The position numbers and the translations under genes were made by a program. A stretch of DNA of 64,000 nt. It comes from Sulfurovum sp. UBA12169 (GTDB lineage Bacteria > Campylobacterota > Campylobacteria > Campylobacterales > Sulfurovaceae). The stretch covers positions 321,707 to 385,706 of the forward strand of contig DLUH01000005.1 of the NCBI GenBank assembly GCA_002742845.1, written 5' to 3'. Below the pieces are notes generated by a model. The model was not told the origin of the DNA and made no database searches. It saw only the letters and a program-made list of their open reading frames with translations. Below are positions 1-64,000 of the stretch, one piece after another (within the stretch, counting starts at the first letter, position 1; every line of letters begins with the position of its first letter).

Positions 1-1359
<1,359 letters not shown>

Positions 1360-1380
1360 AAAATGAAATGGTTTGAACCA

Positions 1381-1506
1381 TTGTCAAAGAATCACTTAAT
1401 TGTTTCTAATTAAGTTTAATCTTTATCCGGTTTTTATCTAAACCGGTAAAATCAAAACTCAAAATAGACGTTGATTTGTTTACTTATATTTGGTTGTCAA
1501 AGATCA
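1381..1506 (-). promoter_or_regulatory. 16S leader with two boxA-like elements and two hairpins
   Basis: The transcribed leader contains TGATCTTTGACAA (1494-1506) and TGATTCTTTGACAA (1381-1394), both close to the boxA antitermination element TGCTCTTTAACAA. Between them are two short stem-loops: a 7-bp stem with 6-nt loop at 1427-1446 (CCGGTTT paired to AAACCGG) and an 8-bp stem at 1394-1415. The boxA identity is inferred from similarity to the Nus-factor site of other bacteria. The hairpins may be processing or folding elements. Confidence 0.5.
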
Positions 1507-1561
1507 TTCACTCTCACTCTCTTAACCCACTCGGTCAAGGTCTCTGTGTTTGTGGACGCGT

Positions 1562-1590
1562 ATTATAGCACCGGATAAGATTCTTGTCAA
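1562..1590 (-). promoter_or_regulatory. rRNA operon promoter, perfect sigma-70 consensus
   Basis: On the minus strand TTGACA (1585-1590) and TATAAT (1562-1567) are separated by exactly 17 bases. Transcription would begin near 1555, giving a leader of about 195 nt before 16S. Upstream of the -35 box (about 1591-1635) the minus strand carries A-tracts resembling an UP element. The match to both consensus hexamers is exact, as expected for an rrn promoter, and it sits in the right place and orientation. Confidence 0.9.
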
Positions 1591-1726
1591 GGGTTTTTTG
1601 GAAATTGTTTGGAAATTTTTTTGTTTTTTTTGTTTACTTACATTATATAATATATAATTTATATATACTTTTCTTATTTTAAGTTATTTTCATATAGTAT
1701 TGTCATAATGTCTATAAAGGATTTTA

Positions 1727-1912
1727 ATGAAAGCAATCATTCTCTTGTCTTGTATTTTCTTTTTTGGATGCTCCCATTATGGCCCCAAAATCGATAATGT
1801 TGCTAGCAATAATGAAGCAACAATGGAAGAAAAGATTCAAGCAAATATATCTGAAGCACAAAAAGCAAAAGAAGAGTATAAAATTCTTAGAAAAAAGCGC
1901 GATCAGGGATGA
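1727..1912 (+). CDS. small predicted lipoprotein
   Basis: A 61-residue protein with a hydrophobic N-terminal segment ending in FFFGCS, a lipobox-like site, followed by a short charged region rich in Glu, Lys and Ala that could be helical. An AAAGGA ribosome binding site lies 6 bases before the ATG. Predicted to be exported, cut before the Cys and lipid-anchored. No family recognised. An imperfect hairpin (1894-1919, 10 bp with one bulge) overlaps the stop codon but has no U-run, so it is only a weak terminator candidate. The gene is divergent from the rRNA operon and separated from it by a very AT-rich region. Confidence 0.6.
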   Translation: MKAIILLSCIFFFGCSHYGPKIDNVASNNEATMEEKIQANISEAQKAKEEYKILRKKRDQG

Positions 1913-1982
1913 TCGCTTTGCATATTAACCTTAGATTAATCTAGCTTCACTATACTAGCAAAAATTATAATAAAGGATTACA

Positions 1983-2675
1983 ATGGCTTTATATAACAGG
2001 AATTATACTCATGTAACGACAGAGTCTGGCTACGTTCGAGAAAGCGCTTCTGTTGATTTCATAAAAAAAACATATCAACTTTTGGCCGCCAGCATGATCG
2101 CAGCCGCCGCCGGCGCTTATGCGACAATGCCTTACGCTGAAACTATTATGCAATACAAATGGTTCATTTTTGGATTTGAACTTTTGATGCTTTTTTTTGG
2201 ATTAGGAATGACTAGAAACAAGCCGGGTCTGAATTTAGCTGCACTTTTTATCTTTACTTTTGCTACCGGTGTTTCATTGGTGCCTCTACTGGCTTTCTTA
2301 ATAGGAGCAGGCAATGGCGCGGTAATAGGTAACGCTTTTTTGATGACTTCTGTTCTTTTTGGCGCGCTCAGTCTTTTTGCCATCAACAGCAAAACGGACT
2401 TTTCTAGCTGGGGAAAACCTCTTTTTATCACTTTAATTGTTGTTATTATTGCATCGCTTATCAATATGTTTATTCTAAACAGTCCGGTTATGCATCTTGT
2501 CATTAGTGCAGGCGTTCTTCTTTTGTTTGGCATTTTTACCATTTATGATACGCAAAATATTGCCAACGGAGCGTATGATTCGCCTGTAGATGCTGCGGTA
2601 TCGCTTTATTTGGATTTTTTGAATATGTTTACTGCTCTACTCCAAATTTTTGGTATTTTTGGTAATGATGAGTAA
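1983..2675 (+). CDS. Bax inhibitor-1 / YccA family membrane protein
   Basis: A 230-residue integral membrane protein with about seven hydrophobic segments beginning near residue 30, matching the length and seven-helix architecture of the bacterial BI-1 (YccA/YbhL) family. The C-terminal part has the family's acidic, hydrophilic patch (IYDTQNI, residues about 185-191). Family members are proposed calcium-leak channels or modulators of membrane proteases; the role here is not known. AAAGGA precedes the ATG by 6 bases. The stop overlaps the start of the next gene, suggesting coupled translation. Confidence 0.85.
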   Translation: MALYNRNYTHVTTESGYVRESASVDFIKKTYQLLAASMIAAAAGAYATMPYAETIMQYKWFIFGFELLMLFFGLGMTRNKPGLNLAALFIFTFATGVSLVPLLAFLIGAGNGAVIGNAFLMTSVLFGALSLFAINSKTDFSSWGKPLFITLIVVIIASLINMFILNSPVMHLVISAGVLLLFGIFTIYDTQNIANGAYDSPVDAAVSLYLDFLNMFTALLQIFGIFGNDE

Positions 2676-3084
2676 TGAAGAATGCACAAACAAGCTTGAG
2701 CGTCTCATAGATGCCAATCTTAATCGTCTCAAGGAAGGCATACGTGTTATCGAGGATATCAATAGATATATCTATGATAACGCCTCCCTTGCTTCTTCGC
2801 TAAAATCACTTCGGCATAAATTTCAATCTGCTTATGATCAAGATCGTTTACGACACAGAGATATAGAAAATGACATACAAAAAGAGAGTGTTTCGAGCGA
2901 ACTTGTACGCCACAACATCAATGATTTAACAATAGCAAACTTCTCAAGAGCAGAAGAATCAGCAAGAGTACTTGAGGAGAGCTTTAAGCTTGTAGACCCT
3001 TTGCATTCTAAACTTTTTAAAGAAATCCGTTATGCGCTTTACGCACTTGAAAAAGAGTTCTTTATGCAAAATAACGCGAAGTAG
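2665..3084 (+). CDS. thiD2: ThiD2-type hydroxymethylpyrimidine phosphate kinase
   Basis: A protein of about 139 residues whose N-terminus (RLIDANLNRLKEGIRVIEDI) matches the signature of the ThiD2 family, which phosphorylates HMP-phosphate to HMP-pyrophosphate in thiamin biosynthesis and is often found fused to ThiE. Here it stands alone. The remaining sequence is helical, with the conserved SLRHK and R-EES-RVLEE motifs. The frame is open from a TTG at 2650, but ATG at 2665 or 2668 is more likely; both overlap the stop of the preceding gene. The 3' end overlaps the convergent bioC by 23 bases. Assignment rests on remembered family sequence. Confidence 0.75.
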   Translation: MMSNEECTNKLERLIDANLNRLKEGIRVIEDINRYIYDNASLASSLKSLRHKFQSAYDQDRLRHRDIENDIQKESVSSELVRHNINDLTIANFSRAEESARVLEESFKLVDPLHSKLFKEIRYALYALEKEFFMQNNAK

Positions 3085-3790
3085 CATCAACAAAAAGCAC
3101 TTCAAACTCTAAATAGTCTAGAGGATAGTTTTTTATTAAGTTTTTTACTTGCTTGTATGTTAATTTTTTTTCTCCGCCGCTTACTCCGCTTTTTTTAATA
3201 TAATTTAACATTTCGTAAACAGATTCAAAGTGCAATCTATAGGCATGTGTTTCATATATTGCATAATAGTATTTGTCAACACTTTGCTTTAGTTGATCTT
3301 CTGTGTAAATGGGAGAATGAATTTTTGCGGTCCGATGTAAAGTTTTAAATGTGGAGGAGGTAAAGATTGCAAAATATGCTTTTTTTGCTTTTTTAGAAAC
3401 CCAAGAAAAGGTAAAATCCAAATCTTGACTCCACTGCAATGCCGAAGAAGATATGAGCAGTGCTTCTTCTTGCCCGTCAAAGGACGCATAGGCTTCAGCG
3501 GAATTAAAATCTGTAGAAATTTTTTCCACTGCAATGCCGGAAGGATGTATCGCAAGCATCTCCTTTGATAAATCCAAAGCAATAAAATGATCAAAAAATA
3601 TATGATTTTTTTGTATATTTTTATAGATTTCACCGCTTCCACAACCAATATCAATAATAGCAGGATATTTTTTTGCGCGAAGATGCTTCACCAACTGTTT
3701 GGCGACCTCGGATTGAATAATATTATGCCTATCATACTCTTTGGCAAATCGAGAAAATTCTTTAATGACTTTTGATTTATTTTTTTGCAT
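3062..3790 (-). CDS. bioC: BioC-like malonyl-ACP O-methyltransferase
   Basis: Class I SAM-dependent methyltransferase with motif I DIGCGSGE. The N-terminal FSRFAKEYDRHNIIQ block is typical of BioC, which methylates malonyl-ACP so that fatty-acid synthesis can build the pimelate moiety of biotin. ATG at 3790 (AGAAGAG upstream, 242 residues) is preferred because BioC proteins start shortly before this block; an in-frame ATG at 3817 would add nine residues. A UbiE/Tam-type methyltransferase is the main alternative. Tail-to-tail overlap with thiD2, and divergent from secG across a shared promoter region. Confidence 0.75.
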   Translation of the reverse strand: MQKNKSKVIKEFSRFAKEYDRHNIIQSEVAKQLVKHLRAKKYPAIIDIGCGSGEIYKNIQKNHIFFDHFIALDLSKEMLAIHPSGIAVEKISTDFNSAEAYASFDGQEEALLISSSALQWSQDLDFTFSWVSKKAKKAYFAIFTSSTFKTLHRTAKIHSPIYTEDQLKQSVDKYYYAIYETHAYRLHFESVYEMLNYIKKSGVSGGEKKLTYKQVKNLIKNYPLDYLEFEVLFVDATSRYFA

Positions 3791-3849
3791 TGTATGCACT
3801 CTTCTCACCACTTTCATCAAACTTCATTGCTGCTTCAAGCTTTTTTGGG

Positions 3850-3868
3850 TATAATCGCCGATATTATA
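3850..3868. promoter_or_regulatory. symmetric divergent promoter between bioC and secG
   Basis: The gap contains an inverted repeat, GGGTATAAT (3847-3855) and ATTATACCC (3863-3871), separated by 7 bases. Each arm holds a perfect TATAAT: 3850-3855 on the plus strand for secG and 3863-3868 on the minus strand for bioC. A TTGCTG at 3827-3832 has 17-bp spacing for the plus strand. The minus strand has only weak -35 candidates. A second small repeat (CCCAAA/TTTGGG, 3869-3884) overlaps one arm. Confidence 0.6.
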
Positions 3869-3922
3869 CCCAAATTATTTTGGGCTATTGAATAATGCAA
3901 AAACAGTCAAAAAGAGGAATAA

Positions 3923-4264
3923 ATGACATCAACACTTTTAGTTGCACAGATTATATTGGCAATTGGTATTACTATTATCGTATTGTTACAGAAAAGTTCA
4001 AGCATAGGACTAGGTGCATATAGCGGCAGCAATGAATCCGTATTTGGAGCGAAAGGACCTACAGGATTTCTTGCTAAACTCACCTTCGTTCTCGCTTTTC
4101 TTTTTATCATAAATACACTTGCTCTTGGGTATCTCTATACAAGTGCTAACACCAGTTCTGTTGCAGACACCATTGTGCCCGAGAACAACGCGGCTATTCC
4201 TTCTTCTCCGGCGAATTCAACTCCGACAGCACCTGCTGTCCCTGCTGCTCCAGAAAACAACTAA
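3923..4264 (+). CDS. secG: preprotein translocase subunit SecG
   Basis: A 113-residue protein with two hydrophobic helices (about residues 3-22 and 50-72) joined by the conserved SecG loop containing LLQKSSSIGLGAYSG and the FGAKGP block. SecG is the small inner-membrane partner of SecYE. The C-terminal 35 residues are low-complexity Pro/Ala/Ser/Asn, a periplasmic tail common in this phylum. An AGAGGA ribosome binding site lies just before the ATG. The divergent promoter above reads into it, and frr follows after 208 bases. Confidence 0.93.
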   Translation: MTSTLLVAQIILAIGITIIVLLQKSSSIGLGAYSGSNESVFGAKGPTGFLAKLTFVLAFLFIINTLALGYLYTSANTSSVADTIVPENNAAIPSSPANSTPTAPAVPAAPENN

Positions 4265-4271
4265 AACTTTA

Positions 4272-4305
4272 GCTCTGGCGCAAGAAAAAATCTTGCCAAC
4301 AGAGC
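4272..4305 (+). terminator. stem-loop after secG
   Basis: An imperfect hairpin just after the secG stop: GCTCT (4272-4276) with AGAGC (4301-4305) outside, and GCAAGA (4280-4285) with TCTTGC (4291-4296) inside, loop of five A. No run of T follows, so an intrinsic terminator is doubtful; it may stabilise the 3' end. The rest of the 208-base gap to frr is AT-rich and shows no gene. Confidence 0.4.
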
Positions 4306-4472
4306 CAAAGCTATCCCTGCACAAATCTCATCTTGTATGAAGTACATAAAGGGTAAAATTTCTTTTAAAGTTATACGAAAACTTTCTTGGGCACATTCGC
4401 AATAAAACTTTTAAGAATGCAAAGATGTGGATTTATCCGTAGCGTATAAGAATTTATTTATAGGAGACAATT

Positions 4473-5030
4473 ATGCTAAACGAAATTTTCAATCATACAA
4501 AAGAGAATATGGAAAAAAGTATCGACGCGCTCAGAAGAGACTTCACCACTCTTAGAACAGGAAAAGTAACCACCTCAATTGTAGATCACATCAAAGTGGA
4601 TTATTATGGCACGCCAACTGCTTTAACTCAAGTTGGAAACGTAATCGCAACAGATGCTACCACCATCACTATCACCCCGTGGGAAAAAAATCTTGTAAAT
4701 AAGATTGAAAAAGCCATTCAAGAGGCCAATATCGGTGTAAATCCGAATAATGACGGAAGTGTCATTAAACTCTTTTTTCCTCCAATGACAATAGAACAAA
4801 GACAAAATATTGTAAAACAAGCCAAAGCAATGAGCGAAAAAGCCAAGGTAGCAATAAGAAATATCAGAAAAGAGAGCAATGACCAGGTAAAAAAACTTGA
4901 AAAAGAAAAGGTTGCAGGCGAAGATGAGATAAAAAAAGGTCTTGATGAAATACAAAAAATTACTGATGGATATATCATAAAAGTAGATGAAGCTCTTAGA
5001 ATAAAAGAAGCTGATATCTTAAAAATATAA
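4473..5030 (+). CDS. frr: ribosome recycling factor
   Basis: A 185-residue protein of exactly RRF length. It has the N-terminal three-helix pattern, the LRTGK(V)T block near residue 29, the central [18 protein letters not shown] segment and the C-terminal ITDGYI-VDE helix typical of RRF. It splits post-termination ribosomes together with EF-G. The ATG has a good AGGAG ribosome binding site. pyrE starts 10 bases after its stop, so the two are probably cotranscribed. Confidence 0.97.
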
Positions 5031-5040
5031 GAGAGCCTGC

Positions 5041-5646
5041 ATGAATATTGAACAGATATATAAAGATGCGGGTGCTCTTTTAGAAGGACATTTTGTCCTC
5101 TCAAGCGGCAACCATTCCAACCGATACCTACAAAGTGCGAAAGTTCTAGAAGATACCAAAAGGGCTGCTTTACTTGCTAAAGCTTTAGCCGAACAAATCA
5201 GAAAGTCAGGCATTCAAATAGAAACGGTTTGTGCACCCGCACTTGGCGGTGTGCTCGCCGGATATGAGTTGGCGCGCGCTTTAGAAGTCAGAAGTATTTT
5301 TGTTGAACGGAAAGACGGGCAAATGGAGCTTCGCCGAGGTTTTGAAGTGCGAAAAGGAGAAAAAGTACTCATTTGCGAAGATATCATTACAACCGGTGGC
5401 TCCGCCATGGAGGCTGCAAAAATCATAGAAACACTTGGCGCAGAAGTGGTTGGCTTTGCCGCATTAGCCAATAGGGGCTTTTGTCAAAGAGAGGGCACGA
5501 AAAATTTATCCAAACCAGAATGCAAACTCTCTCAAGAATTACCATTTTTTGCCTTGGCTGATTTTGAGTTTGAAATGTATACACCAGAAGAGTGTCCTCT
5601 TTGCAAACAAGGAAGCAAAGCAATCAAGCCTGGCAGCAGAAGCTAG
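5041..5646 (+). CDS. pyrE: orotate phosphoribosyltransferase
   Basis: A 201-residue type I phosphoribosyltransferase. The PRPP-binding motif is [13 protein letters not shown] at about residues 109-121, and the substrate loop contains [13 protein letters not shown]. It converts orotate and PRPP to OMP in pyrimidine synthesis. It starts 10 bases after frr with a GAGAG ribosome binding site. The C-terminal CPLCKQG is common to this OPRT subgroup. It converges on the HerA-like gene with only two bases between the stop codons. Confidence 0.95.
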
Positions 5647-5657
5647 TTTTAGCTTCT
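5638..5657. terminator. palindrome over convergent stop codons
   Basis: AGAAGCTA (5638-5645) pairs with TAGCTTCT (5650-5657) across a 4-base loop and spans the stop codons of both pyrE and the HerA-like gene. A compact palindrome between two convergent genes fits a bidirectional 3'-end element, though the stem is only 8 bp and there is no strong U-run. Confidence 0.45.
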
Positions 5658-7997
5658 TCCCTCTTGGCTTATATTTCTCCATACTATCGCACATAATTCT
5701 ATATCTATATCTGTCTTGCGCGGTTTTAGCGGCACGACTTCAATCCTGCACTGATCAATATGGTACTTTTCGTTAAGCACATCCGCTTTATCTTCAAATT
5801 CGCTTTCTAGCGCATCTATCTCTTCTTTTATCAATTCTGCGCGTTCATGGGCCGAATTCATCTCTCCTCTCTCTTTGAGTATTTTACTTCCCTTGCTTAC
5901 CGCACGGCCAATTTTTGTTGAACTTGAACGGCCAAAGAGTGCGCCCAGCACAGCAATACCGGCTTCTATCATCGAGCCGGTAGAGTCAGAGGATTCCTTT
6001 TCAATACGTTCATTTGCCCTAAAAAGTTTCTCTTGTAGCACTTTTTCTTTGCCTGCATAGTGTATTTTGAGTTTTTCTATCTCTGCTTCTTTTTGTGCCT
6101 GCAAACTATCTTGTACCCGAACGAGAAAATCTGATTTTGATTCATCAGCTTTGGATTCCAACTTCAGCGCGGCGCACCGATAGAGCTCTAAATTTTGCTC
6201 CCTGTAGAGCACCTCTTTGAGTTCGCGCATGGCCTGTTTTAGGCCTTTATCTTTTAAGATAATATCGGGCAGTGATGCAAATTTTGCTCCGCTTGGCGGT
6301 ATATGCGGAAATTTTTCAAAATGGCTTTCATCATTGGCATCACTCCAAACAAGTCGCTGCTGAGCAACATTTAGAGGCAACGACAAATGCAATACTCTTT
6401 CCTGATCTATGCCTCGTGCTTGTTGAACAAAATGTACTTTTGCTATGGCACCAAGCGTTGGATGGTAATAATGGGTTTGCAAAATATCCGGCTCGTAAAA
6501 CTGAGGTATCGATGGATCGATATTTTGATAGTTTGCAAATACTGTATCTTTTGCAGTAGCGAATGGTAAATGATCTACGCTCAAGGGGATTTGTTGTTTT
6601 TGCACCTCCATGACTCTGGAAATTTCTTCTCTACTAAGAGGTCCCTTAAGGTAACTCATCACCCAGCGCGTCTCAAAGAGCCTAATATCGTCCAAATGGG
6701 CACTTTTAAGAAAAAATGTTCTTTTTGGCAAATTGGCCAAAAGCTGCCTAATTGCATCTTTATTGAAACTGGAGCCTACCTTGCCGCCAAGTCCGTCAAT
6801 GACTCTGTCTATATCTTGAGTCGTTTGCAATCTCCCCACAAACCATGTGCCTATATTTGAGAGCCCCTTATAGTCCAAGTCTACAGGGTTTTGTGTACTC
6901 AGTACTACACCTATACCAAATGCCCTTGCTTGTTTAAGCAAAAGAAGCATCGGTTCTTTACTCGGCGGATTTTTTGTGGGCGGGAAAAAGCCAAATATTT
7001 CATCCATATAGAGCAATGTTTTAAGTGTCGATGTGCCGCTTTGTCTACGCATCCATGCAATATACTTATTTAGCAATAAAGTTACAAAAAACATACGCTC
7101 GTTGTCGTTCAGGTGGGAAATTGAAAAAATAGCTATTTTTGCTTTACCGTTTTCATCATAAAGCAGTTTTTGAATATCCATACTGTCGCCCTGAAGCCAT
7201 ACAGAGAAACCCGGAGAAGCAAGCAGTGCATTAAATTTTGTTGCCAGTTTAAAGCGCTCTGGTTGCGGATAAAAATCATCCAGGGGAAGGATGCCTATCT
7301 TCCTGAAAGATGGGTTGATGATTTTTGTTATCATTCCCTCAATAGACAAACTTTCTTCTGCCATCCACTCCTGTGAAATGATTTGTGCCAAAAGAATGTA
7401 CTCTTTAGACTCCATAGGGTCAGCCTCTATTCCAATCAAAGAGAGTAAACTGGTTGTTGTACTTTTCAGATATGATGCGAACGTATCGGCCTCCTCCATA
7501 ATCTGAGAAGGCGGCGCGTCCATGGTTCCCATGACATTGATACACACACCGGCTGTACTTCCAGGGGTGTAAATTGTTTTTTTAATATTTTGAAATTTTT
7601 GAACGCGCTCTACAGGCTGTCCCCAGCTTTCTATGCCTTCTTTCCATTCATTGGCTGTCTTTTGCGCATATTCCAAAGGGTCTGCTTCTTTGGATTTTGC
7701 TTCATCTGCTGTCCACATTTTAAAATTTTGTACAGAAAATTCAGAATCGGTCAAACACAGGTTGCCCATATCTCCTTTAGGATCGATAATGATCGAAGGT
7801 ATATTGTCCATCGCGGCTTCTTCAATAAGACCGACCCCCAAGCCTGTTTTTCCTGAACCCGTCATTCCTATAATTGCTGCGTGTGTAGTAAAATCTTTGT
7901 TCTTAAGAAGCGTTAAGACATCCGTTGCCTTCATCAACGTTTTGTCAACATCTTTACCCAGATAAAATAAACCTAATTTTTCATATATTGCCTGCAC
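5649..7997 (-). CDS. HerA-like AAA/FtsK-HerA superfamily ATPase
   Basis: A 782-residue ATPase. Walker A is GMTGSGKTG near residue 45, Walker B is LLYMDEIFGFF near residue 330, and an STQNP sensor-like motif follows near residue 370. The C-terminal third is charged and coiled-coil-like with a small Gly/Ala hydrophobic patch. The layout fits the HerA/DUF87-DUF853 hexameric DNA translocases (COG0433). Start is a GTG with AAGGAG six bases upstream. HerA proteins often work with NurA or other nucleases, but no nuclease gene is adjacent. Role here unknown. Confidence 0.8.
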   Translation of the reverse strand: MQAIYEKLGLFYLGKDVDKTLMKATDVLTLLKNKDFTTHAAIIGMTGSGKTGLGVGLIEEAAMDNIPSIIIDPKGDMGNLCLTDSEFSVQNFKMWTADEAKSKEADPLEYAQKTANEWKEGIESWGQPVERVQKFQNIKKTIYTPGSTAGVCINVMGTMDAPPSQIMEEADTFASYLKSTTTSLLSLIGIEADPMESKEYILLAQIISQEWMAEESLSIEGMITKIINPSFRKIGILPLDDFYPQPERFKLATKFNALLASPGFSVWLQGDSMDIQKLLYDENGKAKIAIFSISHLNDNERMFFVTLLLNKYIAWMRRQSGTSTLKTLLYMDEIFGFFPPTKNPPSKEPMLLLLKQARAFGIGVVLSTQNPVDLDYKGLSNIGTWFVGRLQTTQDIDRVIDGLGGKVGSSFNKDAIRQLLANLPKRTFFLKSAHLDDIRLFETRWVMSYLKGPLSREEISRVMEVQKQQIPLSVDHLPFATAKDTVFANYQNIDPSIPQFYEPDILQTHYYHPTLGAIAKVHFVQQARGIDQERVLHLSLPLNVAQQRLVWSDANDESHFEKFPHIPPSGAKFASLPDIILKDKGLKQAMRELKEVLYREQNLELYRCAALKLESKADESKSDFLVRVQDSLQAQKEAEIEKLKIHYAGKEKVLQEKLFRANERIEKESSDSTGSMIEAGIAVLGALFGRSSSTKIGRAVSKGSKILKERGEMNSAHERAELIKEEIDALESEFEDKADVLNEKYHIDQCRIEVVPLKPRKTDIDIELCAIVWRNISQEGRS

Positions 7998-8065
7998 GCA
8001 TTACTCCTTCTGGTGATAACAAATTATTGTAACTAATTTTAAAAAGGAGTGTGCTTATCTTTTGA

Positions 8066-8662
8066 TTATTTTACCTCAGAATTTGATAAATCCGACGGGG
8101 ATGATTCAGGAGCCTGTTCTTGTTCCTGCACTTGCGCAGTCTGTTTTTTTTGCTCTGACTCAGATACGCCTTGCACCATAAAAGTTATAGGATCCTTGTC
8201 TTTCTCCTCTATCAAAACCAATACTTTACTTTTGTCTTTACTGCGGTATACATCAAACAATTCGACATGCGGTATCACCACATCAATCTCCACATTGTCT
8301 TCAGAGTCCAAGGGCAGATCATAGCCGTTGCCTTCCACCCGCAACAGAGCATGTTGTTCTTTTGAGACAACCCAGCATACTTTTGCTACAGGAAGCGCAT
8401 AAATGGAATTTTTAGTATTTTCAATGCAAAGCCTGAAAAATTCATCTTTTTTTATATCCAATTTTCCGTCTGAATTTAAAATATCCAAATAAAGCACCTC
8501 GGTCACCTTCGCTGCTTTTTTTGCTTTTTCCAAAGACTCGAAAAGGTGATGATTGGATTGGCGCAGCATCTCCACCCCGCTGTATAGCGCAGGAAGCATA
8601 ATGCCCAGCAACGCTATGGCAATAAGCACCTCCAACAAGGTAAAGGCTTTTTTTAGAGGCAT
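8066..8662 (-). CDS. type II secretion minor pseudopilin (GspI/J-like) with acidic tail
   Basis: A 198-residue protein with a type III/IV prepilin leader: basic MPLKK, then AFTLLEV, the PilD/GspO cleavage and methylation site, then one transmembrane helix. The globular part is not assignable to GspH, I or J with certainty. The last 25 or so residues are a Gln/Glu/Ser-rich tail, unusual for a pseudopilin. It starts two bases after the gspE stop and is the last gene of the minus-strand T2SS operon. Confidence 0.75.
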   Translation of the reverse strand: MPLKKAFTLLEVLIAIALLGIMLPALYSGVEMLRQSNHHLFESLEKAKKAAKVTEVLYLDILNSDGKLDIKKDEFFRLCIENTKNSIYALPVAKVCWVVSKEQHALLRVEGNGYDLPLDSEDNVEIDVVIPHVELFDVYRSKDKSKVLVLIEEKDKDPITFMVQGVSESEQKKQTAQVQEQEQAPESSPSDLSNSEVK

Positions 8663-8663
8663 C

Positions 8664-10175
8664 CTAGCCGTCCATCAATCCGACACGCACAGCTTCTTCA
8701 TAGCTTGTTTTACCCGCCACAAGCATCTCTTTGAGTTTATCTGAAATGGTTTGCATGCCGCGTTTTTTCATTGCTTCTCGTATTTGGTGGTCATTGAATC
8801 CGTCTTTCATCATCTCTCGCACCTGCTCATCAATAATGAAAAGTTCTCCTATGGCTTGTCTTCCTTTGTAACCTGTAAAATCGCACGCCTTGCATCCTGA
8901 AGCATAAAAATACATACCCTCCGGGGGCACATCAATCTCTTTTGCAACATCAAGAGGCAGCGGTCCTTCTTGCTTACAGTGCGCGCACAGTTTTCTGGTC
9001 AATCGCTGAGCCAGTACTCCCAAAAGTGTCGAAGAAATAAGAAAATTTTCTATACCCATGTCCATAAGACGGCTCAACGAAGAAGTGGAGTCATTGGTGT
9101 GCAATGTAGAAAGCAGCAAGTGGCCCGTCAATGCCGAACGCAATGCAATATCCGCGGTTTCGCTATCTCTGATCTCTCCAACCATGATAATATCAGGATC
9201 TTGCCGCAAAATAGATCTGAGTCCCGCCGCAAACGTCAATCCCACTTTAGAATTTACCTGAATTTGACTGATGTTGTTCGCATTGTATTCCACGGGATCT
9301 TCTACGGTAATAATATTTTTATCGGGCGTAGCAATGTGCTGCAAGCAGGCGTGCAGTGTCGTTGATTTTCCGCTTCCGGTTGGTCCCGTGACAAGAATCA
9401 TCCCATGTGCATGATTGAGCAGCTTATAGAGTTCCTTGGTAATATTCTCTGCAAAACCCAAATCTTTTAATGTGGGGATATGTTCACTTTGGCTCAATAT
9501 CCTCATTACCACTCTCTCACCGTAATAGGTTGGCAATATGGATACCCTTACATCTATGCTTTTTCCGGAGATACTTAACTGTGTTCGCCCGTCTTGCGGC
9601 ACACGTTTCTCTGAAATATCAAGGTTTGAAATAACCTTAATTCTGTTGATAACCAGATTAACGATCTGCTTTTCAAGATCAAGATGTTTTTTAAGTGCGC
9701 CGTCAATACGAAAACGTACTTCGCCTTTGCGTTCTGCACTTTCAATGTGAATATCACTCGATCCTTTTTGGATAGCCTGAAAAAAAAGCGAGTTAACCAG
9801 TTTGATAATAGGCGCAGACTCTTCACTTGAGAGCAAATCCTGTGAATTACGTATAAATTCCAAAAGATCTGATTCGATCTCTATCAGTTCTTCTGACGTT
9901 GTACTCATCGCCTCAAAATCAGAGCCAGTTTGAATTTCTAAAAATTTATTTTTTAATCTCTCAAAGCTCTCTTCATCAACCTGCACAACAGGATACTCCA
10001 AAGAGAGCTTTGAGAGATAATTAAGAGCTTGGGGCAACGTCGGCTCCTCTACGATACACATTTTTTTGCCGTCGACTATACTGAAAAGCAATGAGTGCTT
10101 CACTGCAAGCTTATGATTGATCTCTTCTTCCCAGAGAGGATCAAGATTGACATCCTGCAGACGAGAAAACTGCAT
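8664..10175 (-). CDS. gspE: type II secretion ATPase GspE
   Basis: A 503-residue secretion ATPase of the GspE/PilB family. It has Walker A GPTGSGKSTTLHA, the Asp-box/Walker B region around IIMVGEIRD, the His-box LLSTLHTND, and a tetracysteine zinc-binding element (CAHC then CKAC) near residues 398-432. It powers pseudopilus assembly from the cytoplasmic face. It starts two bases after the gspD stop with AAGGA upstream. All nucleotide-binding motifs look intact. Confidence 0.95.
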   Translation of the reverse strand: MQFSRLQDVNLDPLWEEEINHKLAVKHSLLFSIVDGKKMCIVEEPTLPQALNYLSKLSLEYPVVQVDEESFERLKNKFLEIQTGSDFEAMSTTSEELIEIESDLLEFIRNSQDLLSSEESAPIIKLVNSLFFQAIQKGSSDIHIESAERKGEVRFRIDGALKKHLDLEKQIVNLVINRIKVISNLDISEKRVPQDGRTQLSISGKSIDVRVSILPTYYGERVVMRILSQSEHIPTLKDLGFAENITKELYKLLNHAHGMILVTGPTGSGKSTTLHACLQHIATPDKNIITVEDPVEYNANNISQIQVNSKVGLTFAAGLRSILRQDPDIIMVGEIRDSETADIALRSALTGHLLLSTLHTNDSTSSLSRLMDMGIENFLISSTLLGVLAQRLTRKLCAHCKQEGPLPLDVAKEIDVPPEGMYFYASGCKACDFTGYKGRQAIGELFIIDEQVREMMKDGFNDHQIREAMKKRGMQTISDKLKEMLVAGKTSYEEAVRVGLMDG

Positions 10176-10177
10176 TT

Positions 10178-12172
10178 TTACTTTCCTTCTTCCAATATAC
10201 TGAGATTGCTTTTGGGAGCAGTGTTGACTCTTTGGCTTGCAGATGCTTCGTTAGACACACTGGTTGCATATCCGCTTTTTTTCTCCAAACCTTGTCTTAC
10301 GATCGTATTATATCTTTCCTGCACACCCTCAAGCTCTGTCAGCGCCTCTCTGAGATACTGCAGATCTCCGCTTTTTCTTACGATATAAGGGGTAAGGTAG
10401 ATCACCACATTGGTTTGTGTTTGACCTTCTCCCCTGGAGACAAACAGTTTTCCCAAAAGGGGAATGTCTCCAAGCAGCGGTACCTTGGTGAGCGTATCTC
10501 CTCCACCGTTCTTCATCATTCCGCCCAAGATGATTGTTTCCCCGTTGTCAACAATGGCATTGGTGGTTACTTTTCGTTTGGTCGTTGTCGGCCTGTCTGC
10601 GGCTGCACTTGATCCGGGCAATATGTCCTCTACTTCTGCTTCCACTTCGAGCGTTACCTGGTTATTGCTGGAGAGCCTCGGTTTCACTTTGAGCGTAATG
10701 CCGATATCTTCTCTTGAATAGCTGTTGATGATGTTGCCCTGTGTCTGTGTTGACTGCTGAGCCTGCGTCAGGATAGACTGAGTCTGCCCCACCTCAATAG
10801 TAGCCTCTTTATTATTGGTGCACAACACAGAGGGTTCGCTGAGGATATGCGCTGCGCCGTTTTGTTTCAACAGATCCAGCTGCGCTCCCAATGCAAACAC
10901 CTGCTTAATCCCTTCGTCGAATTGAAATGGTCTCTCATTTGTTGTCACCACATTATCGCCGACAATAGTTGATGTTTGATTATTCAAAAATCCTAAAAGC
11001 GTTTGCGACACCTGCAACGAAGAAGCTCCTGTATTGGCAGCGGCTGAGAAGAGTCCCTGAGAGGTGATCTTGCCGCCTTCAAATCCGTATTTGAGTCCTA
11101 TCTGTTCAGCAAGCTCAGTATTGATCTCCACTATGCGGGCTTTAACATAAACTTGCACCTTGGGAATGTCGATCGCTTGCACGGTGGCTCTGATATTTTT
11201 GAACTGCTCGGCTGTGGCAAGGACGATCAAGGTGTTTCTTTCAATGTCTGAAACTACCATCGCTTTTTGAGGGGGTTGTGCCCCTTTTACCGGCTCTTTG
11301 ATGGTTTCATCATTCATTTGCGCAATCAATTTGCTTAAAATGCTCTCCATCTCTTCTACGTTTGAGTTCTTTAAGGGGATGACGTACATCTGCTGGGTGG
11401 TGCTTTCCCCTTTAGTATCAAGCTGCTTGATATATTTGATCATCCTGTTGTTGTTGTCTGTTTTTCCCACAAGGATGATCGAGTTGGTCGCATCATCTTT
11501 AAATATATCAACCTGTTCGCTTTCTATCGTTTGAGGGAAAAGCTTCTTTGACATATTTTGAACGTTAGGAAAAACATCTTTGACGCCGGAGTTGTTCAGT
11601 TTGACCACCACCGATCTTTTTTCTCCTTTTTGTTCGATAGCATTGATAACTTTGCTTGCCGAACGTAACACCCTGGGTGTTTCGGTGATCGCCAATACAT
11701 TATTTTCTTTGAAGGCGATCACTTTGGCACTTTTACTCAAAAGGGGCTGGATTTTGGCGCGAACAACGGCAGAATCGGAATTTTTAAGCGGAAACATTAC
11801 CGTCCTCATTGTATCGCCTTCGACACTGCTGCTCACAGGCACCCCCTGACCTGCAGCATCATTGCTTTTGACAACTTTATAGTACTCGCCCTGATCAATC
11901 AAGGTTGCGCCTTTGCCTTCAAGAATGGAATTGGCCAAAGATAATAAAGAACTTTTTTTGATAGGTGTGGTTGAAACAAAATTGATCATTCCCTTAGGTT
12001 CCTCTTCTATCAAAATATTTTTTTGGGTAATTTTTGACACCATCTCTATAAAATCTTTAACACTGAGATTGCGAAAATTAACATCAATGGTCTCTTCTTC
12101 TGCCCAAAGACCCGCTGACAACAAAAACAACAGAATAAATATGCCTGATTTTCCCGATTTAATTAATTTCAT
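10178..12172 (-). CDS. gspD: type II secretion secretin GspD
   Basis: Outer-membrane secretin of about 664 residues. A signal peptide ends at LLSAGLWA-EEE. N0 and N1-N3 ring domains follow (repeated KNSDSAVVRAKI / KNSNVEEMESIL type blocks), and the C-terminal secretin domain carries VPLLGDIPLLGKLF. ATG at 12172 is chosen because GGAG stands 7 bases upstream and it overlaps the gspC end by 14 bases; an in-frame ATG at 12196 would add eight residues with a poor ribosome site. The hairpin-rich Ser/Asn C-terminus may contact a pilotin. Confidence 0.95.
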   Translation of the reverse strand: MKLIKSGKSGIFILLFLLSAGLWAEEETIDVNFRNLSVKDFIEMVSKITQKNILIEEEPKGMINFVSTTPIKKSSLLSLANSILEGKGATLIDQGEYYKVVKSNDAAGQGVPVSSSVEGDTMRTVMFPLKNSDSAVVRAKIQPLLSKSAKVIAFKENNVLAITETPRVLRSASKVINAIEQKGEKRSVVVKLNNSGVKDVFPNVQNMSKKLFPQTIESEQVDIFKDDATNSIILVGKTDNNNRMIKYIKQLDTKGESTTQQMYVIPLKNSNVEEMESILSKLIAQMNDETIKEPVKGAQPPQKAMVVSDIERNTLIVLATAEQFKNIRATVQAIDIPKVQVYVKARIVEINTELAEQIGLKYGFEGGKITSQGLFSAAANTGASSLQVSQTLLGFLNNQTSTIVGDNVVTTNERPFQFDEGIKQVFALGAQLDLLKQNGAAHILSEPSVLCTNNKEATIEVGQTQSILTQAQQSTQTQGNIINSYSREDIGITLKVKPRLSSNNQVTLEVEAEVEDILPGSSAAADRPTTTKRKVTTNAIVDNGETIILGGMMKNGGGDTLTKVPLLGDIPLLGKLFVSRGEGQTQTNVVIYLTPYIVRKSGDLQYLREALTELEGVQERYNTIVRQGLEKKSGYATSVSNEASASQRVNTAPKSNLSILEEGK

Positions 12173-13007
12173 ATTCCAGCTCCATTTCTTTCTCATCTCT
12201 TTCTATTACCAAGGTAAGGTTGTTGATATCTTCAATGTTCTTATACAGATCAAACGCAGCATTATAGCTGTTTAACTCTTGTCCGTTAACGGCTTTAATC
12301 ACATCCCCTTTTTGGACACCCAATTTTTCAAAATGGCTTCCTTTGCGTACAAAAGTTATCTTGAATCCTTGGAGCATATTTCCTTTTTTCATCTCAACAA
12401 TACCTATATTTTTATAAATATCGTCTATATTTTTTACATAATGGCCCACAAGAGATTTGTCTACGATTTTATAATCTCCCCCATCCACCACGTCTCCTTT
12501 TGGTTCGGCCGATGCTTGCCTTCCCGCAGAAGCAGCATCCAAAGAGGAGCTGATTTCGCCAATGCTGTTTTGTGCGCTTTTGCTTTTTAGCAAAGGTACC
12601 TGATAAGTTTTGCCGGCTTTGCTAAATATTGCAAAATCATTGCCCGCTCCCTCCAAGATAAAACCGTTGATTGCATCTCCCCTGGTGAGCACTTTGCTTT
12701 TATTTTGATATACGACCGTCACCACGGTGGCATCCGACGCGTTGTAGATCCCCAAAAGCTGTATATCGCTGATTGTATCCTGCGGTTTGGCGGAGGAGGG
12801 TTTATTTTGAGTTTCCGCAAGCGTTTCACCGGGTGCTAGCTTTACCCTGTAGTACAGCGGCTTAGGATTCTCTTTTTGACTCTGCTCAAGCCCGCCTGAA
12901 GGAAGCCATGCCAGCGTAACGGCAAACCATGCCAGCTTAATACCAAGCAAAAGCGCCATCATCACAACAGCCTGTCTAAAAATTTTAGGCTTAAAAAGAT
13001 GTTTCAT
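12159..13007 (-). CDS. gspC: type II secretion protein GspC-like with PDZ domain
   Basis: About 282 residues: short cytoplasmic N-terminus, one transmembrane helix (about 12-33), a homology region (DIQLLGIYNASDATVVTV) that contacts GspD in GspC proteins, and a C-terminal PDZ domain (FEKLGVQKGDVIKAVNGQ). It links the inner-membrane platform to the secretin. Start at ATG 13007 has AAGGA at 7 bases; the frame also opens at 13025 without a ribosome site. It overlaps both neighbours, consistent with coupled translation. Confidence 0.88.
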   Translation of the reverse strand: MKHLFKPKIFRQAVVMMALLLGIKLAWFAVTLAWLPSGGLEQSQKENPKPLYYRVKLAPGETLAETQNKPSSAKPQDTISDIQLLGIYNASDATVVTVVYQNKSKVLTRGDAINGFILEGAGNDFAIFSKAGKTYQVPLLKSKSAQNSIGEISSSLDAASAGRQASAEPKGDVVDGGDYKIVDKSLVGHYVKNIDDIYKNIGIVEMKKGNMLQGFKITFVRKGSHFEKLGVQKGDVIKAVNGQELNSYNAAFDLYKNIEDINNLTLVIERDEKEMELEYEIN

Positions 13008-13506
13008 AGTACCATCCTTTTTCATTTTGGCGAAGCCGCGATTGTATCGCTTGGATATTTTTAGCCCCGATCAGATCAATGTGCAGCTTGCGTTCCTTAA
13101 GATTTACCTCTCCTTCTACGGCACCAAAATCACAATTTGCATCCAAAGAGACCCCAAAGAGAGAAAGCAAAGCATGCTTGAGCGTCAAAACCTCTATATG
13201 CCCGGGAGCTGTCTCCCTCAAAGACTTATCGAGTACAACATTTTGGATTTTTATCTCCGAAGAAAAAAGCAAAGTGAACAGTTTTATTTTCTCAATGGTT
13301 GCAATGTTGATACCCTTGACGGAAACGGTCGGATGATGAACATCCAGCGAAAACAATCCCTCTTTTATGGTTTCGCCGTTAATACGAATATCTTTTTTTG
13401 CAAGCATCTCCTCTAGTTTGTAGTATAGTTCTTTTTTGGGCATAAACACCGTTGCGCCAAACCAAATCAGTGCCACTCCCAGAAATATTTTCTTTACCAT
13501 TTGCAT
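12991..13506 (-). CDS. GspN-like T2SS inner-membrane protein
   Basis: A 171-residue protein with one N-terminal membrane helix (residues about 4-22) followed by a beta-rich periplasmic region with alternating hydrophobic strands, the pattern of GspN-type proteins. GGAG lies 5 bases before ATG 13506. It overlaps the gene on each side by 13-17 bases and sits between GspM-like and GspC genes, the standard place for GspN. Similarity is structural and positional rather than motif-based. Confidence 0.6.
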   Translation of the reverse strand: MQMVKKIFLGVALIWFGATVFMPKKELYYKLEEMLAKKDIRINGETIKEGLFSLDVHHPTVSVKGINIATIEKIKLFTLLFSSEIKIQNVVLDKSLRETAPGHIEVLTLKHALLSLFGVSLDANCDFGAVEGEVNLKERKLHIDLIGAKNIQAIQSRLRQNEKGWYYETSF

Positions 13507-13889
13507 CTAAGCTCCACACGATACACCGAGTCGGATTTATTGATCGATAACATTTCTATCTCTACGGCAAGGTTTGAAATCTTAGTAACAAGTTTATTGA
13601 GTTCTACTGCGGTTAAATTATCATAGCCGGCAGTAAGTTTCTTTCCTGTTTTGCTCCATTTTACTTTGGATTGAGGAATCACTGTTTGCAGCTGATCTAT
13701 TTTTGAGGCGATAGTTTTATCGTCCCATATTTTTTGAAAGGCCACGATCTCTCTAAATTCATCAACGGAACGTTTTAAGCTGCTTATCTCCTCTGTCTGC
13801 CTAGAAAATTGCTGATGTTTGTAAAAATATGCTCCGCACATCATGCAAAACGCTATCACGACAATGAGTTCATTTTGGTATTTCTTCAT
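13494..13889 (-). CDS. GspM-like T2SS inner-membrane protein
   Basis: A 131-residue protein with one N-terminal transmembrane helix (about residues 7-23), a coiled-coil stretch (about 30-65) and a small alpha/beta periplasmic domain. This matches the GspM/PilO topology. It follows the GspL-like gene by two bases and overlaps the GspN-like gene. GspM binds GspL in the inner-membrane platform. Function assigned from topology and gene order. Confidence 0.65.
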   Translation of the reverse strand: MKKYQNELIVVIAFCMMCGAYFYKHQQFSRQTEEISSLKRSVDEFREIVAFQKIWDDKTIASKIDQLQTVIPQSKVKWSKTGKKLTAGYDNLTAVELNKLVTKISNLAVEIEMLSINKSDSVYRVELRCKW

Positions 13890-13891
13890 AC

Positions 13892-14824
13892 TTATAGAGC
13901 CCCCTCTATGTCCACATCGGTACTTTTCGCGGCCACAGATGCATTGAACTGCTCTTTTTTTGCCAATTCCTGCAATTGTTTTACGGCTTTGTCATCCTTG
14001 CAAACAAACCGTGCTTTAAAGCTTTTCTCGTTTATTTGCAAAGAAGAAAGTGCCGCCCCCCGAAAGATCATCGCCGAAAGTGTTTTGATGGTTTCTCTTT
14101 TTTTTCTCTCTTTACTATCAATGGCTTTATATTTTGCGGCAATACTTTCTCTGGCGTACTTGCTTTGTAATGACGGATGCGCCGCGAGCAATCCTTCTAT
14201 CTCTTGACGCTGTTGTTGTGAGGCTTGAGCGTACCGTATCCCCTCAACAAGATACATCGCTGCGAAAGTCATGAAAATACCGGCCATGACAATCGCCTGG
14301 GACAAACTCAAAATCGATCCATACGCATTGTGCAGCGCCACGCCTCTGGAGAAGGCAAAATCTAAATCCGGCATGCCTGCCAAAGGCGCATCCCTTAATG
14401 CCGCTGCAGGAACGACGACGGCAGTATGGTCGATTACCCCAAGAATTTCTTTCTCTCCAAGTGATACCGGAGTATGAAGCATATCAAGCGCTTGCTGGGC
14501 AAAGTAAAGCTTGGAAACTTTCTCAGGCCTTATGTCTTTTGTGCTCAAAAAATCCATAATTTTATTGATATCGTAGGCGATAAATACCCATGCGTCTTTT
14601 TCTTTAAAAACAAAATATTCATACGCGAAATTCCGGTCAAGCAAGCCTTCAAAAAGTGAAGGAGCTATTTTTTTTGCCTGGTATAAATATTTGATCGGCA
14701 ATATCTCTTTTTTGAGCGTGTAAAACTGCGGCGTCAACAGAAGATTGACACTTTTTGTCGGCGAGACAGACTTCATGGCCGTATGCACAAGAATCAACTC
14801 TTTTTTATTTGCTATCAAATTCAA
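13892..14824 (-). CDS. GspL-like T2SS inner-membrane protein
   Basis: Up to 310 residues: N-terminal cytoplasmic region, one transmembrane helix (about 173-193), a charged coiled coil (about 200-245) and a small C-terminal ferredoxin-like periplasmic domain, the GspL plan. GspL recruits GspE to the membrane. The start is uncertain: the frame opens at TTG 14824 (GGAGAG upstream), but GTG 14788 and ATG 14776 are alternatives. The N-terminal region is divergent from classical actin-like GspL domains. Confidence 0.65.
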   Translation of the reverse strand: MNLIANKKELILVHTAMKSVSPTKSVNLLLTPQFYTLKKEILPIKYLYQAKKIAPSLFEGLLDRNFAYEYFVFKEKDAWVFIAYDINKIMDFLSTKDIRPEKVSKLYFAQQALDMLHTPVSLGEKEILGVIDHTAVVVPAAALRDAPLAGMPDLDFAFSRGVALHNAYGSILSLSQAIVMAGIFMTFAAMYLVEGIRYAQASQQQRQEIEGLLAAHPSLQSKYARESIAAKYKAIDSKERKKRETIKTLSAMIFRGAALSSLQINEKSFKARFVCKDDKAVKQLQELAKKEQFNASVAAKSTDVDIEGAL

Positions 14825-15710
14825 AATATTTTATCTCTCCATGATTTTGCACAAAGGTAAATCCAAATTTTTTATTTTCATAGGGAAACTGAACTTCGCA
14901 TCTTGCTTCATCCATATATCCTTTATAGAAAAGTTTTTCATATTTTGCATACTCTCCGCCGTTATTTTGTACAAATGTCTGCAAATTTGTTTCGGCGGCG
15001 ATCCAATCTTTTTGAACCTGCGTTAAGTCAAAACCGAAAAGCAAAGCAATAAGCTCCGCAGACAAATGGTTGCCGTCAACCTGCTTTAGCTGCGCATCAA
15101 AAACAAAAAACTTTTCCCACGCAATATCATTCGCCTCGGCATCATCTGCGTCAAACTGATATCTTGTCAAAATACGCTCAAATTGTTCGCGTGATATAAT
15201 ACCATTTTTTTGAAGAAGCCTGCTTTGCTCTTTTTGAACCCATTTTTTTTGCCCCCCTATCTCCTCAAGAAGCAGTTCCTGCAATCTTGCGGCATCCTTG
15301 ATGCTATAAGTCTGAACAATCGTATCAAACACGTGCTGTGCGGTCTCATAATGCATTTGCATGGTCTGATTGTTTTCAAGTCCAAGCCAATTAATATTGA
15401 TACCGTTTGCCAAAGGATCGCACTTGATTGTTACTGAAAATTTACCGTCCGGCGAGTTTAGGGGAACAGGGTAGGCATAAAGCAGTTCCATGACTTCTTT
15501 TTTGTTTTTTCCAAGCTTCTTAAATGCATCACGAATGTCTACATAATAGAGATTGGCCTGAATCATTGCTCTTGTCTGTGCGGCATCTGTTCTTGCTTTT
15601 TCAAGATAGCCCAAAAGAATACCCACCAGCGCAATCATAACAGACAGTACAGAAAGGGTGATAATAAGCGCAAATCCTTTTCTGGTTCTGCATCGGATCG
15701 TTTTATCCAT
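14805..15710 (-). CDS. gspK: type II secretion minor pseudopilin GspK-like
   Basis: A 301-residue protein with a basic leader and pseudopilin helix (KGFALIITLSVLSVMIALVG). It has the long globular region typical of GspK, about twice the size of other pseudopilins. GspK lacks the usual Glu at +5 of the mature helix, and here too the position after GFALI is not Glu. It would cap the pseudopilus tip with GspI and GspJ. First gene of the minus-strand T2SS operon, divergent from gspG over 62 bases. Confidence 0.82.
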   Translation of the reverse strand: MDKTIRCRTRKGFALIITLSVLSVMIALVGILLGYLEKARTDAAQTRAMIQANLYYVDIRDAFKKLGKNKKEVMELLYAYPVPLNSPDGKFSVTIKCDPLANGININWLGLENNQTMQMHYETAQHVFDTIVQTYSIKDAARLQELLLEEIGGQKKWVQKEQSRLLQKNGIISREQFERILTRYQFDADDAEANDIAWEKFFVFDAQLKQVDGNHLSAELIALLFGFDLTQVQKDWIAAETNLQTFVQNNGGEYAKYEKLFYKGYMDEARCEVQFPYENKKFGFTFVQNHGEIKYFEFDSK

Positions 15711-15772
15711 CTAAAAGCTCTATTGAAGTAGAATTTGTTGATTATTATATCCAATCAAACTAAGGATTATTC

Positions 15773-16207
15773 ATGAAAAAAACGAAATATCATTTCAGAA
15801 AAGCTTTTACGCTCATTGAGTTACTTATTGTTATCGTTATTTTGGGCGGGCTTGCCGCGGTGGTTGCACCCGGGCTGATGGATGCTGCAGATGAAGCTAA
15901 AAGAGATACCGTTTGCCTGAAAATGAATGACTTGAAAAAACGTTTTGACATGTTCAGGCTTGATAACGGTGTTTATCCCGACACCGAAGAGGGCTTTGAA
16001 GCACTCCTGAGCAATCCGGACACAGAAAAATATCCCAATTATCGCACACAACCCTACCTTAAAGAACTTCCAAAAGATGCATGGAAAACTCCTTTTATCT
16101 ATATCAACAAAAGAGATGATATCGAAATCATCAGCTACGGTTCTGACCGAAAAGAGGGAGGAGACGGCGGCAATAAAGATATACTTCTTAGCGAGTGCAA
16201 CCAATAG
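15773..16207 (+). CDS. gspG: major pseudopilin GspG
   Basis: A 144-residue prepilin: basic leader MKKTKYHFRK, cleavage site before AFTLIELLIVIVIL, one helix, then the GspG C-terminal features (YPDTEEGFEALL, the region for calcium binding, and PFIYINKRDD--IISYGSDRKEGG). GspG subunits form the shaft of the pseudopilus. AAGGA precedes the ATG. First plus-strand gene of the divergent T2SS cluster, overlapping or abutting the next pseudopilin gene. Confidence 0.95.
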   Translation: MKKTKYHFRKAFTLIELLIVIVILGGLAAVVAPGLMDAADEAKRDTVCLKMNDLKKRFDMFRLDNGVYPDTEEGFEALLSNPDTEKYPNYRTQPYLKELPKDAWKTPFIYINKRDDIEIISYGSDRKEGGDGGNKDILLSECNQ

Positions 16208-16215
16208 ATATCTTT

Positions 16216-16758
16216 ATGGCAAAAGATATACAATACCGTCAGGGCTTTACACTTATAGAACTTTTGGTGGTAATTTTGTTGGTTTCTTTGGTCTATTTTT
16301 TTGGATTAAGCGGTATAGAAAAAATAAGCGGTAAGCCCCAACCGCTTACTCCATTAAACCTCAAGTCAACACTCTTAAAAAACGATACTGCCTCAAAACG
16401 GATGACGTTCATGTGTCTTAACAAATGTCAAACATGCTATCTGAAGCGCCAAACGGACGGCTCTTTTGAGGTGTACGACAATGGTATAGACTTAGCAAAC
16501 ACCAAAGCATATACTCTCAACAGCGGCAATGATCTTGCTGCTGTTGAATATGGGCGCTACCAAGATGACAAAATATGTCTACTGATCGATTTTTATCCCA
16601 ACGGAAGCAGCACGCAACTGATTTTGCAACAACAAGACAAGGCTTATTTTCTTCCTGCTTTTTTCAAAGAACCCACAGAAACCAAAACGATTGAAGAGGC
16701 CAAAGAGATTTGGCTTGAAAACAGCAGGCTTTTATCTGACAATGGGGATTTTTATTGA
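16216..16758 (+). CDS. type II secretion pseudopilin GspH-like
   Basis: About 180 residues with leader MAKDIQYRQ and the GFTLIELLVVILL methylation motif. ATG at 16216 is preferred because it gives a short leader of normal length; a GTG at 16195 inside gspG is the alternative, and neither has a strong ribosome site. The globular domain is not conserved enough for a firm H/I/J call; position after gspG suggests GspH. It overlaps the next gene by its stop codon (TTGA). Confidence 0.75.
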   Translation: MAKDIQYRQGFTLIELLVVILLVSLVYFFGLSGIEKISGKPQPLTPLNLKSTLLKNDTASKRMTFMCLNKCQTCYLKRQTDGSFEVYDNGIDLANTKAYTLNSGNDLAAVEYGRYQDDKICLLIDFYPNGSSTQLILQQQDKAYFLPAFFKEPTETKTIEEAKEIWLENSRLLSDNGDFY

Positions 16759-17162
16759 AACGGCTTCGCTCTGCTTTTACCCTTATAGAAGTTCTTGTGT
16801 CGGTTTTGATTATTTCTGTTTCCATTATTTTCGTACTGAAACTTCACAGCGACAATCATCAAGAGGCGGTTTATATCTCAGAAAGAAACAAACTCTCTTT
16901 GCAAGACTCGCTCTATTTGACTCCTTTTGTTTTACGGTACCACAAAGATACTAAAGATGCCTATTCGCTTTTACAAAATGATTTTTATATAGAATCATCC
17001 AAAAGCAAGGAGATATTGAAAAAAAATAAAAGAGCTATTTTTATTCCTGAATCCAGAGAAACCCTTCCTTCCGAAGAAGAAGAATACGGCTATGCTGCAA
17101 CTTTTAATCAAATTTTGCTCAAAGATGCCTACTCATCAAGCTATTTTCGATTTAGTTTTTAA
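16755..17162 (+). CDS. type II secretion minor pseudopilin (GspI/J-like)
   Basis: A 135-residue protein beginning at TTG 16755, with leader MKRLRS and the AFTLIEVLVSVLIIS prepilin helix. The TTG overlaps the upstream stop (TTGA), which explains the non-ATG start. The short globular domain ends in a hydrophobic SSYFRFSF. It probably joins GspK and the 8.1-8.7 kb pseudopilin at the tip. It converges on the exosortase-like gene with a 4-base overlap. Confidence 0.75.
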   Translation: MKRLRSAFTLIEVLVSVLIISVSIIFVLKLHSDNHQEAVYISERNKLSLQDSLYLTPFVLRYHKDTKDAYSLLQNDFYIESSKSKEILKKNKRAIFIPESRETLPSEEEEYGYAATFNQILLKDAYSSSYFRFSF

Positions 17163-17632
17163 ACTTTACGCATTTTGATGAAGGCAAAAAAAAGCAACAA
17201 TCCCAAAATCATCAGCAAAAAATTTCCCAAAAGATCGTGCGCCCAATAAAAATTATCTCTTCCGCCTTCACGCTGAACAAAATATACCACCATTAAAAGT
17301 CTCAAAACATTTATGACAGTAAAGGACAAATATCCAATCAGCATCCAAATGATTTTATGCAATATGGTTGAAGGGTAAGCAAGGATTGAAGCAAACAAAA
17401 AAAGAATTGGGATCATACCGTTACAGGCCTGTGTAATGACAATCTTATACTGCGGGTTGATCCAAATATCGATGCCTTGAAGCTGTTGCGGCTGCAAAAA
17501 CCATTTCAAAAGAAAGAGTGTCAACTGTGTTTGTGTCTCATTGAGCATAACAGATATTTCCGTGGTGGGGGCATATAAAAACACAAACAACAATGCTAAA
17601 AAAAAGAAATAAAGAGCAACAAATCGATTCAT
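17159..17632 (-). CDS. exosortase/archaeosortase-like transpeptidase, minimal form
   Basis: A 157-residue multi-pass membrane protein (about five helices). The three residues that define exosortases are present in order: Cys70 in ITQACNG, Arg111 in INVLRLL and His132 in WAHDLLGN. This family cuts C-terminal sorting signals (PEP-CTERM-like) in the membrane and transfers the protein elsewhere. At 157 residues it is only the catalytic core; many exosortases are near 280. ATG 17632 with GGGG upstream is preferred over GTG 17641. No recognisable sorting-signal substrate is encoded in the window. Its neighbour is the T2SS. Confidence 0.75.
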   Translation of the reverse strand: MNRFVALYFFFLALLFVFLYAPTTEISVMLNETQTQLTLFLLKWFLQPQQLQGIDIWINPQYKIVITQACNGMIPILFLFASILAYPSTILHKIIWMLIGYLSFTVINVLRLLMVVYFVQREGGRDNFYWAHDLLGNFLLMILGLLLFFAFIKMRKV

Positions 17633-17680
17633 TATCTGCACCCCGATACAAAAAAACCCATTGTGAATTTAAGCAAACTT

Positions 17681-19531
17681 TTAGCGCAATGCGTTCAATA
17701 CACGACGGTCTTTTATATGCAGATCCAATTGAGGATGAGGCATCGCAATACCGTTGGCAGTAAGCGTTTCATAGATCAAAATAAGAAGTTCCGATTTTGT
17801 AGAAGGCTTTATTCCCTCGATCCAAACAAGAAGATCCAACTCGATAAAACTTTCGCCGACTGCACGCATCCACACCGCCGGCCTTCTTCTTGGTACATCT
17901 CTGAGTAATTTAATATTGCTTGCAAGCACTGCTTCTAAGATCAAAGATCTTACTTTTTTAATATTGGTGCCGTAAGGAACCTTAAAGGATATATAGATCC
18001 TGCGTATGCGATCTTCAAACGTAAGGTTGATCACCTGCTTATCAATCAGATCACTATTGGGAACGATCATGTCAATATTGTCAATTGTCCTCACTACGGT
18101 TGCCCTGAATCCTATATCAATCACTTTTCCCGTTAATGTTTCATTGATACGAACATAATCCCCGATCTTAATATACTTTTCGCTCAGCAAAATCATTCCC
18201 GAAATCATACTTGAAACAATACTTCTTAGGGCAAACCCGACCCCGATAGAGAGCGCACCGGCAATTACAGCCAAATTGGCCACGCTTAATCCGATACTGC
18301 TCATCGCAACAACAAATGCGATAAAAATAATGAAGGTTGAGCCCATGTTTGCCACAACTTTGATAGAAACAGCCCTCATATCTTTGCGTTTTTTATGCAA
18401 CTTTGTAAAGAGACTAAAATAAATCTTTGCGACAAAAAATCCTAAAAGCAAAATGGCAAGCATCTTCAATATGCTCAAAAAACTTATGGGTGTTTCATCA
18501 AGCACGACAAAGGGGGTGCGAATATAGGAAGAAAAGTTTTCATATGCTGTAAAAAGATTCTCTTTTAGTGTCAAAACATTATAATTGATAGAATCTCCAC
18601 TGCCTTTCGTTAACTTCTCGAGCTCTATAAGTTTGGCGTCGTAAAGTGCATTTACTCCGGAAAACTGCTTAAGTATCAACCGAAATTCTTTTTCCTGCAA
18701 AAGTACGGCTTTAATATTTTTTTGCTGAAAATAATAGAGTCCCGCCAATAATCTTTTGTCCGCAAGTGTCCTGAGGACACCATCACGCTCATTCTCTGTT
18801 TTTTTAAATGTGTCTGCAAGTTTTGGAGAAATAGTCTCCTGGGAAAGAAGCTCCCGCTCTTTTGAAAGATTTGCAGCGATAAGTTTTTTGTTAAGGCGCT
18901 CTACCTCTTTTTGATTTTTCGCGATAGACACTTCATATGCCTGCAAATCAAACTTTATACGCGGTATGAGCATAGACAAAACTTTATCGCCTTCGGAGAC
19001 AAACTGCTCATAATTTTTGATAGATATTCCGTCATAACGCTGTTTGAGTTTATAGTAGGCAAACTGAAGCTGATAGAGCCTCAAACTTTGATGCTGTAAA
19101 TCAGAGATGCCTTCGATACGTTTTTTAAGGTAGGAAAGCTTCTCTTGAATAAACATCTGGTTTGCTTCAAGTTTATTTTTCTCTTCAAGCGCAGAAGCGA
19201 CAGTATCGAACAATTTTATATATTCGTCATCTTTGATCTGCTCTTTTTCGATCAATGATGTGCTGAACGTTTGAATCGGCGGCTCTTTTACGATTAGTAT
19301 TCGAAGTTTTTCAAGCAGTGTCTTTTCGCTTCGCAGACGCTCCTTGGATTCATCATCCATTGCCGTATCATAAGAAAGTTTCTCAGCCAACTGGTCATAA
19401 TACGCAAGTGTATTTTCACCTTCATATAAATTTGTATCTATCTGTACGCCCAGCAATGATAGTGTCAAAAAGACTGCGCCTACGAAAATCTTCACCCTTT
19501 TTCTCTCCAAAATAAAATCTTTGCATGCCAT
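17681..19531 (-). CDS. MscS-family mechanosensitive channel with periplasmic coiled coil
   Basis: Up to 616 residues: signal-like N-terminus (VKIFVGAVFLTLSLLGV), a long coiled-coil periplasmic region (about 40-330) as in MscK-type proteins, then an MscS core with the Gly/Ala pore helix (AVIAGALSIGVGFALRSIVSSMISG) and beta domain (IGDYVRINETLTGKVIDIG). It would release solutes under hypo-osmotic stress. Start is either ATG 19531 (no ribosome site) or GTG 19495 (GGAG upstream). It lies between the exosortase-like gene and gspF. Confidence 0.85.
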   Translation of the reverse strand: MACKDFILERKRVKIFVGAVFLTLSLLGVQIDTNLYEGENTLAYYDQLAEKLSYDTAMDDESKERLRSEKTLLEKLRILIVKEPPIQTFSTSLIEKEQIKDDEYIKLFDTVASALEEKNKLEANQMFIQEKLSYLKKRIEGISDLQHQSLRLYQLQFAYYKLKQRYDGISIKNYEQFVSEGDKVLSMLIPRIKFDLQAYEVSIAKNQKEVERLNKKLIAANLSKERELLSQETISPKLADTFKKTENERDGVLRTLADKRLLAGLYYFQQKNIKAVLLQEKEFRLILKQFSGVNALYDAKLIELEKLTKGSGDSINYNVLTLKENLFTAYENFSSYIRTPFVVLDETPISFLSILKMLAILLLGFFVAKIYFSLFTKLHKKRKDMRAVSIKVVANMGSTFIIFIAFVVAMSSIGLSVANLAVIAGALSIGVGFALRSIVSSMISGMILLSEKYIKIGDYVRINETLTGKVIDIGFRATVVRTIDNIDMIVPNSDLIDKQVINLTFEDRIRRIYISFKVPYGTNIKKVRSLILEAVLASNIKLLRDVPRRRPAVWMRAVGESFIELDLLVWIEGIKPSTKSELLILIYETLTANGIAMPHPQLDLHIKDRRVLNALR

Positions 19532-19710
19532 GCATTCTATAAACTATATTATGCATTTACATTGTTATCATACCATTTTTTTCAAGCACATAGGAAACCA
19601 TTTTTTCAAGAAAAGAAAATGATGCTTATTTGGCATTACGAAATTTTTCTTTCCTGCTTGCTATGGAGCACACAAAACCAAGACAATCTAAAAACCAAAG
19701 CAAAAAAAGT

Positions 19711-19716
19711 TATAAT
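19711..19716 (+). promoter_or_regulatory. -10 box for gspF
   Basis: A perfect TATAAT at 19711-19716, 32 bases before the gspF ATG, would give a leader of about 25 nt with an AAGGA site. No good -35 element, as usual in this phylum. It explains how gspF, separated from the other T2SS genes, can be transcribed by itself. Confidence 0.5.
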
Positions 19717-19747
19717 AGCAACAATCAACAACAAGGATATTGGCTCA

Positions 19748-20965
19748 ATGCTCTTTAAATATAGAGGTTTTGATAAAACAGGCAAAAAAGCCAAAGGTAC
19801 AATAACTGCAAGCAGTGTGGAAGAAGCTGCTCAAAAACTCCGCAATCAAAATATTTACTATGAATCATTGACGCCCGCAAAAGAATTTTCTCTAGAAATG
19901 TTTTCAAAGCGCCAAATGTCAGGAGAGCAGCTTAGCACTTTCTCCAAAGAGCTTTCCTCTTATCTCGGCTCAGGAATGACTATACTTACAGCCATTAAAT
20001 TGATGGAAAATCAACACGAAGAGGAAAAAAGATATCTCTCGTTTCTAAACTCCATTAAAACAATGATAGATGAAGGTAAATCTCTCTATCATGCGCTCAA
20101 TACACAAAAAGTCTATACGTTGCCTGAATTTTATCTGCAGAGTCTTAACGTTGCCGGACAAAGCGGAAAAATGGTCGAGGTGCTGATCAATATGGGAAAT
20201 TTTTTCTCTGCCCAAAATAAAGTAAAGAAGCAGGTTAAAGGAGCAATGGTCTACCCCTCCATTATCTTTACTGTAGCAATTGCGATGACTGCCTTTTTGA
20301 TCACATTTGTCGTACCTAAAATTACCAGTATTTTTGAAGATACCGATCAACAGCTGCCGCCTATTACGCAGTTTGTGCTTCATATCAGTGATTTTTTAAC
20401 CGCACATTACCTTGCTTTAGCGATAGGAATTGTTTTCATTGTTGCGATCTATAAACTAGCTTATGCAAAAAGTGAAAGTTTTCATAAGCTTATCGATACC
20501 CTATGGCTTAAGTCGCCCGTCATAAGTACATTGATCCAAAATCATGAACTAGGAAGATTCTCCTACATCCTCTCGCTCATGCTGGATTCTGGAGTAGCCT
20601 ATGCACAGGCGGTAAAGCTCGCGGCTGCTACTTTTGGGAATTATGCTCTAAAGGATCTTTTTGAAAAAGCTGTCATCAAGGTTATGGAAGGAAACAAACT
20701 TTCAAACTCTCTGCAGGCGATCAAGGGGACCAAACCAAAAAGAAACTTTATGCAATCCCTTGCTTTAGGCGAAGAGTCCAGTGAGGTAGCCAATATTTTA
20801 AGCAACATCTCCAAACTCTACACCGAAGAGAACGAAGACCGGCTTAAAATCTTGCTGGCGCTGCTTGAACCCGCAATGATGCTTTTCATCGGTGTCGTGG
20901 TAGGTATTATTGTCTCTGCAATGCTGCTTCCTATCTTTACCATGACTCAAGGGCTTTCACACTAA
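19748..20965 (+). CDS. gspF: type II secretion inner-membrane protein GspF
   Basis: A 405-residue platform protein. N-terminus MLFKYRGFDKTGKKAKGTI is typical of GspF. Two homologous T2SSF domains follow (about 70-190 and 270-395), each ending in a hydrophobic helix, with a third transmembrane segment at the C-terminus. The frame is open from 19562, but ATG 19748 gives the family's usual length and start and has AAGGA upstream. It is 3 kb from the other gsp genes. Confidence 0.93.
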   Translation: MLFKYRGFDKTGKKAKGTITASSVEEAAQKLRNQNIYYESLTPAKEFSLEMFSKRQMSGEQLSTFSKELSSYLGSGMTILTAIKLMENQHEEEKRYLSFLNSIKTMIDEGKSLYHALNTQKVYTLPEFYLQSLNVAGQSGKMVEVLINMGNFFSAQNKVKKQVKGAMVYPSIIFTVAIAMTAFLITFVVPKITSIFEDTDQQLPPITQFVLHISDFLTAHYLALAIGIVFIVAIYKLAYAKSESFHKLIDTLWLKSPVISTLIQNHELGRFSYILSLMLDSGVAYAQAVKLAAATFGNYALKDLFEKAVIKVMEGNKLSNSLQAIKGTKPKRNFMQSLALGEESSEVANILSNISKLYTEENEDRLKILLALLEPAMMLFIGVVVGIIVSAMLLPIFTMTQGLSH

Positions 20966-21002
20966 AAAGCATCATTGACATATATCAAAAAAGGAAATAA
21001 CC

Positions 21003-21755
21003 ATGTACTGGAAAAAGTCTATCATTATCACGCTTCTTGGCCTGTCAAGCCTCTATGGCAAAACACTTCAAGGAGAAATCTCCTTGGGAATCTTTAACCA
21101 TACTCCTTCTGGAAATGCCTCCTATACGCTTCCGGGAGAGATTATGAATGCTGCGGTTGATTTAGAAAATACATTTGGCTGGAAGCAGGAGAACAATGTG
21201 ATGTTTAAAGCTTATCTTGAGCACCCTCTCCCTTTTCTTCCCCATATGAAAATAAGTTATACAAATCTTTCGCATGCGGGACAAAATAATACTACAGATT
21301 TTTTTTGGGGAAATATTATCTCTTTTGACGGATCTGTAGCAAGCAGTCTGGATCTAAAGCTCTATGATATCACCCCCTATTATGAAATTTTGGACAATGA
21401 CATAGAAGTCGACCTGGGAGTCACTCTAAGATATATCAATGGCGATATTGCCGTAAACACATTGTTTCAAAACGAGACGACAGATTTTGAGAGCTTAGTT
21501 CCCATGCTGTACGGCAAGGCGAAAATTACCGTTCCGGGGACCGCTATCGGCGTGCAGTGTGAAGTTAACGCCATCAGCACAGATGAGACTACTTTTTATG
21601 ACTATGAAATAGGTGCCCGCTATTCCTTCGGATCAGGTTTAAGTCTTGAGGGGGGATATAAAGCCTTTCACCTTGACAGCGACGAACTTGCCGATGGACT
21701 CAAAACAAACATTGACTTTAAAGGCCCCTACACTATGCTTGCATGGAGTTTTTAA
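21003..21755 (+). CDS. outer-membrane beta-barrel protein, TIGR04219-like
   Basis: A 250-residue protein with a signal peptide (cleavage after about LSSLYGK) and then alternating amphipathic strands ending in an aromatic residue (LAWSF), as in outer-membrane barrels. The sequence style (early GEISLGIFNHTPSG and Y-S-GL-LEGGYK strands) resembles the TIGR04219 OMP family; that match is from memory. An AAAGGA site precedes the ATG. The RDD gene begins in its stop codon, so the two are coupled. Confidence 0.65.
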   Translation: MYWKKSIIITLLGLSSLYGKTLQGEISLGIFNHTPSGNASYTLPGEIMNAAVDLENTFGWKQENNVMFKAYLEHPLPFLPHMKISYTNLSHAGQNNTTDFFWGNIISFDGSVASSLDLKLYDITPYYEILDNDIEVDLGVTLRYINGDIAVNTLFQNETTDFESLVPMLYGKAKITVPGTAIGVQCEVNAISTDETTFYDYEIGARYSFGSGLSLEGGYKAFHLDSDELADGLKTNIDFKGPYTMLAWSF

Positions 21756-22231
21756 TGGCAAAAAATAGATTTAGAAAGATCAAGCAAGGAAACAAATCAA
21801 CCCAAAAGATAGACACTTCTCCTTCACGCGCTTACGCCAAAAGCGCCACAAAGATAAAAGCATTTTTAACTGACAGTTTTATGCTTTTGATGCCCATTAT
21901 GTACGTGGTCTTTTATTTGATCATGGACGGAAGAGAAGATTTTGAAGCGCACAGGCTTGCCGGATGGATTTACATTCTTGCCCCTCTGGTGATCATCCAG
22001 ACTCTGTTTATGTTGAAATCGGCACAAACACCCGGATACCGTGCATACGGATTGAAAATTATTGATGAATCTACAGGAGAAAAGCCTATCGCAGGAATTA
22101 TACTTTTTAGAAATTTGTGTGCTGTTTTATCTTTTTTATCTTTTTTCGGCTGGATCATGATGTTCTTCAGAAAAGACCACAAAACATTACATGATCTTTT
22201 AAGTCACACTGCTGTTATTGATGCCGAATGA
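21755..22231 (+). CDS. RDD family membrane protein
   Basis: About 158 residues with a basic N-terminus and three to four hydrophobic helices. The RDD pattern is partly visible: a helix starting near KAFLTDSFMLLMPIM, the GYRAYGLKIIDESTGEKP loop, and a C-terminal HKTLHDLLSHTAVI block, which is the best-conserved part of the family. Function unknown for most RDD proteins. ATG 21755 has GGAG at 6 bases; the frame also opens at 21743. Confidence 0.82.
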   Translation: MAKNRFRKIKQGNKSTQKIDTSPSRAYAKSATKIKAFLTDSFMLLMPIMYVVFYLIMDGREDFEAHRLAGWIYILAPLVIIQTLFMLKSAQTPGYRAYGLKIIDESTGEKPIAGIILFRNLCAVLSFLSFFGWIMMFFRKDHKTLHDLLSHTAVIDAE

Positions 22232-23343
22232 AACTGCAAACCACACTCTTTTCTCCGCTTTTGGGCGGCTATTATTTTTTTTATTTTGCCCTAGTCGGTG
22301 TCTATGTCGTCTTTATGCCAAAGGTATTGCTCTCTTTGGGGTACAATGCTTTTGAGGTAGGCGTAATTTACGCTGCTGCGCCTTTTATGCGTTTTTTACT
22401 CCCCTTTGTTTTTCGCCACTATCTCACTCTTACTTCCAGAGTCTATTTTTTCTCCCTTTTAGTTACTTTTACCGGAACATTACTCTTTTTGATCACCATA
22501 CAGAATTTCTGGATCTATCTTTGTGCCAATCTGCTTTTTGGCGCAGCAATGGGGATTTCCCTTCCCTATGTAGAAACCATCGCTCTTGCCACCTTGCCAA
22601 AAAATCATTACGGAAAAATACGTCTCTGGGGCTCTTTGGGTTTTATGGGTATAACTTTATGGCTGGGACGCAAATTAAGCATACCGTTTGACGCGCTCTA
22701 CTATCTGGGCGCCACGGCATTGCTTACCTTTTTATTTGGTGCTCTCTTGGTGCAATACGATACAATCCCCCACGGGGGATCCAAAGAGGATGCCAGTTTT
22801 TCTCTTTTGAAGTATTGGGCTTTCTGGACTTCTGTCTTTTTAATGCAGGTAGGGTTTGGAGGGTTTTATAACTTTTTTACCATCTATGAAACCGCTCACG
22901 GTATTTCGCTTGAAATGACAAGCTGGATGTGGAGCTTTGGTGTAATCTGTGAAATTATTATGCTCTACTTTCAGGGCCCGCTTCTTCAAAGAAATTTACT
23001 TCATATTTTACAATTTGCAACCCTCGTAACTGCTCTAAGATGGCTGATGCTTTATTTTTTTGCAGATTCAGTGATTCTTACATTTGCTTCACAATCCCTG
23101 CATGCAGTAAGCTTCGCACTCTATCATACCGCAGCCATTACCTATGTCTTTTCACTTTATACACAAAAAAAGCTTGCGCAACAGTTTTTTTTAGGTATCG
23201 CTTTTGGCCTCGGCGGTTCTGTGGGCGCCATTCTTTCTGGGAAAATGTACGGGGAGTACCTTTTCCTCATAGAGTCCTTAATTACTTTTATTGCATTTTT
23301 GGTATTATTGGTACATCAAAAGCGTAGAGTATATATCAGATGA
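22228..23343 (+). CDS. MFS transporter (MFS_1-like, HcaT/LacY-type)
   Basis: A 371-residue protein with about twelve hydrophobic helices and the small loops of the major facilitator superfamily. The conserved RLWGSLGFM segment (about residues 131-139) is characteristic of the HcaT/PucC-like group (MFS_1_like). Substrate unknown. It starts inside the RDD stop (ATGA overlap) and ends overlapping mobA, forming an operon. Confidence 0.82.
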   Translation: MKLQTTLFSPLLGGYYFFYFALVGVYVVFMPKVLLSLGYNAFEVGVIYAAAPFMRFLLPFVFRHYLTLTSRVYFFSLLVTFTGTLLFLITIQNFWIYLCANLLFGAAMGISLPYVETIALATLPKNHYGKIRLWGSLGFMGITLWLGRKLSIPFDALYYLGATALLTFLFGALLVQYDTIPHGGSKEDASFSLLKYWAFWTSVFLMQVGFGGFYNFFTIYETAHGISLEMTSWMWSFGVICEIIMLYFQGPLLQRNLLHILQFATLVTALRWLMLYFFADSVILTFASQSLHAVSFALYHTAAITYVFSLYTQKKLAQQFFLGIAFGLGGSVGAILSGKMYGEYLFLIESLITFIAFLVLLVHQKRRVYIR

Positions 23344-23909
23344 ATAAAAAACAAAGTGTTGCTGTTGTATTTGCCGGAGGCAAAAGTTCACGGATGGGGA
23401 CAGACAAGGCCCTGCTTCCCTTTGGCAAGTATCCCACACTCAGCGAGTTTCAATATTTTAAACTTTCTGCATTGTTTCACAAAGTATATCTCTCAACCAA
23501 AGAAAAAAAATTTGATTTCACGGATGCACTTATTTTTGATTGCCAGAGAGAGTCCTCCCCTCTTGTGGGGATTGTTTCTGTTTTTGAAGCCCTGAATGCA
23601 GATGAAGTGTTTATATTGAGCGTAGATATGCCGTTTGTCGATAAAGAGATTATCCGAATACTGCAAGAAAATAATTCACAAAAATGGGACGCGATTGTAG
23701 CAAAAAGTCCCAAGGGCATACAGCCCCTGTGCGGTTTTTATAAAAAAAGTATCCTTTCTTTGGCCCGTAACCGTCTGGCTACAGGCGACCACCGCTTACA
23801 AAGTCTGCTCGAGGAGGCCCAAACACATTATGTGGCTTTTGATTCGGACATACCCTTTGCCAATCTCAACACTCCCGATGACTACCAGAATGCGCTGGAG
23901 ATTATTTAA
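23340..23909 (+). CDS. mobA: molybdenum cofactor guanylyltransferase MobA
   Basis: A 189-residue nucleotidyltransferase with the GTP-binding loop VFAGGKSSRMGTDKALLPF at the N-terminus, the metal-binding SVDMPFV motif near residue 97 and a C-terminal NLNTPDD. It adds GMP to molybdopterin to make MGD, required by the bis-MGD enzyme PsrA in this window. It overlaps the MFS gene (ATGA) and ends tail-to-tail with the LysR gene with an 8-base overlap. Confidence 0.92.
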   Translation: MNKKQSVAVVFAGGKSSRMGTDKALLPFGKYPTLSEFQYFKLSALFHKVYLSTKEKKFDFTDALIFDCQRESSPLVGIVSVFEALNADEVFILSVDMPFVDKEIIRILQENNSQKWDAIVAKSPKGIQPLCGFYKKSILSLARNRLATGDHRLQSLLEEAQTHYVAFDSDIPFANLNTPDDYQNALEII

Positions 23910-24822
23910 TATGCTTAAATCTCGTATTCTGATCAGATTCTAGCATCTGAATCATCAATTTCTTGGAAAAATAGACAAATTTTTCGAAAAGCGTGCTGTG
24001 GTATTTATCTTTATGGTATATCATCAAAAAATCTCTTTTACAATAAAAATTTTTCACATCAACACGATAAAGCTTACCTTCTTTGAGCTCATTTTCTACA
24101 GAAATTTTAGAGATACATGTCAAACATTCGCGATTGGTCAAAATGCTTTTGATAGATTCTGTATGTCCAAGTTCCAAAAAGATATTTAACTTGTCTACTT
24201 TATCCTTGATATAGTTTAAAAAGACCTCTCTTGTTCCCGAACCCTCTTCTCTAAGAATCCATTTCTCTTTCGCCAACTCATCTATATAGCAACTCTTATT
24301 GAATTTTGGGCTTGAACTGATTACCAGAAGTTCATCTACGCCTATCTTCTCCTTGATGATATCGGGCCCCAAAACCAATCCTTCCACAAAACCGATATCG
24401 ATAGCTCCTTCCTGGATCATCTGTGCAATTTCTTTTGTATTTCCCTCTTTAAGGGTGATTTTTACATCGGGATATGAACTCATATAGCTGCAAATTATGG
24501 TAGGCATCAAATAATCGACAATGGTCGTACTCGCGCCCACGCGAATCATCCCTTTATTTTCTGAATTTTTAAATTCATATTCGATATCAGCAAGCTTTTT
24601 AAAAATTGGGTCGATCTCCTTATAAAAAGCACGTCCCACCTCATTGAGTACGAGCTTTTTGTTGATGCGGTCAAATACAGGTTTCCCCAAAATATTTTCA
24701 AGCTCTTTGATGGACATTGATACAGCCGATTGACTCAACTTCATCTCTTTGGCAACATTGGTTAAATGTCCAGAAGTTACCACATTGAGAAAAATTTCCA
24801 TTTGTCTTAAAGTTAATTTCAT
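23902..24822 (-). CDS. LysR-family transcriptional regulator
   Basis: A 306-residue LTTR. The N-terminal winged helix-turn-helix (MEIFLNVVTSGHLTNVAKEM then LSQSAVSMSIKELE) is followed by a type-2 periplasmic-binding-like effector domain (from about residue 90) containing GASTTI and EEGSGTRE. It is divergent from the YeiH exporter gene over 117 bases, the usual arrangement for an LTTR and its target (compare yeiE-yeiH in E. coli). Effector unknown; a sulfur compound is an inference from YeiH. Confidence 0.9.
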   Translation of the reverse strand: MKLTLRQMEIFLNVVTSGHLTNVAKEMKLSQSAVSMSIKELENILGKPVFDRINKKLVLNEVGRAFYKEIDPIFKKLADIEYEFKNSENKGMIRVGASTTIVDYLMPTIICSYMSSYPDVKITLKEGNTKEIAQMIQEGAIDIGFVEGLVLGPDIIKEKIGVDELLVISSSPKFNKSCYIDELAKEKWILREEGSGTREVFLNYIKDKVDKLNIFLELGHTESIKSILTNRECLTCISKISVENELKEGKLYRVDVKNFYCKRDFLMIYHKDKYHSTLFEKFVYFSKKLMIQMLESDQNTRFKHIK

Positions 24823-24939
24823 TTTTGAACTCTTTTATTCAGATATTTTGATGATAATCTTATATTGGATTTATTTTTTATTATATCAAATTTACAGTAC
24901 AATCTCAAGATTCTTATCAAAAATACTGAAGGAATTTGC

Positions 24940-26007
24940 ATGCCTTTTTCTCCCCAAAAACGTTCAGGTACCCTTAATGGCATCTTATTTGTAGCCATAT
25001 TTTCTGCTGCCGCAACTTACATCGCCGATATGGGGGTTATCAAAGCCCTAGGCCTTTCTCCTTTGGTTATCGGTATTGTCATGGGTATATTTTATGCCAA
25101 CACCCTGCACAACAAATTTCCTGCTGCGTGGGAAAGCGGCATCACCTTTTCAGCAAAGAAAATTTTGCGTTTTGCTATCGTATTTTATGGGTTTAGGATT
25201 ACATTTCAAGAGATTGGTGCAGTGGGAATGGAAGGTTTTCTGGTTTCACTTATTATGCTTTCTACTACCTTTATACTCGGCACATGGCTGGGCCAAAAGA
25301 TTTTTGGCATGGACAGGGATACCTCCATACTAAATGCCTCCGGTGCTTCTGTTTGCGGGGCAGCAGCCGTACTTGCCACGGAGCCGGTACTCAAATCAGA
25401 AGAACACAAGGCAGCGATCGCAGTTTCCATGGTTGTTCTTTTTGGGACCATATCTATGTTTCTTTATCCTGTACTTTACACAATGTTCATAGAAAATGCT
25501 TCGGGTTTTTTGCATATGAATCCAAAAGAATTTGGTATCTATACAGGCGGAACGATTCATGAGGTTGCACAGGTAGTTGCTGTGCCATTTTCTATCCCCG
25601 GAGCACCCCAGGAGATGGCGGACGATGCCATAATAGTCAAAATGACACGAGTCATCATGATCGCGCCCATGTTGATCATTTTGGGTATCTACCTAAGCTT
25701 CTCAGCCAGAAAGAAAGGTGCCAAGACAGGAGGCGCTGTTAAGCTTGTTATTCCTTGGTTTGCAGTTTACTTTATCGGTGTTGCCGGGTTTAACTCGCTT
25801 CACCTTATTTCCGAAAACATTGTAGAGATTATCAACGAGATCGACACCTTCTTGCTAACTATGGCAATGACTGCGCTGGGGATGGGAACACGCTTTTCAA
25901 AGTTCAAAGGATTGGGACTGGCTCCCGTTTATACTTCAGCCATCATGTTTCTATGGCTTGTGGCGGGGGGATTTGTTGTGACTAAAGTCGTTTGTGCTAC
26001 GCTATAG
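24940..26007 (+). CDS. YeiH-family putative sulfate exporter
   Basis: About 355 residues with roughly ten membrane helices. Family blocks include ILRFAIVFYGFRITFQEIG, the GASVCGAAAVLATEPV segment and IHEVAQVV. YeiH proteins (UPF0324) are annotated as sulfate exporters, but few have been characterised. ATG 24940 is chosen because AAGGA lies just upstream; the frame is open from 24865. The intergenic region upstream is AT-rich with partial dyads where the LysR protein could bind. Confidence 0.85.
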   Translation: MPFSPQKRSGTLNGILFVAIFSAAATYIADMGVIKALGLSPLVIGIVMGIFYANTLHNKFPAAWESGITFSAKKILRFAIVFYGFRITFQEIGAVGMEGFLVSLIMLSTTFILGTWLGQKIFGMDRDTSILNASGASVCGAAAVLATEPVLKSEEHKAAIAVSMVVLFGTISMFLYPVLYTMFIENASGFLHMNPKEFGIYTGGTIHEVAQVVAVPFSIPGAPQEMADDAIIVKMTRVIMIAPMLIILGIYLSFSARKKGAKTGGAVKLVIPWFAVYFIGVAGFNSLHLISENIVEIINEIDTFLLTMAMTALGMGTRFSKFKGLGLAPVYTSAIMFLWLVAGGFVVTKVVCATL

Positions 26008-26073
26008 TTCAAAATCTCTTTTTTAGTGCAATGATAAAGTCCAAGAGTTCACTTATTACATCTAGGTGCATCT

Positions 26074-27651
26074 TTACTTCCTCCTGCGATAGCTTAAGGC
26101 TTCCAAAATATCTGATTTTTCGATTATCTCGTGCTTTCCGAGATCAGCAATCGTTCGTGCTATCTTCCTTATGCTTGCGATGCTTCTGTGTGACAGATCA
26201 AACTTACCGATAGCACCCTCAAGTACTGCCGCAGCATCATTGGCAAGCAGACAATACTGCTCTATCTCTTCTTCGCTCAACTTGCCGTTAAGACGCTCCT
26301 GCCCTCTTTGCTTTTGCATTTTAAACGCGTCGAACACCTGCTCATGCATCTGCTGCGAATTTATATCGCTTTTGTCTTCTCCTCCTACTTCCTGCATCAC
26401 AACGAAAAGATCAATACGGTCCAAAAATGGATCAGAGAGTCTGTTTTGATACCGTTTAATCTCTACTTCACTGCAACGGCATACTTTGCTCTTTGAAAGC
26501 AAGTTCCCGCACGGACACGGATTCATTGCCGCAACGAACATAATGTCTGCTTCATATTCTATCTTTGCATTGACTCTGGCAATATGCACTTTTTTGTCTT
26601 GCAACGGCTCCCTTAGCGCCTCAAGTACATTCTTGGAAAAATGCGGAAGTTCATCAAAAAAAAGTATCCCCTTGTGGGCAAGCGCCACCTCTCCTATCTT
26701 CGCCTGCAAAGATCCTCCTCCGAAGATAGAAGCAGGAGTGGCTGTGTGATGCGGGGCGCGCATAGGCCGCAAGGCAGAAAAGCTTGGTACAATCCCGTCT
26801 AAAAACTGATGTTTGGCTATGGAGAGCATCTCCTCTTCAAACAAAGGGGGCAAAATATTTTTGATACGCTTGGCGATCATGCTTTTTCCGCACCCCGGGC
26901 TTCCTTCCATTAAAAAATTATGCATTCCGGCTGCCGCAATAAGGGAAGCTCTCTTTGCGATATTCTGACCTTTTACATCTGCAAAATCGGCCTCATATTT
27001 CTGCTCAAAATAATAAATCCTCTCTCCAAACTCAACCTGATTTGCATCATAAGAAAACGCCTTTATATTTGCCTCAAAAGTTTTATTTTTTAAAATCTCT
27101 ATGGCTTCATTAAGTGTTTCAATAGCAATAAAATCAACCCCGGAAATATGGCTGAGATAACAAATTGCTTCTTTTGGTACGACTGCCCGCTTGATAATCC
27201 CCTGTTCCTTGAGCGACAAGACCAAAGGAAACAGCATAGAACTTGACTTCACTTTACCGTCAAGCCCCAGTTCGCCAAAAACAAAAAGACCCTCTTCGTC
27301 AATTGTATGCTTATGCAGGGCGATCAAAAGAGCCAAGGAAAGATCAAAATGGGTTCCTGATTTTTTCAAATCCGAAGGACTTAAATTGACGGTGATCTTA
27401 AGCGGTGGAAAAACAAATCCATTGGTCAGCAATGCCGATTTCACACGCTCCTTTGCCTCTTGAATATCATTGCTCGCCAGCCCAACAACCGTAAACCCGG
27501 GCAAACCCTTAGTAAACGTTGCCTCCACTTCTATAGTTTTTGCATTAACACCCTCAAGGGTAGCACAAGTAAGGCGATTGACAATTACGGATTGTTTTTC
27601 TTTATTTTTGTTTTCCTGTGGAAAATTACCACTATCTGTTTTTGCATTCAT
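26074..27651 (-). CDS. comM: ComM/YifB-type Mg-chelatase-like AAA ATPase
   Basis: A 525-residue protein with the N-terminal ChlI/Lon-like domain (VEATFTKGLPGFTVVGL, then a GELGLDG and SLKE block), Walker A MEGSPGCGKSMIAKRI near residue 260, Walker B KGILFFDELPHFSK near 340, the MNPCPCG element and a C-terminal helical domain. ComM helicases extend heteroduplex in natural transformation. The first 20 residues are low-complexity polar and start at ATG 27651 without a clear ribosome site. Confidence 0.9.
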   Translation of the reverse strand: MNAKTDSGNFPQENKNKEKQSVIVNRLTCATLEGVNAKTIEVEATFTKGLPGFTVVGLASNDIQEAKERVKSALLTNGFVFPPLKITVNLSPSDLKKSGTHFDLSLALLIALHKHTIDEEGLFVFGELGLDGKVKSSSMLFPLVLSLKEQGIIKRAVVPKEAICYLSHISGVDFIAIETLNEAIEILKNKTFEANIKAFSYDANQVEFGERIYYFEQKYEADFADVKGQNIAKRASLIAAAGMHNFLMEGSPGCGKSMIAKRIKNILPPLFEEEMLSIAKHQFLDGIVPSFSALRPMRAPHHTATPASIFGGGSLQAKIGEVALAHKGILFFDELPHFSKNVLEALREPLQDKKVHIARVNAKIEYEADIMFVAAMNPCPCGNLLSKSKVCRCSEVEIKRYQNRLSDPFLDRIDLFVVMQEVGGEDKSDINSQQMHEQVFDAFKMQKQRGQERLNGKLSEEEIEQYCLLANDAAAVLEGAIGKFDLSHRSIASIRKIARTIADLGKHEIIEKSDILEALSYRRRK

Positions 27652-27738
27652 AGGTGAAGTTTACACAAATGACTAAAAAAATATAAAAATATGTCAAATT
27701 GTAATATAATATGGCCATTTATTTTTCCAAGGAGTTCC

Positions 27739-29094
27739 ATGAATTATATTGATAAAGCAATGAAACGCGCGACAGAAACCAACTGCAAAGAAGGTGCAAA
27801 TTTTTTTCAGGCGCTTAAAGAAGTCCTGGTCTCCATAGAGCCCCTGATCCAAAATCATCCCGAATATGAATATTACAATATCATAGAGCGCATCATATCA
27901 CCCAACAGAGAGATTCATTTTAAAGTTGAATGGCTGGATGATAAAAACAATATTCGTGTCAATAATGGCTACAGAATACAATTTAATAATGCTCTGGGGC
28001 CCTATAAAGGAGGCGTACGTTTTCATCCCAGTGTCAATACAGATATTTTAAAATTTCTAGCCTTTGAACAAATCTTTAAAAACGCGCTTACAGGATTGCA
28101 TATAGGCGGGGCAAAGGGCGGAGCTGATTTTGACCCCAAAGGAAAAAGCGATAATGAAATCATGAAATTTTGCCAGTCATTTATGTCTGCATTTTACAAC
28201 AGCATAGGCTCGGATATCGATATATTGGGCGGAGATATCGGAGTGGGGGAGCGAGAGGTAGGCTATCTGTTTGGGCAGTACAAACTGTTGACCAATTCTT
28301 ACGACAGCATCATTACCAGCAAGCCTCTCTCGCTGGGAGGAAGCCTTGGCCGCACGGAAGCAACCGGATATGGGCTCATCTATTTTACCGAAACGCTTTT
28401 GCAAGATCAAAACGATACACTCAAAGGCAAGATTTGTGCTGTGAGCGGAAGCGGAAATGTTGCCGTTCATGCGATTGAAAAGCTTTATGATTTGGGAGCT
28501 ATCCCTGTTACCTGCTCAGATTCAAGAGGTGCGATACACGACAGCAACGGTATCGATCTGGCCCTTCTTAAAAAAATCAAATTTGAACGCAGAGCTTCTT
28601 TGGAGTATTATGCTTTGGAGAGAAAAAGTGCCGTCTATGTAAAAAATGATGCCTTCAATAACGGATCAAACTACGTATGGCAAATTCCCTGCTTCGCCGC
28701 TTTTCCGTGCGCTACACAAAATGAACTTGACAGTATCGCCGCACAAGCGCTCATCAGCAATAACGTCAAGATCATAGCAGAAGGCGCCAACATGCCTACC
28801 GTGCCGGAAGCCATAGATCTGTTTGTAGCAAACGGGGTGCTCTTTGCCCCTGCCAAGGCAGCCAATGCGGGAGGAGTTGCGGTTAGCGTGCTTGAAATGG
28901 GTCAAAATAACTCTCTTAATTATTTCTCTTTCGAAGAGGTTGACCAAAAGCTGCAAAATATCATGTCCAATATCTATCTTCACATGAAAAAAACGTGCGA
29001 AGAGTACGATTTGGGTACAGATTTTATCGCAGCGGCAAATATCTTAGGCTTCAAACGTGTAGCCAATGCCATGATCGCCCAAGGGGTTTTATAA
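27739..29094 (+). CDS. gdhA: NADP-type glutamate dehydrogenase
   Basis: About 451 residues. It has the hexameric GDH-I features: GYRIQFNNALGPYKGGVRFHP substrate block, catalytic Lys in KGGADFDPKGK, the GGSLGRTEATGYG hinge and a GSGNVA dinucleotide fold. It assimilates ammonium into glutamate. ATG 27739 has an ideal AAGGAG site, whereas the longer frame from 27691 does not. The 3' end overlaps a tiny minus-strand frame. Confidence 0.95.
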   Translation: MNYIDKAMKRATETNCKEGANFFQALKEVLVSIEPLIQNHPEYEYYNIIERIISPNREIHFKVEWLDDKNNIRVNNGYRIQFNNALGPYKGGVRFHPSVNTDILKFLAFEQIFKNALTGLHIGGAKGGADFDPKGKSDNEIMKFCQSFMSAFYNSIGSDIDILGGDIGVGEREVGYLFGQYKLLTNSYDSIITSKPLSLGGSLGRTEATGYGLIYFTETLLQDQNDTLKGKICAVSGSGNVAVHAIEKLYDLGAIPVTCSDSRGAIHDSNGIDLALLKKIKFERRASLEYYALERKSAVYVKNDAFNNGSNYVWQIPCFAAFPCATQNELDSIAAQALISNNVKIIAEGANMPTVPEAIDLFVANGVLFAPAKAANAGGVAVSVLEMGQNNSLNYFSFEEVDQKLQNIMSNIYLHMKKTCEEYDLGTDFIAAANILGFKRVANAMIAQGVL

Positions 29095-29160
29095 TCTCCT
29101 GCGGCGTTTCTTGCGAAGGGTGGTCATTTTCTTTGCTGTTTCTTCCGCGGCACAATACAT
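29089..29160 (-). CDS. possible tiny basic protein after def
   Basis: A 23-codon frame (ATG 29160) beginning 13 bases after the def stop on the same strand. It is short, with a strongly basic C-terminus (TLRKKRRRRL), in the style of very small ribosome-associated proteins. There is no obvious ribosome binding site, and it overlaps the last codon of gdhA. It could equally be chance. No family recognised. Confidence 0.25.
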   Translation of the reverse strand: MYCAAEETAKKMTTLRKKRRRRL

Positions 29161-29173
29161 AAAAGTAAAAAAT

Positions 29174-29698
29174 TTATAAAGTTTTTTGTCGTTTTTTCCA
29201 CTCTTTTTCAAATTTTTTACGTTTAATATAAGAAAGTTTTTCTATGAAAACTCTTCCTTCAAGATGGTCTATTTCGTGTTGCATTGCAATAGCAAGAAAA
29301 TCATCGTCTTCTATAATATGGGTATTGCCTGCTCTGTCTTGATATTCTACTTTAACATGTTTTGCGCGATCAACATCTTCATAGACACCCGGCACACTAA
29401 GGCATCCCTCTTGAAAATGAGTAGCGCCGTCCATTTGAATAATGACGGGATTGATCATTTCTAATGTATTTTCTTTGGGTTGGCTGTGCTCGTTGTCTAT
29501 TTCCTCTAGCGGTATATTGATGATTACTGCGCGCAAGTCAATTCCGATTTGGATGGCGGCAAGCCCGACACCGTTTTTGGCGATCATTGTGTCATACATG
29601 TCATCCAAGAGGGTGTGGATCTTTTGATCAAAAACCTCCACTTTTCTAGAAATTAACTTGAGTCTCTTATCAGGATAGACAACTATTTCTCTTACCAT
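29174..29698 (-). CDS. def: peptide deformylase
   Basis: A 174-residue deformylase with all three metal-site motifs: GVGLAAIQIG (motif 1), EGCLSVPG (motif 2, Cys ligand) and QHEIDHLEG (motif 3, HExxH). It removes the formyl group from nascent proteins at the ribosome. It follows clpP with a 9-base gap and belongs to the conserved Campylobacterota tig-clpP-def set. Confidence 0.97.
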   Translation of the reverse strand: MVREIVVYPDKRLKLISRKVEVFDQKIHTLLDDMYDTMIAKNGVGLAAIQIGIDLRAVIINIPLEEIDNEHSQPKENTLEMINPVIIQMDGATHFQEGCLSVPGVYEDVDRAKHVKVEYQDRAGNTHIIEDDDFLAIAMQHEIDHLEGRVFIEKLSYIKRKKFEKEWKKRQKTL

Positions 29699-29707
29699 GC
29701 TTCAAAC

Positions 29708-30295
29708 CTAACCAAAACTTTTTGTAAGCACTTTATCTATCAATCCGTATTCCATCGCCTCCTTGGCTGACATAAAATAGTCTCTTTCTGTATCCTTTTC
29801 TACCCTTTTGGCTGTTTTTCCTGTTTGGGCTGCCAATATCTCATTGAGCGTATCTTTAAGTCTTTGTATCTCTTGAGCCTGAATCTGGATATCGGTCGAT
29901 TGCCCCTGTGCTCCGCCTGAAGGCTGATGTATCATAATGCGCGCATGAGGCAATGCATAACGCTTCCCTTTTGTTCCGCTTGAAAGCAGAAATGCCCCCA
30001 TAGATGCTGCCTGACCGATACAAATCGTGACAATATCCGGTTTGATATAGTTCATCGTATCGTACATAGAAAGCCCGGAAGTGATCACGCCGCCCGGAGA
30101 ATTGATATAAAAATAGATATCTTTATCGGGATCCTGCGCCTCAAGAAAAAGAAACTGTGCTACAATCGAAGATGCCACCTGGTCATTAACCTCTCCGCTC
30201 AACATAATGATCCTGTCTTTTAAAAGACGCGAATAAATATCATAACTTCTTTCACCTCTGCCTGTTTGTTCTATTACGTATGGAATATAACTCAT
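29708..30295 (-). CDS. clpP: ATP-dependent Clp protease proteolytic subunit
   Basis: A 195-residue serine peptidase with the catalytic Ser in [11 protein letters not shown], catalytic His in [11 protein letters not shown] and the later catalytic Asp region ([12 protein letters not shown]). It forms the two-ring ClpP chamber and works with ClpX/ClpA. An AAGGT ribosome binding site is present. It lies between tig and def in the same direction. Confidence 0.97.
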
Positions 30296-30362
30296 AATGC
30301 ACCTTTAATAATATATAGTTAAATAGATCACCCTATCGACTCAAATATACACTCTAATAGTT

Positions 30363-30393
30363 AACAGACAGCAGTTTTCTACTGCTGTCTGTT
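30363..30393 (-). terminator. 13-bp perfect hairpin between tig and clpP
   Basis: AACAGACAGCAGT (30363-30375) is fully complementary to ACTGCTGTCTGTT (30381-30393) with a 5-base loop. On the minus strand, the direction of tig, the stem is not followed by a U-run; the T-rich side is on the plus strand. It may therefore act as an mRNA processing or stability element, or a partial terminator, that sets separate levels of tig and clpP. Confidence 0.55.
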
Positions 30394-30399
30394 TATTTT

Positions 30400-31692
30400 T
30401 TATTGATGCAAACCTAAAAGTTTTGAAAAGAGTTTATCTTCAATCATGCCCATTTTTATAGCTGGAAGCAAATTGTTCTTCTGGTAATATTTGATCATTT
30501 CTTGTGGATTTTGCCCATGCATCATCGCCTCATAATAAATCACCTGCGTTACCTCTTGATCATTAACACTGATCTCTTCTTTTTTTGCCAATGCATCTAC
30601 GATAAAGGTCGCCTTTACACTATCTGCAGCATCTTTTCTTACCTCATCACGAAGTGCTTCAACTTTTTCAGGATGCTCTTTGAAATCATTCAGTTCTTCT
30701 TGGCTCATCGCTCTGGCTTTTTCGTTTATTTTTGCATCAATCTCTTGCTCTACAATATTGCTAGGCAATGCAAAATCAAACTTCTCTACCAATGCTTCAA
30801 TCAATTTTGGCTTAAGTTCGTCATTATAAATTTTGGAAACTTTTTCTGCTACGATTTGGTCTTTCACTTTCTCTTTAAGCATTTCCAATGTAGCATTTTC
30901 ATCACCCTGCAACATTTTCTTCGCAAACTCATCATCTACGGCAGCAGGTACTTGTTCTTGAATTTCATGAAGTTTTACCTTGAACTCCGCCTCTTTGCCT
31001 GCCAAATCTTTTGCTTGGTATGTTTCCGGGAAAGTAACTTTGATCGTTTTTTCTTCTTCATACTGCATACCGATGATCTGCTCTTCAAATCCAGGGATAA
31101 ATTGTCCTGATCCGATTTTAAGACTAAACTTTTCCGCTTTGCCTCCTGCAAAAGCAACACCATCGACAAATCCTTCGAAATCAATCACGGTCATATCTCC
31201 GTCTTTAACCATTCTTTTTCTTTTGATTTTTTGGAATGGCGCTTGCGCAGAAGCCAAACTCTGAAGTCTTTCCTCTATCTCTTCGGAAGAAGCTGCAGGC
31301 TGCTCAAAAGTCGGGATAATCTCTTCGTATCCCTTGGTATCAAAATTTGGTCTTGTAGAAATTTCTACTTCTACGTTTATGGCTGCATCTGTCTTTTCGT
31401 ATTTTTTGAAAATAGGCTGGCCGAGAATTTCAGAAGCATTGATTCCGGCCTCTTTTACTCCCTGATCCATAAGGTCTCTCAATGCCTCTCCTTCAGCATC
31501 TTGCACCAATTTTTCACCGTGCATTTTTTTAACCACGTGTGCTGGAACTTTTCCTTTTCTAAAGCCGTCCACCTTCATCTCTTTGCCTGCTTTTGCTGCA
31601 AGTTTATCGACGTTTTGCGCTATTACACTGTTTTCTATCGTGCCGCTCACCAACACATTGGCGTTATCTATTTTATTTACCGTAACTTTCAC
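30400..31692 (-). CDS. tig: trigger factor
   Basis: A 430-residue chaperone. It has the ribosome-binding signature GFRKGKVP near residue 44, a PPIase FKBP-type domain (about 160-240: GDMTVIDFEGFVDG, GFEEQIIGM) and a C-terminal helical domain. It binds nascent chains at the exit tunnel. The open frame extends to 31734, but GTG 31692 has AAGGA at 5 bases and gives the classic VKVTVNKID start. Confidence 0.96.
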   Translation of the reverse strand: MKVTVNKIDNANVLVSGTIENSVIAQNVDKLAAKAGKEMKVDGFRKGKVPAHVVKKMHGEKLVQDAEGEALRDLMDQGVKEAGINASEILGQPIFKKYEKTDAAINVEVEISTRPNFDTKGYEEIIPTFEQPAASSEEIEERLQSLASAQAPFQKIKRKRMVKDGDMTVIDFEGFVDGVAFAGGKAEKFSLKIGSGQFIPGFEEQIIGMQYEEEKTIKVTFPETYQAKDLAGKEAEFKVKLHEIQEQVPAAVDDEFAKKMLQGDENATLEMLKEKVKDQIVAEKVSKIYNDELKPKLIEALVEKFDFALPSNIVEQEIDAKINEKARAMSQEELNDFKEHPEKVEALRDEVRKDAADSVKATFIVDALAKKEEISVNDQEVTQVIYYEAMMHGQNPQEMIKYYQKNNLLPAIKMGMIEDKLFSKLLGLHQ

Positions 31693-31771
31693 TGCAATCC
31701 TTTGTTTTGTTTGTAAATGTCGTGATTTTATCAAAATATTGATAAAAAACGAACTATAGTTAAAATATGGC

Positions 31772-31785
31772 TATAATCCGGTATG
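31772..31785 (+). promoter_or_regulatory. -10 box 5 bases before the mutY start codon
   Basis: TATAAT at 31772-31777 is followed by only five bases before ATG 31783. Transcription would start at or within the ATG, so the mutY message may be leaderless; no ribosome binding site is visible. A 7-bp inverted repeat (TTATCAA/TTGATAA) lies further upstream, in the shared tig-mutY gap. Confidence 0.4.
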
Positions 31786-32748
31786 CCAAAATCCCTTGCA
31801 CAAATCCATAAAAATATCCAAAACTGGTATCAAAAACACGGTCGGCTAGACCTGCCTTGGCGCAATACCGACAACCTTTACTATATTTATATTAGCGAGG
31901 TCATGCTCCAGCAGACACAAGTTAAAACCGTTTTGGAACGCTACTATTTGCCTTTTATTGAACGCTTTCCCACGCTCAAAGCATTGGGCGAAGCGCCGCT
32001 GGATGACGTACTTAAGATGTGGGAAGGATTAGGGTACTACAACCGCGCCAAAAACCTTCATCAAACTGCTACACTTGTAGAGATCCTTCCCCATGAGATA
32101 GACAAACTTATCAGGCTGCCGGGCATAGGAAAAAATACCGCGCATGCCATCGCTGCTTTTGCCTTTAAGCAGCCCGTACCTGTGATGGAAGCCAATGTCA
32201 AACGTATTTTATGCCGGCTGCACCGGTTGAAAGATCCGGAAGAAAAACAACTGTGGGAGATAGCCGACAAGATGCTGGACCGGCTTCATTCCTTTAATTA
32301 CAATCAGGCGATGATGGATATCGGTGCGATGATCTGTCTGTCCGGGAATCCCAAATGTGAGAGTTGTCCCCTCATAGATTTCTGCAAAGGAAAAGAGAAC
32401 CCTGATCTCTATCCCGCCAAAAAGAAAAAAGTCGCGCCGCTTAAAAAACAAAATATCCTTGTGCGAATCTACAAAAATAAACTTGCCCTTACCCAAAGAA
32501 AAACAAAACTGCTGCACGGACTTTGGGGATTTGAAAGCATCGATACTCTGCCTTGCGCCGCAAAGTGCATAGGAGAAGTTTCGCACGCCTACTCGCACTT
32601 CAAGCTTCAATGCAAGGTTTTTGTTTATGAGGAGCGCAGCATCGGACAGGGAATTTATTTTAATTCCGACGAGATCAAAAAACTCGCCATCTCCAAAATA
32701 GACGAGAAGATACTTAAACTCTTTTTGCTACAATGTGAAAAAGATTAA
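31783..32748 (+). CDS. mutY: A/G-specific adenine glycosylase MutY
   Basis: A 321-residue HhH-GPD glycosylase that removes adenine opposite 8-oxoguanine. Visible features: catalytic Glu39 in [11 protein letters not shown], the helix-hairpin-helix [12 protein letters not shown] (110-120), a 4Fe-4S loop with four Cys ([17 protein letters not shown]) and a C-terminal NUDIX-like 8-oxoG-recognition region. Odd: the residue that aligns with the catalytic Asp138 of E. coli MutY (LDGNVKR) is Glu136 here (MEANVKR). Divergent from tig. Confidence 0.92.
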
Positions 32749-32765
32749 TAAATACAGGCATACCG

Positions 32766-33344
32766 ATGGATAAAGAAAAAGAATTTGAAGAGGCAGTTAC
32801 TAAAATCCTTGAGCTTTTAGGCGAAGATCCCCAAAGAGAAGGATTGCTCAAAACACCAAACCGTGTAGTTAAGGCATTGCAATTTTTAACAGAAGGGTAC
32901 CATCAGGATCCCAAAGAGATCTTAAATCAAGCGCTCTTTTCCACAAGCAATGACGAGATGGTACTGGTTCGCGACATTGAATTTTACTCAATGTGTGAAC
33001 ACCATATGCTTCCGATCATAGGCCGCGTGCATGTAGCCTATATTCCCGATGGCCAAGTTGTTGGGCTTTCGAAAATCCCCCGCATCGTCAATGTCTATGC
33101 CAGACGCTTGCAGATACAAGAGCAGATGACTGAGCAGATCGCTGACGCTATTTTGGAGACCATCAAGCCAAAAGGTGTTGCCGTAGTAGTTCATGCGCGT
33201 CATATGTGCATGGAGATGAGAGGCGTACAGAAAATTAACTCCACAACTGTAAGTTCGGCCCTTCGAGGTCTTTTCAAAAAAGACGAGCGCACCAGAAGCG
33301 AGTTTTATAATCTTATCAACACGCCCACTCCTTCCAATTTTTAA
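32766..33344 (+). CDS. folE: GTP cyclohydrolase I
   Basis: A 192-residue FolE of normal length. The zinc-binding and catalytic block [10 protein letters not shown] (about residue 77) and the second His-Cys region [13 protein letters not shown] (about 140) are complete. It converts GTP to dihydroneopterin triphosphate for folate and queuosine synthesis. It follows mutY after 17 bases. folE near tig/clpP/def is a conserved Campylobacterota arrangement. Confidence 0.97.
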
Positions 33345-33519
33345 TCATACGTTTTCTTCTTGGGATTGACTTTGTTGATCCCGAATTTCATTTTACTCCA
33401 AGCAAACACTTTTTGATTGAGGCAAATCAAGCTTATTTAATTTAATTGGGAGTATAATCGTCCTCTTTTATTTTTCATTTTTATGTTATTTTAAGAAAAA
33501 TAGCGTAAGATGCAAGAAA

Positions 33520-33560
33520 TTAATTCGGACAAAATTTGTCTTAATTAAAAATAGACAAAA
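33520..33560 (+). promoter_or_regulatory. 29-bp palindromic operator candidate upstream of nifS
   Basis: A nearly perfect dyad (33520-33548, centre 33534): left arm TTAATTCGGACAAA and right arm TTTGTCTTAATTAA match at 12 of 14 positions. A third half-site, AGACAAAA, follows at 33553-33560. A possible -10 (TACTAT/TATAGT, 33565-33573) lies directly downstream. The position suggests repressor control, perhaps by an Rrf2/IscR-type or Fur-type factor, of the Fe-S assembly operon. The rest of the 292-base folE-nifS gap holds no gene. Confidence 0.6.
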
Positions 33561-33595
33561 CTTTTACTATAGTCCAAATCATAGTAAGAGGAATG

Positions 33596-33619
33596 AGGGG
33601 TGGGTTTCTACTCACCCCT
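33596..33619 (+). promoter_or_regulatory. 5'-UTR hairpin before nifS
   Basis: AGGGGTGGGT (33596-33605) pairs with ACTCACCCCT (33610-33619), loop TTCT, one G-U pair. The 10-bp GC-rich stem stands out in an AT-rich leader and ends 7 bases before the AAAGG ribosome site of nifS. It may stabilise the message or tune translation. Confidence 0.5.
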
Positions 33620-33621
33620 AA

Positions 33622-34827
<1,206 letters not shown>

Positions 34828-34904
34828 TCTAGATCATGGCAGACGGGTCACACTTAAAGATAAATCTTTTGGCAAAGAGTGAAAATATCAAGACAGGGTC
34901 GACT

Positions 34905-34930
34905 AAAAAAAGAGGCCTGGGCCTTTTTAA
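34905..34930 (+). promoter_or_regulatory. attenuator-like hairpin between nifS and nifU
   Basis: AAAAAG-AG-GCC pairs with GGC-CTTTTT around a two- or three-base loop, followed by T-rich sequence (34926-34928 and on). It looks like a weak intrinsic terminator placed inside the nifSU operon and could reduce nifU transcription relative to nifS. The 127-base gap contains no gene. Confidence 0.4.
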
Positions 34931-34954
34931 AGAAGAAAAAATAAAGGAAAAATC

Positions 34955-35926
34955 ATGGGAATGGACAGTTTAATCGGCGGAACCATCTGGTCTGAATACA
35001 GTCAAAAAGTGACAGACTCAATGAATAACCCAACACACAAGGGAGAAATCACCCAGGAGCAGGCAGATGCGATGGGAGCAAAGCTTATCGTAGCAGATTT
35101 TGGTGCTGAGAGTTGCGGGGATGCGGTAAGACTTTACTGGGCGGTTGATCCCAAAACCGACATCATTCTTGATGCCAAATTTAAAAGTTTTGGATGCGGC
35201 ACAGCAATTGCCAGCTCTAATACAATGGTAGAGCTATGCATAGGTAAAACCGTTGATGAGGCGGTAAAAATCACAAACATTGATGTAGAAAGCGCGATGA
35301 GAGATACGCCGGATGTTCCTGCCGTACCGCCTCAGAAAATGCACTGTTCGGTTATGGCCTATGATGTAATCAAAAAAGCGGCTGCGCTCTATAAGGGTGT
35401 AGATATGGCGAGCTTTGAAAACGAAATTATCGTCTGCGAATGCGCCCGCGTCAGTCTCTCTACTCTCAGAGAAGTCATTCGCCTTAACGATCTTACGACT
35501 GTTGAGCAGATCACAGATTATACCAAAGCGGGGGCTTTTTGCAAATCATGTATCAGACCCGGGGGGCATGAAGCAAAAGATATCTATCTCGTTGACTTGC
35601 TCGAAGAGTATGAAAAAGAAAAAATGGCTAAGGCAGCGGATGCTTCTGCGAGCGGGGTAGCTATTGATTTTGCTCAAATGACAGTCGTTCAAAAATTAAA
35701 AGCTGTGGATAAAGTAATTGATACAAATATCCGCCAAATGCTCATTATGGACGGCGGGGATATGGAGATTTTGGACATCAAAGAAAACGGTGCGCACTTT
35801 GATATTTATATCAGATATCTCGGTGCATGCAGCGGCTGTGCGAGTTCATCCACGGGTACGCTTTTTGCGATAGAAAATATTCTTAGAGAGAAACTTGACG
35901 AAAATATACGGGTTCTTCCTATTTAA
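34955..35926 (+). CDS. nifU: Fe-S cluster scaffold NifU
   Basis: A 323-residue three-domain scaffold. N-terminal IscU-like domain with Cys in AESCGD, FGCGTA and HCSVM; central BFD-like 2Fe-2S domain with CECARVS and FCKSCIRPGG; C-terminal NifU domain with the CSGCASS cluster motif. Full-length NifU of this kind builds clusters with NifS. AAAGGA lies upstream. All expected Cys motifs are present. Confidence 0.95.
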   Translation: MGMDSLIGGTIWSEYSQKVTDSMNNPTHKGEITQEQADAMGAKLIVADFGAESCGDAVRLYWAVDPKTDIILDAKFKSFGCGTAIASSNTMVELCIGKTVDEAVKITNIDVESAMRDTPDVPAVPPQKMHCSVMAYDVIKKAAALYKGVDMASFENEIIVCECARVSLSTLREVIRLNDLTTVEQITDYTKAGAFCKSCIRPGGHEAKDIYLVDLLEEYEKEKMAKAADASASGVAIDFAQMTVVQKLKAVDKVIDTNIRQMLIMDGGDMEILDIKENGAHFDIYIRYLGACSGCASSSTGTLFAIENILREKLDENIRVLPI

Positions 35927-35961
35927 TTTTTACTTTACTCCTCAACGTTTGCTTGGGGAGC

Positions 35962-36177
35962 CTACCTTCTAAAAAGTCTTAGTATGCTTCTTGCAATGAC
36001 AAACGGAATATAAATAATCAGGGTAAAAACCAGCGGATGCATCGCGCCTATACCGTATGCTCCCGCTGTCGGCAATGCCATAATATGCTCAATAGGATGA
36101 TCTATCCACTCTTTAAAATGCATCCCGACCGCCAAAAATAAAAATATCCCGATAAATATGCTTAATTCTTTTTTCAT
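35962..36177 (-). CDS. small two-helix membrane protein, unknown
   Basis: A 71-residue protein with two hydrophobic segments (about 4-19 and 44-63) and a basic C-terminus. Between them are GMHFKEW and HPIEHIMALPTAGAYG. ATG 36177 has AAGGAG at 5 bases; a GTG at 36180 is too close to the site. Not recognised. It follows the DCCP-type operon on the same strand, but 160 bases away. Confidence 0.6.
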   Translation of the reverse strand: MKKELSIFIGIFLFLAVGMHFKEWIDHPIEHIMALPTAGAYGIGAMHPLVFTLIIYIPFVIARSILRLFRR

Positions 36178-36232
36178 CACAACTCCTTGAAAACAATCCC
36201 GTAATCATATCGAAAAATATACTTATAAAAGC

Positions 36233-36284
36233 TACAATTAAAAGCGGCGATAGACTTCTGCTGCCGATGCTGTGTTTAATTGTA
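36233..36284. repeat. 10-bp inverted repeat downstream of the activase gene
   Basis: TACAATTAAA (36233-36242) and TTTAATTGTA (36275-36284) are perfect inverted copies around 32 bases that include GGC/GCC pairs and CTGCTG. It lies between the end of the activase gene (36341) and the small membrane protein (36177). It may be a long-loop terminator for the operon or a remnant of a small mobile repeat. No second copy was noticed in the window. Confidence 0.4.
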
Positions 36285-36340
36285 ACTATTTTCTTGGAAG
36301 CCGGATGAAACCATTTTTTCGAAACATATCCCTATGCAGA

Positions 36341-37159
36341 CTAAAACTCACGCTCAATTTCCGGCATACTTCTAAAAGCATCGCATGCCAAAACGGCAGC
36401 ACCGAAAGAGGTCGTAATTTGCGGATATTTGGGTACAAATATCTTTTTTCCGAGTTCATTTTCGATGGCATGAACCAGTCCGGCATTCAAAGCCGGTCCG
36501 CCGTCAAAATAGACAGTTTCTTTGATGCCGACCCTTTTAACCAGCTTCACGATTCTTTTGGCAATAGAATAATGAACTCCGGCCACGATATCCTGGACAC
36601 TGTGGTTGCTTCCCAGCAGTCCGATGATCTCCGATTCGGCAAAAACTGCACAGGTGCTGCTGATCGAGAGGGGAGTTCCTGTTGATTTAAAATGATAGTC
36701 GCTAAGCTCATCAACACCTATCTCCAAATTCATTGCCACCACATCCAAAAATTTTCCGGTTCCTGCGGCACAACGGTCATTCATCGCGAAATTTACCACA
36801 TTGCCTTCATTGTCCAGCGAAATTGCTTTGCTGTCTTGTCCTCCGATATTGATGATTGTTTTTATCTCTCCGTATTCTCTTGCCGCCTCTTGTGCCCCTA
36901 TCGCGTTGGCAGTAATTTCGCTGATGTTTTCATCTGCCTCTTTAAACAGTTTTCTGCCGTATCCGGTTGCGACAGTATATGCGATTTTATCCCGGCTGAT
37001 GTTCAATTCATCCAGCAAACTTTGCAAAGTTTCTTTGGCATATTTATAAAACATGCTCCCGCTCGCATTGATTTTAAATCCGACCAAACGTTTATTTTCA
37101 TCCGTCACGGAAACCTTGATCGCCGTTGAGCCGATATCTATCCCTACAAAATAGTTCAC
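36341..37159 (-). CDS. BadF/HgdC-type ATPase activator (acyl-CoA dehydratase activase / DCCP reductase)
   Basis: A 272-residue ASKHA-fold ATPase. The phosphate-1 loop GIDIGSTAIK is at residue 6, the family's INIGGQDSKAI near 103, the Cys-bearing NDRCAAGTGKF near 127, SSTCAVFAESE near 165, and GGPALNAG in phosphate-2. The two Cys lie where the homodimeric 4Fe-4S cluster of HgdC/DCCP-reductase is held. It would drive electrons uphill, with ATP hydrolysis, onto the partner encoded just upstream. GTG start overlaps the upstream stop (GTGA). Confidence 0.88.
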   Translation of the reverse strand: MNYFVGIDIGSTAIKVSVTDENKRLVGFKINASGSMFYKYAKETLQSLLDELNISRDKIAYTVATGYGRKLFKEADENISEITANAIGAQEAAREYGEIKTIINIGGQDSKAISLDNEGNVVNFAMNDRCAAGTGKFLDVVAMNLEIGVDELSDYHFKSTGTPLSISSTCAVFAESEIIGLLGSNHSVQDIVAGVHYSIAKRIVKLVKRVGIKETVYFDGGPALNAGLVHAIENELGKKIFVPKYPQITTSFGAAVLACDAFRSMPEIEREF

Positions 37160-38433
37160 TTTTTCATTCTCCGTCTATTTTTTAACGATTCCACAAATGC
37201 TTCCACCCTTGTTGTAAGCTGCCCCTGCTGCGAGGGACTGTAATCACTTTCGATATATAAAATCGGAATCCCATTTTTTTCCATTGCTGCAAGAACACTT
37301 CTTTGCTCCATTTCATACACTTGGCATCCGGCAAATGCCTGATAAATCACTCCATCGGCGTTGTAACTCTTAAAAAGATCAACTATTCTTCTGATTCTGT
37401 CATCATTTTTTGAAAAAATAGGACAAGTACACCCCTTTAGATATTTGTCTGCTATCGAATCAATCATATCATTTAAAAACCACTCATCAACACTTACCCT
37501 GTCATTAAACATCCTGTTTGAACTGCACGTTTCATCCGCAACGATAATGGCATCTGACTGTTCAACAATCAAAGGAATTTTATAGTTTGGAAAGATAGGA
37601 GGTGAGCCCGTATAAACAATTCTCGGACTCATTTTGCCGCCGGCATGCATTTGATTTGCGGCTCTTTGTTCTGTTTCTTCTATAAGCTTTTCAACAGCCT
37701 CTATCCAGTTGTCTATTTTGTCAAAGAAAAAAGCATTGGTAACCATAAACATATCTTTGCCTAAAATAGGAACGGTATTGTTTTTTCTAAAATCATTGAG
37801 TCTATGATAGAGCGTTTGGGCATATCCTATTTTTCGGATGGAGGCTTTAAGATTTTTCTTTGTTAGTTTCTTGCCAAGATTTTTGGACAGATCGCTGCTA
37901 AATCTTCGTATACTTCTTCTCCAGTATTCCCTGCTTTCTTCACTCTCTTTTGTTCTTGGAAAATCTACATCGACTACCTCATAACCAAAATTTTCTATGA
38001 TGGCTCCCGCTTTGGTTTTTTGATCACAGGTCGTTGGAGAGAAAATGATATCGGGTTTATCGCTGAAATTTTCCGAAGCCAAATGGCCCACTGTTGCTTT
38101 TACGAGCGGGCAGGATTTCGAAGGCATCAAATCACTTCCTATCTCATCATCCGTATAAAACCCATTGCAAAGTCTTAAAGGAACAGCATCGAGCGCATAG
38201 ATGATCTCAGAAGGTATCTGAATGCACATGGTGCCGATTTTCACTTTATCGGCATGCAGTGCTTCTTGCTTGCAATACACTTTTTCAAATAAGTCATAAA
38301 AATAATTCATCGCTTTTGGCGGTTCTTTAAACTCTTCCCTAATGATATTGAGTACTTTTACCGCTTCCATGGCCTTATGTCTGTTTTGTTTTTGCTTGGG
38401 TGTTTCTATTGTATGTTTTACATTATCAATCAT
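37156..38433 (-). CDS. HgdB-like double-cubane-cluster-type reductase
   Basis: A 425-residue protein of the HgdB/FldC family (2-hydroxyacyl-CoA dehydratase D component). Cys at about 70, 89, 108 (PSKSCPLVK), 136 (SPTTCDQKT), 303 (ADETCSSNR), 335 and 337 (GCTCPI) and 370 (FAGCQ) are enough for a multi-Fe cluster. Because only one such subunit is encoded, not an HgdA/HgdB pair, the homodimeric double-cubane-cluster protein (DCCP) type is favoured. Substrate unknown. ATG 38433 has GGAG at 8 bases and overlaps the upstream gene by 8 bases; the open frame extends to 38472. Confidence 0.82.
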   Translation of the reverse strand: MIDNVKHTIETPKQKQNRHKAMEAVKVLNIIREEFKEPPKAMNYFYDLFEKVYCKQEALHADKVKIGTMCIQIPSEIIYALDAVPLRLCNGFYTDDEIGSDLMPSKSCPLVKATVGHLASENFSDKPDIIFSPTTCDQKTKAGAIIENFGYEVVDVDFPRTKESEESREYWRRSIRRFSSDLSKNLGKKLTKKNLKASIRKIGYAQTLYHRLNDFRKNNTVPILGKDMFMVTNAFFFDKIDNWIEAVEKLIEETEQRAANQMHAGGKMSPRIVYTGSPPIFPNYKIPLIVEQSDAIIVADETCSSNRMFNDRVSVDEWFLNDMIDSIADKYLKGCTCPIFSKNDDRIRRIVDLFKSYNADGVIYQAFAGCQVYEMEQRSVLAAMEKNGIPILYIESDYSPSQQGQLTTRVEAFVESLKNRRRMKK

Positions 38434-39412
38434 TATTCTTCTCCGGCTTTTCCATGCCCATTCTTTTCGCAAAGCCTTCTTTTGTGGAACTAAATACCCT
38501 CATATTCAAAATATCCACATGCAAAGCATCATCTTCGGGACACGCAGCCACACATTTCATACAAAACATGCAATCATCCCTTAGGATATTTGTACTTATG
38601 ACATCATCGGCGATATCTTTGATCTGCATGTCGCACACCCTATAGCAATCTCCGCATTTAGTACATTTGTCTCCGTCCTTTCTAAGCTTCAAAAGCGACA
38701 GATCAGACAACGTATAATGCAGTGCGCTCATAGGACAAAAAAAGCAAAAAAATCTTTTTTTTATAAAACTTCCCACAAAAAATATTGCGGCGAACAAAAC
38801 CCCGATTGTCGTTAGGATCATGGAAGTAACCGTCGAAAAATCGATTTTCCATTGGGAAAAATCTCCTGAAAACATCGGGGAGATGACGCGCGCAGGGCAT
38901 ATCTGGCAAAAAGCGCCCGACCATTCCCTTCCCAAGACCCCGATCCCCATCAGCAAAGGGATCACAATGACGATGGCCAAAAAAATGTATTTGATTTTAG
39001 AGAGCTTTTCAAACTGCGTCTGAGAGTAGGTGCCGTATCTGATCCCGAGTTTTTTTCTCAATGCCGTTATCCAGTCTTGCAAGGTGCCAAACGGGCACAC
39101 ATAGCCGCACCAGGCTTTATTTAAAAAGACAAACCAGGCGATAAAAGTCAGCAATCCCACAAGCACCGAAATAGCCGCAGCCCCAAAAAGCACATTTGCA
39201 GGCATGGCAAGCTGATGCTGCAAAGGCATAAAGTAGCAGGTCGCTCCCGTTTCGCTATTGTACGGACAGGCAAATATCGGGATGCTTGAGCCGAAATCTA
39301 TCAAAACATATCCGCCGTACACAAAGAGTACAAACATGGACAGCTGTATCCAAAATCTTACTTTGTTTAGGGGCATAGTGTTGATCATACGTCTGATTTT
39401 ATTTTTCATCAT
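38426..39412 (-). CDS. NapH/NosR-type membrane polyferredoxin
   Basis: About 328 residues, four to five hydrophobic helices. It has the membrane Cys motifs CGYVCPFG and CFFCPMS and two cytoplasmic 4Fe-4S motifs (CTKCGDCYRVC and CMFCMKCVAACP). The plan is that of NapH/CcoG/NosR proteins, which move electrons between the quinol pool and redox partners. It lies between the larger polyferredoxin and the DCCP-like gene, overlapping both. Start ATG 39412 has GAGGT at 5 bases; a second ATG follows at 39409. Confidence 0.85.
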   Translation of the reverse strand: MMKNKIRRMINTMPLNKVRFWIQLSMFVLFVYGGYVLIDFGSSIPIFACPYNSETGATCYFMPLQHQLAMPANVLFGAAAISVLVGLLTFIAWFVFLNKAWCGYVCPFGTLQDWITALRKKLGIRYGTYSQTQFEKLSKIKYIFLAIVIVIPLLMGIGVLGREWSGAFCQICPARVISPMFSGDFSQWKIDFSTVTSMILTTIGVLFAAIFFVGSFIKKRFFCFFCPMSALHYTLSDLSLLKLRKDGDKCTKCGDCYRVCDMQIKDIADDVISTNILRDDCMFCMKCVAACPEDDALHVDILNMRVFSSTKEGFAKRMGMEKPEKNND

Positions 39413-41786
39413 ATCGAACCTCAGAAAAGGGTTTTGTTCTGTTTCTTCTAAACCTGTATGCAATAAAAGATGCCAGCAAGAGTGTCAACATAGCGATTAT
39501 CAAGCCATCTTTGTACGATTTGTATTCATTTTCGTTTGGATAAAAAGAAAGAGGGTATGTTAGTGTATATTTTGTTTTGCTATAATTGACACCGTTTAAA
39601 ATACCGCTGCTGTTATCATCATATGACAAAGAAATTAGCAGCATCCCTTTGTGTCTTTTGTCAAATTCTGACCATTTTGGAAAATAATCTTTTATGATAT
39701 TAAATGCTGCGATTCCCTCTTTGTCTGTCTTCAAATCTTTTGTCCACCCTGTATCTACAGATACTTTTATTTCGGCATTGGCCAACGGCTTGTTATTCAA
39801 AAGGGCTTTAAACCTTAAAAGATCTCCGCTTGAATGGGTATAGAAAAAACTGTCCTCTTTTTTATCTCTTACTCTGATCAGATCTATTTTATTTTTATCT
39901 CCAATAAACGGTTGGCTTTTGCGCGGCTCATATACATCCGCAAGCCCATGGTTTCCGTTTAAAAACTCCAACTTTGCGCTTTTGTAATGCAATGTATCTT
40001 CTTCAACTTTTGAACTATTGAAAAATAGATTATAATATCCGTTATGCGGCATTTTAAAACTATAAGAAGCACAATTATTCTGTATGGCGGTGCTGAGTGT
40101 TGCCTCTTTATTAAAAGTATCATAGAGCGATAATTCTCCGTCCGGTTTTCCGATACACGTATTTTGTCCAAAATTTTCACCGTAAACCAGCCATACTTTT
40201 TGGGTCGGCACTGCCATAGGATTGCCGCCGTGCATTCCTCCCCCATGAGAACCCTGGGAGTTGGCTCCGGGATCACTGCAGGTAAAATAGATCAAATCGG
40301 TTGTTTTAATCATACGTTTAAAATCCAAAACCTCACTGTTGTCATCTGCGGGTTGTGATGCGGATTTTACAAAAGAAGGTCTTTGCGCTATGCTTTGCCC
40401 GCCCATATGATGGGAATGACCTGCTGCTTTGACACCATACACGTTAAATACATATCCTCGGTAAATATTGATGCCTATAAAAAATATCACCAGCAATGAA
40501 GCAAAAAAATAGCCGAATATTTTTCTCATTCTTGTACTATCGATCAGCTTTAATCTTTTATACAGAAGTATCAAAGTCCAAACCACACCGATCCATCGCA
40601 GAAATCCAAAATAGTGAAGCCAGGCATCACCTCTTTTGGCCAGCGGCGCGACATCGGCAGCAAACCCGAAAGCCTGCGCAAATCCTTGGATAAGTGTCGC
40701 ATAGTCTTTTATAAAAAACATCTCCAGAGTATGTCCCAAAGACCCCAAAATGAAAAGCGGCGCAAAAGCATATCCTAAAGTCGAAAAAGTGGTATTAAAA
40801 TCTTTTTTAAGCACTAGGGATGCAAGCCACAAACCGAATACCGCAAAAAATACGCTCAAGACTATCGCATAAATAAAAGCAAATCCGACACCGTATTCAC
40901 TCATTCCTAAAAGAACAGCTGTTTTATTCCATATCATATCTTGCGCTATAGCGCTTCGCTCCAATCCATGTGCAAACGTCATAGAAACAGGTATAGCCGC
41001 CAAAATCAAAATAAATGCCCAAACCTCAGCATTGAGAGCTTTGAATTTTTTTTCCAGTATGTGTGCGGGCTTTGTCAATGTAAACTTTACCGCCTCGCAA
41101 GCGTTTGCACACTCCATACACAAAGTACAGTCATCGGTATGGTTTTTTGCGGCAAACGAAAAAGGCTTGAGATGATACGGGCACGAAGAAGCGCATTCAA
41201 AAGTTGTACACTCCTTGCAACTCTCCGTATAGGTCTCCAGTTTGGTAAAAGAGAGTTTATCATACGCTCTGCACATTGTCCCGATAGGACAGATATATTT
41301 ACAATAGCTCATATCTTTGTACATATAATAAACAACAAATGCAACCGCGGTCATACCGGCAAACAAACCGGCTGTCCCAAGCGGGCTTGTTAAAAAGTCA
41401 GGGAACAAATAATAGGTTCCCCACCATCCGAAAATCAATAAAAAAATTCCTATATACCTGTTTTGCATCCATTTTGGCATCGTTTTTTTTAAACCCAAAG
41501 AGGTAATATATTTGCCCAAAAACCCATGCGGACAGATCCCGCAAAATATTCTTCCGAATGTCGGAAGCGTCAACAGCATAAAGAGCGGCCAAAACAAAAC
41601 CCAAAAAACGGCGCCGGTAAAAATATTCTCTTTGGCGGGGTTCATAAACCCATAAAAAACGGCATAAAAAAACAAGAGCGCAACAGCGATCCTAAGCCCC
41701 AATAAAAATTTCTTATTTTTAAACACAAATCCCAAAATGGGCCTGTTGAAAATATCATTTTTGTCTCTTTTTACAAAATTAACCAT
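39399..41786 (-). CDS. membrane polyferredoxin fused to a periplasmic His-rich and DUF4198-like region
   Basis: A 795-residue fusion. Residues 25-270 are a NapH/CcoG-like membrane polyferredoxin (CGICPHG at 82-88, CKYICPIG at 162-169, clusters at C190/193/198/202 and C220/223/226/230). Residues 300-445 carry further membrane helices. Two His/Met-rich motifs (HSHHMGG at 457-463; SHGGGMHGG at 513-521) could bind Cu or Ni. Residues about 600-750 resemble a DUF4198/carboxypeptidase-regulatory Ig-like domain (KPLANAEIKV, TDKEGIAAF), ending in a C-terminal membrane anchor. AAAGG ribosome site. Confidence 0.75.
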   Translation of the reverse strand: MVNFVKRDKNDIFNRPILGFVFKNKKFLLGLRIAVALLFFYAVFYGFMNPAKENIFTGAVFWVLFWPLFMLLTLPTFGRIFCGICPHGFLGKYITSLGLKKTMPKWMQNRYIGIFLLIFGWWGTYYLFPDFLTSPLGTAGLFAGMTAVAFVVYYMYKDMSYCKYICPIGTMCRAYDKLSFTKLETYTESCKECTTFECASSCPYHLKPFSFAAKNHTDDCTLCMECANACEAVKFTLTKPAHILEKKFKALNAEVWAFILILAAIPVSMTFAHGLERSAIAQDMIWNKTAVLLGMSEYGVGFAFIYAIVLSVFFAVFGLWLASLVLKKDFNTTFSTLGYAFAPLFILGSLGHTLEMFFIKDYATLIQGFAQAFGFAADVAPLAKRGDAWLHYFGFLRWIGVVWTLILLYKRLKLIDSTRMRKIFGYFFASLLVIFFIGINIYRGYVFNVYGVKAAGHSHHMGGQSIAQRPSFVKSASQPADDNSEVLDFKRMIKTTDLIYFTCSDPGANSQGSHGGGMHGGNPMAVPTQKVWLVYGENFGQNTCIGKPDGELSLYDTFNKEATLSTAIQNNCASYSFKMPHNGYYNLFFNSSKVEEDTLHYKSAKLEFLNGNHGLADVYEPRKSQPFIGDKNKIDLIRVRDKKEDSFFYTHSSGDLLRFKALLNNKPLANAEIKVSVDTGWTKDLKTDKEGIAAFNIIKDYFPKWSEFDKRHKGMLLISLSYDDNSSGILNGVNYSKTKYTLTYPLSFYPNENEYKSYKDGLIIAMLTLLLASFIAYRFRRNRTKPFSEVRYDEK

Positions 41787-41796
41787 TCTTTGCCTT

Positions 41797-42459
41797 TCAA
41801 AGTATGAGGTGGCCGTTGAGTATTAAAACTCCGGTGATAAATAAAAGCAGCGCAGCTGCGACCTCAATCATTTTTACATAGGTTCTAAACTCCCTCAGCA
41901 GTCCCCTGATGATATTGGATAGAAAAAATCCGTAGAATAAAAAAGGGATCAGCGCCGCTCCGACTCCAAAAGATATCCCCATACCCGCAGCATTTGCTAG
42001 TGTTTCGCTGCTTGCGGCCAGTGCGACAAGAGTTAGGACGGGTGTGCACGGGTTTAACGCGACCATTGCACCGATTCCAAACAGTCCAAACCTACTTGCG
42101 GAGCGTTTAACCCCAATTGGGGGAGCCAAAGAGCAGCTTTTTTTATTTTTACGAAAAATCCCATAGAGCATAAAAAGCCCCATCATCATCGTAAATATCC
42201 CCAGTATCAACTGAAATATAGTATTGTCATCCAATATCGCTTTGATCAAGCCTGCACTGCTTAGGGCAACAACAGAGATCATTGTGTATGAAAAAATTCT
42301 TCCCAAGCTAAACGGCAACACTACGCCTATGGATTGTTTTACGGTAGCGGAATCATTGACCAAAAACGGGCTCAAAAAAGGCATACACGTAAACATGCAT
42401 GCCGTACTGCCGTAAGACAATCCTATAATAAACAGCGAAAAGTATGAAAACGTCTCCAC
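41797..42459 (-). CDS. DsbD/CcdA-like (TauE/SafE-type) membrane protein
   Basis: A 220-residue protein with six or so helices. Cys21 and Cys25 lie in the first helix (TACMFTCMP), and Cys138 in NPCTPVLTL is the second; the paired Cys in helices with Pro are the hallmark of the DsbD-beta/CcdA thiol conduit, also annotated as sulfite exporter TauE/SafE. It would pass reducing equivalents across the inner membrane. GTG start with AAGAG upstream. First gene of the operon, 10 bases before the polyferredoxin. Confidence 0.75.
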   Translation of the reverse strand: METFSYFSLFIIGLSYGSTACMFTCMPFLSPFLVNDSATVKQSIGVVLPFSLGRIFSYTMISVVALSSAGLIKAILDDNTIFQLILGIFTMMMGLFMLYGIFRKNKKSCSLAPPIGVKRSASRFGLFGIGAMVALNPCTPVLTLVALAASSETLANAAGMGISFGVGAALIPFLFYGFFLSNIIRGLLREFRTYVKMIEVAAALLLFITGVLILNGHLIL

Positions 42460-42815
42460 TTTTATCTCTTACTGTTTCTATTCATATGTTAAATCCAATA
42501 CACTATCCTCTATTCGGACCTGCCGCAATTTCCGCAACTTTCAACATCTAAAATTTGTAAAGCCTGATTGTTTTACATTTACCGTTGCCCCAGATTAGAC
42601 ATGCATTATTTCCAAAAAATGTTAATTATCTGTTAAGCGAAAGGGGGATTTAAAATATAAAAAATTATAGAATTTAATTATAAAAATGATGCTATAATCA
42701 TTTGAAATAAAAGTAGGGCTAATTTACTAGACGTGTTTTTGATCTCAAGATCGCCTGAATAAAGAGCGTGCGGGAGAGTGTTTTTCATAAAGTGGAGTTG
42801 GCAAAAAAGGGCATA
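42460..42815. promoter_or_regulatory. divergent promoter region, DCCP operon and c-di-GMP gene
   Basis: A 356-base region without a convincing gene. A TATAAT lies on the plus strand at 42693-42698, and minus-strand TATAAT boxes at 42664-42669 and 42677-42682 face the DCCP operon. The minus-strand leader towards 42459 is thus about 200 nt, unusually long. It contains a short frame ending in SCGNCGRSE but with no start codon. A GATCTC-AAGATC-like dyad lies near 42741-42752. Confidence 0.45.
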
Positions 42816-45611
42816 ATGCATTCATCAAAGTTGTTTGATCCGGCTGTCCGCTTAATAGGCAATATAAAATATACGCGAAAGATCGCGCTGGCAAGTTTTA
42901 TCTTTTTTCTTCCTGTTCTTCTGCTTCTCTTTCTTGGCTATAACTATCTGGGAAACCAGTATCTGGCGATTCAAAAATTCCAATCCCGGCTTCACTACAA
43001 CCAAAAGGTTCAGGGATTTTTTGAATATATTTTGCTCGAACGGGGAATGATGGCAGCCCTTGGGCACGGCGACAATACCTACAAGCGGCACATCCAAGCC
43101 AATTTTTCCAAGATAGAATCGGCCATGGCCGCCGTAGATGCGCTTTCTGCCCCAACGCCGCACATCAAACAAGAATGGGAGAAGATAAAAACCGAATGGG
43201 CGCTACTTCGGCAAGAGCTATGGAACCTTTCGCCGCAACAAAATTTCGACCGCCACACCGATTTAGCCGATCAGGTTCTGCATTTGACACAAGATACCGA
43301 TGTCGATCCGGAACTTATCAACAATACTGATTTGAGTATAACACATCTTGCCGAGATTCTCAACGAACATCTCCCTGCACTGGCGCAGGAGGCAGGAAAA
43401 GCCCGTGCGATAGGCACGGCTGTGATCATGAAGCAGTCGATGTCTCTTGAAGAAAAAAGAGCGGCTACCCTACTCTACGGCACAGCCCAGTCTCATAAAG
43501 CCGGAATCGAACACGCTTTTGAAATTACCTGCAAATCTCAGCACGATATCTGCCGCGCCATTTCCCCTTTTATTGAAAAGATAAAACACAAGACTGACCG
43601 CTTTGGCGACAGGTTTGTTTTCGAAATTATCAATACCGATCATTGGTCTCTTGATGCTAAAAACTATTTTGATGAAGCAACGCAAATTATCAGTCACTAT
43701 TTTGATACATATGATGCCGTTTTTGATGCACTTCAAAAACATTTAAGCAGCCAACTTTCCCTTTTGGCCAAACAGATCATTGCCATAAGCATTATTGCTG
43801 CTGTCATGCTGATTTGTTTGATCTATTTTATGATGGGGTTTTATTTTTCTTTTATAAAATCGCTTAAAAGCTTGACAAAGGCATCCCAAATGATCGCTTT
43901 GGGCAATTTTGGCATCTCCGTCCCGATCCAAACGCGGGATGAAATGGCCGATGTCTCGTACGCTTTTAATGAGATGGGCCAAAAAATAAAGCAAACTTTT
44001 GCCTTTTTGGAAAGCTACAAAAAAGCGATAGATGAGAGCAACATCGTCTCCATTACAGATATTGACGGCAATATCACCTATGCCAACGACCAATTTTGCA
44101 AAATAACAGGATACACTCGCGAGGAGCTCATCGGCCAAAACCACCGCATCCTCAAAGATCCCGCTACCCCGGACAAAATCTACGAAGAGTTATGGAAAAC
44201 GATTCTTGATAAACGGGTCTGGTCGGGCATCTTGAAAAATATCGACAAAAACAAAAAACCTTTCTATGTCGATGCAACCATTACTCCCATCATAAATGCT
44301 GAAGGAGAGATCGTCGAATTTGCAGCGACACGGCACAATATCACCCAACTGATTGAGCAAAAAGAAAAACTTGCCCATCAATTATATACAGACTTTTTGA
44401 CAGAACTCCCCAACCGTTTAAAGCTATTAGAAGACCTTAAATATACCCATAGATCATCTATCTTGGCGCTGATTAACATTGATCGCTTTAGCGAAATCAA
44501 TGAATTTTATGGCACTGATACAGGAGATGAAGTTCTTATACAGATGCGTGATCGTATCACTTCTTTTCTCGAGGGAGCTTCTTTTAAACTTTACCATATT
44601 TATGCGGACGAATTTGCTCTTCTAATTGAAAAGCACGATTTGCAAAACTATGACAAAAATCTTCTTGAAATGCTTCATAAACATATCGAATTGCATCCTT
44701 TTCTCATCCAAGGCAATGCCATCATTGTTGGTATAACACTAGGAGCGATCGACCATACCGATACCAAACACTATCTCCTAACCGATACTGATATGGTACT
44801 GCGCCATGCCAAAAAATCCCAAAAAAATATTTTGATCCTTTCAGAGGTCGATACCATCAAAGAAGAGATTGCACACAATATTGAGTACATTGGAAAAATC
44901 AAAGAAGCGATGACGGCCAATCGGATTATTCCTTATTTTCAGCCCATCGTCAACACTGCTTCGGGCACAATAACCAAACATGAATGCCTCATGCGCCTTA
45001 TAACCTCCGAAGGAGTTGTTGTTTCTCCCTCTTCCTTCTTAGTCGTAGCAAAAAAGGCCCATCTTTATACCAATTTAACAAGGATTATCATCGAGAAAGT
45101 ATTCGCCGTTTTTGAGAACAGAGAAGATGAATTTTCAATCAACCTTTCAGTCGATGATATTATGGATTCTGCTACCGTTGAATTTATTATGGACAAAATA
45201 GAAAATCCAAAATTTAACCGTCGCGTTATCTTTGAAATTACCGAATCCGAAGAGTTTGAAAATTTTGAAGAGGTTCGCCGCTTTATCAGCGAAGCCAAAC
45301 GCAGAGGTGCCAAGATCGCCATCGATGATTTTGGCAGCGGCTACTCCAACTTTGCCTACTTGATACATTTGCAAGTTGACTTCATTAAAATTGATGCTTC
45401 GCTGATCAAAAACATCGACAAAGACTCAAGCAGCCGCATTATCGTCGAAACGATCGTTACCTTTGCCAAACTGTTGGGGATCAAAACCATTGCCGAATTC
45501 GTTCACTCTCGCGAAGTTTTTGAGGTTGTTCAAAAGATTGGTGTTGATTTTTCACAGGGGTTTTATTTTTATGAACCACAATCCAAACCATCGCAAACAG
45601 ATCCTCTTTAA
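42816..45611 (+). CDS. NIT-HAMP-PAS-GGDEF-EAL c-di-GMP signalling protein
   Basis: About 931 residues. Two membrane helices flank a periplasmic helical region resembling a nitrate/nitrite-sensing NIT domain (LLERGMMAALGHGD), then a HAMP linker, PAS domain (SITDIDGNITYAND) and tandem GGDEF-EAL. GGDEF is degenerate (YADEF), so synthase activity is unlikely. EAL has ECL for EAL, with NLS, FEITESE, IDDFGSGYSN, KID and Q-G intact, suggesting active c-di-GMP hydrolysis. Start ATG 42816 (AAGGG upstream) is chosen over GTG 42768. Confidence 0.85.
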   Translation: MHSSKLFDPAVRLIGNIKYTRKIALASFIFFLPVLLLLFLGYNYLGNQYLAIQKFQSRLHYNQKVQGFFEYILLERGMMAALGHGDNTYKRHIQANFSKIESAMAAVDALSAPTPHIKQEWEKIKTEWALLRQELWNLSPQQNFDRHTDLADQVLHLTQDTDVDPELINNTDLSITHLAEILNEHLPALAQEAGKARAIGTAVIMKQSMSLEEKRAATLLYGTAQSHKAGIEHAFEITCKSQHDICRAISPFIEKIKHKTDRFGDRFVFEIINTDHWSLDAKNYFDEATQIISHYFDTYDAVFDALQKHLSSQLSLLAKQIIAISIIAAVMLICLIYFMMGFYFSFIKSLKSLTKASQMIALGNFGISVPIQTRDEMADVSYAFNEMGQKIKQTFAFLESYKKAIDESNIVSITDIDGNITYANDQFCKITGYTREELIGQNHRILKDPATPDKIYEELWKTILDKRVWSGILKNIDKNKKPFYVDATITPIINAEGEIVEFAATRHNITQLIEQKEKLAHQLYTDFLTELPNRLKLLEDLKYTHRSSILALINIDRFSEINEFYGTDTGDEVLIQMRDRITSFLEGASFKLYHIYADEFALLIEKHDLQNYDKNLLEMLHKHIELHPFLIQGNAIIVGITLGAIDHTDTKHYLLTDTDMVLRHAKKSQKNILILSEVDTIKEEIAHNIEYIGKIKEAMTANRIIPYFQPIVNTASGTITKHECLMRLITSEGVVVSPSSFLVVAKKAHLYTNLTRIIIEKVFAVFENREDEFSINLSVDDIMDSATVEFIMDKIENPKFNRRVIFEITESEEFENFEEVRRFISEAKRRGAKIAIDDFGSGYSNFAYLIHLQVDFIKIDASLIKNIDKDSSSRIIVETIVTFAKLLGIKTIAEFVHSREVFEVVQKIGVDFSQGFYFYEPQSKPSQTDPL

Positions 45612-45689
45612 TGCCAAAATTTTTTAATACCATTTTTACAATGGGTTTGTTATAATCTTTTATCTAAACACCCAAAGGCTTGCCATCCT

Positions 45690-47405
45690 ATGCTCAAAGA
45701 GAGCCTGCCATACTATTCCTACCGTGATTATTTGACGCAAAGATACGGCGAACCTCTTTTTCGTGTCCCCATCGATCTGGAGCTTGGCTGCCCCAACAGA
45801 CGGCCCGATGGATCGGGGGGATGTACATTTTGCCCCGAAAACGGTGCCAGAGCCGTTCAAACGCTCGATGTCAGCGGCACTGAAGCGCAGTTAGCGGCGG
45901 GGATTTCCTTTGCAAAAAGGCGCTACAAGGCACGCCGCTTTATGCTCTATATCCAAGCCTATACCGGCACCTTCGCCTCTGTTATCGAACAGAAAAAAAA
46001 ATATTCCGAACTCCTGGAAGCTTATCCTTTTGATGCCATCAGTATCGGCACCAGGCCTGATTGCCTCTCAAAAGCAACACTCGAGTACCTTGAGGAACTC
46101 AACAAAACACTCGATGTTTTTGTCGAGCTTGGCGTACAAACGATCCACAACAAAACTCTTGAGCGCATTAACCGCCAGCACGACTGGCAAGCAAGTCTTG
46201 ATGCCATTGCTGCGCTCAAAGCCCACAATATCAAAGTCTGTGCGCATATCATTGTAGGACTGCCCGGCGAAGATCGCGAACATTACATCCAAACAGTCAA
46301 AACACTTGCTTCGCTCAACCTTGACGGCATCAAAATCCACAATTTGCATATCATTAAAAATACCCAGCTTGCCAAAGAATATCTTGCCCAACCGTTTCCT
46401 GTGATGGATGAGCATGAATACGCCCAAATCCTTATCGAGCTTATCCGCCGCTTACCCCCCGACTTGCCATTGATGCGTTTTGCAACCGATACTCCCGAAA
46501 AAGAGATTGTTGCGCCAAAATGGCATATGAGTAAAGGGCAGTTTTCGGAATATGTCACAGAACAGATGAGATTGCGCGGCTACCGCCAGGGAGACCTTTT
46601 TGAAGCAGGAAATGAAGAGCCCCAATCGCTTATGCCAACTGTTTTTGAATGCAAAGACGGAAGCTATACTTTTTGGAACGAAATGTTCCGTGATTATTAT
46701 CACCCAAGATCGGGAGCCAGAAAGCAGGCCGCCGAACTTTTTTTGCAAGAATCTTCATTAAGAGAAAGGCTAAAAAACGGACCTGTGCGACTGCTTGATA
46801 TCGGATTTGGAATGGGGTACAACAGCTTGCTTGCATGCGAAATGGCTCATAGCTTGGCACTTCACCCCCTCGAAATTCACGCCGTCGATCAAGATCGCAG
46901 GGTTATTCTTCAAAGTGCGGATATCATAAAAAATGTTCTTGATGAAAAGCTGGCATGGGCGCTGATCCTAAAAGAACTCTACAAAAACGGTATATACACT
47001 TCAGAATACTTTAATATAAGTCTCCATAACAGCGATGTCCGATATGCTCTTGAACAGCAAAAGGGGGAGTTTGATGTGATCTTTTTGGATCCGTTTATCG
47101 AACGGTCCAACTGTAGAATGGTAACACTTGAACTTTTTAAACATTTAAAGAAAATTCTTAAAAGCGACGGGGTGCTTGTCTACTCAGGAACCCATACGGC
47201 GTCTCTTTCGGCTATGGCTGATGCAGGTTTTTGTCTCACCGCTGCCGGCAAACCAAAAAGTGATATACACGGCATTGTTGCCAAACACAAGGGGCCTTCT
47301 TTGGAATGCAAAAACGTCCTGCCTTACCGCGACCCCTATGGTGTCTGGACGGACCGCAAGATCCGCCAGTACCGGGAAGAAGAAATCAAAAAACAACAGC
47401 ACTAA
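45690..47405 (+). CDS. radical SAM (TIGR01212/MnmL-like) fused to MnmC-type methyltransferase
   Basis: A 571-residue fusion. Residues 1-305 are a TIGR01212/YhcC-YtqA-type radical SAM domain: C34, C45 and C48 in GCPNRRPDGSGGCTFC hold the 4Fe-4S cluster, followed by GTRPDCL and VGLPGE. Residues about 310-571 are an MnmC2-like methyltransferase: FWNEMFRDYYHPRSG, SAM motif LLDIGFGMGYNS (368-379), and the MnmC-like acidic loop FLDPFIERSN with AMADAGF. Together these could convert cmnm5(s2)U to nm5(s2)U and on to mnm5(s2)U at tRNA position 34. That role is an inference from the two families. Confidence 0.85.
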   Translation: MLKESLPYYSYRDYLTQRYGEPLFRVPIDLELGCPNRRPDGSGGCTFCPENGARAVQTLDVSGTEAQLAAGISFAKRRYKARRFMLYIQAYTGTFASVIEQKKKYSELLEAYPFDAISIGTRPDCLSKATLEYLEELNKTLDVFVELGVQTIHNKTLERINRQHDWQASLDAIAALKAHNIKVCAHIIVGLPGEDREHYIQTVKTLASLNLDGIKIHNLHIIKNTQLAKEYLAQPFPVMDEHEYAQILIELIRRLPPDLPLMRFATDTPEKEIVAPKWHMSKGQFSEYVTEQMRLRGYRQGDLFEAGNEEPQSLMPTVFECKDGSYTFWNEMFRDYYHPRSGARKQAAELFLQESSLRERLKNGPVRLLDIGFGMGYNSLLACEMAHSLALHPLEIHAVDQDRRVILQSADIIKNVLDEKLAWALILKELYKNGIYTSEYFNISLHNSDVRYALEQQKGEFDVIFLDPFIERSNCRMVTLELFKHLKKILKSDGVLVYSGTHTASLSAMADAGFCLTAAGKPKSDIHGIVAKHKGPSLECKNVLPYRDPYGVWTDRKIRQYREEEIKKQQH

Positions 47406-47468
47406 CTGTATCATTAGCAACCTATAAACATATAACGCATACCCATATTTTAAAAAGGTCCGATAAAC

Positions 47469-48554
47469 ATGATAAACAAAAAACTAATTGAAGAAAAACT
47501 CTCCAAAGTAATTTATCCCGGTTTTGCTAAAAGCATTATAGATTTTGGTTTTGTTAAAAATATCACCGTTACAAATAACAAAATTGATATACACTTGGAT
47601 ATCCCCTCTTCGGCACCGGAAATTGAAACGCAATTGCGAGAAGAAATATATAAAAGAATCTCTTTATTGGGAGATTTGGAGATAGATATTCTTATCACAA
47701 AACCAAAAATACCCAAAGAAACAAGTTCACATGGTAAAAATGTACTTCCCGCTATTCAAAATTTTATTATGGTCAGCAGCGGAAAGGGAGGTGTGGGAAA
47801 ATCTACAACCTCGGTCAATCTTGCTATTGCACTCGCACAACAAGGCAAAAGAGTCGGCCTGCTCGATCTGGATATCTACGGGCCCAATATCCCGAGAATG
47901 ATGGGGATAGAAGGAAAAGAACCTGTTTTTCTGGGCAATAAAATAAAGCCTATTGTGGCACACAATGTTCAAGTGATGTCTATTGGTTCGCTTGTCGAGA
48001 GGGGTGCTTCTCTCATCTGGAAAGGTGCCATGGTTACACAAGCGATTGAGCAAATGCTAAAAGATATTTTATGGAACAAGCTTGATATATTACTCTTTGA
48101 TATGCCTCCGGGCACAGGTGATGCACAATTGGCCCTGGCGCAAAATCTGCCTGTTACGGCCGGGGTGTGCGTTACAACGCCTCAAAAAGTGGCACTTGAT
48201 GACACTATCAGGAGTATGGATATGTTCGCCCAACTTCATATTCCTATCGCCGGAATTGTTGAAAATATGAGCGGTTTTATCTGTCCTGATAGCGGCAAAG
48301 AGTATGATATTTTTGGCAAAGGCACTACAAAACCGCTTGCTGAGAGTTATCATACGGAAATTTTGGGAGAAATTCCTCTTGAACCTGCCATTAGAGAAGG
48401 GGGCGACAGCGGTCTGCCGATCACTGTTTTAGCACCCCTTTGTGAAACATCCAAACGGTATCAAACAATCGCTGCTAAAATTTGGGAAATAGTGCTCAAA
48501 ATAAACGAAGAAGGCGGCGTGAATAACGAAAAGATACAGCCTACTGTCTTTTAG
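47469..48554 (+). CDS. mrp: Mrp/NBP35-family Fe-S carrier ATPase
   Basis: A 361-residue protein. An N-terminal FeS-assembly P/DUF59 domain (about 1-80) is followed by a deviant Walker A (SGKGGVGKSTTSVNLA, about residue 97), switch motifs (LLDLDIYGPNIPRM) and the DMPPGTGDAQL block. The paired Cys needed for cluster transfer in NBP35/ApbC are not seen as a typical CPxC near the C-terminus; only GFICPDSGK is present. It would load 4Fe-4S clusters onto apo-proteins. It follows the radical SAM fusion by 63 bases. Confidence 0.9.
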   Translation: MINKKLIEEKLSKVIYPGFAKSIIDFGFVKNITVTNNKIDIHLDIPSSAPEIETQLREEIYKRISLLGDLEIDILITKPKIPKETSSHGKNVLPAIQNFIMVSSGKGGVGKSTTSVNLAIALAQQGKRVGLLDLDIYGPNIPRMMGIEGKEPVFLGNKIKPIVAHNVQVMSIGSLVERGASLIWKGAMVTQAIEQMLKDILWNKLDILLFDMPPGTGDAQLALAQNLPVTAGVCVTTPQKVALDDTIRSMDMFAQLHIPIAGIVENMSGFICPDSGKEYDIFGKGTTKPLAESYHTEILGEIPLEPAIREGGDSGLPITVLAPLCETSKRYQTIAAKIWEIVLKINEEGGVNNEKIQPTVF

Positions 48555-48572
48555 GCTAATTAATTTTATCTC

Positions 48573-48610
48573 TCTTTGCACCCTCTTGAAGGACGGTGCA
48601 AAGATTTTTT
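48573..48610 (+). terminator. intrinsic terminator after mrp
   Basis: TCTTTGCACC (48573-48582) pairs with GGTGCAAAGA (48595-48604), loop of 12 bases, followed by six T (48605-48610). On the plus strand it ends mrp; on the minus strand it could also close the psr operon, whose last stop is at 48613. Confidence 0.85.
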
Positions 48611-48612
48611 AT

Positions 48613-49830
48613 TTAATGGTGTTCATCTGCATCAAGATTGAAGAGTTTTGTACCTACATAATAAAGCAAAATACATAAACCAAGCCCTCCAAGCGAAATC
48701 ATAATTTCTGTAACACTTGGAAAATAATGAACCCATGACGGAGCAAGTTGATATTCAGTTATTTTCATCATCTGAAGCGGTTTAAGCTGCGTATCATGCA
48801 CCAGATTGTATCGCATAAAAAATACCCCTACCATGCCGCTAAGTGATGCCCAAAACATACCTGTAAGATTTTTTCCCATATCTTTTAAAATGATAAAAAG
48901 AGGGATCAGCATAGCCAAAACCACCTCTGCCCAGAATGTCCAAGAACCCAAAATATGTATAGCAACATCTGCGCGGTTTGGCATATCTCCGTAAATATCG
49001 GTTAAAAATTTCCAAGTAACAAAGAAAATCAAAATGGAAATTAAAAGCGCTTGAATTTTTGCCAAATTGGTGAGCATCACTTTTGCATTTTCCGGAAACT
49101 GCAACTTGTATCTAAATCCCATCATAATAAAGGCAATAAAAATTCCTGTAATAAATGCGGTTAAGATAAAATAAGTCGGATAAAATACCCCGTTTGAAAT
49201 AGTTCTAGCATTTAAAAATCCAAATACCCCGCCAAGATTTGAGTGTGCCGCAAGACCCACCAAAAGTCCGGTTAAACCGAAAAATTTTGCCATTTTCATA
49301 TTGTGCTTAAGTAAAAAGACAAACTCAATAATCATAAAGGTCAAATAAAGCCCATAAAGAGTTCCCATCCACCAAATAGCACTGGTAAGTCCCGGAGAAA
49401 GAACATTGTAAATGAGCATGGTAACAGGATGGCCGATCTCAAAAGCAATAACTGCAAATCCTGCCATAATGGTAACAATAGACCCAAAAATAGCCCTTTT
49501 TGAAATCATCTCATAATCTTTAAATCCAAAAACATCCCCCAAAGACCCTACAATACAAAGTCCGGTTGAGCTCACAACAAAGAAGATGTATACTGCAATC
49601 AGTAGTCCCCACGGATGTTCTCTTGTTACGTTATAGGCATGATGTCCATGCATAAGATATGTTGCCACACCCAAAACAAAAAATGCCAAAAAAGCCAGTG
49701 TGATAACTGCCACAAGCATATTTCGCGGTGTCTTTTCAAAATTCAATAAATCTTTTATTCCTATCTTATTGAAAGGAATCGTAGCGATAAACTCTTTTAT
49801 ACTCTGTTTTTGTTGAATAGTTTCTGCCAT
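48613..49830 (-). CDS. psrC: polysulfide reductase membrane subunit PsrC (NrfD family)
   Basis: A 405-residue integral membrane protein with about nine to ten helices, of the NrfD/PsrC type, which exchanges electrons with the quinone pool and anchors the PsrAB enzyme. It starts with AGGGG upstream 10 bases after psrB. The C-terminal residues are acidic (NLDADEHH). It is in the canonical A-B-C order. Confidence 0.9.
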   Translation of the reverse strand: MAETIQQKQSIKEFIATIPFNKIGIKDLLNFEKTPRNMLVAVITLAFLAFFVLGVATYLMHGHHAYNVTREHPWGLLIAVYIFFVVSSTGLCIVGSLGDVFGFKDYEMISKRAIFGSIVTIMAGFAVIAFEIGHPVTMLIYNVLSPGLTSAIWWMGTLYGLYLTFMIIEFVFLLKHNMKMAKFFGLTGLLVGLAAHSNLGGVFGFLNARTISNGVFYPTYFILTAFITGIFIAFIMMGFRYKLQFPENAKVMLTNLAKIQALLISILIFFVTWKFLTDIYGDMPNRADVAIHILGSWTFWAEVVLAMLIPLFIILKDMGKNLTGMFWASLSGMVGVFFMRYNLVHDTQLKPLQMMKITEYQLAPSWVHYFPSVTEIMISLGGLGLCILLYYVGTKLFNLDADEHH

Positions 49831-49840
49831 AAATAACCCC

Positions 49841-50404
49841 TTATGTTAGATAGAATAATTTTGGTTTGGTACCAAGATGTGATTTAAGACTAAAATGTTC
49901 TCTAGTTCTAAGCAGTTCACTGATTTCACTATCGGGATCATCAAGATCGCCAAATGTTCGTACTTTCGTAGGACAGGTATTTTGGCATGCTGTAGTGGTT
50001 TCACCTCTTGCCAATCTTGTATCGCTACAGAAGTTACATTTATCGACTGTCATGGTTCTATCATCCACATATCGCGCATCATAAGGACATGCGTTCATGC
50101 AGTAACTGCACAAGATACACTTCTCTGCATTAACCCGCACTACCCCATTTTCATCATAATACGTGGCATTCGTAGGGCATACCTCTTGGCAGGGAGCATC
50201 ATCACAGTGCTGACACTGACTGGGCTCAAAACTACTTGAAACGATACTAAGAAACGGGTATTCGCCCTCTATCTCTTTCACTCCTACCCAAATTCTATGT
50301 TTATCTGCGCCCATAAGAATCCCATTTTCTTCTTTGCAGGCAACTTCACATGCTTTACAATTAATACAATTTTTATAATCTAAAGCCATTCCATATCTTG
50401 CCAT
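49841..50404 (-). CDS. psrB: polysulfide reductase 4Fe-4S subunit PsrB
   Basis: A 187-residue ferredoxin-type subunit with four Cys groups: CINCKACEVACKEENG, CQHCDDAPCQEVCP, CILCSYCMNACP, and CNFCSDT..CQNTCPT. These bind four 4Fe-4S clusters and carry electrons from PsrC to PsrA. It starts two bases after psrA's stop with AAAGG upstream. Confidence 0.95.
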   Translation of the reverse strand: MARYGMALDYKNCINCKACEVACKEENGILMGADKHRIWVGVKEIEGEYPFLSIVSSSFEPSQCQHCDDAPCQEVCPTNATYYDENGVVRVNAEKCILCSYCMNACPYDARYVDDRTMTVDKCNFCSDTRLARGETTTACQNTCPTKVRTFGDLDDPDSEISELLRTREHFSLKSHLGTKPKLFYLT

Positions 50405-50406
50405 GA

Positions 50407-52896
50407 TTACACCTTTCTTATTTCTACATTTGTTTCATGCATCGATGCTGCACCATAAACAGATTCAATAATGTCTTCAATGACAGTATTGTCGTTTCCG
50501 CCATTTTTATAAGCCCATGTCAAAGCCTCACTCTCTGCACCAAAACCATGAATAAAGAAGACTTGGTTGGGTGCAATTTTCTCTGTCGGGTATGCTTTAA
50601 TGGTTACAGAACCTGTTTTGCTTGAAATTTCAACTCTATCGCCAAAAGCGATACCTCTCTCTTTTGCTATACGCTTATTGATCCAAATATAATTCTCAGG
50701 CATTAAATCTCTCAGTACAATATTGTTGGCTGTACCGCTCTGTGTAAATTGAGCATGACGGCCCGTTAAAAGTTTAAACTTTCCTTCCGGTACACTAAAG
50801 AGATACTCATCTTTCCAGATCGGCATAGGATCAACGCCTTTTTTTGCCAAATTGGCCAAATTACACTCTACTTTTTGTGATGGCGTCTTAGGTTTCCCGC
50901 CATTGACACTGTAGGCTTTTTCTTTTTCCGGATAATACTGAAATTCATTGACAGAAAGTGCTTTATAAAACTTATCCATATTTGGATAGAAAACACCATC
51001 TTTATTGAGTACCTCAACTGCTTCTTTGCCATAAACACTCTCGACCATATGAGCATTGATCTCCTCTTGAGAATGCTTGAAAGGTTTAGTTAAATCAAAC
51101 TCTGCATAGACTTCTGCTTCCCTTTCTTCTTTTGTCATGGTTGCAGCAGTTTTGGTAACATTGCCATCTTCTCCGACAATCTCTTCCTCGCCGAGATTGG
51201 CAAGTTCATCCTGCAAATCTTCATCATGCTTTTTAGAAATTTCAAAGAGCGGTTTGGAGATTTTCTCGGTAAGTCCTCTCATGATATCTATAACGGGCTT
51301 TGTTTCAAACATAGGATCAACTACTTTATTGCGTTGAGCAATAGCAGGCTCAACCCCGCCAAACGTATTTACCGGATCAGTACGCTCCAGATAAGTACAC
51401 TCCGGCAATACTACATCTGCATACATCACGGTATCACTTGGCATCGTATCAATTGCCACTACAAGCTCCATTTTTTTAAGCATCTGAGCTGTTTTTTTTG
51501 TATTTGGCATATTCATCATCGGATTGTGTTTATAGCAGAACATGCCTCTCACTTTATATGGCATTCTGTCTTCCAAAAATCTATTTCTCCAGCCGATCCA
51601 CGACCCCCCATCGGTTACAACAGCACAATCGGCATAACCGCTGTGTCCCTTCTGGGACTCACTGCTATCCACTGCACGCGCTTCAGCTCTTCCATAAATA
51701 GGTTCCAATCCCTCATGTGTTCCCAACTCAAGTCGTTTGCCAAACACAAGTCCGCCTTTTGTATCAATTCCTCCGCCTAGTCCTTGGAAGATTGCCATAG
51801 CTCGTCTAAGTTGGAAATCGTTGTTGGAAAAAGTGCTTCTTCTGCCGGGATAGTAGACTGCCTTAGGAGCATGTGCCATAAACTCTCTGGCTATCTGATA
51901 GATATCTTCGGCTTTAATATTTGTAATCTTTTCAGCCCATTCTGGGGTATATTGATTATCTATAACACTTTTTTTATACTCATTAAACCCATTAAAATTT
52001 TCAGCCACATAAGTTTTATCATAAAGCTCTTCGCTCAGAACAACATATGTTAGAGCCAAAACAAAAGCCAAATCGGTTCCCGGATTGATTGCCAGCCATT
52101 TATCCGCTTTTGCTGCTGTATTGGTAAATCTAGGATCAATACAAATCAGTTTAGCGCCTCTGCCTTTTGTGCGTTTGAAAGCATCCATGGTATCAGGAGT
52201 CACTATTGCTTCAGCTCTGTTAGCTCCTGCCATAATAATATACTCTGCATTATCCAAATCTGCCTGCGGATATGCGCCCAGTGTAACACCGTATGCTGAA
52301 GCTACTGTTTGCAAACAGATTGAAGAGTGATTTAGCCAGTTGGCTGAACCGAATGCAGAAAAAAAGGTTTTAAACGTATGTTCTGCCATCCCTTCTCCCG
52401 CACAAAACAGAAATGAAGAACGGTTATCTTCCTCTTCATCCAATATCTTTACCACGCCTGGGAACTTATCGGTTCCATTTAAGATGGCTTCGTAAGCTTC
52501 ATCCCAAGAAACACGTTTGAATTTACCCTCCCCTTTTTCGCCAATACGAATCAGCGGATATTTTAAACGATCCGGATCATATAATGCCTGAATTCCAGCA
52601 TTTCCTCTGGGACACAGCATATTTTTTGATTTTGGAAACATGGGGTTTGGATCTAACTTAGTTACCACTCCATCTTCTACTCTAGCGATGGCTGCACATT
52701 TATTGACACACATTTCACAGAGTGTAGCAATATTTTTTACCTCTTTTGCTGCACCTGTTTTTGTGGTGATAGTCAATTTTTTATCATGTGCATCATTGCT
52801 TGCAAAAAGGTTTGTTGCACTCATTGTTGTTCCGCCGACAACACTCATTGCAACTGTCCCTTGAAGAAACTTCCGTCTCGACATTTCAATTTGCAT
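50407..52896 (-). CDS. psrA: polysulfide/thiosulfate reductase catalytic subunit PsrA
   Basis: An 829-residue molybdopterin oxidoreductase of the DMSO-reductase family. A twin-Arg signal (SRRKFLQG, residues 6-13) sends it to the periplasm. Cys60, 63, 67 and 95 bind the proximal 4Fe-4S cluster. Cys194 in NHSSICLQ is the likely Mo ligand, as in PsrA/PhsA enzymes. It would reduce polysulfide, thiosulfate or sulfur, and substrate specificity cannot be read from sequence. Start ATG 52896 has GGAG at 8 bases. It depends on MGD (mobA at 23.3 kb). Confidence 0.93.
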   Translation of the reverse strand: MQIEMSRRKFLQGTVAMSVVGGTTMSATNLFASNDAHDKKLTITTKTGAAKEVKNIATLCEMCVNKCAAIARVEDGVVTKLDPNPMFPKSKNMLCPRGNAGIQALYDPDRLKYPLIRIGEKGEGKFKRVSWDEAYEAILNGTDKFPGVVKILDEEEDNRSSFLFCAGEGMAEHTFKTFFSAFGSANWLNHSSICLQTVASAYGVTLGAYPQADLDNAEYIIMAGANRAEAIVTPDTMDAFKRTKGRGAKLICIDPRFTNTAAKADKWLAINPGTDLAFVLALTYVVLSEELYDKTYVAENFNGFNEYKKSVIDNQYTPEWAEKITNIKAEDIYQIAREFMAHAPKAVYYPGRRSTFSNNDFQLRRAMAIFQGLGGGIDTKGGLVFGKRLELGTHEGLEPIYGRAEARAVDSSESQKGHSGYADCAVVTDGGSWIGWRNRFLEDRMPYKVRGMFCYKHNPMMNMPNTKKTAQMLKKMELVVAIDTMPSDTVMYADVVLPECTYLERTDPVNTFGGVEPAIAQRNKVVDPMFETKPVIDIMRGLTEKISKPLFEISKKHDEDLQDELANLGEEEIVGEDGNVTKTAATMTKEEREAEVYAEFDLTKPFKHSQEEINAHMVESVYGKEAVEVLNKDGVFYPNMDKFYKALSVNEFQYYPEKEKAYSVNGGKPKTPSQKVECNLANLAKKGVDPMPIWKDEYLFSVPEGKFKLLTGRHAQFTQSGTANNIVLRDLMPENYIWINKRIAKERGIAFGDRVEISSKTGSVTIKAYPTEKIAPNQVFFIHGFGAESEALTWAYKNGGNDNTVIEDIIESVYGAASMHETNVEIRKV

Positions 52897-52927
52897 AAAC
52901 GCTTCTCCTATAGATAGTATTGACGAA

Positions 52928-52979
52928 TAAATAGGAGTAAATCCCTCCTATTTATAAGCTTATGTTATATATTATAACA
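52928..52979 (-). promoter_or_regulatory. psr promoter palindrome and leader hairpin
   Basis: Upstream of psrA is a 17-bp palindrome (TGTTATA-TAT-TATAACA, 52963-52979) that includes a minus-strand TATAAT, and a 10-bp hairpin TAAATAGGAG/CTCCTATTTA at 52928-52954 in the likely leader. The hairpin contains an AGGAG-like site similar to the psrA ribosome binding site. They could be an operator and a leader structure. The surrounding 151-base gap holds no gene. Confidence 0.5.
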
Positions 52980-53047
52980 GTTTTACTTATAGAAATATAA
53001 TTTAAATCAAGAAGCGGTCTTTTTTTATAAATTATGAGAATTTTTTA

Positions 53048-54190
53048 TTAAATACGATTTTGAGGGCGGTAGATTATATTCATATCATCTAAATTGCCAT
53101 ATTCAAAATCTTTATGACAGGCAGCGCAATTGGATTTGTCTTTGATTTTCTTTTGTTTATAAACACTCATTGGAATATCTTGGTGCGTTTTTCTCCAATA
53201 AGGAGTTTTGGTTATTGCCTTAGGACGTAATTCCCCTAGAGAATCTAGCATCTTTACTGCTGCTTCGCGAGTACTGCTTTCTGCAGCATTTTCAACTAAA
53301 AATGTTTCAATAGCGAATTGTTGTGATTTGGTAATATTGGCTTCAGTGATCTCTTTGCCAAAATGATTTTTTAAACCTTTCATCACCCTCTCCCATGATT
53401 CTTCGGGAAGTAAAAATGGGGGATAAGCCGCATGACAATCTCCACACTTATTCACATAAAGAGAATCTGTTTGATTGTAGTCTATATTGGTAAACTTTTG
53501 GATCGTTAAAAAATTATAGTTACTGCTAATAATAAAAAAATACGTTGCTGCTGCAAAAAATATCATAAAAAAAGCGAAAAAATTTAAAGGACGGCTTACT
53601 TCCGTATCTTCGCCTTCTGTCTTTTTGTAACCGGTGATCATCGCAAACACCATATGTGTTTTATGCCAAAATTGTTCTATCATTACTCCGGATATATGTA
53701 AAAATACCCAAAAAAGAAAAAGATAAGAAGCATATTTATGAATAAAATCCAAATGCCAAATATAAGCAGAATACTGATCATTTAAAAAAGAAAAAACACC
53801 CAATGCCTCCTGAATTCCATAAAGCAATAAACCAGAAACAACAATAAAACTTCCGACTCCCAGTGCCCAAACGGTAAACCAGCTTGAAGCAGGATTATGT
53901 CCCGCAGGTATCTTTCTCCATCTATTTTGTATTTTTTCAACAAAATAGTATTTTAATTCTGAAGGCTTAAGTTTAAAAGTATTAAATGTAGCGTATCTGG
54001 GACCTATCACGCCCCAGATAATTCTGTAGATAATCATGATTAGAAAAATAAAACCAAAAGCAACATGGCTATGCAGTTGATTTTCGTAAAAAGAGGTGAT
54101 AAAAGCGGCAGTAAATGAAAAAGCGATCATCCAATGGATAATTCTGGTGCCAATAGGCCAAACAAATACATACCCCGGCTTTTTATTCAT
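53048..54190 (-). CDS. cytochrome b561-type membrane domain fused to diheme cytochrome c
   Basis: A 380-residue fusion. Residues about 1-185 carry four helices and paired His (His19, His42, His151, His165 region) like Ni-Fe-hydrogenase-type cytochrome b/b561 proteins. After another helix (about 205-220), the C-terminal periplasmic domain holds two heme c sites, CGDCH at 249-253 and CAACH at 355-359, as in DHC-type cytochromes. It could pass electrons between quinones and periplasmic carriers. Located between psrA and the SQR/cytochrome c genes. Confidence 0.85.
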   Translation of the reverse strand: MNKKPGYVFVWPIGTRIIHWMIAFSFTAAFITSFYENQLHSHVAFGFIFLIMIIYRIIWGVIGPRYATFNTFKLKPSELKYYFVEKIQNRWRKIPAGHNPASSWFTVWALGVGSFIVVSGLLLYGIQEALGVFSFLNDQYSAYIWHLDFIHKYASYLFLFWVFLHISGVMIEQFWHKTHMVFAMITGYKKTEGEDTEVSRPLNFFAFFMIFFAAATYFFIISSNYNFLTIQKFTNIDYNQTDSLYVNKCGDCHAAYPPFLLPEESWERVMKGLKNHFGKEITEANITKSQQFAIETFLVENAAESSTREAAVKMLDSLGELRPKAITKTPYWRKTHQDIPMSVYKQKKIKDKSNCAACHKDFEYGNLDDMNIIYRPQNRI

Positions 54191-54301
54191 TCTATTTTCC
54201 CATAATATATCATTATCAATTTCATAAGGTTATCATAATTTTATGTAAAAAGGGATGTAAAAACGTAGAAATTTAAATGGGGTATAAGGCATAGCAGAAA
54301 G

Positions 54302-54333
54302 AAAAGCAGAGAAGGAATATTTTCTCTGCTTTT
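54302..54333 (-). terminator. terminator after the SQR/cytochrome c operon
   Basis: AAAAGCAGAGAA (54302-54313) is complementary to TTCTCTGCTTTT (54322-54333) across an 8-base loop. On the minus strand the stem ends in a U-rich tail (CTTTCT). It closes the minus-strand sqr-cytochrome c unit (stop at 54347). The rest of the 156-base gap is AT-rich with no gene. Confidence 0.75.
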
Positions 54334-54346
54334 ATGTTAATATTTT

Positions 54347-54724
54347 TTATTGATGAAATTTATCAACTATATATTGGGCCATTGCTTCAGTATCGTAATC
54401 CATACCTTTTTCACGAATCTTCTTCATGTTATGTTCCATTACTTCATGTTCCGTACCGGCTGAATGTCCGCTGGTACCACCCATTTTAATATCCATAATA
54501 CCCATTCTTAGTTCTTGATAGCTTTGATCATTAAGTGCAGGTCCTTTTTTCTCAGGTACACCTTCTCCATTTTTCCCATGACATTTTACGCACATTTGAT
54601 CATATACTTCTGCGGTACTATATTTATATGTCACTACTTCTTCTTTTTGTTCCTCTGTTTTTTCACATCCTGTCGTTAACAGTAGAAGTGATGCCCCAAA
54701 AATTAGCGCTGTTATTTTTCTCAT
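54347..54724 (-). CDS. lipoprotein monoheme cytochrome c
   Basis: A 125-residue class I-type cytochrome. N-terminal signal with lipobox LTTGC, so lipid-anchored in the periplasm. Single heme site CVKCH near residue 46; a Met-rich region (MGIMDIKMGG) may supply the sixth ligand. AAAGGAG precedes the ATG, and the gene follows the SQR-like gene by 20 bases, so it is a likely electron acceptor for it. Confidence 0.88.
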   Translation of the reverse strand: MRKITALIFGASLLLLTTGCEKTEEQKEEVVTYKYSTAEVYDQMCVKCHGKNGEGVPEKKGPALNDQSYQELRMGIMDIKMGGTSGHSAGTEHEVMEHNMKKIREKGMDYDTEAMAQYIVDKFHQ

Positions 54725-54744
54725 TCTTCTCTCCTTTAAATTTC

Positions 54745-56211
54745 TTATGCTCTGCCTGAAAGCATACCGTATTGAGTCATTGGCTTAAGTGCATAGACTT
54801 TAAGTAGCCACCAAATCCATCTCTCTTGCGCAGGATCAAGCGGGAATGACGGTGTTGGCTTACCTGTCCAGTTAAATTCAGCCAACATTACTGTACCAAT
54901 AGAAGTAATCAATGGACAAACAGTATAGCCGTCATATTTTGACGGAAGCTCTTGTTTGCCTTCCATGACAGCAATTAAATTTTCTACTACCACTTTGTAT
55001 TGCTTTCTCGCACTTCCGCCTGTTTTACCCATCGGTACTGCTGCAATATCTCCTAATGCAAAAATATTAGGAAATTTCACATGCTGCAGTGTCTCTTGAT
55101 TTACCGGAACCCATCCCTGTCCTGAACCGATAGGAGATTTAGCTATCTCTTCTGCGGCTATCATAGGTGGTGTGATATGCATGAAATCATAAGGCACTTG
55201 TACTTTTTCACTTGCGGGGATCATTTCATACTCTTCAAGGTCTTCGTCCCATTCCCCTTTTTCAAGCCAATGCTTTTTAAAGGTTGCTATCTTTGCAACA
55301 GGATCCACACCAATCAAGTTATGTTTGAAGTTGTATTTCATATCTCTTTGAGCAAACTGTTCAATCATCGCCGCATTATATTCCGGTACACCAAAAAGTT
55401 TATCCCCGTTAGGATAAAGTGTCAACTCAGCATTTTCTCTTGCTCCTGCCTCTCTAAGTCGTGCATCTGTAAGATACATGATCTTTTTAGGTGCACCGCC
55501 GCATTTAATAGGGGTATCAGGATCGGTAAAAATCCCTTGAACTTTCTTACCGCTTTTGGCTTCGCTTATAAATTTTTGCATCTGTGTCCAAGTATCAGTA
55601 GCACCATCAGCAAAATAGATAGAAGCTATACCGTTTTGGCCAACTACTTTTCTTGCGGCACTGCTGTCCCCTCTTGATGTGATAGTTTCAGTCACACCTA
55701 AACCTTCCAATCGCGCAAAATCAAGTTTAAGTCCGGCTGCTACAACCATATAATCATATTTGATCTCCTTGCCTCCGCTGGTTTTTACACTGTTTTGGTC
55801 AGGATTGAATTCTACTGCTTTTTCTTTGATCCAATTTACACCCTCTGGCATAAAATCAGCTGTTGTATATTCAGTATCAGCATCATTCCAAACACCGGCA
55901 CCTACAAGTGTTTGCCCAGGTTGATAAGAGGCTGATTTCTCATTTGGCTCAAGTATAGTAATATCCGGCTCATCAAGTGAACGCATAAGTAAAGCAGCTG
56001 TTGCTATACCCGCTAAACCGCCCCCTACGATCAAAATCTTTCCCTTAGCGCTTGAGCTTGCAGCTTTTGCTTCAGTAACTACGCCGCTTCCCATCATCAT
56101 GGCGGCTCCGCCCATCCCGAAAAGCTTCATTGCATCACGGCGAGAGATCCCCTTCTCTTTCAGATGGGCATCAATAAGCTCCATACTCTCTTCTATCATT
56201 TTTTTATCCAT
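54745..56211 (-). CDS. sulfide:quinone oxidoreductase / FccB-like flavoprotein
   Basis: A 488-residue FAD-binding protein of the SQR/flavocytochrome c family. A twin-Arg motif (SRRDAMK, 23-29) and a hydrophobic stretch suggest Tat export. FAD-binding GGGLAGIATAA is at 63-73. Only two Cys, Cys237 (IKCGGAPKK) and Cys432 (TVCPLITS), stand at the redox-active positions. With a cytochrome c beside it, FccB is possible; SQR of a less-studied type is equally possible. AAGGAG start site. Confidence 0.8.
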   Translation of the reverse strand: MDKKMIEESMELIDAHLKEKGISRRDAMKLFGMGGAAMMMGSGVVTEAKAASSSAKGKILIVGGGLAGIATAALLMRSLDEPDITILEPNEKSASYQPGQTLVGAGVWNDADTEYTTADFMPEGVNWIKEKAVEFNPDQNSVKTSGGKEIKYDYMVVAAGLKLDFARLEGLGVTETITSRGDSSAARKVVGQNGIASIYFADGATDTWTQMQKFISEAKSGKKVQGIFTDPDTPIKCGGAPKKIMYLTDARLREAGARENAELTLYPNGDKLFGVPEYNAAMIEQFAQRDMKYNFKHNLIGVDPVAKIATFKKHWLEKGEWDEDLEEYEMIPASEKVQVPYDFMHITPPMIAAEEIAKSPIGSGQGWVPVNQETLQHVKFPNIFALGDIAAVPMGKTGGSARKQYKVVVENLIAVMEGKQELPSKYDGYTVCPLITSIGTVMLAEFNWTGKPTPSFPLDPAQERWIWWLLKVYALKPMTQYGMLSGRA

Positions 56212-56303
56212 TAGTAACTCCTTCTAAAAAATATAAATAGATTTTACATCAAAATAGTTAAACTTATATTTAAATTAATAAAAAATAAATTAATTTGTTT
56301 TTG

Positions 56304-57881
56304 TTATATAATTTTATCAATCATAAGCTGCAATGTAATTTTACCTCTAAAGTGATTCTCATTAACTGTATAGACGAACTGTATTTTTTGGCCTACTTTA
56401 AAAATTGCTTTGCTTTTAAACCAAACGGCTTGCAACACTATATTGTCTTGTTTCAATAAAAAACGTAAATGTTCACCTTCCTTGCCCATATTCTGTATTT
56501 GAAGAATTTCTACATCATTTGTTATAAATTTAGGTACAGGATTACCAAAACCATAAGGTTCATATCTTTTTATTAATGCTGTAAGCTCAAAATTTATTTG
56601 AGAAAATGAAAGTTCTCCCATAATTTGAGAATCAGATATTTCTTGATTATAATCCCTTGATCTATATTTTTTTTGTATTTGGGATTTAAACCATTCTAGT
56701 TTTTCTTTTTGCAAAGTGAGCCCTATAGCGGCCTGATGTCCTCCAAATTTATCAAGATGTTCCCTGCAACTGTTTACAATGCCAAATAAATCACATTCAC
56801 CAAAACTCCTTCCGCTTCCTTTAAGTACTCCTTTGGAATTTTCACTTAATATAATGGAAGGTTTTTGGCATATTTGTGCTATTCTGGCGGCAACTATACC
56901 CACAACCCCCTCATGCCATTCTTGACCCACTGCAATAATTACATCATCCTCACTATTTACTTGCAGTAAAGCTTGATGTGTCAATGTTTGTTCCGTTGTT
57001 TTCCGATGAGAATTAAATGCAATAAGCCTTTCAAGTTTTACGTTTGCATCATGAATGTCAGTAGAACTCAAAAAATCTACAGCATAAGAAGCATCCTCCA
57101 TCCTTCCGGCACTATTGAGCAAAGGCGCTAAAAAAAAGGCAATATCTTCACTGGTTAATACCTTTTTTTGATAATGTTCTAAAAAAGCCCTGATGGCCGG
57201 TTTAGTACTTACACAAAGTGATTTAATACCTACTTGAACCATTACTCTATTGATATGTTGCAAAGGCATCATATCTGCAATAATTGCAATAGATACCAAT
57301 TCCATGTAAGAAATCATATTAATTTTTATGTTTAATGTATTTTTTAAAGAGGCAATAAGATACCAAGCAATCTGTGCTCCACACACATCAGCATAAGGAA
57401 AACTGCATTCTTCCTGTTTTTGATTGATAATAGCATACGCTTCAGGAATTTCAGGTGCAAGCAGATGATGGTCAGTAATAATAAGCTCTATCCCTTCTTC
57501 TTTGCAAAGTTTTGCTGCATAAACCGCTGAAATACCGTTATCAACCGTTATTGCTAAATCTGTTCCCTTGATTTGGGATACAATATTAACCGAAAGTCCA
57601 TACCCGTCTTTAAAGCGGTTAGGAATGACCCACTCTACAGGATATTTAATTTCTTCAAAAAAAAGTCTCATTAATGTTGTAGAGATTACACCATCAACAT
57701 CATAATCACCAATAATTGTAATTTTTTCTTTGTTTTGTATGGCATGAATGATACGCTGGGTTGCCTTTTGCATATCTTTAAATGTATCAGGCAAAGGAAG
57801 ATCGCGCAAAGAGAGAAATCCCTCTTTAAATCGCAATTTTAAGAGTTTTTCTAACGCTTCATGCGTTAAAACAGGATACAT
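56304..57881 (-). CDS. recJ: single-stranded-DNA-specific exonuclease RecJ
   Basis: A 525-residue DHH-family nuclease: motif I IGDYDVDGVISTTL (near 60), motif III-type AITVDNG, motif IV DHH (ITDHHLL), then the DHHA1 region (GSGRSFGECDLF; GGHQAAIG). The C-terminal OB domain follows. It degrades 5' single strands in repair and recombination. Its start codon directly follows pyrG's stop (TAGATG), so translation is coupled. Confidence 0.93.
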   Translation of the reverse strand: MYPVLTHEALEKLLKLRFKEGFLSLRDLPLPDTFKDMQKATQRIIHAIQNKEKITIIGDYDVDGVISTTLMRLFFEEIKYPVEWVIPNRFKDGYGLSVNIVSQIKGTDLAITVDNGISAVYAAKLCKEEGIELIITDHHLLAPEIPEAYAIINQKQEECSFPYADVCGAQIAWYLIASLKNTLNIKINMISYMELVSIAIIADMMPLQHINRVMVQVGIKSLCVSTKPAIRAFLEHYQKKVLTSEDIAFFLAPLLNSAGRMEDASYAVDFLSSTDIHDANVKLERLIAFNSHRKTTEQTLTHQALLQVNSEDDVIIAVGQEWHEGVVGIVAARIAQICQKPSIILSENSKGVLKGSGRSFGECDLFGIVNSCREHLDKFGGHQAAIGLTLQKEKLEWFKSQIQKKYRSRDYNQEISDSQIMGELSFSQINFELTALIKRYEPYGFGNPVPKFITNDVEILQIQNMGKEGEHLRFLLKQDNIVLQAVWFKSKAIFKVGQKIQFVYTVNENHFRGKITLQLMIDKII

Positions 57882-59513
57882 CTATTTTGATTGCTTTATC
57901 GCCGCATTGACAAATGCCAAAATAGACGGGTTTGGATTTTGCAATCTTGAAGTAAATTCAGGATGAAACTGAACTCCCAAGAACCATGGATGATCTTTAA
58001 CTTCAACTGCCTCAATCAATCCATCTGATTCACCTGTAATTTCCATTCCGTGAGTTTCCAAAGCTTCTCTATATTTAGGATTTGCTTCGTAACGATGTCT
58101 ATGTCTTTCATAAATCACATTGGAACTGTAAGCTTCTCTCAATTTAGATCCCTCTTTGGTTTGACATTCATACTCTCCAAGCCTTAATGTACCGCCCATT
58201 GGAGATTTTGTTGTTCTTACCTGTTTTGCACCGTTTGCATCGATAAATTCATCAATAAGATAAACCATCGGATTTTTTGTATTTGGATTAAATTCTACAG
58301 AGTTTGCATCTTTTAATCCTAGTACATTTCGCCCAAACTCAATTAAAGAAAGCTGCATGCCAAGACAAATACCTAAAAAAGGTATCTTTTTCTCCCTGGC
58401 ATACTGAATGGCTTTAATTTTACCTTCAACACCTCGCTCGCCAAATCCACCCGCGACCAATATACCCTCACAATCTTGCAAGAATTTTTGTGCGCCCTCT
58501 TCTTCTATTTTTTCGCTGTCCACCCATTTGATATTGACTCTATGATCAAGATGCGCCCCTGCATGAATCAATGCTTCTGTTAAGGATTTATAAGACTCTT
58601 TAAGATCCAGATATTTGCCAACAAATGCTATCTTAACTTCATCGCTCGGCATAATGATCTTATTGACCAGAGAACTCCATTCTTCCATTTTAGGTTGACA
58701 ATTTTCCAACTCTAACTGTTTGCAAATCGGTGTCAAAATATCCTGTGCTAAAAAACTTAAAGGTACTTGATAAATAGTAGCTTCATCAATCGCATCAATG
58801 ACAGAGTCTTCATCTACATCACAACTAAAAGCAATTTTTCTTTTAAGTTCGTTAGGTACAGGTTGTTCTGCTCTAAGTACTAGCATATGCGGTGCGATAC
58901 CTATACGTCTGAGTTCCTGAACAGAATGCTGTGTAGGTTTAGTTTTTAGTTCACCTGCAACTTTAATATAGGGCAAAAGTGTCACATGCACGTTCATGAC
59001 TTGCGATTTACCTAATTCATGTTTCATTTGCCGAATGGTTTCTAGAAACGGTAACCCTTCTATATCACCGGTTGTTCCGCCAAGTTCAACAATAAGAATA
59101 TCTTTGCCGTTTCCTGCTTTTTCAATACGCTCTTTAATCTCATTCACAATATGAGGTACCACTTGGATCGTTTTTCCGAGATATTTGCCTTTTCTTTCAT
59201 TCTGAATAACTGTTTTATAGATTTGGCCTGTTGTAAAATTGTTATTTCGTGTTAAAGAAGTATCTAAAAATCGTTCGTAGTGCCCAAGATCCAAATCTGT
59301 TTCTGCACCGTCTTTGGTTACAAAGACTTCTCCGTGTTCAAGCGGTGACATGGTTCCAGGATCGACATTGATATAAGGATCAAGCTTCAAAACACCCACT
59401 CTTAATCCCGTATGTTTTAGTAAAGTACCAATACTTGCCGCTGTAATTCCTTTACCTAAAGAACTCAATACGCCGCCTGTAACAAAAATATATTTTGTTC
59501 TTTTTTCACTCAT
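57882..59513 (-). CDS. pyrG: CTP synthase
   Basis: A 543-residue enzyme of standard length. The synthetase domain starts [21 protein letters not shown] and contains [22 protein letters not shown]; the C-terminal glutamine amidotransferase has the Cys triad block FLGICLGMQ and the His/Glu region GVQFHPEF. It makes CTP from UTP and glutamine. It has AAAGGA upstream, starts 18 bases after dnaN and is directly coupled to recJ. Confidence 0.97.
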
Positions 59514-59531
59514 TTCATATTTCCTTTAAGT

Positions 59532-60599
59532 TTATGCAACAATCGGCATAATGATTGTTATAAAATGATCATTTTTCACCACAAACGGCAAATTAGGTTC
59601 ATTAAGTTCCATCAAAAACTCGTTTTTATCAATTTGAGAAATAAAATCTAAGATATATTTACTATTGAAACTGATTTCAAATTTTTCAGACAAGCCTGTT
59701 TGGATCTCTATTTCAGTTTTTGCTTCAACGTTATCTGCACTTAAAGAATTAAAAATAATAACATCCGAAAGAAGTGTCATTTTAATCTCTTGCGAAATTG
59801 TTGTGATCATTTTGATGGCATCAGTCATCTCTTTTTTAGGTAAACAGATTGAATGTTTTATACTCGAGGGAATAATCCTTTGATAATCCGGAAATTTACC
59901 ATTAATCAGTCTTGTGAAGAAAAAATAATTTTCATTGGTGATGATTAAATTGGTTTCATCAAAAAAGATATCAATTTGGTCAAGAAAAAGCTTTTGTATT
60001 TCTAAAATAGCTTTCTTAGGAACAATCAATGAAAGTTCTTGTGTATTAGAACTTGGTATGGTTGCAATAGCCAATCTTCTAGTATCCGTTCCTACTAAGT
60101 CTGTTGCATTATTTTTTATATTAATAAGTGCACCGTTTAATTCAAATTTTGGATTATTTGTGTCAATGGCAGGAGATATTTTTTTGAGATTTTGAATAAG
60201 ACTTAGAGAATCTAAAGAAATTTGAGGTTTATTTTCAATACTTGGAAAAGAAGGGTAAGCAGTCGGGTCAAAAGTCGGCAATTTAAATTTAGAATGTTTT
60301 TGTTTAATAATAAGAACATTATCCAATAATTCTAAAATAATTTCATCTTCTTTGAGGATACGTATGATGTCAAGCAATTTTTTACCATGGGCAGTACAGG
60401 ATCCTTCATTTTCTACAGTAATATGATCGGTGGTTATTTTTAAACCAATTTCAGAATCTGTCGCTTTTATAATGCACTTACCATTTTCGGATGTAAATAA
60501 TATATGAGATGTAATTTGGCTTGCATCCTTCTTTTCTAAAAAAGGTTGTAGATTGATAAGTATTGATTCTATAATTTGCTTTTGCACTCTTATCTTCAT
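59532..60599 (-). CDS. dnaN: DNA polymerase III beta clamp
   Basis: A 355-residue sliding clamp with the three-domain repeats; short for DnaN but typical of the Campylobacterota. Recognisable parts: LLDIIRILKED, TDTRRLA(I) in domain 2, and a C-terminal NLPFVVKNDHFITIIMPIVA. It encircles DNA and tethers PolC/DnaE. AAGGAG before the ATG; downstream is pyrG, not gyrB as in many relatives. Confidence 0.95.
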   Translation of the reverse strand: MKIRVQKQIIESILINLQPFLEKKDASQITSHILFTSENGKCIIKATDSEIGLKITTDHITVENEGSCTAHGKKLLDIIRILKEDEIILELLDNVLIIKQKHSKFKLPTFDPTAYPSFPSIENKPQISLDSLSLIQNLKKISPAIDTNNPKFELNGALINIKNNATDLVGTDTRRLAIATIPSSNTQELSLIVPKKAILEIQKLFLDQIDIFFDETNLIITNENYFFFTRLINGKFPDYQRIIPSSIKHSICLPKKEMTDAIKMITTISQEIKMTLLSDVIIFNSLSADNVEAKTEIEIQTGLSEKFEISFNSKYILDFISQIDKNEFLMELNEPNLPFVVKNDHFITIIMPIVA

Positions 60600-60772
60600 T
60601 GACTCTCCTTATTTTAATAATTTAGTAGGTAGTAGTAGCACCCTTTGAAAATGTGAAAAACTACTTTACAGCCCAAATTAGCGTCATTTGCTTATGTGAT
60701 CAACTTTTGTTGAATATTCACATTCATTCACTTTTAAAATTATATCTTTTTTTTTATTCAAGTTTTCATTTA
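60600..60772. other. oriC: oriC candidate, dnaN-dnaA segment (oriC2 with DnaA-trio-like array)
   Basis: A 173-bp non-coding segment. On the plus strand: an AT-rich stretch (60608-60622), TAG repeats (60623-60638), short C-rich CACCC, and a DnaA-box-like TGTGAAAAA (60652-60660). Further boxes: TGTGATCAA (60695-60703), ATATTCACA (60714-60722) and TCATTCACT (60724-60732). A T-run of nine (60748-60756) adjoins the dnaA 3' end. The order AT-rich / TAG trios / C-rich / box matches the basal unwinding layout described for bacterial origins (trio defined as 3'-GAT-5'). Function inferred. Confidence 0.7.
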
Positions 60773-62107
60773 TTAAATTTCTGATTTTTGTGTATCTGTA
60801 TGTATTTTATTTGAGAGCTCTTCTAAAAGTACTTTAAAATTTTCGTCATTGTCTATAATTTCATTTATTTTTTTCATGGCGTGTGAGATGGCAGTATGGT
60901 CTTTCATACCAAAATATAAAGCAATTTGAGGCATAGAGTTTGGGGTAAGATTTCTTGCTAGATAAATAGCAGTACGTCTGGCATCAACAACATTCTTTGT
61001 TCTTTTTTTGGATTTTATATCCGATGGTTTAATATTGAGCTCTCTTGATACAATTTTAATAATATCATCAATGGTAACATTTTCTTTTTTTTCTTTTAGT
61101 TGATCTTTGATTGCATTTTGTGCAAAATCTAAAGTAATTTCTTGGTTTAGCATAGAGCTTAATGCATTAAGTTTTATGATGGTACCTTCTATTTCGCGGA
61201 TATTATCACCCATGTTGGTTGCGATAAAGTTAATAATTTCATTGTTAAGTCTGATACCGTCCAGCTCACATTTTTTCTGTATGATCGCAATTTTTGTTTC
61301 AAGTCCAGGGGGCTGAATATCCGCCATTAACCCCCACTCAAAACGACTTTTTAGTCTATCTACTAAACCTGCGATTTTATTGGGTTGTCTATCAGAAGTG
61401 ATGACGATTTGCTTATTGGCATTATAGAGTTCATTGAAAGTATGAAAAAACTCTTCTTGTGTTTGTTCTTTGCGGCTTAAAAATTGAATATCATCGATAA
61501 GTAAAAGGTCACATTCTCTATATTTATCTCTAAATCTATCCATAGTTTGGGAGCGCAAATGAGAAGTAAAAGAATTCATGAATTGTTCAAGCGTCGTATA
61601 AATAACTTTTTTACCTAGATTAATTTGATAGTTGCCGATAGCTTGAAGCAAATGTGTTTTTCCTAATCCGACTCCTCCATAGATAAAAAGCGGATTATAT
61701 TGTTTTCCCGGTTTTTCTGCAACTGATTTTGCCGTAGTATAGGCAAATTGGTTAGAATCACCAACAATGAAACTTTCAAAAGTAAGTGATGGATTAAGAT
61801 AGGTACTTTTAGAGGTATGTTTTTCACCACTTTGTTTAGTTATTGGCGCTGCTATGGTGTTTATTTGTTTGCCGACGGTGATCTTGATTTGTGGTTTTAT
61901 CTCATTTTGAAGTTCAAAAAGGTGTGCCAGTTTTTCTGCATATTTTGTTTTAACCCATTTTGCTACAAGCATATTTGGGGCAGAAAAACAAACAATATTG
62001 CTTCGAGAGTGTTTGGTATCATAAACAAGATTTTTAATATACCGCTCGTATTCTATTTCACTAATCTCTTTTTTTAGTTCATAGACAACTTTTTGACCTA
62101 TATTCAT
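60773..62107 (-). CDS. dnaA: chromosomal replication initiator DnaA
   Basis: A 444-residue DnaA. Domain III has Walker A GGVGLGKTHLL and Walker B LLIDDIQFL, with the SDRQPN sensor. Domain IV carries DARRTAIYLARNL and the signature KDHTAISHAM that reads DnaA boxes. It opens oriC and loads DnaB. It stands between two non-coding segments rich in DnaA boxes, with dnaN-pyrG-recJ downstream on the same strand and ruvC divergent. Confidence 0.98.
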   Translation of the reverse strand: MNIGQKVVYELKKEISEIEYERYIKNLVYDTKHSRSNIVCFSAPNMLVAKWVKTKYAEKLAHLFELQNEIKPQIKITVGKQINTIAAPITKQSGEKHTSKSTYLNPSLTFESFIVGDSNQFAYTTAKSVAEKPGKQYNPLFIYGGVGLGKTHLLQAIGNYQINLGKKVIYTTLEQFMNSFTSHLRSQTMDRFRDKYRECDLLLIDDIQFLSRKEQTQEEFFHTFNELYNANKQIVITSDRQPNKIAGLVDRLKSRFEWGLMADIQPPGLETKIAIIQKKCELDGIRLNNEIINFIATNMGDNIREIEGTIIKLNALSSMLNQEITLDFAQNAIKDQLKEKKENVTIDDIIKIVSRELNIKPSDIKSKKRTKNVVDARRTAIYLARNLTPNSMPQIALYFGMKDHTAISHAMKKINEIIDNDENFKVLLEELSNKIHTDTQKSEI

Positions 62108-62255
62108 ATAGCGACATTCCTTTTTGAGTGAATAAAATAAAGCAGTGAATACTTAATGTGAATAACTTTATGTATTTTAGCCAATTTAAGCTAAAATAGC
62201 GTTATTAAAGCAGTGTGAAATGAATAATTCACATTGTGAACAAAGGTGTGAATGA
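62108..62255. other. DnaA-box cluster between dnaA and ruvC (oriC1 candidate)
   Basis: A 144-bp gap with several DnaA-box-like 9-mers: minus-strand TTATTCACT (62127-62135), GTATTCACT (62144-62152) and TTATTCACA (62157-62165); plus-strand TAATTCACA (62225-62233); and minus-strand TCATTCACA (62247-62255), which overlaps the ruvC start. TCATTCACA is the consensus reported for H. pylori DnaA. Besides forming half of a bipartite origin, these could let DnaA autoregulate dnaA and ruvC. Confidence 0.65.
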
Positions 62256-62740
62256 ATATTTTAGGAATAGACCCCGGAAGCCGTAATTTAGGCTATTGTA
62301 TACTTTATTGGGACGGAAAAACTTATTCACTGATTGAGGCAGGTTTACTTAAAATAAAAACTAAACTACTTCAAGAGCAAATTATAGAGCTTATGGAAGG
62401 TTTAGATGTAATTTTAAGGGCACATAAGATAGATGAAGTTGCTATCGAAGATATCTTTTTTGCCTTTAATCCTAAGACGGTTTTAAAATTAGCACAGTTT
62501 AGAGGAGCGCTTTCTTTAAGGATACTTCAGGAAGTGGGATATTTTTATGAATATACCCCATTGCAAGTAAAAAAAGCGGTTACAGGAAATGGTAAAGCCA
62601 CTAAAGAGCAGGTTGCATTTATGGTTAAAAGACTCTTGAGAATAAATAAAGAAATAAAACCATTGGATATTACTGATGCGATGGCCATCGCATTAACTCA
62701 TCTTCAACGGGTGAAGATGAGAAAAAAAGAGTTAGTTTGA
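62252..62740 (+). CDS. ruvC: Holliday junction resolvase RuvC
   Basis: A 162-residue RuvC. The catalytic acidic residues are visible: Asp in [13 protein letters not shown] (residue 6), Glu in [12 protein letters not shown] (about residue 65), and the C-terminal [13 protein letters not shown]. It cuts Holliday junctions with RuvAB. AAAGGTG precedes the ATG. The 3' end overlaps the convergent L,D-transpeptidase gene by 9 bases. A DnaA box overlaps the start codon. Confidence 0.96.
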
Positions 62741-64000
62741 AACCGTTTTGGCGTTTTTCTTGACAGAAATAAGTCTTTGTTTAGGCGCTTTAAAAGTAGC
62801 TTTTCTGTTTCCTTCAGCAGACTCTTCGATGATTTTATCATACATGTAGACATCATTTTTAAAATAAGCCAATCCATCTTCTTCATATACTGTAAAATAT
62901 ATCATGTGTACAGGTATAGGCTTGGACAGGATAATCGTTGTGGGTTGATTTGTTGCAAATATTGTGTTAATTTGACTTTCTGTATAGTGTCTTTGGGCAT
63001 GTTGAAGTAATTTTTTTGTTAAATCAAAAGGTTTTTCAGCTCTCATACACCCTGAACTGTATACTTTATAGCGTCTTTGGAATAGTGATTTATTGTCTGT
63101 ATCATGTAAATAGACATCATATTTATTAGGAAACATAAATTTTACGCGGCCAAGCGCATTAGTATCTCCTGGATATTGTACAAAACGATAGGGTACAGGT
63201 CGACTGCTTTTTTCATAAGGAGCCAGCTGCTGGGGTGTAATATCTATCTCTTTGTTGCCTGCAAATACATGAATATTATTTTCTTTAAGATAAGCAGGAT
63301 TTTCTCTTAATACATGAATAAGATCTTTTTTGATAAGATTATCCGGAACAGTCCATGTGGGATTGAGAACCATAAATTTAATTTGATCTTCAAAGAGCGG
63401 AGTAGGTCTGTCTATTCTTCCCACTACAAGCCCCATTCTCATCAGCATTCTATTATTTTGATAGTATCTTAATTTAAAATCGGGGATATTTGCCTCTATA
63501 TATTCCTCTTCAAAATGTCTAGGATAGAGTTTTGTTTTATCAAGATTAGTAATAATGCTTTGAATTTTTTCTGTTACAGGCAAGTTGAGATAATAGGTCA
63601 TTACTTTATCAACTTTTCTATTTACTGCCAAATTATATCTTTTTTGAAAGGTAATTACAGCACGCTCAAGTGTTCTGTCAAATATTTTATCTATGGACGC
63701 CGATTTGGGATAATCGCCAGAAATTTGAAGACGTTTTTTTACCTGTTCGACGCGTGGAGATTTGTCGCCCAATTTTAAATCGGTGTTGCTGTATTCAACC
63801 TTCGGAAATGTATCCATCGCTTGGTATTTTTTCAGTAGCTTTATAAGTGTTTTATACCGTTTTTCCATAGGAATAAGTGAATTAAGGTATTGATAGATTT
63901 GATCGCCTACTATAGCTGAAAAGAGTTGATTTTGGCTAGGAAATCCTTTAGGGGCCATTTCCCAATGGGCTACAGTATCTTCACTTTTTTTCAAGCTGTA
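62732..64000 (-). CDS. YcbB-type L,D-transpeptidase, N-terminus outside window
   Basis: The frame is open to the right edge, so the start lies beyond base 64000; at least 422 residues are visible. A peptidoglycan-binding-like segment (about 75-125 from the visible end: [22 protein letters not shown]) precedes the YkuD catalytic domain, with VWLHDT-type [11 protein letters not shown] and the Cys motif [10 protein letters not shown]. It would cross-link murein between meso-DAP residues (3-3 links) in the periplasm. The size and order match YcbB/LdtD rather than short Ldt enzymes. Confidence 0.85.

Follow-up and report, generated by a model that had tools for sequence, protein, structure and literature searches.

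A DCCP-like protein encoded with membrane polyferredoxins in Sulfurovum sp. UBA12169, a candidate component of TonB-dependent metal acquisition

The double-cubane protein DCCP reduces azide and hydrazine, its laboratory substrates are small molecules, and the known members of its family serve as storage or terminal clusters and do not pass electrons to membrane proteins; in excerpts of a 2025 paper its biological function is given as unknown (PMC11971306). Other described systems tie membrane proteins to metal reduction. In Bordetella pertussis, the copper-starvation operon CruR-CrtA-CrpH comprises the TonB-dependent CrtA and a putative copper reductase, CrpH, and is tied to haem-copper oxidases (parts of PMC13038864). 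Extracytosolic NapH-like and PepSY/DUF4198 systems have a NapH-like membrane Fe-S protein and a DUF4198 domain tied to metal reduction (parts of PMC8238504), and the cupric reductase CcoG is a membrane protein with ferredoxin-type [4Fe-4S] motifs associated with copper supply to cbb3 oxidase (parts of PMC13038864 and PMC8267372). Here we describe an operon that resembles each of these in part. Our literature searches, which mostly covered papers outside subscription, listed no published work on this operon or on the repeat upstream of it.

The window, a stretch of 64,000 nucleotides from Sulfurovum sp. UBA12169, carries the operon on its minus strand at 36341-42459, and all five genes were recovered. 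The features are, in order of transcription:

42620..42636, minus strand: direct repeat TTAACA-N5-TTAACA, a proposed response-regulator site, exact match, lying some 177 bp upstream of the DsbD_2 gene
41797..42459, minus strand: DsbD_2-type membrane protein (PF13386 DsbD_2, 69.5 bits; alignment n=25)
39399..41786, minus strand: polyferredoxin 1, after a 10-base gap from the DsbD_2 gene
39537..40319, minus strand: periplasmic beta domain within polyferredoxin 1 (roughly residues 490-750), predicted Zcp/DUF4198 fold (Foldseek)
39412 (ATG) to 38426 (end), minus strand: polyferredoxin 2, 14-base overlap with polyferredoxin 1
38433 (ATG) to 37156 (end), minus strand: HgdB/DCCP-like reductase, 425 residues, 8-base overlap
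37159 (GTG) to 36341 (end), minus strand: BadF/HgdC-type ATPase (archerase), 4-base overlap

The gene calls bear out the geometry of the original prediction, a five-gene unit with one short gap and then three overlaps, and a Pfam search bears out its family make-up (DsbD_2, Fer4_5 in both polyferredoxins, HGD-D and PF01869). That prediction had overlooked the Zcp/DUF4198-like periplasmic domain, the partner receptor and the direct repeat ahead of the operon. The nifS/nifU genes next to the operon have no counterpart in the maps of nine relatives, and we therefore place them outside the system. A riboswitch in the 180-bp leader was also rejected, the Rfam match there being Spot 42 only, at a sub-threshold 24.3 bits against a gathering score of 80.

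The HgdB-like protein is, judging from its predicted model, a close structural relative of DCCP that nevertheless belongs to a separate clade. It matches PF06050 HGD-D at 315.9 bits (Pfam), falls just below the equivalog cut-off of the DCCP model NF040772 (337.2 against 350 bits; NCBIfam) and is matched by 6eno at E 4e-62 in a sequence search of the PDB. Its AlphaFold model (pLDDT 85.4) has the DCCP fold, with 7yzm, 6eno and 7yyl, from DCCP and DCCP-R of Carboxydothermus, as best matches at TM 0.86-0.87 (0.87 for 7yzm and 6eno). The prediction of a single HgdB-like protein with at least six Cys holds: there are nine, and all but C54, itself nearly invariant, are unchanged across 31 relatives. 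Eight align with those of the double-cubane family in the alignment to 6eno; C70, C108, C136, C303, C337 and C370, invariant in 31/31, align with DCCP Cys, and their choice as candidate [8Fe-9S] ligands is deduced from the DCCP alignment and the description of BzdN. We infer a double-cubane cluster for this protein, as we do the substrates proposed below. A genome-wide PF06050 search returned one HGD-D match, the operon's own, and hence no HgdA-like partner or second subunit of the 2-hydroxyacyl-CoA dehydratase type (HgdAB/HadBC). The ATPase scores 180.5 bits with PF01869 and 232.7 bits with TIGR00241, is matched by 4eht at E 1.4e-62 (sequence search, PDB), and keeps both C130 and C170 in 57/57 loci where it is adjacent. 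The likeness to DCCP and DCCP-R thus extends to fold, eight aligned Cys and a single-gene HGD-D protein beside its ATPase. The differences are an identity of about 31%, the company of membrane polyferredoxins, a DsbD_2 protein and a receptor, and phylogeny: in our tree the HgdB-like clade separates from canonical-type DCCPs at 100/100 and stands apart on a long branch from the canonical DCCPs of Campylobacterota.

Both polyferredoxins contain Fer4_5, and polyferredoxin 2, which is NapH-like, has Cys-rich membrane motifs, a pair of [4Fe-4S] ferredoxin motifs and, in the Pfam search, dicluster ferredoxin domains. Neither reaches the NapH (TIGR02163) cut-off of 213.05 bits (81.2 bits for polyferredoxin 2, 30.7 for polyferredoxin 1). 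Polyferredoxin 1, whose sequence drew only chance matches from the PDB, runs from a NapH-like Fe-S membrane part through a Yip1-like membrane block and the periplasmic metal-type domain to a C-terminal anchor. This periplasmic domain is predicted to fold like metal-binding Zcp/DUF4198 proteins: Foldseek returned 9mhn, 9mhl and 9mhm (E about 1e-9, TMt 0.65-0.68; best 9mhn, TMt 0.68, E 1.6e-9), which are Zcp structures with Zn, Co or Cu bound according to their PDB entry titles, and Ni-bound DUF4198 9gcb (E 2.8e-5). The window protein scores 24.1 bits with DUF4198 (PF10670), below the cut-off of 34, and DUF4198 is matched at E 0.001 in 21/31 members of the polyferredoxin 1 alignment; eight of the 31 have an added NosL copper-chaperone domain. 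The DsbD_2 protein clears its cut-off of 24.9 and has invariant C21, C25, C109 and C138. It had been predicted to be a DsbD/CcdA-like thiol conduit; the DsbD_2 family stands, and a thiol role is not compelled, as the Cys pattern also aligns with the COG2836-like protein of the same genome's nos cluster.

These proteins set the operon apart from its nearest parallels. CruR-CrtA-CrpH likewise joins a TonB-dependent receptor to an inner-membrane putative metal reductase, but a PepSY_TM reductase takes the place of the NapH-like polyferredoxins, and the excerpts of PMC13038864 name neither HgdB nor an ATPase. Compared with the extracytosolic NapH-like systems, the five operon proteins have no FMN-binding or PepSY domain in a Pfam search, and the DCCP-like module is extra. 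As for CcoG, neither polyferredoxin has its model among the NCBIfam matches listed (the best 25 of 27 for polyferredoxin 2).

Linkage within the operon is more than chance, as the original prediction expected of its membrane redox neighbours. Counting only named-genome loci with enough flanking DNA (56, 60 and 45 of 62), a NapH-like gene adjoins the HgdB-like gene, which directly follows a polyferredoxin, in 56/56, the ATPase is adjacent in 57/60 (L125, L144 and L152 have none nearby), and a TonB-dependent receptor lies upstream of the operon in 42/45. These counts are not independent, because they include contigs that are probable duplicates by length (L134/G186, L146/G200, L175/G139), loci that look near-identical (L167 and L173) and two loci in some MAGs; ORFs in the maps were chosen greedily by length. 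Among close relatives the receptor is present in 9/9 and ExbB/ExbD/TonB-type genes in 4. The receptor homologue of this genome sits apart, alone, at G000:C1:332104-334305. Canonical DCCP loci of the same phylum have no NapH-like, polyferredoxin 1 or DsbD_2 matches (0/11).

The direct repeat was discovered de novo, its pair word occurring in 46/57 target upstreams versus 27/230 controls. TTAACA-N5-TTAACA precedes 46/53 operon-set receptors, a set that also counts the window, L061 and any second receptor at a locus, versus 9/1060 shuffles (all shuffles were mononucleotide). In operon-set loci it precedes 7/9 response regulators, 3/3 copper-type receptors and 2/2 NosL genes; it also precedes 28/30 copper-type receptors (30 of 62 matches examined) and occurs in 11/29 NosL loci versus 6% of shuffles. 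Exact sites in the window's own genome lie at the operon, two receptors, TonB, NosZ and a cytochrome cd1-type gene, and in other genomes at ccoN, COG2836-like, NosZ and NosL genes. At one locus (L248) a receptor and the repeat are found together with PepSY_TM. From these shared sites, the operon is apparently switched on together with copper-receptor and copper-respiration genes.

Gene content, linkage, clade, folds and the shared repeat were all established by computation. Because the receptor, the metal-type periplasmic domain and a repeat common to copper-type receptors, NosL, NosZ and cbb3 genes coincide, we place the operon in a metal-handling context. Our best explanation, to which we give about even chances, is that it forms the inner-membrane and cytoplasmic part of TonB-dependent acquisition and reductive processing of a metal complex; the metal would most probably be copper, destined for the cupro-respiratory enzymes cbb3 oxidase and NosZ. 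The receptor, encoded apart here, would bring the complex into the periplasm, where the Zcp/DUF4198-like domain may bind it; the two polyferredoxins would provide an electron path across the membrane, and the DsbD_2 protein might move either thiol electrons or the metal itself. On the cytoplasmic side the ATPase would drive electrons onto the double cubane of an HgdB-like homodimer, which could carry out a low-potential reduction of the imported complex or its ligand. We infer the metal, the direction of electron flow and the regulator, which would be of the OmpR type and switch transcription at the repeat. Cu(II) reduction does not require an ATP-driven low-potential step, and copper alone therefore fails to explain the DCCP-like module. 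Other points also run against this explanation. The haem cd1-type enzymes, represented at one own-genome site, are not a kind known for copper; related operons L119-L121, from maps that omit L116 and L118, lack HgdB and ATPase altogether; allowing one mismatch gives no excess of sites in the own genome (20 versus 19 in the control); and 10 of 24 further loci with the exact repeat have no plausible target. NosZ is found in 6/10 operon genomes versus 70/239 others, which we regard as suggestive only and not as a tight link. The co-regulated copper-type receptors score low with TIGR01778, the model for TonB-dependent copper receptors, though it is their best model: 185.3 bits (own genome) and 199.7 bits (L246) against a cut-off of 472.45.

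The same architecture might serve another metal, iron (as siderophore or haem), nickel, cobalt or zinc, with a ferric or other chelate reduced by the membrane and DCCP-like parts, and we consider this unlikely. The operon receptor family does score highest with siderophore and haem models, and Zcp binds Zn and Co besides Cu (PDB entry titles). In Caulobacter, DUF4198 proteins are under strong iron and Fur control (parts of PMC3751524), and iron reduction has been linked to PepSY/DUF4198 clusters (parts of PMC8238504). However, best-match scores for a consensus Fur box were no higher in 65 operon-locus upstreams than in 265 controls and shuffles, so that iron via Fur was rejected, and the shared repeat goes with copper-type receptors and with NosL, NosZ and cbb3 genes.

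Quite unlikely, in our estimate, is a nitrogen-oxide or anaerobic-respiration response, in which NO, redox or oxygen would be the signal for the regulator, a small nitrogen compound the substrate of the DCCP-like enzyme and a cofactor the cargo of the receptor. The own-genome repeats at NosZ and the cd1 nitrite-reductase-like gene would fit, as would the DCCP substrates azide and hydrazine (parts of PMC11971306) and the tie of Helicobacter pylori CrdRS to both copper and nitrosative stress (parts of PMC9449129). But 4/10 operon genomes lack NosZ, a gaseous or freely diffusing substrate requires neither a TonB receptor nor a metal-binding-type domain, and reducing nitrogen oxides with ATP would waste energy.

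There is a slim chance that electrons are driven outward, with the ATPase and HgdB-like protein energising cytoplasmic electrons that pass through the polyferredoxins to reduce a periplasmic metal complex. Hydropathy and charge suggest that the Fe-S loops of both polyferredoxins face the cytoplasm and that the metal-type domain lies in the periplasm, and the position of the HgdB-like gene immediately after a polyferredoxin is consistent with this, but the known DCCP-family proteins are not membrane-protein donors (parts of PMC11971306). The original prediction, in which quinol or thiol electrons feed a stand-alone reductase in the cytoplasm that acts on a small nitrogen or sulfur molecule and has no part in uptake, is scarcely probable: its membrane redox neighbours are real (Pfam) and DCCP acts on small molecules in the laboratory (parts of PMC11971306), but the upstream receptor, the metal-type periplasmic domain and the repeat shared with metal and respiration genes favour TonB-linked metal handling. 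Tetrapyrrole activation as in MCR activation was dropped because that system, in the excerpts available, uses an ABC-type ATPase together with Fe-S proteins of another kind.

Returning to copper acquisition, we speculate, with little confidence, that the DCCP-like enzyme frees the metal by destroying its ligand in an ATP-driven reduction, releasing copper for NosZ and cbb3 oxidase. On chemical grounds the ligand might be a pi-acceptor or triple-bond compound (an isonitrile-type chalkophore, cyanide or similar) entering via the TonB receptor, proposed because such ligands are close to acetylene and azide, which DCCP reduces. If true, this would give a DCCP-type enzyme a physiological role and constitute a new way to strip a metallophore. 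In several families of a single phylum, a separate DCCP-like clade is linked to a TonB-dependent system and to a short putative regulatory site that copper-type receptors and copper respiratory enzymes share. This outlines a candidate copper/respiration regulon for Campylobacterota, N2O reductase genes included. The question of DCCP function can now be put directly to the test, by asking which metal or signal induces the operon, what defect a mutant has and which substrate the enzyme takes.

The five genes lie in one minus-strand unit with the geometry originally predicted, a 10-base gap followed by overlaps of 14, 8 and 4 bases:

41797-42459, minus strand, DsbD_2-type protein
39399-41786, minus strand, polyferredoxin 1
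38426-39412, minus strand, polyferredoxin 2 (NapH-like)
37156-38433, minus strand, HgdB-like protein
36341-37159, minus strand, ATPase

Pfam and NCBIfam agree with the names the genes had been given, and the HgdB-like protein is indeed single: the whole 1.86 Mb genome holds one HGD-D match, so no second subunit is encoded. About 160 bp past the ATPase, on the operon's strand, is a 72-aa membrane-type protein (35962-36180) with only a weak match, to DUF3975. Genes that look by eye like GTP cyclohydrolase, nifS and nifU adjoin the operon on the opposite strand (32766-35926); such neighbours are not common to the operon's surroundings in its nine close relatives. The source genome has a second archerase-like gene (L065:6313-9774, on contig G000:C5), whose 1153-aa product carries two PF01869 BadF-type ATPase matches in one frame.

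The best solved sequence relatives of the HgdB-like protein are the double-cubane cluster protein (DCCP) chains 7yyl and 6eno, with E about 1e-62. Its nine Cys include eight that line up with a Cys of DCCP, and its structure model (pLDDT 85.4) is closer to DCCP (TM 0.87) than to subunits of benzoyl-CoA reductase or 2-hydroxyisocaproyl-CoA dehydratase. Against the DCCP equivalog model it scores 337.2 bits, below the 350-bit cut-off. The phylum also has a second, canonical kind of DCCP, one member of which reaches 460 bits against DCCP versus 215 for the window protein, and in a 34-row tree a 100/100 branch splits the operon proteins (22 rows) from the others (12 rows). Because of this sub-cut-off score and separation, we name the protein a DCCP-like sister clade, not DCCP. 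One canonical-type DCCP and ATPase pair is adjoined by a TusA/YedF-like protein, named by eye (L045:7268-7858).

HgdB-like homologues occur in 41 of 249 phylum genomes (E 1e-20). Ten of these form a separate group, made up of the source genome and nine others that are 60-77% identical to it; the rest are about 28-33% identical. The clade is present in one of five genomes of its own genus and two of 15 of its own family, and is thus patchily distributed; its closest named relatives are Sulfurovum MAGs, with HgdB-like proteins 90-91% identical. Peptides of the clade, searched against 84,980 species genomes in a scan that could miss remoter relatives elsewhere, gave 62 loci, labelled Campylobacterota or its genera except for one labelled only 'bacterium' and one contig, perhaps mis-binned, labelled Petrimonas.

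NapH-like, polyferredoxin 1-type and ATPase genes accompany the HgdB-like gene in all nine close relatives and DsbD_2 in eight; at one locus (L040) polyferredoxin 1 is present as its C-terminal part only. A TonB-dependent receptor lies upstream in 9/9, with ExbB, ExbD or TonB-type genes at four. None of the operon's membrane genes was found at eleven loci of the other DCCP kind. Among the scan loci, in counts drawn, like the others here, from related genomes and not independent, the NapH-like gene adjoins the HgdB-like gene in 56 of 56 testable loci and the ATPase lies beside it in 57 of 60, while the 45 with enough upstream DNA have polyferredoxin 1 or a DUF4198-type gene (45), DsbD_2 (43) and a receptor (42). 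Two HgdB operons (L144, L152) are without an adjacent ATPase, and the same MAGs, matched by accession, have another HgdB locus with one (L147, L180). An adjacent receptor is missing from the window and from the two relatives nearest to it; the source genome's receptor homologue, 52-65% identical to operon receptors, stands alone (G000:C1:332104-334305).

Residues of about 490-750 of polyferredoxin 1 are modelled, for the most part confidently, as a beta domain (mean pLDDT of the whole model 70.2). The PDB entries that it matches best are Zcp structures with bound cobalt, zinc or copper (E 1.6e-9, TMt 0.68) and a nickel-bound DUF4198 protein. By hydropathy and charge, this metal-type domain is placed in the periplasm and the Fe-S loops in the cytoplasm. 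Relatives of polyferredoxin 1 match DUF4198 in 21 of 31 cases and carry a NosL domain in eight, with no NosL match in the window protein, and in 27 of 31 members His and Met are more frequent in the first stretch of the periplasmic part than in the rest. A further 14 genomes have the membrane half of polyferredoxin 1 but not the HgdB clade; at 14 inspected loci of this kind a receptor lies beside the polyferredoxin 1-type gene in ten, and ExbB/ExbD/TonB genes in five. Three loci found via the receptor (L119-L121) combine it with a short DUF4198-like protein and DsbD_2, with a NapH match in two and no HgdB or ATPase, and at L248 a receptor adjoins a PepSY_TM protein. Since related receptor and membrane-gene loci exist without HgdB and its ATPase, these two are additions to a membrane redox system that is linked to TonB.

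The upstream regions show no Fur-box enrichment. A de novo count of word pairs turned up the direct repeat TTAACA-N5-TTAACA, whose word pair is present in 46/57 receptor-operon upstreams versus 27/230 controls; an exact copy stands in the window 177 bp 5' of the operon's first gene, in a 180-bp leader for which Rfam gave no explanation. With up to one mismatch allowed, the repeat precedes 46/53 operon-locus receptors (9/1060 shuffles), 7/9 response regulators, 6/10 DsbD, 6/9 ExbB, 1/5 TonB and 2/2 NosL genes, against a background of 20/230 other genes and 0/108 genes near the other DCCP kind. It also precedes 3/3 copper-type receptors in operon loci and is found at 28 of 30 examined copper-type loci across the phylum (from 62 matches in 61 genomes), 'copper-type' meaning a best NCBIfam match to TIGR01778, below cut-off, for the source-genome and L246 proteins and, for the others, homology to the source-genome protein. 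The spacing between repeat and start codon falls into two groups, about 55-75 bp and about 160-200 bp. From its position upstream of response-regulator genes and its direct-repeat form, we propose that the repeat is a putative response-regulator site.

Exact copies number seven in the source genome: at the operon, the receptor homologue, TonB, a copper-type receptor and a cytochrome cd1-type gene, between a COG2836-like gene and NosZ, and near gyrA, where there is no sensible target. One mismatch gives 20 sites there, no excess over a reversed-pattern control (19). Seven other operon genomes hold 36 exact copies versus 7 control matches. Inspection of 24 exact-copy loci found no plausible target at ten and plausible ones at 14, namely a response regulator with kinase, NosL, NosZ, copper-type receptors, ccoN, COG2836-like, ExbB and efflux genes, a receptor with PepSY, and cytochrome genes. 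The repeat is present at 11/29 NosL loci versus 6% of shuffles, and NosZ in 6/10 operon genomes versus 70/239 others. The source genome has two NosZ genes (L207, on contig G000:C4, and G000:C1:229461-231254), and the nos cluster on G000:C4 includes an OmpR-type regulator with kinase and two NosL proteins. A pair of proteins of about 464 and 440 aa, with C-terminal cytochrome c domains as their only named family, recurs at L255:4424-7137, L131, L133, L136 and L120, with the repeat upstream in the first four.

The operon's components are already known; our literature search found nothing on their combination or on the repeat. Copper reduction as such requires no ATP. The DCCP-like module may drive electrons outward, but known members of the family act, in the available text of PMC11971306, as terminal or storage clusters, and for this reason we prefer a reading in which the DCCP-like enzyme would carry out cytoplasmic low-potential reduction of an imported complex or its ligand. 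The operon as a whole is read most economically as a system for TonB-dependent metal acquisition that includes membrane reductases, paralleled in Bordetella, where, as far as the available text of PMC13038864 goes, a TonB-dependent copper transporter is induced together with a putative PepSY_TM copper reductase when cells are starved of copper; the metal handled in Sulfurovum is likeliest to be copper.

Follow-up and report, generated by a model that had tools for sequence, protein, structure and literature searches.

A radical SAM–MnmC2-like fusion protein from Sulfurovum as a candidate enzyme for the final two steps in mnm5(s2)U34 synthesis

Introduction

In the closest described systems, the final two steps of mnm5(s2)U34 synthesis in tRNA are divided differently between proteins. 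The bifunctional MnmC of E. coli, found also in a Campylobacter-type family (f3), is a single chain for both steps, built from an FAD oxidoreductase domain (MnmC1) and an MnmC2-type methyltransferase. In Bacillota, two proteins that do not use FAD are involved, namely the TIGR01212 radical SAM protein MnmL (YtqA), for which PMC12548931 cites Jaroch et al. 2024 (J Bacteriol 206:e00452-23), and the U34 methyltransferase MnmM (YtqB), which belongs to another methyltransferase family. We found the Bacillota YtqA gene and, next to it in one operon, a gene for a methyltransferase at the position of mnmM. Standalone MnmC2 (also called MnmD), as represented by Aquifex DUF752 (structure 3vyw), has no radical SAM partner domain. 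Cho et al. 2023 (PMC9976899) drew attention to the many bacteria and archaea that possess such an orphan MnmC methyltransferase and in which it is not known what takes the place of the MnmC oxidase.

Here we analyze a gene of Sulfurovum sp. UBA12169 whose product shares features with all of these systems. Like bifunctional MnmC, it is a single chain with an MnmC2-type methyltransferase, but it has a radical SAM domain instead of the FAD oxidoreductase domain, and the domain order is reversed. Like MnmL and MnmM, it pairs a TIGR01212 radical SAM domain with a putative U34 methyltransferase, whereas its radical SAM part belongs to a separate clade and its methyltransferase to the MnmC2 family. 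With a probability of roughly 0.6, we read the protein as an enzyme that modifies tRNA and whose two domains complete mnm5(s2)U34 synthesis by its final two steps, with the origin and transfer proposed below.

Results

Two domains in one open reading frame

The fusion gene occupies a single uninterrupted frame of 571 codons at positions 45690–47405 (+) of the window (the whole 64,000-nt stretch of DNA analyzed here) and encodes a radical SAM domain followed by an MnmC2-like methyltransferase (571 aa), as the original prediction had it. A hidden Markov model search placed the N-terminal half (residues 8–305; 45711–46604, +) in the TIGR01212 family with 290.5 bits against a cut-off of 180. The predicted [4Fe-4S]/SAM site consists of Cys34, Cys45 and Cys48 within CPNRRPDGSGGCTFC (45789–45833, +); these cysteines are invariant in a 14-sequence alignment and conserved across all TIGR01212 groups compared. 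They lie where the prediction had placed them, as do the FLDPF-N and AMADAGF features of the second half. A Radical_SAM_C domain (PF16199; 85.8 bits) covers residues 212–294 (46323–46571, +). Overall, Radical_SAM, Radical_SAM_C and Methyltransf_30 each exceeded their Pfam gathering scores on the fusion, PF05430 scored 36.4 bits on the methyltransferase half against a gathering score of 22, and PF06962 (MnmM) was absent from the Pfam matches. Among profile and Pfam matches, we found neither an FAD-dependent MnmC1 domain within the 571 aa nor a GNAT acetyltransferase domain of the kind present in Elp3.

The C-terminal half (residues 313–571; 46626–47402, +) comprises an MnmC2-like methyltransferase domain with a C-terminal tail. 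Aquifex MnmC2 (3vyw) was its only solved relative by sequence (phmmer, 5.9e-10), and other methyltransferase families scored far lower than MnmC2, so the expected kinship with MnmC2 rather than with unrelated methyltransferases was borne out by profile, sequence and fold. The MnmC2 profile NF033855 gave 73.6 bits on the whole fusion (residues 330–514) and 75.7 bits on the C-terminal half alone, both under the cut-off of 136; among the Campylobacterota proteins surveyed, only the bifunctional MnmCs pass this cut-off, and all separate MnmC2s fall below it. In an alignment with E. coli MnmC, the SAM-binding motif I LLDIGFGMGYN (residues 368–378; 46791–46823, +) matched the GxGxxN motif, with G374, G376 and N378 corresponding to G68, G70 and N72. 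Similarly, the segment FLDPFIERSN (residues 465–474; 47082–47111, +) equates Asp467, Phe469 and Asn474 with Asp178, Phe180 and Asn185 of E. coli MnmC, where Asp178 is the proposed base activating the amine (PMC3648344). Asp467 and Phe469 are 100% conserved in the fused, separate and bifunctional MnmC2 groups. The tail (residues 545–571; 47322–47402, +) carries a PYRDP motif, in which Y546 and D548 are conserved in 90% and 97% of the fusions, respectively. The Trp that usually follows the Asn motif is missing in the window protein and in the Campylobacterota fusions of the 14-sequence alignment; 57% of all fusions compared have it, among them a Kiritimatiellae copy (L022).

An AlphaFold model built from the 14 orthologues (mean pLDDT 88.1, pTM 0.86) agreed with these assignments. 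The methyltransferase half (model residues 313–570) superimposed on 3vyw with Z 28.2 and rmsd 2.5 over 250 residues, the C-terminal tail included, and shares with it the conserved SAM motif, Asp and Asn. The radical SAM half resembled Elp3 (Z up to 24.6). Elp3 is a wobble-uridine enzyme whose radical SAM fold acts on C5 of U34.

Orthologues of the fusion were present in 13 other genomes (L011–L023) at 43–85% identity. We considered an assembly artefact and ruled it out, because the fusion recurs in these 13 independent genomes and purifying selection acts on both halves, with dN/dS values of about 0.08–0.13 when the closest Sulfurovum-type copies are compared.

The fusion is an addition in its own genome

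The window genome is a 1.86-Mb Campylobacterota genome (99.97% complete) whose nearest fusion relatives are Sulfurovum-type. It also encodes a separate MnmC1 (L005, 369 aa) that matches the whole model with 161.8 bits, just under the cut-off of 174.2, the next-best unrelated family being glycine oxidase (ThiO; 58.5 bits). Furthermore, a separate MnmC2 (L009, 258 aa) and a second, separate TIGR01212 protein (L001) are present. The fusion is therefore an additional route in this genome and not the only one, and the earlier view of it as the sole FAD-free route here does not hold, a separate MnmC1 having been named beforehand as evidence against that view.

Only one of eight surveyed genomes of the window's family carries the fusion, and together with the separate pathway this would be expected if the gene were a remnant left by horizontal transfer, decaying or selfish, that no longer has a role in the window genome. 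We regard such a remnant as very improbable: dN/dS is about 0.1 in both halves and the catalytic residues are invariant. Rather, purifying selection on both halves in the Sulfurovum-type relatives argues that the gene is used even beside the standard genes.

The gene neighbourhood is conserved among the closest Sulfurovum-type relatives only. An Mrp/NUBPL-type iron-sulfur carrier ATPase gene (47469–48554, +) starts 63 bases after the fusion; L011 and L013 share this arrangement, as does L012 with a single intervening gene, which possibly reflects a link to cluster supply, or chance. Upstream lies a gene for a PAS/GGDEF/EAL sensor protein (42768–45611, +), a relative of which (37–38% identity) also lies ahead of the fusion at two distant loci, L015 and L023. 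Further downstream, genes for an NrfD membrane protein, a 4Fe-4S protein and a molybdopterin oxidoreductase stand in a row on the other strand (48613–52896, −), resembling an operon for a reductase of polysulfide or thiosulfate.

Co-occurrence with MnmC1 and MnmC2 in Campylobacterota

A TIGR01212 protein was present in 99 of 200 Campylobacterota genomes, eight of which carry the fusion. We surveyed MnmC1 and MnmC2 in all 99 and in 12 genomes without TIGR01212 (111 in total), counting MnmC1 only if it scored about 76 bits or more and the match reached the C-terminal part of the model. TIGR01212, MnmC1 and MnmC2 occurred together in 45 genomes, TIGR01212 and MnmC2 without MnmC1 in 50, bifunctional MnmC without TIGR01212 in five and neither MnmC part in 11. 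All 50 genomes with MnmC2 but no MnmC1 have TIGR01212; conversely, MnmC2 lacking both was found in none of the 111, of which 12 were TIGR01212-less. As relatives share history and these counts are not independent, we attach no p-value to them.

In the family that we judged Sulfurospirillum-type on the basis of named hits (f10), seven of eight genomes carry the fusion and none of the eight has MnmC1 or any other MnmC2. The remaining genome (G174) also lacks MnmC1 and MnmC2, having kept MnmG, and has apparently lost the last two steps. In the family judged Helicobacteraceae-like (f2), we observed a separate TIGR01212 protein and a separate MnmC2 without MnmC1, the two genes being adjacent in nine genomes. 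These are the same two parts as in the fusion, although encoded by separate genes and with both halves from clades other than those of the fusion, and they count in favour of the proposed mechanism. Phage records among the matches listed contained separate TIGR01212 proteins only and no fusion.

Belonging to TIGR01212 is not by itself proof of the MnmL reaction, because the family is kept in the 45 genomes with MnmC1. This bears on an explanation in which only the methyltransferase half takes part in the U34 pathway, acting on nm5U made directly by MnmEG with ammonium, and the radical SAM half has some other, YhcC-like role. The occurrence of TIGR01212 beside a complete MnmC, as with E. coli YhcC and in those 45 genomes, would fit it, and so would the ammonium-dependent formation of nm5 by E. 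coli MnmEG that is described in PMC3936742. Against it stand the survey, in which no genome with MnmC2 lacked both MnmC1 and TIGR01212 (12 TIGR01212-less genomes checked), and the covalent fusion together with the gene adjacency in Helicobacteraceae-like genomes, which point to one pathway. We therefore think it decidedly unlikely, more so than the substrate-based alternative that follows.

Two Arcobacteraceae genomes with the fusion (G208 and G209) also hold both MnmC1 and MnmC2. This coexistence, seen in the window genome (G000) as well, raises the question of whether the fusion acts on U34 but on a different substrate from the MnmC1/MnmC2 pair, such as tRNAs otherwise left at cmnm5, or another C5 side chain. 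A division of substrates would account for the window genome keeping all four genes and for the strong purifying selection on both halves despite apparent redundancy; it would also agree with the distinct deep clade formed by the radical SAM half (see below) and with the fact that, according to PMC3936742, some E. coli tRNAs end at cmnm5. The fusion is, however, the only candidate for the ordinary pathway that we found in the Sulfurospirillum-type family and in the Kiritimatiellae-containing phylum, and we consider a different substrate unlikely.

The Kiritimatiellae-containing phylum and the origin of the fused gene

Outside Campylobacterota, the fusion is carried by a Kiritimatiellae metagenome-assembled genome (G211), and some 54 of the 289 genomes from its phylum contain an open frame that spans the two halves. 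At E ≤ 1e-30, the fusion was the only match per genome among those listed; a first look scored at most four candidates in each genome. None of the ∼54 fusion genomes, whose completeness is not reported, had a full-length MnmC1; the best match (83 bits) covered the N-terminal FAD part only, and the matches were mostly oxidases of about 490–530 aa. MnmC1 was likewise not found in the non-fusion genomes checked in this phylum, so its absence is general and not a contrast between genomes with and without the fusion. A few fusions in this phylum (L165–L167 and L205) have a shorter cluster spacing (CPHGRC.FC) than usual and appear to retain the three cysteines.

The radical SAM domains of the fusions grouped in their tree as a deep, separate clade (support 100/100) apart from Bacillota YtqA, E. 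coli YhcC, Bacteroidota proteins and the separate Campylobacterota TIGR01212 proteins. The original description of this half as MnmL-like thus stands as far as family membership and the cysteines are concerned, but not for placement with Bacillota YtqA/MnmL. Positions 52, 126 and 267 match Bacillota MnmL and not YhcC, and a similar number match the opposite way, and we base no conclusion on these positions. Because this half lies outside the Bacillota MnmL clade, its exact reaction is one that we infer.

The 18 Campylobacterota fusions formed one group (100/99) within the diversity of the other phylum in the radical SAM tree. The methyltransferase tree also united the Campylobacterota fused copies (100/100) and set fused domains apart from bifunctional ones, and in it two groups of fused domains joined the separate MnmC2s of Campylobacterota at an unresolved node. 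Both trees are compatible with a single fusion event and a single transfer into Campylobacterota, and since the Campylobacterota copies nest inside the Kiritimatiellae-containing phylum, the fused gene was probably transferred once. Some members of the fusion clade (L187–L189 and L191–L194) are stand-alone radical SAM proteins whose genes have no methyltransferase gene next to them; the history must therefore also include loss of a domain, or an ancestor that was not fused.

Discussion

Our analysis shows the domain content, conserved catalytic residues, predicted folds, grouping of the fused forms in the sampled trees and gene co-occurrence; what each half does, in which order, and why the routes coexist in the window genome is what we infer. 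MnmEG would first produce cmnm5U34. Across the 17 genomes tested, MnmG was always present, so the pathway to the cmnm5 precursor is likely in place, and MnmM was found in none. The MnmL/YtqA-like N-terminal domain would then convert cmnm5U34 to nm5(s2)U34, using radical chemistry to strip the amine of its carboxymethyl group and requiring neither flavin nor oxygen, and the MnmC2-like C-terminal domain would methylate the freed amine with a second SAM, Asp467 being the likely base. The fused gene may have had a single origin in or near the Kiritimatiellae-containing phylum, followed by one move into Campylobacterota. There, it would have replaced MnmC1 and MnmC2 in the Sulfurospirillum-type family, and in the Sulfurovum-type window genome it would work beside them, perhaps for low-oxygen growth or for other tRNAs.

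That one polypeptide constitutes a complete flavin-free and oxygen-independent pathway from cmnm5(s2)U34 to mnm5(s2)U34, with a single origin in the Kiritimatiellae-containing phylum, transfer to Campylobacterota, displacement of MnmC1/MnmC2 in the Sulfurospirillum-type family and coexistence elsewhere, is a proposal to which we give even odds. Several observations speak against the mechanism: the coexisting MnmC1/MnmC2 genes in the window genome and two Arcobacteraceae, the separate radical SAM clade, the score below the NF033855 cut-off, the missing Trp and the stand-alone clade members. Where the fusion is present and MnmC1 and any other MnmC2 are absent, the fusion is most naturally read as an FAD-free route in a single chain; to that extent the predicted pathway fits, short of being the sole route in the window genome.

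The phrase 'third architecture', used for the fusion at the outset, is a fair description. Its novelty may already have been touched on, as the abstract of the 2024 MnmL paper by Jaroch et al. reportedly mentions fusion proteins and alternate arrangements, and we therefore do not claim the architecture as new. Our analysis adds the co-occurrence pattern, the distribution over two phyla, the inferred transfer and the presence of both routes in the window genome. The fusion and the adjacent Helicobacteraceae-like genes connect TIGR01212 radical SAM proteins not only with MnmM but also with the MnmC2 family. For at least two phyla, these proteins are thereby direct candidates for the enzyme that is missing, and the genomes in which the fusion is the only candidate offer a clean test.
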